Assembly: GCF_025602895.1 (NCBI RefSeq)
Contig: NW_026516450.1
Coordinates: 1 to 39,763 of the forward strand
DNA length: 39,763 nt
Source of the DNA: Polychytrium aggregatum
Taxonomy: Eukaryota; Chytridiomycota; Chytridiomycetes; Polychytriales
Reading direction: 5' to 3'
The notes below the pieces were generated by a model. It saw nothing but the letters and a program-made list of their open reading frames with translations, was not told the origin of the DNA and searched no databases. Position numbers and translations under genes: made by a program. Shown here in pieces: positions 1 through 39,763 of this stretch. Numbering within the stretch: the first letter of the stretch is position 1; each line of letters begins with the position of its first letter.

Positions 1-258
1 GGCAGACGGAGAAGGACAGATCCAAACGCCGGAACGGGACACATGACATGACATGGCATGGTTATCGGCGGCCTGGCAAGAGGGATACTGAGCGCCGAGA
101 TGAGTGCCGGTGCAGCCAGCGCAACGGCGGACGCTATCGACGATGCCGGCGATGCCGGCGATGGCCAATGCGGCGTGTGGGAAAGACAGCGAGCGGGATC
201 TGCTGTCGATCATGCGGGTCGCCCAGGGCCATGGGAGCCGACCAGGGCCAGCGCAGAT

Positions 259-354
259 GCGAGATGATAGTGCAATTGAGGAAATGCAATGCGAGATGAT
301 AGTGCAGTCGAGGAAATGCAATGCGAGATGATAGTGCAGTCGAGGAACTACAAA
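259..354. repeat. 32-base direct repeat, three copies
   Basis: Three head-to-tail units beginning GCGAGATGATAGTGCA lie at 259-290, 291-322 and 323-354. Units 1 and 2 differ by two bases, and unit 3 diverges over its last third. No coding frame is maintained through them. Confidence 0.9.
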
Positions 355-1213
355 TGCATAACAACATCATCCCAGGGGATGCAAAACATGCACGGCAACA
401 TTCGACACACCCGCAGAGTACTTGGGCGACTGCCAGAGTACTTGGTCATGGGTGCATTGGCGAGGGGGACGGGAGCGCCGAACCCGTATCTGCCGCGCGG
501 AATGGCGGCCTTGTCGATCAGCAGTCAGAGAATGGTCGGTCATCTGACACGGTGGCATCGATGTGGCCAAACCAAAAGCCGCTTCCGTCCGGGCATATGA
601 CCGGCGCTGATCCTCCCGTAAGTTCCCCCCTTGAGCAATCAGTTGCTGGGCAGTCCCGCCTTCTCCCCCCCCCAAAAAAAAGGTTGCAGGACCGATCACG
701 GCGCGATCTGAAGCCGCTGTGGGAGCCGCTGTGGGAGCAAGAAAGAGTACATCCATGACACGACTGGGTGCCATGGCCGACTGGTCAGTTTCGTCCGTCC
801 ATCCTGGTCCTTGGCCAGCGCTCTCTCCCATGGCCCTCGCTCGCCTTCTCGCCTGCCTCTCGCCAGCACGAGCCCCGGCCTCCGTCCCTCTGACTCGCCC
901 GGTCTCGCCGCCTTTGATGGCAGCGCCCAGCGCCCAGCCAGCCGACTTTGTCCGGGACAAGCGGCGGGTCGCCTGCCCCCCGGCGTGTAACGAGGGTGAT
1001 TGGGCGGCCTTGATTGGTGAGGCCCGCAGGCGGCGTTGGGCGAGCACAGCGACGCTCGCTTGCACAAGGCCTGCACACCAGACACACGGCCGCGAGGCGG
1101 GCGTTGGCAGGAGTGTCGAATGTGCTTGCAGGAGTGTCGAATGCGTTGGAAGCCATGAATGCATGTGCTGCATCGATGGCATCAATCGCACCGACGGCAC
1201 CGACGGCACCAGT

Positions 1214-1288
1214 GCAATGCCGATGCAACGCCAATGCAACGCCAATGCAATGCCAATGCAATGCCAATGCAATGCCAATGCAATGCCA
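1214..1288. repeat. 11-base tandem array, about seven copies
   Basis: The unit is GCAATGCCAAT with variants GCAACGCCAAT and GCAATGCCGAT. An 11-base period matches roughly one helical turn and breaks any reading frame, so this is a non-coding minisatellite. The repeated CCAAT core is noted without claiming function. Confidence 0.9.
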
Positions 1289-1851
1289 GGGGCACTCGGC
1301 CGACACAACCCCCCAACACTCTCCCCTCCATCGCACCGTCTCGCACCGTCGCAGCGGCATCGCGCCGTGTGGGCTCTGTGGGACGGCGTGACGGGCCCGT
1401 GAGCGGCCACCGTCTGCCTGCTGGCCAGCGGCTGCTGTCCACGCGCTGTGCTGTGGGTGCACCGGGTTGCGGGCGACGCCGCCCTGCCACGAGTCTTCGC
1501 AATCGTCAACAAAAAAAAAATCTTGTGCTCGCATCCTCTCAGGTGGACTGCCCCCCTCGCCAGCCCCACCCTCTGGATACAGCATCGGCTGTCGTGCTTG
1601 GCTGTCGTGCTTGGCTGTCTGTTCCCCGCCCCAAATCGCATCCGCCCTCGGCCCTGCTGATCGCCATCCATCCACTCTCTCGCCCTCGCTCCTGCTAAAT
1701 CCCGGCCTGCTCCCGCCGACGATCAGCCCGTTCTTTCGTCGGTTCCTTTCGCAGCCTTTCAAGCCAGCCCCAACCCCCCCCCGGCTGTCCTTCACTGTGC
1801 CCTCTTCCCTCGCTCCCCTCCCCTGCGACCAACTCTTGTTTCTCTGATCCA

Positions 1852-3605
1852 ATGCCTGCTGTCTTGGGTCAGCCCGTCTTGACCTTGGCCACCGATGCCG
1901 TCCAGCAGCTGCGTGCCATTGATGAGTCGGATCTCTCGACCTTTTGGGGTGGTACGTCCTGCTGTCCTGGCTCTGAGGGCAGGAAAGAGTGTCGGTGGAC
2001 CAAACCAGACCAAACCAGACCAGACTAGACCGGACTAGACTAGACCAGACTAGACTAGACCAAATCTCTGGGTCGGATGGGTCTACCAGAACCGGCTGTC
2101 GCCTCCATGCCGTGACTCACTCCGCGCTAACTCGGACTGGCTTTCTTTCCTCATCCTCTCCATCGAATGCTGCTGCTGCTGCTGCTCGCATCGGCCCAAA
2201 CCCCATCCTCGCTCCCACTGCTTCATCTTACGTGGACCGCATCCGTCGTCTGAACCACGTCCATCACTCGCTTCCAATTGCCGGAATCACCCTCGCCCCT
2301 TCTTCAGTCATCACCAAATGCAAGGATAACCTGGAAAAGGGCCACCGCCTCGAGAACCTGAGTTGGAGGCTGTGGTACTGTTCCGTGCATCAAAAGGGCC
2401 GCAAGGAAAACGACTTGGCCCAGGCTGTGGCCTCGCTGCCCGAGTACTTCCCCCCCAGAAAGACTCCCACTGCCTCGCCGCAGTCCCTGCCCTGTCGCGG
2501 CGACTCGCTTGCCATCACCAGCCTCGAGTTGCCGTCTTCGAGTCGCTCCCAGCCCGAAACAGCGCCCCAGCCTCGTCCCCATCTTCAAGTCCATGCTCAT
2601 GATCGTCCTCCACCGCAGTCCCAGTTGCAGCCGCAGCCGCAGCTCCTGCCTCAGCTTGACACCGCTCCTGCTCATACCTCCGAGCCCGCTCGGATGATCA
2701 TAGACGTGCGGCCCGAGGTGCTGCCCCTTCCACGCATGCCTCACTCGGCCGACTCCAACACCACCGTTGTCGAACCCTTCGCCCCTCCGGCTCAGCCGCA
2801 GGCTCACCAACAGACTCTCGCCCCTTCCGTGCGGGTAGCCTCCCCTCCAGCTGCTGCCCCCGCTCCTGGTGGTGCCTCGGACGGCAAAGTCAAGTTCTTC
2901 TTCTCGGAAACCAACTCGGAGCGATCGGACGAAGGCGAACCTTCGGACCACCTCGTGGCTGGTCCTGCTACCGCTGCTGCTGCCCGTGCCACCCTGCTAT
3001 CTGCTCCACCGGCTGCTCCTCGCATTCGCCCCACGGTCTTCTCGCCACCACCCAAGCCCAAGCCTGCGGCCTCAGCCAGCCGTCCTCCTGTCCTGGCTCA
3101 CCGGCCCGCTGGCCCCTCTGCTGCGCTCCAGGACGAGGCCGGTCCCGAGTCGGACTACAGCACCGACACCTATGCCGACGACGACGATGACGACTATGAC
3201 GACGACGACGACTTTGACGACGACTATGACGACTACGACGACGAGGATGACCCGCTTGCATCCGGCAGCGGTTCGATCATGTTCGAAAAGGTTGACATCA
3301 CCGACAGCCCCCAGCAGTCGCCCGAAAAGCGGCGGTCGCTGCTCTCGGATGCGCTGCTGCGAACCTCGGCAGGCACCTCGCTGAAGCGAATCAGGACACA
3401 CTCGCGGCTGAATGTAGCCTCGCACGACCACACAGGCGACCCGGCTCCGGTCCAAGACAATCTTCACGCGGACCCACATCTCACTGAGCTGACCGAGAGT
3501 CTCCGGCAGAACCTGATGCACGAGCGCCGCCAGCCCTTCCTGATGTCTCGAAACCCGAGCGCCGCATCAGAGCAGCAAAACTACGAGGACCCCGAGTACT
3601 GGTAG
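1852..3605 (+). CDS. DUF1752-domain (AreA/Reg1-type) regulator
   Basis: Two exons, 1852-1951 and 2308-3605, encode 465 residues. The splice (G|GTACGT to TTCAG|TC) joins FWG to VITKCKDNLEKG, followed by RLENLSWRLW. This rebuilds the fungal DUF1752 signature (about residues 24-55) found at the N terminus of AreA-type GATA factors and in Reg1-like phosphatase regulators. The rest is low complexity: Pro/Gln/Ala-rich stretches, a nearly pure Asp run around residues 321-347, and basic patches. No GATA zinc finger is seen, so a Reg1-like adaptor or orphan DUF1752 protein is more likely than a DNA-binding factor. The role in carbon or nitrogen regulation is inferred from the family. The first ATG after the pyrimidine-rich leader was taken as the start. 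The TAG at 3603 may be intronic (see findings). Confidence 0.75.
1952..2307 (+). other. Intron with short tandem repeats
   Basis: This 356-base intron is long for the window. From about 1993 to 2063 it carries a degenerate array of AGACCAGACTAGACC-like units with a 5/10-base period. The rest contains a CTG run near 2168-2185 but no frame matching the flanking domain. Confidence 0.7.
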
Positions 3606-3780
3606 AGCGGACGACCGTGTCTATCCCGAGGATTCCTCCTCACCCCGATCGAACGGCTTCGTCAGCGACCTCGTCAACGATCCCGTGATCGATCTCACCA
3701 AGCGGCTCTGTGGAGATCCGACGGCCAGTCCGATCAGACCGGCGTCCCAGGGCCCGTTGGCAATGTTTAGGGCTCGTTAA

Positions 3781-5521
3781 TCACTCGCTGCCCGGTGGCG
3801 CGGCGAGCCGAGTTCCCTCAAGCCAATACGCCTCCCGCCCAACCTCTTTCATGTTTACCCCCGTACGCAGTTCGCTTCCAAGCCCTGTCATCGGTAACGC
3901 CTCCCCCTCCCTCATTTATCGTATTATGCGCTTGCCGCACGCGAATGTTTCTTTGTGCTCTTGCTTGCCCTGTCACCAACCAGAACGTTAGAACTCAGAT
4001 ACAATGATCACTTTTGTCTTGGCCCTTCCTCCCCCCGCACATTCCATCCGCTTTTCCCCTCTTTATCTTGTTGGCTGTTGCCTTCTTCCCACACTCCCCA
4101 CCGCTTGCCTCTCCGTTCCGTGCCCATCTGCTCCCTATTTTCCTCCAGCCCATCTCTCACCCTGGGGCCACTAGCGTTTCCTTTATATAACTACCCGTGG
4201 TCCACTTCAGTTCCTTGGCGCGGCTTGAGTCCTGCCATGACCACTCGTATGCATGCTCTATCCTTTTTTTTTTTCCTTTCCTTTCTGTTCTTTTCTTATT
4301 CCGGCATTATTTATTGTGTACAAAAACGAAAAACGGAACACTTTGATTTTGAGGCCGATGGCCGCAATGTTTTCTGGATCTGTAACTTATGTTGTGAAGG
4401 ATCCCGAGATAGTCTTCCCCACCGGTCCGCCAAAAAAATATATATATATCTATATATGCACATATTCATGCATATCTGCACCGTCCACAAGATGGGACGA
4501 GACACGGTCTGCTGTTGCTGCTTTGGAGTGGGAATACTATCGTCCACACTCTCGCGATGATGACCAGCCGGGCGGGCCAAGACCCATGATGGCTGTGGCG
4601 GGAACATCTTGCCCCATCGTCATCTGTGGGAATCGCCTGTGGGAATCGCCTGTGGGAATCGCCTGTGGGAATCGCCTGTGGGAATCGCCTGGTGGAAGTG
4701 GCCGAGTCGCTGGCGCTGCTCTCTCGGTCTCCGTCTGCCTTGATTCTCGGCTTCGTCTCACCCAACGATCTCGTCGTTCCCCAAGTCAAGACTGGCTTTC
4801 TCTCTGTCCGGTTCAGGCTCAGGCTCCAGCTCAAGCTCGGGCTCGGGCTCGGCGTATTCCCTTGGCCTGTCGCTCGGTCTTGCTTGGCTTGTTCCTGCCT
4901 TGGCGCCGATCCGGTCCACCCGGGTGAGTATCTGGGCCCGGAGCTGTCGCCCTGGTCGCTCTCGGATTCCTCTCTCCTGTCCTTCTCTCTCGGGACCGCT
5001 GCTCTTCCATCCGTCGTCTCCTGGATTCATCGCTCGCATCCCGCTCACTTCCCTGTCCGTCTCGTCCAACCCTGCAGCACCCACAGTCCATTCTCCCCTC
5101 CCCTTCTTCCTCCCTCACCCTCTCTCGAGTCGCACTCGGGTCAACTGACGTTGTGCCGGCTTGCCCCAGCTTGCCCCAGCTTGCTGGCGGCTCCTTCCTC
5201 CACATCCGCCTTCCAGGTTCGTCGACTCATCCTCGCTCGCAGCCCGACCAGACCCATGACCGGGATCAGGGACCATGCACACCATGCGGCCCCCAGGCAG
5301 TATCGTAGCAGCGACATGGCATCGCACTCATCCATCTGACTGATCTCTGACCTTGTCCCTGTGCCTGTAGAATCCAGGCCCTCTATCCAGCTCCAGCTCC
5401 AGCTCCAGCCCCGGCCTCGACTTCCCCGTCGCTCTCAATTCTCTCGGCGCTGACTCAACCTCCCGATCCCAGTCCCAATCCCGATCGGCCTATTCCACCT
5501 CCCCCCTGAAACCATCCCGCC
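3781..5521. other. Intergenic region, probable UTRs
   Basis: No protein could be supported. The left part is AT-richer and pyrimidine-rich, as expected for a 3' untranslated region and terminator. It includes a T run at about 4264-4274 and an alternating TA tract near 4438-4456. The right part (about 4700-5520) is C/T-rich and probably serves as promoter and leader for the gene at 5522. A 13-base tandem array sits at 4625-4689. Confidence 0.55.
4625..4689. repeat. 13-base tandem repeat, five copies
   Basis: Five essentially perfect copies of TGTGGGAATCGCC. The period breaks reading frames and no inverted symmetry is obvious. Confidence 0.9.
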
Positions 5522-8500
5522 ATGGCCGTCACCACCTGGGCTCTCTTGCTGGACTCTCCGCCGACACAGGGACATGCCCGTGAGGCTTCGGCTGCGTCCC
5601 CGACGACCCAGACCCCGCTCGCTGACGAGCCCAGCGCCGAGCATCGAGCCGTCGGCCTAGCTCCTGCCTCGACCATCACCACCACCACGACCATCGCCGC
5701 GAGCGCCCTTGCCTCCGAAGCCGTCTCGGCGCCGACACCCGATTCCGACTCGACCTCCCGGCACTCTTCCACGGTCTCGTCGACCCCTCCGACTTTGCCT
5801 CATCTCGATACCTCGACCTCCTTCTTCCCTGGCGAGACCGCCGCTGCGGCCCACCACACCTCCGCCCAATCGCCTCGCCTTTCACGGTCCGGCCACGGTC
5901 ACAGCACCGGCCATAACCATAGCCACAGCCGCAAGACTTCGGAGCAGCTCCAGAAGCACAACAGCTGGGACGTCATCAACGAGTCGCTGGCCCAGACCTC
6001 GATCATGAACACGGTCAAAAACATCCGATGGTTTGCGCTGAAGCAAGGTGTGCATCCCCGAGACAGGCTCGCATGGGTGCCCGCATGGCTACCCGAATCG
6101 AGTCTGGCCAGCGGGATTTGGGTCGCTGGCAGGACGTGGGTCGGATTCCTGCCTTTGCAGCTGTGCCAAGAACCGGTGGTGCTCCATCGAATCAAGCGTG
6201 TGTCCTACTGAGTGTTCATATCCCTGTTCTCTGACACATCCTCCGACATTCCTCGACCCTTGTCGACACCGTCGTCTCTCTCTGACACCCATGAATCACA
6301 CACCCACCGGAACTCCCCGATGCAGATCTACTAGAAGCTAGAATGGCCAGTACACTTCACATTGTTGGTGAGTCAGCGCCTGCCAGCATCCTGTCGCAAC
6401 GCTGAAGCCACTATCTGCTTTCCCACTTTGCTAACGAATCGGTCCATCGTCTCCGCTTCACTTTGCCCGTCGTTTGCTGCTTCTCTTTCGGCGACGCTTG
6501 CTGCTGGTCACGACGCAGGTCTGAGCTCTTATTCGATTCTGACGTATCCATTCTCTCTGCTGCGTCGGCATTATGTGGTGAGTCGCACTGTACCTGCTCT
6601 ATCACTTCCCATACTCGCTGCTGGTGGTACATGCATACGTATCGGCATGTGCGATTGCCCTTGTCAGACTGCTCGATGGATGGCCATCACTAGCACCGTA
6701 TCTGACAGTGTGTCGGCTGCCTCCGGACATGACTACCAAACTCACCATACAATCAACGAACTCTGCCCTTCCCCGCTTCTCGCTCCACTACCACTGCCAC
6801 TACTACGATCGATTGTGTTCTTTTTCTTTGGTGGACCCCCCCCCCAACTCCTGACGCCAGACGATCGGCTACAAGATTCCTCCCGTCGACGCTTCCTTGT
6901 CCGCCCGGCTCTTGCTCAGGCCCCACGAAGGCGTCCTGTCCCTGTGGAACGGATTTGGCTTCAAGATGATCGCACACGTAGCCCGCTTCCTCGGCGAGAT
7001 CTTTGTTGCTCGCACGCTTCTGCCGCTCGACGGATGGATCATTGCACGGCAGCGGCCATCCAGCTGGATCAAGAGCAGTGCCGTTGGACGAGTACTTCGA
7101 GTGGGTTTTTGGAAGTACACGATCAAATGGTAAGCCTTGGAGCGGGCGAGTAATGAGGAGGGAAGATAGGCCGCATGAGCATGCATCAAGATGCGGCAAT
7201 GGATGGGATGTGACCGAGCCGCTGAGGTTTGCGTCTCGACATGTTGATGTGCTGGATATGTGAACGTGCTGGATTTGTGAACGTGCTCGATATGTTGGCA
7301 GATTGCGTAAACTTATCGACGCTGTCGCTCAACCGATCGCACCCACAATGGCCCGGCTCTACACTGCAATCTAATGGCTCCTGCTCTCCTCTCACTGTCG
7401 CTGGTGCACGGATGACGTGCCACAGCGTTGGGCTTGTCGCCTCGTACCCGCTCTTCAAGGCTCACCTCATCCATAGTCTTCAGCACGCCACCGCAATCTC
7501 GGGCGTCGTCTATTCAGTCCCGATGCTCCTCAAGTCGTACGCCCTCAGCATTGGTCCGGCGCTGCAGCCGCGACTGCCGACAGCGCTGCCCTGGACATCG
7601 ACGCTGGTTCCGTTCGTGCTGATTTCGATTGGCTCCGAGTACGTCTACTACCGCATCCTCGCCCTGGCGCGCGGGTACCTGCTCTCGCCCGAGGTTCTCC
7701 GGAGCATCAAGACCAAGCAAAAGGCACGCCGGGCACTGCGAGAGACCGCCAAGAAGAACACCTCGCAGTCCCGGAGGCTGCTGTCATTCGGATACTCGAC
7801 CCAGGACTCGGACCGACGCCCATCCCAGTCTGCGGATGATCCCACGGGCGAGGCACCACAGTCGAGCGACTCGCGCGCCCTTGGCGATGACGAAGACCCC
7901 GACGAAGGCGACGAGGGCGACGAGGGCGACGAGGGCAACGACGACTATGCCTATGGATACACCGACAGCCTGGACGACATGATCCTGGACGACTACGATG
8001 AATATGACGAGCGCGATCGGGGTGCCGCACAGCGGTCGCCGACGTCGCGATCGCCGCTGCCGTCGATCTCGTCACTCGCCAGCTCCAGCAACGAGGACGA
8101 GGACGCCGACCTGGGCTCCGAATACTCGGACGACAGCGTCTGGCGGCAGCACATTGCACGGCTCCGACAGCAGCAGCGCGAACGGCGGCGCCGGCAGCGA
8201 CAGCGGCAGAAGCAGCGGCCCCAGCAGCTCTCGGATTTTTACACCTTCTACCCAGACATGATCTGCCGACTGGGCAGCCAGATCGTGCTGAACGTCGTCG
8301 CCTTCCCCTTTCAGGTGGCGCTCACCCGGGTCATGATCCAAGGCACGGGCCTGGTCCTGCTGCCGGAACTGGACGACCACTACGAGGGCTACGTTCAATG
8401 CCTGACTGCAGTCTTTCGCGAATTCGTGTCGACTGGCTGGACGAGGACGAGCACGAGCACGGCGGGTGCTCTGCTGGATGTGGACTCGATGACGACGATG

Positions 8501-8674
8501 GCGATGACGATGACGGCGAAGACCACTGCGCCTGCGATTGGGGCGGCCCTGCTCTTGAACGTGGTCTCGGACCTGGTCGTAGCCTGGGCAGTGTTCGAGA
8601 CGGTCGGGATGGTGCGCAACTGGGTGCGACAGAAGCCCGTGAAGATCTTCTTGGATCGGGACATGTCGAAATGA
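5522..8674 (+). CDS. SLC25A46: SLC25A46/Ugo1-like mitochondrial outer-membrane carrier
   Basis: Five exons (5522-6047, 6335-6367, 6519-6577, 6861-7129, 7426-8674) give 711 residues with agreeing phases. The order of conserved blocks follows SLC25A46: ILTYPFSLLRRHYV (carrier-like Pro motif), EGVLSLWNGFGFK, VGLVASYPLFKAHLI, then FYTFYPDMICRLG and VVAFPFQVALTRVMIQGT with a following YEGY. Members are degenerate carriers in the mitochondrial outer membrane that act in fusion, cristae organisation and lipid transfer (Ugo1 in yeast). They are not classical transporters. The first 170 residues are Ser/Thr/His-rich and probably disordered. A charged insertion (about 387-563) with Glu/Asp runs, then Arg/Gln runs, splits the carrier halves. 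Membrane stretches occur near both ends of exon 5. Family assignment is fairly secure; the fusion role is inferred. Confidence 0.75.
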
Positions 8675-10252
8675 GACCCGTTCGAGGTGCGGCGGTCACT
8701 TGTTTCGGAAAAGAGATAATGGATTCCGCTGCTGCCTTCGACGACAAGCTGGCTCGCCTGGGACAGCAGCGCCTTGAATACATCGAGTCGAATCTCCACG
8801 AACAAATGGTGGATCCGCGCGAAAATTGGTACAGCAACCCCAGACCGCAACAAAGCGGTGGGAGGCAAGGAAGGGCGGTTCCAGATCTCGCGAGGGGGCG
8901 ATGCAGCCTACAGAGAGAATCGATATCCATATTCACCACCAGCGACGAGCACCGCCGCGTGGAGGGAACTGGAATGGAGAAGGCAAGGTCTTTGGACGAC
9001 GAAGCGTGCCCAGCCGGCGTCCTTGATGCTCGTAGTGCCTTTGACACCCTGGGAACACCGGAACACCGGAACCGGCGAAACCACAGACATATCCGAGGCC
9101 TTGCGTTCGTATTCAGGTGGTCTGATACAGGCGGGATGCATCCGGCGCAAAGGACAGCCAAATCACCCGGCGGCGAGCCAGGGCGGTGTTGCCGGATACA
9201 CGCAACAGTCGCACAGTGGTGTGAGCGTGCCTTGTCGGTGGTTGGCTGTGTTATTGGCTGCGACGGCTGTGATGTTGGCTGTGTTGTGCAGCTCTGTTGA
9301 TATGCAAGTTTGCATCTGTTTGCGACCCCATGTCAGTCATGTCTATTCACAGCCATCCTCGTCTATTCCCGCCTCCGTTGCTGTCGCCATTCCAGCCGCC
9401 TGCCATGCACCCCATGGCCGTGCCCCCATGGCAGCCCCGCCGTTGGCTTGTGCCCTGGCGTGCTGCTCCTTGTCGCCATCACCTATCGCCAAGCACAGCC
9501 GCCGTCATGCCTTTTTTTTTTTTCGGGCTGCTGATTTGCAATTCCCAGTAAGCCAGTGCTCGACAAATGCTCGACAAATGCTCGACAAGTGCTCGGCTTG
9601 CTTGCCATGAGCGCGGCGTTGTCGGCTTGCAAATCCCACCCAACTCACCCGCCCTCACACTTGATCCCATTCATCCCGTCGACTTTATCCCATCCGCACG
9701 GCTGACTTGCTCCATTCCCTTCATCCTCGGCCCCCATTCAAGACACTTCCTCCGGCTCATCGCCCCGTCCTCCGCCTCCCCCCGCCTCCGTCTTCATCAA
9801 CCCTCCTCTTGCTCCCTTCCGCTCCAAGCCCGTCCAAGCTCCCTGTCGTCTGCATCCATTGTCCGGGTGCATCTGTGTCGCAGCATTAGCAGCACCCGCA
9901 CGTCATTTGCTCTGGCCCTTATATTGCGGCTTCGCCTTGGCTTGTATCTCCCACCCCAGCCACGACCGGAACCCAAGCCCTCGCAGCCACCGCCGCACCC
10001 AGCCGCCATCTTTCCCACCATCTTTGCCACCGGCTTTGCCCCCTCTTGTATTTGCTCCAAGCACCTTTGTCCCGTCGTCGCTCGATCCGTTTCTCGATCG
10101 CTGCATCTGTCTCGCCACTTGGTCCGTCCATCCATTCATCTCCTGCTCAGTCCATCCAACCCGGGCCCGATTTGCCCCCCTCTTAATTCCAACGCGAGCA
10201 CATTTGCCCTCGCTCCGGCACCTACTTGTAACTCGTCGCCGCTGCCGTCGCC
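8675..10252. other. Intergenic region
   Basis: Frames on both strands here lack recognisable domains and overlap each other. A T run at about 9511-9523 and a small tandem array of ATGCTCGACAA units (about 9560-9597) are visible. The section from about 9650 to 10250 is strongly C/T-rich on the + strand, as are leaders of other genes here, and is probably the promoter and 5' leader of the gene at 10253. Confidence 0.5.
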
Positions 10253-11122
10253 ATGCCCGAAGTCCAAGTGACTCAGTCGCCCGAATACCAGGAGGTGTTC
10301 GGCTCGCCGCAGCCGCTCCGGCTGCCACCCCGATCATCCTGGGTTCCTCTCCATGGCAAGCGGTCGGGTCTGCAGAAGCAGCTCGACAAGCTCGTCGATT
10401 TCATTCGCTCCATGAAGGAGTCAAAGCCAAAGCAGCGGCGCTCCAAGACGCCGTCGTCGAAACCCTCCTCGAGACCGTCGTCGAGACCGTCATCGAGACC
10501 GGCGTCGGTGTGCATTCCCGAAACCAGCAGCTCGGCCAAGCCCAACAAGCCCTGGGTCTTCAACGAAAAGAAGACCGCCGTCGAGAAGCAGGTCAACACC
10601 AACCGGTACAGCTCGCCGCCGTGCGTGCAGTCCAGCGCCGTGACGGTCGTTGCTCCGGCGTCGCCGCTGTCGTCAACGTCGTTCCCGCCGGTGCTCCCGC
10701 GCGACCTTGGCGACCTGGAAGCGCCGCCCCGAGGCATCCCCTCGAGCCAGCATCATCGCCTTGCAGCCTCGGCCTCGGCGCCGTCGCTGCTGCCTGGGCC
10801 TCGTCTGGTCCTGGCCATGCCGACCTTCTCGGACTCGGACAACTACTCTCAGAGCGACCAGGCTTCGCTCTCCGAGGCTCCCCGCTCGCCGCCGCCCATG
10901 ACCCCGGACTCGACCGCCCGCGTCATCGATCTCTACAGCTTCCAGAACCAGTCGTCGTCGGCCTTCTCGATCCAGTCGGCAGCCAGCACGACCCGCAGCC
11001 GCGGCAGCCACCGATTCTCCAACTACTACGAGATGGCGCCCAGCGGCAAGTGGCACTTTATCCAGCGCGATCAAGACGGCAACTGCCTCGGCGCCTTTGA
11101 GATCGACTCAAACTACATCTGA
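10253..11122 (+). CDS. Unrecognised Ser/Pro-rich protein
   Basis: A single-exon frame of 289 residues starting in the context GTCGCCATGC. I do not recognise the family. An N-terminal basic segment (about 35-75) has amphipathic helix character (GLQKQLDKLVDFIRSMKESK) and runs into a tandem SSRP repeat. The middle is Ser/Pro/Ala-rich and probably disordered. The C-terminal 45 residues are more ordered and aromatic (SNYYEMAPSGKWHFIQRDQDGN), which suggests a short conserved module. No signal peptide or membrane helix is seen. Codon use is strongly G/C-ending like its neighbours, and the frame is clean over 870 bases after a C/T-rich leader, which argues that it is real. A regulatory or scaffold role would be a guess. 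Confidence 0.65.
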   Translation: MPEVQVTQSPEYQEVFGSPQPLRLPPRSSWVPLHGKRSGLQKQLDKLVDFIRSMKESKPKQRRSKTPSSKPSSRPSSRPSSRPASVCIPETSSSAKPNKPWVFNEKKTAVEKQVNTNRYSSPPCVQSSAVTVVAPASPLSSTSFPPVLPRDLGDLEAPPRGIPSSQHHRLAASASAPSLLPGPRLVLAMPTFSDSDNYSQSDQASLSEAPRSPPPMTPDSTARVIDLYSFQNQSSSAFSIQSAASTTRSRGSHRFSNYYEMAPSGKWHFIQRDQDGNCLGAFEIDSNYI

Positions 11123-11810
11123 TTCGCCTCTTGCTGTGCCTACGCCTGCGCCTGCGCCTGGCTGACTCGTTGCCATCGACATTCATCCCCGTCCGTCCTC
11201 CTCGCCTCGCCCTGCCGCCTCGCCCTGCCGTCATCGTGCCTCCAAAGTGCTCCTGCGCACTTCCTTTCTTCCCCCCACATCCGGTCGAGCCACCGCTGCC
11301 CTGATCCCCCCGATGGCGGCTCCCCCTCCTCCCATGTTGCACACCGACTCATCAACATGCTCCACTGAGCAGATTTCGATATCTTGCGCTTGGCTGGCAG
11401 CTGGTCCTCCCTTCGTCAGTTGCCACTCTCCCGACCCGCCGCCACCTCTTGCCCGCAATTTTGACCTGCAGCGCGACGGTTTTCTCTGCCTTCGGCCGCC
11501 TCTCTCCCTTCCCCTTCTCTCTCTCCACCACTTACTCTCTCGGACCCAATGCGCCCAGTGCGTATGATCCATTTCAGCAGCTTCTTTCCACATGTGCACG
11601 ATGCACAGATATCTACATGTACTTTTTACTGCCCCATGGCTCTGCGGGCCGAGGGAGGCAGTCTCAATCGGTTTGGCCAGGCACATCTTGGCCAGCGGTA
11701 TTGTATCTTGACAAGCACTGCTTGGCAAAGGATATCCCTCATGGCGAGCCCCAGTTTACTGTGTATGTTTTGCTTCCGTACATGGCTTTCGCTTTCTTTC
11801 TTTTTTGGAA
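11123..11810. other. Convergent intergenic region
   Basis: This lies between the 3' ends of two convergent genes. It is pyrimidine-rich on the + strand up to about 11560 and then mixed. No supported gene and no clear RNA structure were seen; it presumably holds both 3' untranslated regions and terminators. Confidence 0.5.
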
Positions 11811-12833
11811 TCAGTAAACACGATCGATGCTCTCACGACACTCTGCGCATCCATCGGTCTGTGCCAGCTCAGTGTCGTCCGTGGGCTGAGATGGCCGCTG
11901 TTTCGACTCGGTGGCGAGGAGGGCCACCGCACCCACAGACACCAAAAGTGCCAGAGATGGAACGGCCAGCAGCCCAAGCAGCTCAAAGATGTAGCGGTTA
12001 TAGAGGCCGAAGAAGTAGTAGGCCAGATAGTCTTCGCATGCGGGCAGATAGGCTTCGAAGGAGCTGCTGTTGCGCTGGCAAAAGGCATTCTGGGATGGCA
12101 GGATGCGGCCTGTCCGGACACAGCAGCGATAGCAGGCCTCGACCGAGTCAAAGAGATCAGGCCCGACGAGAGTCCAGTCGATGGCGAGGGGCCGGCCCGT
12201 TGTGCTGGTTGATGCCGGCGAGAGCAACGCTGTGGTGTTGGTGGCGCTCGACAAGACCACAGAGACTTGCTCGGCGAGGGTGGTGCGGAACACGAGTGCA
12301 AGCCAGGTTTCGATGGCAACGGCAATGACCAACCACGGCAGGTGCATGCAGATCGAAGCCACGGAGAAGCGGTATCCGCCATGGCAGCCGGTGATCGAGA
12401 TGATGAGGAAAGCCACGGCCAGGACAACGAGACCTGTGCATGCAAGCGAACACAAGCCGGGGTGCAATAGTGATGATGATGATGATGTTGATGGTGGTAG
12501 TGATAGTGACGGTGATGGTATATCAGCCAAATACACAGACGAATCGATTGGTGGAATGGACAGCTCGGCAGATCAGTGTCCGCATCGTCCCCATTCACAC
12601 TGCCGACATCACGTCGCAGACAGCATCGACGGTGGACTTGCCGTACCAATGGAGAGTGGGAACCTCGGAAAATAGATATGGAAGACGGGCGACTGCAGAT
12701 CCTCGGCCCAGGTGACATACACCACGTTGAACCAGTAGAATCCCAGCACGATGCAGCCAATTTGCACGGCAAAGAAGACAGCTCGCAAGATCCGCTTGGA
12801 GACGGTTGGCTGGAGGCGGTTGGAGAGACGCAT
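11811..12833 (-). CDS. Tetraspanin-like four-helix membrane protein
   Basis: Two exons read on the minus strand (12833-12647 and 12433-11811) encode 269 residues. The join G|GTACGG to CACAG|GT completes the second membrane helix. Predicted helices: VFFAVQIGCIVLGFYWFNVV (about 18-38), GLVVLAVAFLIISITGCHGG (about 63-82), LPWLVIAVAIETWLALVF (about 93-110) and FELLGLLAVPSLALLVSVGAVAL near 215-237. The layout has a small first loop and a large extracellular loop of about 100 residues with a CYRCC pair and further cysteines (QNAFCQ, LPACED), which is tetraspanin-like. The Gly of the classic CCG is absent, and fungal tetraspanins are divergent, so the assignment is by architecture. A role in membrane organisation is family inference. 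The intron carries a GAT-rich repeat near 12471-12510. Confidence 0.6.
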
Positions 12834-13437
12834 GCTTGCCTGCTGGGTTTGATCGATCTGATGCGTGTGCCGGGGAGCTGCGATCGCCGTTGGGGGAAAG
12901 CCTCGAGGGGAGCGTCTGGACGAATCGCTCGGCAGCAGCCAAGAGCCGATACAGTGCGGATGATCACAGCCTGCCCATCTCTTTGATCCGAATACCCTCT
13001 GCTCAAGCCGCCCAATGCGCGGGCGGGGAGGGGGAAGCATGGGTCCAGTTTGGAGCTACTCTCTGCCCCCATGCATTTGCCTGCCCACGCATCGGTCTAT
13101 GTGCATCCGTATGCCCAAGACATGCACTCCGCCGCGACGCCAATACACCAACGTGGCTGCTGCTCCCACGCTGGCCGTGAGCAGGCCCAGCAGGCCCAGC
13201 AGGCCAAACCAAGACCGGTGCACATCCCCGCCGGTGCCGAGCGGAACGGACATGAACTTGTCGGAGTTTGCCGAGCCAAACCCCGCACCGCCACTCGGCT
13301 CGAGCCGTGATCGGCGGCTCCATCCGGCTCGAGCCACGGATCATGCGCAGCTGATCACTTCATCCGTGGCGCAGCGCCGATCACACTTTTCTTCCTCCCG
13401 CATCCCACGTGACGCAGGCGAGGGCCGACGCCGTGGG
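12834..13437. other. Intergenic region with back-to-back promoters
   Basis: This lies between the tetraspanin-like gene reading left and the U3 gene reading right. Frames here are short and GC-driven. It contains the palindrome-like CGGCTCGAGCCG near 13299 and again CGGCTCGAGCC near 13325, but no supported gene. Confidence 0.5.
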
Positions 13438-13443
13438 TATAAA
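13438..13443 (+). promoter_or_regulatory. TATA box of the U3 snoRNA gene
   Basis: TATAAA lies about 40 bases before the inferred U3 5' end, followed by a GC-rich stretch and a C/T-rich initiator-like region. U3 is a Pol II gene in animals and fungi, so a TATA element fits. No comparable TATA box stands out before the protein genes, whose promoters look C/T-rich. Confidence 0.6.
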
Positions 13444-13479
13444 TTGCGGGCCTCGGCCGCATCCCTCTCTTTTTCCCCA

Positions 13480-13705
13480 TCGACCAACTCTAAAGGATCA
13501 TATTTATAGTTAGTCGTCTAGTCTTCGTTTTCCAAACGAGACACACACATCACCGTAGAAGATGAGCCGTTACGCCACCATCATAGCGGGAAGTGCGAAG
13601 TTTCAGTGTCTGGTCTCTTCTCTGAAGGACCCCTGCTTCGGTTGAAGACTGCTCTCGTTCCTGCATCCACAGGACGAGAACGATGGTTGGCGTGGTCTGA
13701 TACGG
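13480..13705 (+). ncRNA. U3: U3 small nucleolar RNA (box C/D)
   Basis: U3 guides early cleavages of the pre-rRNA in the small-subunit processome. The 5' end CGACCAACTCTAAAGGATCA, followed by TATTTATAGTTAGT, matches the conserved U3 5' domain (GAC start, then box A/A' of the type GGATCATTTCTATAGT). A hairpin GTCTTCGTTT/AAACGAGAC follows, as in other U3 RNAs. The box C'-like AGATGAG is at 13560-13566 and a box B-like AGTGCGAAG at about 13592-13600. A box C-like GTTGAAGA (13641) is followed by the stem TCTCGTTCCTG/CAGGACGAGA, and box D is in GGTCTGA (CTGA at 13697-13700). The length of about 226 nt is normal for U3. Both ends are inferred from motif spacing. Boxes B and C are less perfect than A and D. 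Confidence 0.85.
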
Positions 13706-14234
13706 TCGACTGTGTGTGTTCTCGGCTGCTGCTGGGATGCTTGTGGCCTTGCGGTCCTTTTTGTCTCAGTCGCACTCGCGGTTGAGGCAGATTTTGCTGC
13801 ATGGCCTGCTCTCCCAGTATCTGCCTGCATTTTTGTCCGGGAGCATTTCCCGCTGGCACACCCACCCCAGCGGGAAGCAAATGATGTTTCGGGTTCGAAT
13901 CCCACTCCATCGGAATTCAGCTTGCCGTTGTCCGACCTTTTAGCCTTGAGTGTGGTCGGCTCGTTTTTTCTACCCTCCTGATTCCTCCTACCACCACGGC
14001 GACGACGGGGCTGCGAACAAATCCTGCAAATGATGATTTGCATTTATTTCTGACACCTCTTGTTTGAGCTTGGCTTCACACCCAAGCGATGTACGGAACC
14101 CTGCAATGATCTGACACGCATGGATTGTTCTGTTCTCCCGTCGTCCCTGTGCTATCTCGTTGTCTCAGTCGGGGGAGGGGAGGTATAGGGGTGTTTGTGG
14201 TTTATTGGTGGGCGAGTGCTGCAATCTGCAGCAT
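13706..14234. other. Intergenic region downstream of U3
   Basis: No gene could be supported. It contains a perfect 10-bp inverted repeat (13847-13876, TTCCCGCTGG/CCAGCGGGAA, 10-base loop) followed by GGGTTCGAATCCC, which resembles a tRNA T-loop but has no matching acceptor stem. The right end is the 3' flank of the oxidoreductase gene. Confidence 0.5.
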
Positions 14235-16358
14235 TCAGAGCTTGCTCTGGATATCGTCGAGGTCGACAACGACCTTGCCGTATGTTTTACGCGCAAGCAG
14301 GTCGCTGAGCCCCTCCGTCACGGACGAGAGCCCCTTGTATACCTTCGGGAAGGTGACGGGACGCAACGGCTGTCCGGTGTATGCACTGGCGAGCGAGAAC
14401 ATCACAGACAGATCCTGGGCGGTGCGGGGGATAGAAAGCACAGGCATGGTTATGCCCTCGTTCATGACGGAGTAACTGCCTGGGCTGCCGCCCCGTTTTG
14501 CCGCTGGCATCATCTGCTTGTCTTCGATTCACATGCCCGCATGCAATGGATGTCGGAAAAGCCGGCTGCTTCCAGTTTCTCCTGGGTCTGCCAGTGGCTG
14601 CTGCCCCAAGCCGAATACTGCTTGCGCCTTACCTTCCAGGCCTCGACCATCTTGTGCGGCTGGTGGACAGCGTACGCACCCCAGTAGACCCCCATCACCG
14701 ATGCGCCCTGCGAGACGGATGGTCGTTGTCAGTATGTCCAAATGCCCCCCCCCTGCGGCCCCGTCGCTCGGGTGCGCTGGCTCCGAGGTCGCTGCGGCCC
14801 ACCTTGAGAAGCAGCCTGTTGGTCGGGACGCTCTCGATGTTCCCGCCGGCAAATCCAATCACCAGAATGCGTCCGTTCCAGGCCACGCATTTGGTCGAGT
14901 CGTTGACGAGGCCGACCGGGTCGTAGATCACATCGGCGCCTTCGTGCTTGCGGCCCGGAATCGCGCGGGTGAGATCGCGGACCGTCTGCGACCAGTTCGC
15001 ATTGGTCTTGTAGTTGATCTGAGTTGCGGGGGGGGGGGAAGCCATTGGCAGGTTCCAGAAGTGCATCAGAGCGAATGCTTGAACAATGACATTGAGCTGC
15101 CATCAGCCAGCGAGTCGACTGCGAAATCCCCCCTCCCTTGGTGCCATCGACTCACCACATGGTCTGCACCGTTGGACCGGCAGATCTCAAGCTTGTCGTC
15201 CGAGCCAGCCGTTGCAATCACAGTCGCGCCGAGATACTTGGCGATCTGGATGGCTGTGGAGGCAAGTGCATGAGTGTCTCAAACATCGGTGCATTGCCGT
15301 GAGAACAGTCTCGGGTCATGAGCCCCAGCGATCGTTCCCTGCTTCAGCGCAGACACACCCGCCAGTCGCTCTGCCCCATGCCCTAATGTACCTGCGAGAC
15401 CGACACCTCCGGCGCCGGCATGAACCAGGCAGACCTCGCCTGTGTCAGCGTTCAAATGATCGTGGGGCCGACGGTCAGTTTCGTGGACAGCCATGCGAGT
15501 ATGGGCCGCTCAGCTCGATTGCAAGTACAGTCGGTGTCCTCATTGCACATACCAGGCTGGAGATTGGCTCGGAAAACCTGCGGGGGATAAAATTGACGAG
15601 ACTGCGATGAGCTGCAGGCCAGAGGAGATGCGCCCACCCTGAATTGCCTGTCGTTCTGCCCAGACAGGTCTTGGACAGGTCTCGGACAATTCCCACGCCA
15701 TGAACCAGGAACCTTACCAGGGCAGCGTATGAGGTCGGATATGTCAAGAAGATGCCAGCGGCGTCGCGGAGACTCATGCCCGTGGGCACCTTGTGGATGT
15801 GTTCGACGCCGCTGAGGACGTACTCTGCATAGCAACCGGTCTTGCCGTTTCCAAAGACTCGATCGCCGGGCTGGAATCCCTGGACCTTGGGACCCACGGC
15901 CACGACGATCCCGGCAAACTTGGATCCGGGTGAGCAAACAACAGCATGAGTCCACAGCTCGGCAGGTTCGACGTGTCTCAGGGCGGCGCCGAAACCTGCT
16001 TCCATGACCTTGGGCCACTGCTTCGTCGACTCGCTACGGCTCTCGCATTCGCGAAGATGGAATATCGGTCCTGGTCGCGCTCTCGATCAGCACGGCTCAA
16101 TCCAGCCAGGGCACTGCTCGTTGGTCGCCCAGCCCTCACCTCGGCTCCGGGGATGAATGGACGCTTTGGCTTGGTCTGGTGCTTGCCCGTGACGACAAGG
16201 GCATCGAAGAAATTGAGCCCGATGGCTGCGACCCGGACGAGCACCTCGGTTTCGCCCAGCGGTTTGCCAGGCGCGAGGCCGGGCAGCTCTGGAAACGAGG
16301 TCGAGACGGCAAGCTCCGAGTGCGACTGGAGCCACTGCGACACGACGATGGCCTTCAT
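14235..16358 (-). CDS. NAD(P)H quinone oxidoreductase (MDR family, zinc-free)
   Basis: Eight minus-strand exons: 16358-16140, 15918-15718, 15577-15553, 15439-15392, 15253-15156, 15018-14803, 14707-14633 and 14414-14235. All phases agree and give 353 residues. Landmarks in order: MKAIVV start, IGLNFFDALVVTGKHQ, PFIPGAEFAGIVVAVG, GDRVFGNGKTGCYAEYV, the dinucleotide-binding VHAGAGGVGLAAIQIAK, GADHVINYK, GADVIYDPVG, and the C-terminal RKTYGKVVV. The order and length are those of quinone oxidoreductases. The Cys/His ligands for catalytic and structural zinc of classical alcohol dehydrogenases are absent, so a one- or two-electron quinone or enone reductase using NADPH is expected. No targeting signal is seen. 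Exon 3 is only 25 bases. The gene is divergent from the selenoprotein H gene across 344 bases, which hints at shared redox regulation (inference). Confidence 0.88.
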
Positions 16359-16702
16359 GGAGAAACCAAACAAGCAAACGAGCAAACGAGCGAGCGAGCG
16401 GGTGCAGATCAAAGGCACGGCGAGGGATGTGTTGCTGGGCTCGCCTGGATGTGGAATGGAAACCGAAGGCGATGTCACATGTCGGCGGGCCATTCGTCCC
16501 GGCAGTGCCGTTGTCGATGTTTGTGCGAATCGCAACAGGGCGAACGCTCATTCGCTCTTTGTCTGCATCTGTCCTCGGCCTCGAGGTGTCTGCTGCTGGC
16601 CCTCGGTGCCGACCCTTGATATCGACCTTCGAGTCACCACCAACACCAACACCAACACCACCACCACCACCACCACCACCACCACTACGGCCTGTGCCCG
16701 GC
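16359..16702. promoter_or_regulatory. Shared divergent promoter (oxidoreductase / SELENOH)
   Basis: This 344-base gap separates two start codons facing away from each other, so it must contain both promoters unless transcripts overlap. It includes GAGCGAGCGAGCG near 16389-16401 and an ACC-repeat at about 16635-16687 directly before the SELENOH start. No TATA box is obvious and no defined transcription-factor site was recognised. Confidence 0.6.
16635..16687. repeat. ACC / ACCAAC microsatellite in 5' leader
   Basis: Several CACCAA units followed by about ten ACC triplets end 15 bases before the SELENOH start codon, presumably within its 5' untranslated region. Confidence 0.85.
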
Positions 16703-17662
16703 ATGCCCACGCTCCGGGTCGGCTTCCGGCGGGTCTTCTGGATCCTGGTTGCTCTCGTCGGCGTGATGTCGCTCATCGGCTTCATCAGCCTGCGAGACTC
16801 ATCCAGCGACTGGTCAGCCTCGCCGTACCTGTTCCAGGCCCTCAAGCCTGCTGAGTCGCCCTTGCCAACAGAAGCCCCTGCGTCGTCGTCGCTGCTGCCT
16901 CCTCTGGATGAGGATCTGCCTGAAATCCTGCCTCCAGGCACCAAGATGACGATGGACATGCTCAAGTTGCGCTGGGCCGCCCTGCGAGAGGCGCCGCTCC
17001 ACTTTACTATCGAGCACTGGTGAGACTTTGCCGCCGTTTGTCCAAATCTACATGCAGTTGTGTGAGGCCCACGCGCATCTGCACGAAAGCTCCTCTGCCA
17101 GGACGTATGGCGGTGCCGATTTGCAGCCATACCTCTCCCGACGCACTCATTTGGGCATCCACCGGTCCGTCTCCATCTTCACTGCAGCACATCCTGAGGC
17201 ATGTTCAAGGCTGCCTCCGACGCCTTCAGCCAGGTATGCGGCGATGGTTGCCTTGCTCTCGATGGGCTGTGTTCTGTGCTGGCGTCGCCGAGGCCGTTGA
17301 CGCTGACCTCCGATCGGCACTCTGTAATCCTGCAGATTCTGAGAGAAGCTTTCCCCAAGGCCATTATTTCCGTCAACCCCGTCCCGCCTCGCAAGGGTGC
17401 CTTTGAGGTCACCCTCAACGTCGGCAGCGAGGAGGATGGTACGTGGATACTCTCACGATACAGCTCCTGTGCTCGAGCGATTTGCCAATGTGACTTGGCT
17501 GGGCTTGGCTTTGACAGTGCTCTCTCGCTCTCTCGCTCTCCAGACATAGTGGTCTACTCTGGCCTCAACCAGAGAATGGGAAAGTTCCCCAGCAGCGAAG
17601 CGACGTTTGCGGCAGTCGATCAAGGGCTCATGAAGGCTTACAGATCAAAGGCAGACCAATAA
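16703..17662 (+). CDS. SELENOH: Selenoprotein H with in-frame TGA (Sec), membrane-anchored
   Basis: Four exons (16703-17019, 17188-17233, 17336-17438, 17544-17662) give 194 residues with agreeing phases. The first splice, CACTG|GTGAGA to CTGCAG|CACATCC, reads ...FTIEHCTSUG, where U is the TGA at 17195-17197 (codon 109). IEHCTSU is the redox motif of animal selenoprotein H. The following text (FPKAIISVNPVPPRKGAFEV, then VYSGLNQRMGKFP) matches the rest of the SELENOH/Rdx thioredoxin-like fold. If TGA were a stop, the conserved domain would be lost. SELENOH is a thiol oxidoreductase, nucleolar in animals. Here residues about 11-30 form a hydrophobic anchor followed by a 70-residue Ser/Pro linker, so a secretory-pathway or other membrane location is more likely. 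Sec decoding also needs tRNA-Sec, EFsec, SBP2 and a SECIS element; only a weak SECIS candidate is visible. No alternative acceptor restoring a Cys was found. Confidence 0.85.
17195..17197 (+). other. TGA selenocysteine codon
   Basis: In-frame TGA within a 46-base exon, in TGC-ACA-TCC-TGA-GGC spelling C-T-S-U-G. The position equals the selenocysteine of the SELENOH CxxU motif. The protein frame and family similarity continue for 85 residues beyond it. Confidence 0.82.
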
Positions 17663-17825
17663 GGGCGACCTCTAGTGTCGCCCCGACGGCGGCCTGATTC
17701 TATTTGCCATCGTTGGGCTCTCCCTCGGCGAGCCGAGCCCTTTCTCTTGCTCGGCTCCTCTGCTTGCCCTTGGTCGGGGACTGAGCGGCGGCACTCTCGC
17801 CTTCCCAGGTCCCGGACCAACTCAT

Positions 17826-17880
17826 TCTGGAGATGATGGTGTGCTCACTGGAAAACCCTTTGTGGATCTGACGGACCCAA
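17826..17880 (+). promoter_or_regulatory. Candidate SECIS element
   Basis: About 165 bases after the stop, ATGA (17833-17836) is followed 15 bases later by AAAA (17852-17855) at the start of a 7-base apical loop. Downstream GA dinucleotides lie at 17870-17871 and 17874-17875. With GA at 17874-17875 a 15-position helix can be drawn without bulges, centred on TCAC/GTGG, but it has four mismatches and several G-U pairs. With GA at 17870-17871 a 4-base bulge is needed. Geometry fits a form-1 SECIS, but the stem is weak. It lies before the AATAAA signal, as required. Confidence 0.35.
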
Positions 17881-18049
17881 GGACGAGGAATGCTGGTTCC
17901 AGGCCATTTGCTTTGGCCGTTTGGACCAGCAATTGTCTCTGTGTCGGAGACACCTCATTCTTGTTCTGCAGCGGTGGGGCGCCGGAAAATATGCGTTATT
18001 GACTGCTGGCCTGCTCTTGGTCCTCGTTGGGATCGTGCCAGACCAGCGC

Positions 18050-18055
18050 AATAAA
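18050..18055 (+). terminator. Polyadenylation signal AATAAA
   Basis: A canonical AATAAA about 390 bases after the SELENOH stop codon. It would place the SECIS candidate inside the mature 3' untranslated region. Confidence 0.45.
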
Positions 18056-18293
18056 AGAATGGGCGTTTGGCAATGCATCTCAACGACGAGCAAGTGTGTT
18101 CGTGTGCTGGGGGGTGTGGTTCGTCATTTCCACAGCGTCGTGATCACGGCGCATTTTTCTGTCGTCGTTGCCATTGATCTCTTGCTCTCCGATCTTCCAC
18201 CGCATCATCCCATTGCACGTCCGCCCGTCTCCGGTGCCGATCTGTGATTCCGGCTCTCGCTCGCCATCGACAAGTCGCCGTCCCGCATCCGCC

Positions 18294-20703
18294 ATGAGCT
18301 ACATTCCACCCGAAGGATTCAAGCCTCCACAGGCTCTCTCGCTGCCCCGGCAGCCCAAGCGCAAAGACCACGCTCGGAGCAAACCCTCATCGAAACCTGA
18401 TCCATCGCCATCGCCGCAACAACATCAATCTAGCTCGACATCGACATCGTCCTCGGCCGTGCCAACGCCCAATTGGTCTCAGGCGCCTTCCTTTGTGCCT
18501 TACGGCTCGGCCGGCGCCGGTTATCCGTTCCAGACGACTGGCTATCCGTTCCAGACCCACAGCAGCTTTGCAAGCATGCATCTCCAGCCCCAGCTGAGCT
18601 ATGGACTGCCGATACAGACCTATCCGACATATGCCCTGGGATCGCCCGCGACTGGATCTCTGCACCCGTACTATGGAGCCATGTTCCCGGGCGCCCAGGC
18701 TGCTTCGTTCGTGCCTGGCATGGCTGGGACTCCCGCTGGCCATGGAATGACTCTGCCAACAGCGTATCCCGGGTTCTCTCCCGACCCAGTTCCGCACCCA
18801 TCCGAGCCAGAGTCTTCGTGAGTGCTTTCGCTCGTCGCCGCCGCTACCGCTCGCTTTGCAGCCCAAGGCATTTTGCTGGCTTGGATCGTCATGGTGATCT
18901 GCCCGAGCACCCCGACTCCAATGTCCGATCATTGATCGCCTATTGGGCCTCGTATTCTCATCCACGACGGCGACACCTCGGCAGGTTCGACTGCGAGCCC
19001 TGCGACAAATCATTCAAGACCGAGGCGCAGTACAAAAGCCATATCAAAGGACACGTCAAGTGCAAAGCATGCAATTATGAGGCCCTGGCCAAGATCCTGC
19101 TGCTCCATGAAGAGGGCGAGCACGGCCTGGTTAACGGCGTCAAGTAAGCTGCATCCCTCCCTCCCTCCCCTTCATCATCATGCCAACCATGGACAGAGAG
19201 TCGAGCCGGTCGTCCATTGTCGAGATTCGATCGTCAATGGCGGCTTGCTGGTCGCCTATCACTAATTGCCGGGGACCGATCCCGGACTGCCTCCAGGAAA
19301 GCGCCGTTTGTGCCCACCAATACTCCGGAGGAGATTGCATCATGGATCCAAGCCCGCAAGAAGCGATACCCGACCGACGAGAACGTCCGACTGAAAGTAG
19401 GAATCGCTGGCATGGAATGTCGTCCCTTCGCTCATCTCGCCGTTCGCTGGATCGTGTGCTCGTTGCAGAAGCAGTCCGTATCAGCTCATGTGGAGCATGT
19501 GCGCACTACGGTGCCGTTTCGGGTTGCCAGCACGGCTATTCGATCGAGCGTGTCTCTGGCAACAGCGATGGATCGTGTACTTGTTGTGGGTGAGCTCACG
19601 TCGACTTCTTCTCTCGCAGCAACGGCACGAGGAAGAAGAGATCAAGAAGGGCAAGGTCCTCTCGGTTTCCAAACGGAAGATTGTCCAGAAGCACAGCTGC
19701 GAGGCTGATTCCAAGCGATCCAAGACCGAGCCTGAGGTGGGCCATCCAGTTGTGAGACTATCGGGGATATGTTTTGTGCGCTGAGCAAGCATCAAGGACA
19801 GTCCCGGTCGTGCAGTTCTTGGTACCAAGTCGCGGCTCTCGCTGGCCTCCTGGATGGCACCTTTGAATCCGACACTTGCCCCGCCATCGTTGAAAGCGAT
19901 CGAGCAACGTCGTGGCTATGAATGCGAACTAATATGCCGCTATCCCATGTCTCGACAGAGCTCAAAGCCAAGCGACAATCCGCTTTCGATGCTCTCGAGC
20001 TACGATTCAAACGATGAATCGGACGGCAAGAGTAGTTCCAGCAGCAGCGACAGCGATGCAGACAGCGATGATGGCGGCAGTGACAAGGCGGAGATCGACC
20101 AAGGCGACAATGAAGATGACAACAGCGACCGCGACCAGTCTTCCAAACGCAAGTCCTCGGACCAGCGCAAGGACTCTCGTCCAAAGATCAACCGACCCTG
20201 TCGCTACTTTCTGCGTGGCCACTGCCATAACGGCGACAACTGCCGTTTCCTGCACGATCCCAGCCGACTCCGGCGCCCACAAAGCCGTGCTGCTGCTGGA
20301 TCGCAGGGCGCTTCATCAACTTCATCCCCGCACGACAAGCTGAATGCCAAGCCGGGATTGGGAGACGATTCGGTTGCCGCCGCCGCTGCTGCTGCTGTTG
20401 CTGCAGCCGCTGAGCAGAAGCGACGGCCAGGTTTGCTCCGCATGGTAAGTTTTGTGCATGGCGGCAAAGCTTCGGCCCGCTCTGTTCAACCAGCATTGCT
20501 GCCATGGAGATCGAACCGGATGCGCTCAAGATGTGACTCTCGGAGGGCGATGGCTTCGCTCTCGAGACATGCTGCTGGTTGCTTCTAATACTGCATCCAT
20601 ACACTCGATTCAGCTGTTGGAGCAGCAGATTGTGCAAGAAAAGAACACTCTCTTGCAGTGCATCCGATACATTGTCGAGCACGACTTTTTCGGATGCGAG
20701 TGA
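18294..20703 (+). CDS. NUFIP1: NUFIP1/Rsa1-type snoRNP assembly factor
   Basis: Six exons (18294-18817, 18985-19143, 19297-19396, 19620-19736, 19959-20444, 20614-20703) give 491 residues with consistent phases. NUFIP1 (Rsa1 in yeast) works with the R2TP/HSP90 machinery to assemble box C/D snoRNPs and, in animals, other L7Ae-type RNPs including SBP2. Domains in order: a Ser/Pro/Gln/Tyr-rich N terminus; a C2H2 finger (CEPC...HIKGH, about 177-197) followed by a second CKAC pair; the NUFIP core (PTNTPEEIASWIQARKKRYP then TDENV, about 233-258); a basic/acidic linker with DNPLSMLSSYDSNDESD; a CCCH finger (C-x7-C-x5-C-x3-H, about 379-397); an Ala run; and the C-terminal helix LLEQQIVQEKNTLLQCIRYI ending in VEHDFFG, also family-typical. 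Expected location is nucleus/nucleolus. It is co-directional with SELENOH. Confidence 0.88.
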
Positions 20704-21196
20704 GGATCACGGGTGATCTGCACAAGCTGGACAAGTTGGACAAGCTGCACAAGCTGGACGAGCCGGATTGCTATCGCTGCAGATGAATACGGGCTGCCCT
20801 TCGTCCCGATTCCGATTCCGATTCCGACTCCTCTGCCTTCATTCTCGGGGCCATGAATACACGCGCCCAATAGTCAGTCGTAATGATCAAACACAATCGA
20901 CTCCATACCAAGTGACTGTCATGGACGAGCCATGATCAAAGCCACAAGTGTGGTCCAATGGCACCGTGGCTGCTCGGAGCCCAGAACGCTGCGCAAGGAA
21001 GGCAATTTCTTGTAGGAGCTGTATTCCTCGGCAGTTTAGTTTCCCATCAAACACTTTGGTTGTCAGACCAACACATTGCAGGGCCCTCGATGCTGCCCCA
21101 AACGGGGTATCCGACCCCGATAGGCGGGGGGGGGGCTTCGCTCCCAGGACGGGGTGAAGCTGCTCCCTGACTGAGCCTGGCTTGGGTACTATTTGC
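20704..21196. other. Intergenic region between convergent genes
   Basis: A nine-base tandem array (ACAAGCTGG-like units, about 20721-20766) follows the NUFIP1 stop, then TTCCGA repeats near 20807-20824. No gene could be supported; it presumably carries the 3' untranslated regions of NUFIP1 and MMS2. A G9 run lies at about 21126-21134. Confidence 0.5.
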
Positions 21197-22751
21197 TCAG
21201 AAGGTAGTTCCTTCAGCGGGCTGGGGCAGCTTCTTGTTGGCGGGGTTGGCCATCTCTCTGCACACGGCGGGTCGTCCGGGCAAATGATGGAAACGGTGAG
21301 TGCAATGTTGCCGGGTCCTCGCTCCGATCAGGTCGGCCGGGCTCGAGCCCGCGACCAGATGCAAACGCCGCACTGCATCACAGCCCAGTTTGTGCTCTAC
21401 TTACTTGCGGAGCTCGGTGAGGATGGTCTCCATTGAGTAGGTTCGCTTCCAGCTGTCGAGGCAGGGCAGGCGCTCGACCTGTGAATCAACAAAGTTCGTT
21501 GATGGAAAGCCAGATATGCCACAGAGAAAGCAAGACACATCAGATGGTGCGCGGATGATCAGTTGGCGCTGGGCTGCAACAATGCTCTGTCGACTCTGAG
21601 AGGACACTGTCCCAGCCATTGCCGTCGAGTGTTCACTGCTCGCCGTCCAGGCTGCTGATGGCCGAGGAGACACTACCTTTCCGTTCTGCGCATTGACGTT
21701 GGGCAAGTTGATGCGCGAGACAAAGGCAACCAGCGGGGGTCTGTCAGGGTACTGCTCGCCGCATTCAATTTTCAGGCTGTAGATTCGGTTTTCGTGGACA
21801 GTCTGAGGGAGTGAAGAGCGGAAAGGGCAGATCATGGTCAGAGGAGACCCGGCCGAGGCAGAGGCAGAGGCAACGATGCTATCGGGGGCAAGTGTCTGGC
21901 CATATCAACAACAACGACGACCACACAGCACTCCATCGACACAATAGGCGAATGCGATCCTGTCGCTGCTCAAGCGATCCAATAGTGACCGGTGGCGGCC
22001 ATTGCTACAGCATCGGTACATACGTGGCCGGGTCCGATGATGGTTCCGTGCCAGTGGGTCATGAGCAGATCGTCTCCGTCGGCGAGGCCGTAGCTGATGT
22101 TTCCATCGCCAATGCCCTTCTCGCCCTTCTCCAATTCTTCCAGAAGACGGAAATTGCGGGGAACTGCGGGTCCAGAGAGCCAAAGCGGAGCCGGCAGGCA
22201 GGCAGGCGAAAGCAGCCCCGCCGAGATCGACCCAGGCGAAGCGAGAAGCAAGCAAGAGCGATAAGGTCAGACGACAGTAAAACGAGGCTCGATTTGAAGC
22301 CCACGCGAGAGCCATCCAGATCATGGACGGGGATTGCGGATGCATTTGCTATTGGGCTGCAGAGATTCCAGCGTCGCTCGTCGATGCCCCTCCTCTGGCA
22401 TATTGCATTTCGGACAGCGAGCTCTGTTCCCGCCGCCGCCGCTCGGTGCTCGGTGCTCGGTGCTTGCCGTTGGATAGTGCCCGGCACCTGCGACCCGGAT
22501 CGATCTGAATCAGATCGCCCCAGAAGCGCATCGGACATCCCCAATTGCTGTGGCGTCGACGTTCAGCGAGCTACAGAGGGATCCGACAGGATCGGCGGAC
22601 GGCGACCAGAGACGCTTCTGATGGCCGCCAAGGAGGCCGCATAGCGCGGAGCGGTCCGCTTTTCCGGCTCGCTAGAGCAGCGCCGACTAGAATCGCACAA
22701 AGGCAGCAGTCACAACCACAGCAGCCGCGGGTATCCTGTACCTGTAGCCAT
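21197..22751 (-). CDS. MMS2: Ubiquitin E2 variant Mms2/Uev1
   Basis: Five minus-strand exons (22751-22742, 22163-22024, 21802-21677, 21478-21405, 21257-21197) give 136 residues. UEV proteins pair with Ubc13 to build K63-linked ubiquitin chains in DNA-damage tolerance and signalling. The product reads [99 protein letters not shown] and a final [13 protein letters not shown], colinear with human UBE2V2. The catalytic Cys of true E2s is absent, as in all UEVs. The first coding exon is only 10 bases (ATG GCT ACA G). A TAA directly after ELRK at the exon 4/intron boundary is bypassed by the strong donor AA|GTAAGT; retaining that intron would end the protein 19 residues early. Confidence 0.9.
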
Positions 22752-23147
<396 letters not shown>

Positions 23148-24101
23148 TACAGTCTATCCAGAAAGAAACGGGACAGTCACTTTCTGGCTTCAAATGTCTG
23201 AACCCCGCTGACTGACTGTAGGCCCCAGCGAGCAAGCCGTGCGATTGTTTCCCGTCCTGGTTGGCAATCTCTTTGTTTTGGTTGGTTTGCGAAGCATGGT
23301 CTTGAATACACCCGGCCGATCTCCTGTGGCGATGATCGACTGGCATACCGAGATCATATTCCTGGCTGCATTGACGTCTCGATCCCACAGCGTATGGCAG
23401 CTTGCACAGCTCCGGACAAAGTGTGGTTTCTCGATATCAAGATGCTCGACCTTCTCGAGTCGCTTGGCTTCCCGACAATGTGACCACACCTGGGATGTGT
23501 TGAACTCGTTCACCGAGCACACATGGATCTTGGAGACGGATCGGTCTGGTGGTCGTCTCTGGTGGTGGGTGAACTGCTCAAAGTACTTGGCAAACCTGAG
23601 TCTCCTGGGACTGGATGCATATCCCCTCCCTTGCTTCCACGAAGCATTCCCAAAGGCAATCACCACTTCGGTCTCCTTTGGTGCCTGGTTGATGACTTGC
23701 TTGCACATCTCGTGGACAGCGCGCTGTCGCTTGCCGTAGAGATCGAGTCGCTTGAATCGCCGTCGCCGGGTCAGGCTGAAGTACAGCTGTTTGTCCAGCA
23801 TGTCTCCATCGAACACATGGCGAATGTATTGCGGGAAGGAAGGCACTCCAGGGATCTTGGGACTTGGTGTGGTGCTCATCCATTTCTGCAGACCAAGGAT
23901 CTTGTGGGTGCTCTGGATCCACTTGGTCGCCTGGGTGGTGCCTTTCACTTGCGGTGAACCATCTGGCGAGAAAATAGCGACGATGGCTGGTTCTGCCCTT
24001 GGGGAAGAAAAATTTTCCTCAAAACCAGCGCATTTTGGGCTGGCAGAGATACTGCGCAGTGGCGTCCTTGATTCAGATCCAGAAACGCATCGCTCGCTCA
24101 A
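23148..24101 (-). mobile_element. Fanzor-type (eukaryotic TnpB-like) nuclease, copy A, 5' part decayed
   Basis: A minus-strand frame of 303 residues (24101-23190) ends in a Fanzor RuvC half. Visible landmarks: QYIRHVFDGDMLDKQLYFSL, KRLDLYGKRQRAVHEMCKQV, VVIAFGNASW, the RuvC-II motif VNEFNTSQVWSHC with its Glu at codon 23507-23505, and SCASCHTLWDRDVNAARNM with zinc-finger Cys pair and RuvC-III Asp. Fanzors are RNA-guided DNA nucleases spread by transposons. The usual RuvC-I DPG motif and a full N-terminal half are not visible, so this is probably a truncated or decayed copy. The first Cys of the TSxxCxxC motif is Trp. Homology with copy B covers 23890-23148 and ends just past a 30-base hairpin. 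No transposase is present nearby. Confidence 0.8.
23158..23187 (-). repeat. Fanzor copy A 3' hairpin (possible omega-RNA end)
   Basis: Read on the minus strand, CCAGAAAG, a 14-base loop, then CTTTCTGG forms a perfect 8-bp stem immediately after the frame's stop. The same 30 bases recur after copy B, followed in both by GACTGTA, the last shared bases. Confidence 0.8.
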
Positions 24102-24789
24102 TCAGTCGTGGGAAGACATCTTGTCAAGGTGAGTCTTGCCCGATAGCCAAACGATCATGTCATCTCGCTGACACACAGCCACGCTTGACTAGGTTCCAAC
24201 CAGAGAGATTCAGATGGTGGCGGTTCTTGTCCGCAATCGGAGTGGAGCTTCCAACAATGATCCAATTGATCATTCCTCCACACCAATTGCCCACCACCAC
24301 TGTCAATCGGCTCAAGACGATACCAAATGCCGTCAACCGACCATGGCCGGATTCCAACTTTTGCTGCTCCACATTCGACGTGACTCTCAGGTGACCGAGA
24401 TGAGCAGCCGCGAGGGAGTCGGAAAAAATTGATAGTGGTCGTTGCCGAGAAGAAGGGAAAAGGAGCGGCTGCAGCCACCGGCCGGATCGATCCGCCGGTT
24501 GCAGCCACGCACTCATGGAAGGCAGCTCACAACAGCTCACTCGAAACGAAACGGGACATCGATGCATCATGAAAGAGCGAGATGCGGGGGACTACGGTGT
24601 CCTGATGACTGGTGCGCCGCCACAGCACGATGCAGCCGATCCGGAAAGAAATACGGGACGGGATATGGACACATGCATGGCCACTGTTGATGGCATCGTA
24701 TTCTCAACATCGTGTTGATAGCGCGGCGTCGTGCGCACTTGGGCCATCCGCTGCTCCGGGTCCGACACATCGCCCTCCGCAGTCCCACA
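24102..24789. other. Spacer upstream of Fanzor copy A
   Basis: No supported gene. A minus-strand frame here contains GNWCGGMINWIIVGSS but no recognised domain; it could be a decayed 5' part of the Fanzor element or unrelated. The right end is the 3' flank of the HERP-like gene. Confidence 0.4.
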
Positions 24790-26865
24790 TCAACCTTCGA
24801 CAGGCCGATCGGGAAAGAGCGATGCGACAAAGGTGTAGCAGATAAAGTAGATCTCTTGCAGCAGCGTCCTGCGCGGGACTGCTTGAGCCTGTGCTTGGTG
24901 GCCGGCCTCTCCGTTGGGCTCTCTGGCGTCGTCTCCGGCGCCTGGCAGGCCCTCTTGGGCCGCGACTGGGCCCTGGATTCCTTCTGCACCGGCGTTGGCG
25001 TTGGGGTTCGGGTTGGGCTGCTGCCAACGGCGCTCCTCGCCAGCTCCAGCAGCCGGGATTGGATTGGGGTTTGGGTTGATGATGCGCAGAAAGATACGCA
25101 GCTGCCCCGTCTCTGCCAAGAAAAATACTATGGCGCCCAGGATGACGAGGACAATCCGCCAGGTTGATGCGTTCTGCGTTAACAGATATACCATGAGGAC
25201 GAGTCTGCTCAGAAGGCCAATCATGTTGACGGGTTGGTTCTCGTTTTCGGGGCCAGCCAATGCTGCGGCTGCGGGAGGGGCGGCGGCGGCCGGAGCTGCG
25301 GCTTGAGCCGGTTGCTGCTGCTGCTGCTGATGCTGATGCTGTGGAGCCTGGCCGGGATGTGCGTCTTGTTCGTAGCGCGCTGGGATCGCCTCCGCAACAT
25401 ATTGGCTGCTTGGAAACTGTACTTTCGGTGCGGCGACAACCTTGCAGTCGCTGAGCGTGATAGTTTCGCCGAGTCCGAGCTCAGGCAGCTCTATGCTAGA
25501 AGCCACCGACTGAATCACATAGGGAACGCCGCTGCAGACCAAGTTTCCGTCACGGAGTAGTGGAGTGGAGTGGAGTAGAGTGGGGTTAGTACCATACGCA
25601 ACGGTCGGCTTCGGGATATGCGATGAATGCAGCCATCGAGTATCGCAGAAACAGAATCACTCGGAGACAACCGATGCATTGCTGACACTCGCATCAATGG
25701 CGACGTGGTCGAGCACGGATACTCCCCCATGGGCACTGCCCTCCAAATACGATTATCCAATGCTTACCCCAGCATAATGACTTGGAATGCACGCTTGGCC
25801 GTCTGAGCGATAGAGGACTCTGATCTGAGTCCGAATCGGCGATCAAACAACTCAAACTCAGACACGCAGTCGTCGGTGTCGGCCAGGCTACTGTCGTCGC
25901 CCACCACCCGCTCCGAAGGGATTGAGGAATCCTCAGTCTGCGCTCGATCGCCGTGGAGTTCTGACGACACCAGAGGCTGCTGTTTTGAATAAGAGGTGAT
26001 TGCCGTCTGGGCCACATCTTCAGGCGATTGTGCATGCAGCGTACTTGTTTCAGCAGATGCAGCTTCGGCCTCAGCCTCGGCCTGCTCGATAAGGCTGTCG
26101 AGCGACGAGAGCGAACGTGAGTCCTGGACGGGCTTCCCGGCGCCAAAGAGCATCTCCGCTTGGGGTTGAGGGACAGTTTGCGGCGACATTTCGGCCACGG
26201 AGCTGGAGTGCGACCCGATCAAAGTGGATTCGCGGGAGAGCTGATGCGGCTGGGCAGAAGACAGAGCCGGGAACGGCGACTGAGGGGCGTCGCTGGCGGG
26301 CCGGACTGTCAGCGGCTGTGCAAGAGGCTGCGACACCCCGGGCTTGAGGACAATGTGAATGGTTTGAACCTCGAGCGGGTCACTCTGTTTGCAGGGAGAG
26401 GATGTGGTTGTTGTCAGGACATATCCAAGAGTGCCGGAGAAATCGCAGACAAAGTCAGAGCAGGAAGCACATCGGAGGACGAGGCTGGCACAGAAAGTAC
26501 AAGCAGGCACAGATAGTCCCACTCGATGCGGGTGGAAGTGCTGGACAGCGCTTCACGATGCATCGTGCGCAAGCCAAAGCGGCACTGACCGACTTGAAGA
26601 GCGACTCGACCACAACGCCGTCGACAAGCAGAGCGCCAGAGTGGATCAATCGCTGGCTGTTGGCGGAAGGCTGGCCGGGATAGTGGTGATGCAGGAGGTT
26701 CTTGAGCTCCTGGACCGTCGACTGGCCCGGAATCAGAAAGGAAAAGTAAACGTGGGGGTGCAGAGGCGACTTGACGGTGAACTTGCGGTGGGCGGGGACG
26801 GCGAGCCGCAGGAACTCGGCTTCGTTCTGCTGAGCAGCAAAGACGACAGGATGCTGGTCACTCAT
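24790..26865 (-). CDS. HERP/Usa1-like ER membrane ubiquitin-like protein (ERAD)
   Basis: Three minus-strand exons (26865-26590, 26384-25768, 25531-24790) give 544 residues with agreeing phases. The N terminus holds a ubiquitin-like fold (about 27-110): VKSPLHPHVYFSFLIPGQST, VQELKNLLHHHYPG, SQRLIHSGALLVDG. A long acidic Ser/Gln-rich middle follows, then a His/Gln/Ala/Pro tract. Next come a hydrophobic hairpin (MIGLLSRLVLMVYLLTQNAS then WRIVLVILGAIVFFLAETGQ, about 405-450) and a Pro/Asn/Ala-rich tail with a final aromatic helix. UBL plus membrane hairpin with the LTQNAS turn is the architecture of HERPUD1 and Usa1. These scaffold the Hrd1 ligase with Der1-type proteins during ER-associated degradation. 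It is divergent from ALG11, another ER protein. Family assignment rests on architecture and the hairpin motif. Confidence 0.75.
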
Positions 26866-27144
26866 GGCGGGGGTTGCACGGCGGGAGGTGGATCGAGGAG
26901 GTGGATCGAGGGATGTGATGATCGAAGAGTGCGCCGCAGTCGAAGAGTGTGGATCGAGGCAGAGCAGGAGTGCATCGGGGGTGGGCAAAGGTCAAAGGGG
27001 AGCACGAGGATAGCCACGCCGATGCAACGTCGCCGCTGTCGATTGGCCAGCCCTTTGTCGCGGCCATGGCTTTCGGGCCCGTTGCTGCCGACGAAGCGCA
27101 AGGAAGGGGCAGGACGGATGTGTCGACGTGGAAGGCGGATGCAT

Positions 27145-27207
27145 CGACTTGGAGAGGGGAGTTAACGACTTGGAGAGGGGATTTAACGACTTGGAGGGTG
27201 CATTTAA
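27145..27207. repeat. 21-base direct repeat, three copies
   Basis: Units start CGACTTGGAGAGGGG at 27145 and 27166 and CGACTTGGAGGGTGC at 27187, each ending TTAA. Even spacing in a promoter interval suggests iterated factor-binding sites (inference). Confidence 0.85.
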
Positions 27208-27345
27208 CGACCCGGCTTGCCAAGAGGGCCATAGACATTCGCTCGCCGCGCCAGCCATCGCTCCGGATCTGCACTGGCACCGCCCTGCATCTCCTCTGGC
27301 TTGATCTTCCTCCTCGGCTTTGATCTTCCTCTCCTCCGTCTCCAT

Positions 27346-27398
27346 CGGCTCCCCCTTCGTCGGCTCCCCCTTCGTCGGCTCCCCCTTCGTCGGCTCCC
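27346..27398. repeat. 15-base repeat, about 3.5 copies, before ALG11
   Basis: Perfect units of CGGCTCCCCCTTCGT end 16 bases before the ALG11 start codon, so they probably lie in its 5' leader. The + strand is C/T-rich throughout, as in other leaders here. Confidence 0.85.
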
Positions 27399-27413
27399 CT
27401 GCCCACCCAAGAC

Positions 27414-29934
27414 ATGGCCATGAGTTCAGCAGCCACCCCAGTGGAGATCTACATCCTGAGCGCCTTCGTGGCTTTCCTCATCGTCGCGGTCTCGTCGCTG
27501 GTCCGCTTCCGATCCTCCATCCAGCAGTCCATCCTGTCCTCGCGCTCACGCTTCCTGGCCTCGCTGCCGAGCCACCATGGCTCCAGCACATCCTTCATCA
27601 TCGGCTTCTTCCACCCGTACGCCGATATGGGCGGCGGAGGCGAGCGAGTCCTGTGGTCCGCCATCCAGGCCATCCAAGCCAAGTACCCGACTGCCATCGT
27701 CGTAGTCTACGCCTGGGACCGCATCGGCGAAAAGGACCAGGTCCTCGTGAAGGTCAAGAGCCACTTCAACCTCGCCATCGACTCGGACCGGCTGCACTTT
27801 ATCAAACTGAAGGATTGGATTTGGCTCGAGGCGAGAAAGTACGATGTCGCTCTCTGGCGTTTGCATCGAGACTCGATACCCTCATTCTCTGCTGTCTGTC
27901 TCCCTCCACACACGCATCGACGGACGTCCAAGGATCGCTAACACATCCGTGGCTCCTCAACCAGATATAAGCGATTGACGATGGTGGGCCAGTCGCTCGG
28001 CTCGATCTGGGTGGTCTGGGAGGCCCTGGGTGCCCTTGCCCCCGACATCTTTGTCGGTAAGCCACGCCGCCGCTGCTAAGATGAATGTCTGCTCGCTCTG
28101 CTGTGCCGCGGCCGTTGCTGCAGCTGCAGCATGTGGTTCAGTCGTCATCTCCAGCCGTTCTCGGTACTGCATTTGCATCGCAGATGTACTCATCTCGGAC
28201 CCCGTCGTCTGGCCAGATTCCATCGGATGCGCATTCACGTTTCCGATCGTCAAGCTCTTTGGTGCCTCTGTCGTTGCCTACGTGCATTATCCCACCGTGA
28301 GGTACGTCGCCCCGCCACGGAGATGAGCTGCCGTCTCGATTCCGGTTGCAATCATGCCGAGCGAGCGCTCCCGATGTGCCTGTGATGTCCCAAGACACGG
28401 CAACTTCATGCCGAGACAGACTTCAATCGTGCCGACATGCTCGTTGGCTTCCTCAAACAGTGCAGTACCCGATGGATTATTGCTTGCCCCCTCCCAGAAG
28501 TCAACAGAGCTCTCCGACACCACTCACTCACCAAATACGATCCTCTCGTGCTCGATTTCCCTAGTTCGGATATGCTCCAGAAGGTTGCCAGCAGGGTTGC
28601 TGACTACAACAACAAAGGATCCATTTCATCCAACCCCATCAAGAGTTTTGCCAAGCTGTGGTGGGTGGCCTTGCGACGGTCGACTCCCGCTTCATGAGGA
28701 CCCACAGCCAAGAAATCGCGATTTGAATCGAAGCCGAGCTGATCTTGTCTTGTCCTGTCTATCTCTCTGTCCAGGTATTACCGTGTGTTTGCTGTTGTCT
28801 ATGCCGGCATGGGTCTCTTTGCCGACGTCATCATGGTCAATTCCACCTGGACCTACAACCACATTGTCTCAATCTGGCGCCGCCCAAAGTCCACGACGAT
28901 CGTCTATCCTCCCTGCAACACCGAACGGCTCCTCGCCATTCCACTGAGCCGTCCCAGACAGCGCACCATCCTCTCTGTTGCCCAGTTTCGACCCGAGAAG
29001 GCCCACATGCTCCAGCTCGAGGCCTTCAAGCTCTTCCTGACGGAGAACCCCGAATATCGCGAGGGCGTGAACTCTGCCCAGCTGGTTCTGTTGGGCGGCA
29101 GCCGCAACGACGAAGACCAGAAGCGAGTCCAGGAGCTTGAGTCTGCCATCAAAGTCCTTGGGCTCCAGGTAGGGACGCTGATCCACCACTAAATTGAGTA
29201 TACAGGCGCTTTGCTTTGTTGATATCCATGCCCGTGTTGCAGTTCGGCACTTGCTATCGCCAGCAACCCAGTCACCGCGGAGTGCACTGAATCGCGGCAC
29301 TTATCCAACCCGTTGTGATTCCCACAGGGCAATGCCCAGATCATCGTGAACGCCTCGCATGAAGTCCTTGGCCAGTACCTCTCCCAGTCCATGATCGGCT
29401 TGCACACTATGTACAACGAGCACTTTGGAATCGGTGTTGTGGAATACATGGTGAGTCCTCGTCGGGATCGCAGGACGAGGCACGGCTGCTGTGGCTCTGG
29501 AGCCATGATGTCGTCGCTGTCGTATACTCACGACAGGCTGTGTTTTGAAAGGCTGCTGGCCTGATTCCCCTTGTCCACAAGTCCGGCGGACCGATGATGG
29601 ACATTGTCGTTCCGTTTGAGAACGGCCCGACCGGTAAGCATTTGCTGTCCCGCTGCTGTGCCTCTGGGCCGCCGCTGGCTGCCATCTGCCTTGCCCCGGC
29701 CCCGACGCACTCACCCTGGCTGTCCATCGCCTCTGCTCGCCAGGATTTCTTGCCGAGACCGAGGAGGAGTTTGCAGCCGGATTCAAGGCCATCTTTGCCA
29801 TGTCCACGGCCGAGCAGAGCCAGATGCGCGAGCGGGCCCGCAAGTCAGTCTCGCGCTTCTCGGACCAGATCTTCAAGGACTCGTTCATTCAGCAGATCTC
29901 GCCTGTCTGCCAAAAGTACTGTGCCAAGCCATAG
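27414..29934 (+). CDS. ALG11: ALG11 alpha-1,2-mannosyltransferase
   Basis: Eight exons (27414-27838, 27965-28056, 28217-28301, 28565-28660, 28775-29168, 29328-29450, 29552-29633, 29744-29934) give 495 residues, the normal ALG11 length. ALG11 adds the fourth and fifth mannoses, from GDP-mannose, to the dolichol-linked oligosaccharide on the cytosolic face of the ER. Landmarks: N-terminal anchor (about 13-30); FFHPYADMGGGGERVLW (65-81), the GT4 family loop; LTMVGQSLGSIWV; DSIGCAFTFPIVKLFG followed by VHYPT; ADVIMVNSTWTYNHI; VYPPCNT; the C-terminal donor-site region NEHFGIGVVEYM|AAGLIPLVHKSGGP; and a helical tail. Exon 3 was started at GGCCAG|ATTCC because this restores DSIG after DIFV; an upstream acceptor at GCAG|ATGTAC would add 11 residues not typical of the family. 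Confidence 0.93.
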
Positions 29935-30957
29935 ATCAATACAGCCGATCGACTCTGGCCGTCGTGCTGCCGTCGTACTGCCGTCGTGCTGCCGGCATGC
30001 CCGAGCTGTTGATTGGGATATCCCTGCCCGACGCCATTGTCGAGTGAGGGTGGCTCAATGGAAGCTTCGACTGCCGCTGCCATTGCCGCCGCCGCTTGCG
30101 AACCAGTTGCGCACCCATTGCATCTGTGGCCCGCAATCACCTGCAGCGATCCGGTGTCGTCGCTCGCTGCTGCTGCTGATGATGATGCTGCTGCAGGCCG
30201 TTGCGGGCGGGATGCAGATGGCCGTTCGGGTTGGGCAAGACGAGATGCACATCTGTCTTGGGCTCGGTGATGGGCCCGCGATCGCATGATGCCCAGCAAT
30301 AGGCGACTCTGCCCCTCATAGAACATCGCTCAAAGCCCTGCTTACTCGTTGCCGAATCCTCCCGCATCCCAAAGCCCGTTCGGCCACCGTCTGTCCGTTC
30401 GTCCGTCCGTTTGCTCGGTTGTCCATCCGTCTGTCCATCCCGTCTCCACAAGCACAAGGCTCGGGTCTCGCCCGCCACGCCTCCTCCTGGACCTGCGTCG
30501 CCCAGGCCGGCTTTGCCCCGATCTCCTCGCCATCGGCCCTCGTCTGCAAGCGCATCTCCGGGATTTGGGCCGCCGCCTGCCCGCAATCGCTCCGGGAAGG
30601 CATAGGCCGCACCCCTCCGTCGCTAGCGGCGCTGTCCCTGACGACATCCTCCTCGACCGGCAAGCCCGACAGCAACCGCCCACTGTCTCTCGGGCCTCTC
30701 CGCGCAAGCGCTGCTCCGGTTGCGGATTGCATCCTCGGCTTCTTCGAGGGGAACTGCATCCCCGTTCCCTTCCGGGTCGCATCCCCGCTCCGTCCTGGAC
30801 TGCATTCCCGTCTCGTCCCTGGACCGCACCTCTGTCTCATTCGGCCCGTCCGTTTCGTCTGTTGCTCGACCCCACTTGTGTATAGCAGCTTACCAGTCGC
30901 TTTCGCAGTCAACCGGCTTGCTCAACCCAGCTACCTCCCGCCCAACATCCCTGCGCC
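29935..30957. other. Intergenic region
   Basis: Long overlapping frames on both strands here have no recognisable domains. The + strand is C/T-rich from about 30350 to 30950, with GTCCGTCCGT-type runs near 30388-30435, probably the promoter and leader of the cyclin gene. GCCGTCGT repeats occur near 29958-29992. No RNA gene was seen. Confidence 0.5.
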
Positions 30958-33460
30958 ATGGTCTCCTACAACTACCCCAGCGACATCAGCCAGGCCATCT
31001 GGTACTATGCCACCACCTTCTGTCGGCACTTTCACGGCATCCCCTTTGACGAAGCCGTTGCTCGCATCCAAGCAGACTCGTTCTTTCTGTATTTCATTAA
31101 GGTGAGGCACTCCCCTTTCTCCTCTTCGCTCTTCCTCTTTTGCATGGCTGGTACCCGCCGTGACCTTTCTTTGTCATGGGTGTCGGTGCCGTTGGTTTTG
31201 GAAACGGGGTTGGCCCTTTCAGCCCGGTTTTGTGGGTGGTTGCCACAACCTTGGTTCGATCGAGAGCTTTTGCTTGGCACATGGCCGTGAGCCCCCCAGA
31301 ACCGGTGCCCGATGGCCCCTCTCTTGCCCAGCCGGAAGGAATGCGGTGCTGACGCTGATGCCGAGATCCATGGCTCCCCTGATGTCTCCGATGGCGTCTC
31401 CAAACGACACCTGCGCTGATGCCTCCAACCATACATCCAATGCCGATTGCTGCTCCCGTGTTCTGATGAGCCCATGTGCTGATGAGCCCATGTGCTGATG
31501 TTCTCATGCTTCTCGCCTACTTCTTCCTCTTCTTGTCCTGCCATCCCTCCAGAACTTTATCGAGAACTGCAACAGTCTGCAAAACGAGAACCGCCTGCCC
31601 CTGGGAATCACCACCGAGGTCCAGATGACCTCCTTGATCCTCGTGCAGCGAGCCGCCAGAGCCCGCGGCGCCATGCTCCAGCATGCCCACCGCCACGAAG
31701 TCGACCAGATCCAGCAGATGGCCGTCCAAGACATCTACGCCTGCTTTGTCGTCTCCTTTATGCTGGCCCAGAAGTGGAACATCGATGTGCCCTGGGACAT
31801 CAAGGCGTGGGTGCTGATCGCCAACGAAGGGCAAGAACTGCTCCAAACTCCCGGCAGCGGGCAGCTCCATCCACTCCAGGCCCGAGTCCTGGTCCAAGCC
31901 GAGCGAGAGTTTCTATCCCTGTGCTCCTACGATCTCTTCATTCAGCCGGAGGAGTACCGCCAGTTTGTCGACACTCTTGTCCATAGCGAAAAATGCTGGC
32001 AGCAGGTCAGTCGCATGATGGAGATGGACTGGGACACTCTCCGCTCGACCTCGGCGGCCCAGAGAGAGAAGCGCTTGGGCAGGCGGCCCAAACCAACCGA
32101 GCAAGTCCCTCCGCTGCTGCAGGAAATGGCTGCGTCGTTCCCAGCAATGTATCGCCAGACAAGTGGTCCCGCTGCCGTGGTTGGGAATCCGGTGCCCAGC
32201 CTCAGCCGGTTCGATGCTGCCCAAATTGCCGCCCACCGAAGCGACGCTGCCCGATCCGGCGAAGCAGAACTCGATGAGCCCAAGTTTGATGCCTTTCGAC
32301 TTGCTGCCCCAAGACTGGAGGCCGCGCGGGTCGACATGTCTGGGCTCGGCCAGTTCAAGCGCGACCACTATAGATCTAGTGGACTGCAGCCAGGCCAGCT
32401 CCGACCAGAGACGACGGCGAGTTTCGGCGCTTCAATTGTGCCCAAATCGCATATCCATCACTTGCACAGCTCGCAAGGCACTGCTCCTCACACTGCTGGC
32501 ACAAGCTTGCAAGGCGACGGCACATACTATGGCTTCAAGGACCTTTTTGACCTGCCCGGGATTCCCCTCGGGCTCGGCTCGCCGCTGCACGTACCCTCTG
32601 CCGCCCTCGATTCCACCACCTCAAAGTTTGCATCGGCTCAGGCGAACACCGGCCCAAAGGACAAGACAACCGGCTTGGACGACATTCCCCTCAACACACA
32701 CCACCCGGTTTCGAGTCGCAATCCTGGCTCGCTTCATTCCGCATCAACCGCCCACGAGGGAACTGGTCAAGGCAGCGTCCCCATCACTGGGTTCGGTATT
32801 GGCGGCATGAGCATTGGTGCTGGCACCCAGCACCGGGTTCCGTCCGCCTCCCCGCGACGACGATACCATTCTCGGTCCCGCTCTCTCGCCGACCTCCCAA
32901 ACAGCTCGTCCAGCCTACTCCTATCCCCGCATGTGTCTATCCGCGACGGCATCAGCCCGGAGGATTGGTCTGTGTTCGACATCATCCCCAGTACCCTGAG
33001 AGAGATTCTTCATCCCCCCATGAAACCCATTCACTGCCACAAGCAGGGCCAGCTCAACGACCATGTCCCCTCCGTTGCCCACAGTGCCCCGAACGGCCAC
33101 TTCTGGGGCACCTACCCATACGCTTCGCTCTCCACCAGCGCTGTCGTTCCCGATCTGGGCTCGGTACCTTCGCACCTACAAAAGCCTCCCTCACCCGCGC
33201 TGCTGCCGCCCTTACCGCCGCCATCGGCATTGTCGCGCCTGTCTCCCGGGCCAAGGCCAGCTGTAGAGTCGATTTCGATGCTCACCGAGAAGCCCCCGAT
33301 GCTGCTCGGATTTGCGGACACGGATAGTGCTCGTCCCTCGATCCCGCGCCCGGATCAAGGTATGTGGATGGCTGCCTCCAAGCCATGGACGCACGGGCTT
33401 GCCGCTGCGTCGAGACCACAATGGGACAGCCACACGACCCTTCTCGATCTCGATGTTTGA
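30958..33460 (+). CDS. Cyclin-box protein (fungal Pcl/Pho80-like)
   Basis: Two exons (30958-31101, 31553-33460) give 683 residues. A cyclin fold lies in about residues 10-195: an N-terminal helix (WYYATTFCRHFHGIPFDEAV), FIENCNSLQNENRLPLG, the helix EVQMTSLILVQRAA, then DIYACFVVSFMLAQKW, and DIKAWVLIANEGQELL. The closing helices RVLVQAEREFLSLCSYDLFI and EEYRQFVDTL are typical of PHO80/PCL-type cyclins, where Glu of AEREFL contacts the kinase interface. The remaining 480 residues are Ser/Pro/His-rich and probably disordered, with RRYHSRSRSL. Such cyclins bind a Pho85-like CDK and act in nutrient, polarity or cell-cycle signalling; the specific partner cannot be told. The intron, 451 bases, contains CCCATGTGCTGATGA duplications near 31465-31500. 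Confidence 0.72.
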
Positions 33461-33929
33461 GCTCGATTCGAGGAGCAGCCGAGTTGGGCCACAAGCTCCT
33501 CTCGCCTCCTTGAGCCGAAAAAAAAAAGATCAAAAGTTCACACCCCTTCAAAAGGAAGCGTTTAATCATCGGGAATCTGTCAAATAAAAAAAAGAAGCAA
33601 AATCAAGGCAAAAAAAAAAAGTCAAAAGATAATGTCTCAAAAAAAAAAAGATCAAGGGGAATATGCAGGAACGTCCAGCTTCTCAAAACCTTCAAGAAAC
33701 CGAAGAGAAACAAGGGACAGCAGGCAAGGACCAAGGCCAAGATCGAAACGGTGGTCCCGCCTGTCCCTCGTCATTCATTCACCCCTCGACGACGCGAAAA
33801 TGCCAGTCCAAGGGAACATTGCGTCTGGATAGGATGGCATTGTCGAGAGGGGGTCAGTCATGTCAGTCATGTCAGTCCGAGTCGGTAGCTATCTTCAGTA
33901 CAGCCCGTTCCGAGCGCAACGGGATGGTG
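33461..33929. other. Spacer with A-rich tracts
   Basis: Between 33518 and 33652 five runs of 8-11 A alternate with GATCAA, GTCAAAAG and GAAGCAA-like spacers, unlike the GC-rich surroundings. A CATGTCAGT triplet repeat follows at about 33848-33876. No gene could be supported. The A tracts may be the cyclin gene's 3' end or relics of retrotransposed tails. Confidence 0.5.
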
Positions 33930-34110
33930 GCTTCCCCCAGTGTCATTCACGCCGACCACTTCACGTTGTTGGCTTGGGAGCACGGTCTTGAATACATCTG
34001 GTCGATCCCTTGTGGCGATGATCGACTGGCACACCGAGACCATGCTCCGCGAGGTATTGGTGTCGCGATGCGAGAGTGTGGTGCATGCATTTGATCGTCT
34101 GGACACCTCC
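33930..34110 (-). pseudogene. Fanzor relic (RuvC-III end), copy C
   Basis: On the minus strand a short frame reads CTTLSHRDTNTSRSMVSVCQ, then SIIATRDRPDVFKTVLP. It aligns with the end of copies A and B (CHTLWDRDVNAARNMISVCQ, SIIATGDRPGVFKTML). Only this part is recognisable; upstream RuvC motifs and the terminal hairpin are missing. It is much more divergent than A and B and represents an older insertion. Confidence 0.65.
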
Positions 34111-34654
34111 GTACACAGTGTGTCTTGTTTCGTTCTGGGCACGCCGCAAGCCAGTATCCGATGAATCGGCAATATCGTCGAAAACGCTCCCTCATCTCCT
34201 TAAAGAATGAGACCAAGGATATGCAGCAACAATGGCATGACGGCCCAACGTGGCTAGATCTCAATAAGGCCCTATCAATGCACTTGTTGACTAGTCACAG
34301 CTCTTCTCCTTTCCCGTGATGTCCGGGTGTCCCGTTTGCATTTGGAGTGGTCATGGATCGATCCAGCGACACATGTCCGCAAACAACGGCGCCGTCAGCC
34401 GATTATGGCGGGCAGCTTGTTTCTGAGGCAAGCGGCCGTTCTTTCCCGGATCTCAAAGACAAGATCCCCTGACTCAACGAATGCCGCATCTTTGTTTTCT
34501 TGTAATGGCTGCTGATAGCAAGAGGACAAAAGAGACAGTTGTTGGGCGCAAGCCCAGACATGAATCGCAGTACATGAACCAGTTCGGCTGCCTTGTCTCG
34601 ACCGAGCCAGCCAGGCCCTCCTGGATGGACGCGGTCCGAATCGGCCGGCTGTCC
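34111..34654. other. Spacer, nothing recognised
   Basis: No supported gene or RNA. The right end is the 3' flank of the minus-strand gene ending at 34655. Confidence 0.45.
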
Positions 34655-37600
34655 TCATCGAATCGAAACAGAGTACCGCAGCTCGTTGACAAAAAACGCA
34701 GAGACACATCCGATCAGCGCTGTCAGCAGCTTCCACCGCAGACGCACAAAGGCCTTGATGCCCAGAGACCATTCGAGATCCGTGATATCGAGCATGACGA
34801 GAGTGTAATCCTCGAATAGGACAGCTGGAGTTGCAGTTTTCGGAAAGGCGGCAAGACAATGTGCACAGAGAGTGGATCAATGGGGGAACAAGCCAGGGGT
34901 GAGTCAATGGTTCTGCGGTGGCCCCAAGGCTGTGCGTGCGCACTGAGTGGCCATTAACACAGCATCCAGTCCAACATAGATGACAAGCCGCTGTCTGCAG
35001 GGCTGTGCTCACCAATGTACTTGGGGGGCTTGTTGTACGGATCCTGCGGGTACTGCGCATCCAGTATTTTCTGTCCCGGCCCATCCTCGATCATGGCGAT
35101 GCCGATGATTTTCTGCGAAGCATAGTATGTGTAAATACGAGGGACGATGTGTCATGTCCGCCCCATCCCTCCTGTCACTCGTTTCTTCAAAAGATCGCTC
35201 GCGGCTTGATCCGGGCCCGTCTCCGCTGCGACTGCGACTCGATCCAAACTCACCAAACCAACGAGTTCGGAGATGGCGTTGCCGGGCCAGATGCTGACGA
35301 TGGTCCAGGGTCGATTGTCAAGCTGCTCGCTCGTCCAGCTGTCTGGATCGTCGGTGGGCATTGCGGAATCGCCGTCCGTAGATTGCATTGTTGGTATGTA
35401 GATGTCACCCGGCAAGCCCATGTCGACGTGGACGAGGGCATTGTGCGGTCGTTTCTTGTGCCGTTTGGAGCCCCGCGGAGCGATGGGCTGGTGTGTCATA
35501 ACGAGCAAATCGGATCTCTGCGCCAATGCGTAGAGGGTACTCTGTAAGCCATGTGTGGATAGAGACAGGTAGCTAAAGAGCATGTCACTCCCAAGCGCAA
35601 GATCGGGCGTGTGGAAACCAGCCTTATGTCGGATCATGTTATCTGTGTCGACTCACAGAGTGGTAAGGCGTCGCAAGGCCGTCGATCATCATCACCGCGA
35701 CACTGCCCTCGGTGTTCAGCAGCGAGCCTTGGACCTGCAGATCCAGCGGATCAACTCGGGATATCCAGTGACTTGTGACATAGAAGCCGCCCGGGGTGTT
35801 GTGCTTGCCAACATACTCCAGCGTATGAATGTGGCCAAAGAAGACAAACGCAAAGACGTTGCCCTGCCGCGAGCGACCTACGGATGTCATTCAATAAGCA
35901 AACCAGGCATACAGCATCAGTATAGCCGAGCAAAATCACAACTTTTCCTCCTGCCATGGACTGCGGCCTGCACAAGCCGTCGATTGAGGCCAGGCCCCAC
36001 CGACACCGAGACGCTGCAAGCGGAAGGCAGGTCGGTTTTGCAGTTGATACTACATCGATAGACAGCTCACCAACGACGGGATGCTTGATAAAGTAGAGTT
36101 CTGGGTCGTTCCGTCGGTGGATTTGAGAAAAGTCATAGCCCGTATGTGCTCGCAGCTGATACAGCCGAGTCGAAGGCACGCATTAAACCGGGTGCCAAGC
36201 GGAATGCAGGCAAGGCCGTGCAGAGCACCGGAATTCTTCACTGTTCCTCAGCGCTCACCATTTTGTTGGACAGCTTTTTCCACGAGCTAGTGTCTGTGCA
36301 AATTGCCGTTTGCAGGCAGATGAGGTCAGTAACGCCTACCAAGAAGACAGAGGCAAAGCAGCCAAGGCACGCAGACAACTCACTGTGGGAGTACTCAAAG
36401 ATAGTCAGACGAAAGTTGATTGAGGTTTCGTCCAGGGGGGAGGCACTGATGACCAAAAAGGTGTTGTTGTCCTTGCTGATCAGAGACGAGAGGGGAGTGA
36501 TGAGTGAGCGAGGCGGACGCAGTTCAAGGTGTACCGCCAGGACGACCGCCACGCAGATGGCTTGTTTGCCTGTCCAAGATGAAGTCGGGTGGCCCAGAGA
36601 CTCACATTGGGGAATAGATCTCCGAGACAGCAATGATATCTATCGGAGCTTTGAAGGTGCCTGAGCATGAGGTGAGATGGCCGTCAGCATTACCGTTAAG
36701 GTAAGCGCGACGATGTCGATATTCATCCGCTGCTGGGACGTCCGCCCCCCCCCAAAAAAAAAGTGCCAAGATTCGATCATACCTATCGAGGGACCGGCAA
36801 TCGTTGTTTCATTCCAATAGACAGGAAGGAGATCGTCCAGGACGCAATCTGAATCACGAGGAAGGAATCGAAAAACTTTGGAATCCAGCTGCCTGCGATA
36901 CAATCGGGGAAGCAAATGCGTAGCAGAGGTATGTGAGTCGCCTTGCGCCATCACAAACCAACACACACCAGCTCGGCGGACCCTGTCCGACAAGAACGGC
37001 ATCGCACCACGGCAATTGGGGGGGGGTGTTGATGGGACTGCGAGATGCTGGGCATGGTTGGCCTTGGCTGTCCCTGGCAGGGGAATGGCCCCGGGCTGTC
37101 CGCTCCGTCTTGGCCCACCTTTCGTAAATCAGCTTGCCATCGAGGCCGATGGAAAGTGCCTCGACCGGCGTATTGCCCTTGTAGTTGTAGTTGTGAACAT
37201 GCACCCCGGTGCCAGGTTCAGGAGCCTTGTCGCTCCAGCAGTCTGAAAGGATCCACCAGGGATGTCAGAAGCCCTGATCCAGGACCAGGTCAGCGACACT
37301 GCCCCCCAGCAACCGAAGAGCCTATCCATTCAGAGCCGTCATACGGCGGCGGCATAGATGTACTTGCCGACACAACTGGGCAAAGGATCCTGTCCTGAGC
37401 AGAACTGCAAGGTCTTGCCATGGTATCTGTGGCGTGGAGTGTCCCCAAGCAAAGTGTCAAATCGGCTGCCAAAGCAGTGGGCTGGCGGACCCACGGGCTG
37501 TCCTGCACAATCTCCTGGATAATCCATGCCACAGCGCCTTCTGTCCGATACCGTACTCGATCGTTTCACCATCCGGATAGGTGTGATAGGATATGGAGAT

Positions 37601-38265
37601 GATTGGGCGGAACGAGGCATCGACCGACGACGAGACCTGGTCGACAATGCCGTGAATGGTGTGCTGATCGACCAGCTTGGGCACTACTTCCGATATATGG
37701 TCAAAGGCATCATTGGATGTGCTCTCCGCGGTTGGAGCCAGGGCAGAGAGCGGGACCATGAAAGTTTGGAGCGAGGCTGCGGGATGGCCAAGCACCACAG
37801 GAGGCAGAACGAGCAAGGCAAAATCGAGCCGAACGCAGGTCAATACAGGCGAGTGAATCGAGACAGATGGGAATACAGTGCAGGAAGCAAGCGCTGCTCC
37901 AGAGTGCCGAAGGATGCAGAGATTCTGTCGGCGTTGTCTGCTTCCTCTTCCGCTCCCATGCAACACTGGGTCGAAGGGGACACACCGTTCGCTTGGCGGA
38001 TGTGCTTTCTGTCCGAGGTCGGCTGTGTGAGCCACGAGAGCTGGAGATGGCTTTGGTCGGCAGAGAGGCCAAAGTACTGCAGCCGGGTGTCGGGATGGCT
38101 CCGGGAAGCGATATCGGTGGCCGAGTAACCTTCCAGGTCATAGGGCCTCAGGATGTGGGCCGATTTGACCCGGGGCAGCGGAAAGGGAGGGGCGTTGATC
38201 AAGAAAATTGTTCCAAGGAAGAGAATGCCAAGGACGCCCACGATGGCGGCGTTGGTGAATGCCAT
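34655..38265 (-). CDS. Unrecognised multi-exon protein with a membrane helix at each end
   Basis: Ten 3' exons on the minus strand fit in phase: 37242-37119, 36892-36783, 36660-36606, 36475-36384, 36293-36259, 36155-36071, 35877-35657, 35541-35254, 35112-35013 and 34824-34655. Upstream coding blocks lie at about 38265-37980 and 37925-37330, but their joins are unsettled. The start at 38265 gives a signal-anchor (IVGVLGILFLGTIFLI). The large middle looks beta-rich, with blade-like segments such as NNTFLVISASPLDETSINFR and GNVFAFVFFGHIHTLEYVGK, N-glycosylation sequons (YWNETT, HNTSS) and few cysteines. The end has DITDLEWSLGIKAFVRLRWK then LLTALIGCVSAFFVNEL, a C-terminal membrane helix. This suggests a luminal or extracellular domain held at both ends, possibly a beta-propeller. 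I do not recognise the family; GHIH alone does not make it a phosphoesterase. Confidence 0.65.
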
Positions 38266-38444
38266 GGCTCCCGGCGGCGTAGAGCGCTCGTCCAGCCGGC
38301 AGGGGTTTGGCGGGTCGGCAAGTGTCAGGCAGATCGAGTCCAAGCGAGGAGGAGGAGACAGGCAGCACGACAACGAGGATGCCTTGGGGAGGGCGTTGTG
38401 CGACCAGGCTGTCCAGGAGGTTGTTGCACGCCACCGCGCCTAGT
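38266..38444. other. Spacer between the minus-strand gene and Fanzor copy B
   Basis: This holds the start-proximal flank of the minus-strand gene; its frame extends upstream of 38265 without a better start. Fanzor homology begins at about 38445 (TGCAG). Confidence 0.5.
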
Positions 38445-39180
38445 TGCAGGAATGGATGAGCACCACACCAAGTCCCAAGATCCTTGGGTTGGCTCCCTTC
38501 CTGCAATACATTCGCCATGTGTTCGATGGAGACATGCTGGACAAACAGCTGTACTTCAGCCTGACCCGGCGACGGCGATTCAAGCGACTCGATCTCTACG
38601 GCAAGCGACAGCGCGCTGTCCACGAGATGTGCAAGCAAGTCATCAACCAGGCACCAAAGGAGACCGAAGTGGTGATTGCCTTTGGGAATGCGTCCTGGAA
38701 ACAGGGGAAGGGATATGCATCCAGTCCCAGGAGGCTCAGGTTTGCCAAGTACTTCGAGCAGTTCCACCACCACCAGAGACGACCACCAGACCGATCCGTC
38801 TCCAAGATCCATGTGTGCTCGGTGAACGCGTTAAACACATCCCAGGTGTGGTCACATTGTCGGGAAGCCAAGCGACTCGAGAAGGTCGAGCATCTTGATA
38901 TCGAGAAACCACACTTTGTCCGGAGCTGTGCAAGCTGCCATACGCTGTGGGATCGAGGCATCAATGCAGCCAGGAATATGATCTCGGTATGCCAGTCGAT
39001 CATCGCCACAGGAGATCGACCGAGTGTATTCAAGACTGTGCTCCCGAAACCAACCAAAACAAAGAGATTGCCAACGAAGACAGGAGTGCAATGCCATGGC
39101 CTGCCCGCTGGGCCTACAGTCAGTCAGCGGGCTTCTGAAGCCAGAAAGTGACTGTCCCGTTTCTTTCTGGATTGACTGTA
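38445..39180 (+). mobile_element. Fanzor-type nuclease, copy B, truncated, catalytic residues replaced
   Basis: An open frame from about 38444 to 39136 (stop TGA after RASEARK at about 39149-39151) is highly similar to copy A over its whole length, but homology stops at the TGCAG at 38445, so the N-terminal half is absent. Relative to copy A the RuvC-II motif VNEFNTS is VNALNTS (Glu to Ala at 38828-38830) and RuvC-III DRDVNAARN is DRGINAARN (Asp to Gly at 38957-38959). Both active-site acids are thus lost while the frame stays open and the CASC zinc pair is kept. It cannot cut DNA. It is either a recently dead fragment or a nuclease-dead derivative. It lies upstream of, and divergent from, the minus-strand gene starting at 38265. 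Confidence 0.8.
39141..39170 (+). repeat. Fanzor copy B 3' hairpin (possible omega-RNA end)
   Basis: The same 30 bases as in copy A: CCAGAAAG, 14-base loop, CTTTCTGG, giving an 8-bp stem. It overlaps the last codons of the frame and is followed by ATTGACTGTA, where shared sequence ends. Confidence 0.8.
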
Positions 39181-39562
39181 GATCCACCTGACCAGGTGTG
39201 CGATATGATCCGACTACGCCGTGTTTGTCCGGATGAGACGATGTGTCCCACTTTTTCTTCAACACGCTCTATGCTGGTCCTGTCATGGAGCCCGGAGTGG
39301 GGACTCATCCTGGCAGCCTGGTCGATCCCACCGGCCCCTCGACAGCATCCCTACCGAAGGTCACTCTGTTCATGAATCTACATGCGTGTTGGAAGCCACC
39401 GACAGCTGCCACCCTCTCCGGCAACCAAGTTCATCGACCACCACGGTCCCTACAGCCGACAAGAGGATGCGAGCATGAGTCACGGACTGGAAGCAACTCC
39501 CAAGATGCTCAACACAATTGACAGTCGACAGCAGGCATCCTCCAAACAGTTGTCTCGATTGA
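39181..39562. other. Spacer, nothing recognised
   Basis: Overlapping short frames on both strands without recognisable domains. The right end is the 3' flank of the carrier gene entering from the window edge. Confidence 0.45.
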
Positions 39563-39763
39563 TCAAAGTTTGGCAGACTCTGCTTCAGAATACTCCTCCC
39601 GCCTCCTCCTCTCGGCACCGAAAATAAATCTACTGGCCGCGCACCAGATTACAAACCTGTACTCGTCTTGGATGTATGCCGATCGTATCGAGTCGTAGAG
39701 GACGAACTGCAGGGCTCCGCCAAGAGAGGTTTTCAGGGCGTTGGCCGCGAGTCCGCGGTAGAG
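39563..39763 (-). CDS. Mitochondrial carrier family protein, C-terminal fragment
   Basis: The minus strand from the window edge reads LYRGLAANALKTSLGGALQF then VLYDSIRSAYIQDEYR, a third-repeat end of an SLC25 carrier: the (F/L)YRG-x3-N motif followed by the sixth membrane helix with a Tyr-Asp at its end. The frame continues to a TGA at 39565-39563 through a basic tail (ERRRRE). The donor-like AG|GTTTGT after the Tyr could instead begin an intron. The transported substrate cannot be told from this fragment, and the rest of the gene lies outside the window. Confidence 0.7.
   Translation of the reverse strand, partial: LYRGLAANALKTSLGGALQFVLYDSIRSAYIQDEYRFVIWCAASRFIFGAERRRREEYSEAESAKL

Follow-up and report, generated by a model that had tools for sequence, protein, structure and literature searches.

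An in-frame UGA predicted to encode selenocysteine in a SELENOH gene of the chytrid Polychytrium aggregatum

The primary report of selenocysteine (Sec) in fungi is that of Mariotti et al., published in Nature Microbiology in 2019. According to the portions available of other articles, Sec is used by nine fungal species, seven of which belong to the Harpellales (PMC10386755; the number of nine is also given in PMC10778597), six Sec fungi are named, including Gonapodya prolifera and Bifiguratus adelaidae (PMC7988114), and Zancudomyces culisetae possesses the essential Sec machinery and SelenoH, with RNA evidence (PMC12611240). The available text of PMC11378755 places the nine species in Chytridiomycota, Zoopagomycota and Mucoromycota, so that a member of Chytridiomycota sensu lato is already counted among the Sec fungi. 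The 2019 result has also been questioned: no U was found among 7.15 million fungal proteins, as stated in the accessible part of PMC7988114, nor in 134 proteins whose annotation includes the term, as stated in that of its companion article (PMC8559351).

The DNA analyzed here (hereafter, the window; 39,763 nucleotides) corresponds to contig C166 of the 64.7-Mb genome of Polychytrium aggregatum (Chytridiomycota, Chytridiomycetes, Polychytriales). A preliminary description, made from the letters of the window, had attributed it to a fungus, which agrees with the NCBI protein name and taxonomy of this chytrid, and had mentioned earlier reports of Sec in early-branching fungi, as is indeed found in the available text of PMC10386755, PMC12611240 and PMC7988114. 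Polychytrium is not among the fungi named in the part of PMC7988114 at hand, and no report of selenocysteine or selenoproteins together with Polychytrium was found among the five best-ranked of 3,323 open-licence papers. Early-branching fungi that use Sec and possess SELENOH have therefore been described before, and the novelty lies in the order Polychytriales, for which no report was found. Compared by description only, the locus resembles that of the Harpellales, exemplified by Z. culisetae, in joining SelenoH and Sec machinery in an early-branching fungus (PMC12611240, available text), but P. aggregatum belongs to a different phylum; likewise compared by description only, it shares with G. 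prolifera and B. adelaidae the presence of Sec machinery outside Dikarya (PMC7988114, available text), although Gonapodya is classed as Monoblepharomycota (PMC11378755, available text) and Polychytrium belongs to the Chytridiomycetes.

The window carries a probable SELENOH gene whose in-frame UGA, which takes the second of the two redox positions in the CxxU motif, almost certainly specifies Sec and is predicted to be decoded by the standard eukaryotic route (Table 1). The spliced product comprises 194 residues, with a size of about 21 kDa from Met 16703, encoded by four exons, and its frame, ...HFTIEHCTS-UGA-GMFKAASDAFSQILREAFPKAIISVNPVPPRKGAFEVTLNVGSEEDDIVVYSGLNQ..., contains no stop from Met 16703 to the terminal TAA other than this single UGA, which corresponds to residue 109. 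The codon of Cys106 is split, with its first two bases at the end of exon 1, and exon 2 completes the motif C106-T-S-U109, surrounded by the residues I-E-H-C-T-S-U-G-M-F-K. Splicing of the sequence reproduced what the preliminary description had claimed, namely four exons with the borders of exon 2 exactly as proposed, the reading IEHCTSUG with TGA at U, and downstream exons that stay in phase.

Table 1. Features of the SELENOH locus of P. aggregatum, in positions of the window.
Feature	Position	Strand	Details
SELENOH exon 1, coding part	16703-17019	+	From Met 16703; NCBI model BJ171DRAFT_90035 reads through
Intron 1	17020-17187	+	168 nt, GT..AG
SELENOH exon 2	17188-17233	+	46 nt, completes C-T-S-U (CxxU)
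TGA codon, residue 109, read as selenocysteine (predicted)	17195-17197	+	Spliced frame, family match, both alleles
Intron 2	17234-17335	+	102 nt, GT..AG
SELENOH exon 3	17336-17438	+	Splice; junctions in NCBI model
Intron 3	17439-17543	+	105 nt, GT..AG
SELENOH exon 4, coding part	17544-17662	+	TAA stop 17660-17662
Candidate SECIS stem, SELENOH 3'UTR	17807-17906	+	AUGA 17833-17836, AAAA 17852-17855, GGAC 17881-17884; not statistically secure alone
AATAAA, possible polyadenylation signal	18050-18055	+	Read from sequence

A second allele was found on contig C79, with 3310 of 3339 aligned positions identical and 23 occupied by gaps. The alleles show no difference in any of the four SELENOH exons or in the stretch 17807-17905. 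Within 16401-18320 they differ by two indels upstream of the gene, of 3 and 15 nt, and by a 1-nt indel in intron 1. Since the TGA is present on two contigs with identical exons, a sequencing error at this codon is unlikely. The 15-nt difference lies in a CAC-rich repeat (16656-16670), just 5' of the SELENOH start.

In the public annotation, SELENOH is split into two unconnected proteins exactly at the UGA. The first, BJ171DRAFT_90035 (160 amino acids, partial), uses the junction between exons 1 and 2 and ends with ...HFTIEHCTS, directly before the UGA; the second, BJ171DRAFT_581501 (84 amino acids, Rdx domain), begins with MFKAAS, at the Met two codons past the UGA, uses the exon 2-3 and exon 3-4 junctions and reaches the end of the protein. 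The expectation that standard annotation would call the gene as two fragments is thus literally true, and together both NCBI models use all three splice junctions. These models also bear on the possibility that the exon with the UGA is alternatively spliced and that the main transcript, omitting or replacing exon 2, encodes no Sec. Although such a reading would fit the small size of this exon, whose length is not a multiple of three, it is exceedingly unlikely: skipping of the 46 nt would break the frame, retention of intron 1 would stop translation immediately (CAC TGG TGA), and the borders of exon 2 are those used by the two public models. The split constitutes a clear case of database mis-annotation and, because the annotated protein is interrupted at this codon, proteome surveys such as that in the available text of PMC7988114 are blind to Sec here.

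Assignment to the SelW/T/H (Rdx) group relies on two profiles that match the same residues of the spliced product (102-181), across the UGA and including the CxxU motif: TIGR02174 (CXXU_selWTH; 52.1 bits against a cut-off of 34.2, E = 6e-14) and PF10262 (Rdx; 43.2 bits against 22.6). The IEHCTSU spelling and the VNP..P.RKGAFEV block resemble SELENOH and may point to this subfamily within the group; animal (human) SELENOH likewise has IEHCTSU, and its Rdx domain shows the same order. Searches with the full protein and with the domain alone returned matches only from P. aggregatum itself. Solved structure 2fa8, which we take to be a SelWTH-type protein, matched only at E = 0.36-0.49. The sole solved-structure matches below E = 0.1 were designed Pizza repeat proteins (best 0.00027, residues 146-187), which were judged a chance resemblance. 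A thioredoxin-like oxidoreductase role would be expected for a protein of this family.

The chytrid protein differs from its animal counterpart, a soluble nuclear protein, in an N-terminal extension of about 80 residues with a strongly hydrophobic segment, encoded in 16703-16800. Residues 11-29 show a mean hydropathy of 2.51 and are preceded by RVGFRR, while windows starting after residue 35 reach a maximum of 0.59. Should translation begin at Met 16703, a membrane anchor is probable, with the CxxU domain lying across the membrane, and the hydrophobic N-terminus would speak against the nuclear or nucleolar location that is a trait of the SELENOH subfamily. Alternatively, a start at Met 82 (ATG 16946) would remove the segment, and the protein would then be soluble and as long as SELENOH usually is. 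The partial NCBI model BJ171DRAFT_90035 continues 5' of Met 16703 with no start codon.

Six dedicated Sec components were sought in the genome (tRNA-Sec, SepSecS, PSTK, EFsec, SBP2 and SPS2, with SECp43 outside this set), and all six were found, which excludes that the whole Sec machinery is absent. A tRNA-Sec gene scoring 68.3 bits (gathering threshold, 47) is present on two contigs, and ARAGORN assigns it the anticodon tca. Five further matches fell below the cut-off, and one of them (L003), checked with ARAGORN, is a tRNA-Ser; weak matches mean little, because all 14 control genomes match the model at E<=0.001, with only 5 of the 14 exceeding the cut-off. SepSecS is a multi-exon gene on contigs C1 and C406, and its NCBI protein (P0002), which contains STDKNFMVPVGGA, reached 602.7 bits against 224.85. 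Contamination was considered as a source of the machinery genes and dropped, as NCBI assigns this SepSecS protein to P. aggregatum.

The remaining components were recovered from multiple exons or domain matches. For EFsec, all four matches to domain IV (contigs C223 and C374) were above the cut-off, and the GTPase part scored 280 bits to solved eEFSec versus 117 to the best EF-Tu; the piece joined by eye from its exons, which is incomplete, gave 145.7 bits with NCBIfam selB, below the cut-off of 242. Nine matches were obtained in the L7Ae search, two of which (contigs C190 and C169) read AKRRVICGLREVQKHMKRGKVKCLIVSKN and VSVVGVLGYDGADEEYQEML and had SECIS-binding protein 2 as the sole solved protein at E<=0.01 (E = 3.9e-16). 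PSTK was detected on contig C24 with 30.7 bits, which rose to 55.9 bits (E = 4e-15) with further exons; this incomplete piece, also joined by eye, remains below the curated cut-offs of 382 and 290, and at E<=1e-5 it matches two PSTK families and nothing else. SPS2 exons lie on contigs C408 and C77, none of them above the cut-off singly, and once joined by hand they scored 234.5 bits against a cut-off of 125. The first exon reads FTQWAEMKG-UGA-GCKVPQETLLKWL (..AEMKG-UGA-GCKVPQET..), with the in-frame UGA at positions 1124-1126 of the reverse complement of L029 (contig C408). In animal SPS2, Sec occupies this position. By its sequence, SPS2 is a second UGA-containing gene of P. aggregatum, with the UGA at the catalytic position. 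The six components and this second UGA gene support, at the level of sequence, the earlier proposal that the organism decodes Sec.

With these components, seryl-tRNA[Sec](UCA) would be phosphorylated by PSTK and converted by SepSecS with selenophosphate supplied by SPS2, and EFsec would deliver the resulting Sec-tRNA after its recruitment by SBP2, which would bind a SECIS in the 3'UTR. Alternatively, leaky termination or a suppressor tRNA could place a standard amino acid at the UGA, and no Sec would be made. No specific support was found for such a readthrough, and its probability is practically negligible, given the placement of the UGA in the CxxU motif of a matched family and the presence of a dedicated Sec apparatus.

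Decoding of the SELENOH UGA as Sec would involve a SECIS, and the 3'UTRs of SELENOH and SPS2 were scanned for such elements. A strict hairpin scan detected no SECIS in the SELENOH 3'UTR and one element in SPS2, whose score of -26.2 was lower than that of any of 200 random window segments (best, -23.8). A looser scan of the SELENOH 3'UTR up to the AATAAA at 18050 accepted one element, with a long outer stem, whose score was reached by 763 of 2979 random 400-nt segments; in the same scan the SPS2 element scored -22.8, with 53 of the 2979 segments at -22 or lower. Helix II of the SELENOH candidate is no better than shuffled sequence (matched by 3277 of 5000 shuffles) and its helix I is marginal (325 of 5000 as good). 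For the SPS2 candidate, 9 of 5000 shuffles equalled helix II, which makes it exceptional, and 3260 of 5000 equalled helix I, which is unexceptional. The SPS2 3'UTR displays AUGA..AAA..GGAC with eight perfect pairs (GCUCAUUG/CAAUGAGC), and the SELENOH stretch folds with -26.3 kcal/mol in a SECIS-like conformation versus -28.3 kcal/mol without constraint.

Both 3'UTRs have in common GAGAUGAUG..CUGGAAA..GGAC. The pattern GATGATG-N6-14-TGGAAA-N20-50-GGA, chosen after both elements had been seen, occurs 13 times in the 358,976 bases examined, a sum that includes both strands and loci that overlap, and every occurrence corresponds to the SELENOH or the SPS2 element. Local alignment of both 3'UTRs revealed no significant likeness: of 2000 shuffles, 430 scored at least as high, as did 342 of 1471 segments of the window. 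The Rfam SECIS model had no match for SELENOH at E<=10, nor for the SPS2 3'UTR; this model may not fit here. The SELENOH 3'UTR element is accordingly presented as a candidate SECIS, and it is from sequence that we infer its function and the actual reading of the UGA as Sec.

The insecurity of this SECIS, together with the NCBI annotation that ends the protein at the UGA, would be in line with an ordinary stop codon, either in a decaying selenoprotein gene of a lineage that is losing Sec or in a gene whose only product has 108 residues. This interpretation is nevertheless very unlikely. The frame beyond the UGA remains open, correctly spliced and family-conserved up to the TAA, the exons are intact in both alleles, and all the Sec components sought are present, along with an SPS2 gene in which another UGA occupies the catalytic position. 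Decoding as Sec is thus the preferred reading of the SELENOH UGA.

An in-frame UGA was seen in SELENOH and SPS2 alone; the other families looked at were GPx, MsrA and thioredoxin reductase-like proteins, and more such genes may exist. Six genome matches were obtained for GPx, and the two genes read (L062 and L064) have Cys and no Sec. One of the two MsrA copies was read and has Cys in GAGCFW, with no Sec. The TXNRD search gave 13 matches, none above the cut-off; the C-terminal ends of two were read, and the best thioredoxin-reductase-like gene ends with ..IHPTAAEELVTMR-stop, without a Sec tail, presumably as in glutathione reductase. A genome search for Rdx, blind to short exons, found nothing; since the SELENOH gene of the window was also missed, absence of other Rdx genes cannot be inferred.

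A broader picture can be put forward, which as a whole we regard as tentative and rather doubtful. In it, P. aggregatum would represent Sec decoding within the Chytridiomycetes proper, with SPS2 and SELENOH making up a very small selenoproteome and the whole apparatus kept for one effector. This SELENOH would be membrane-anchored by an N-terminal signal-anchor, and so would not share the nuclear compartment of its animal counterpart. The SECIS elements of P. aggregatum, with the sequence blocks common to both 3'UTRs, would be of a type missed by the Rfam model.

Of 2595 SepSecS relatives, the 120 listed include two named fungi, P. aggregatum and Hyaloraphidium curvatum (P0003, 58% identity), and the latter is likely a further candidate for Sec decoding. 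No report from 2019 on of selenocysteine together with Hyaloraphidium was found among the three best-ranked of 2,523 open-licence papers. As a chytrid from a different order, equipped with the apparatus and two UGA genes, P. aggregatum widens the basis of nine species given in the available text of PMC10386755, and would favour the view of fungal Sec as an ancestral trait lost repeatedly and not a local oddity. If it can be grown with 75Se, P. aggregatum would provide a testable fungal Sec system.

Other features were observed elsewhere in the window. An open reading frame of 303 amino acids (23193-24101, - strand) has a Cas12f1-like TNB domain (PF07282, 37.2 bits against 26.3) and resembles a gene for a Fanzor/TnpB-type nuclease, here of a chytrid. 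A U3 snoRNA gene (69.8 bits) lies at 13479-13705 (+ strand), and the open reading frame at 1989-3602 (+ strand) contains a GATA_AreA nitrogen-regulator domain (PF08550, 44.6 bits).
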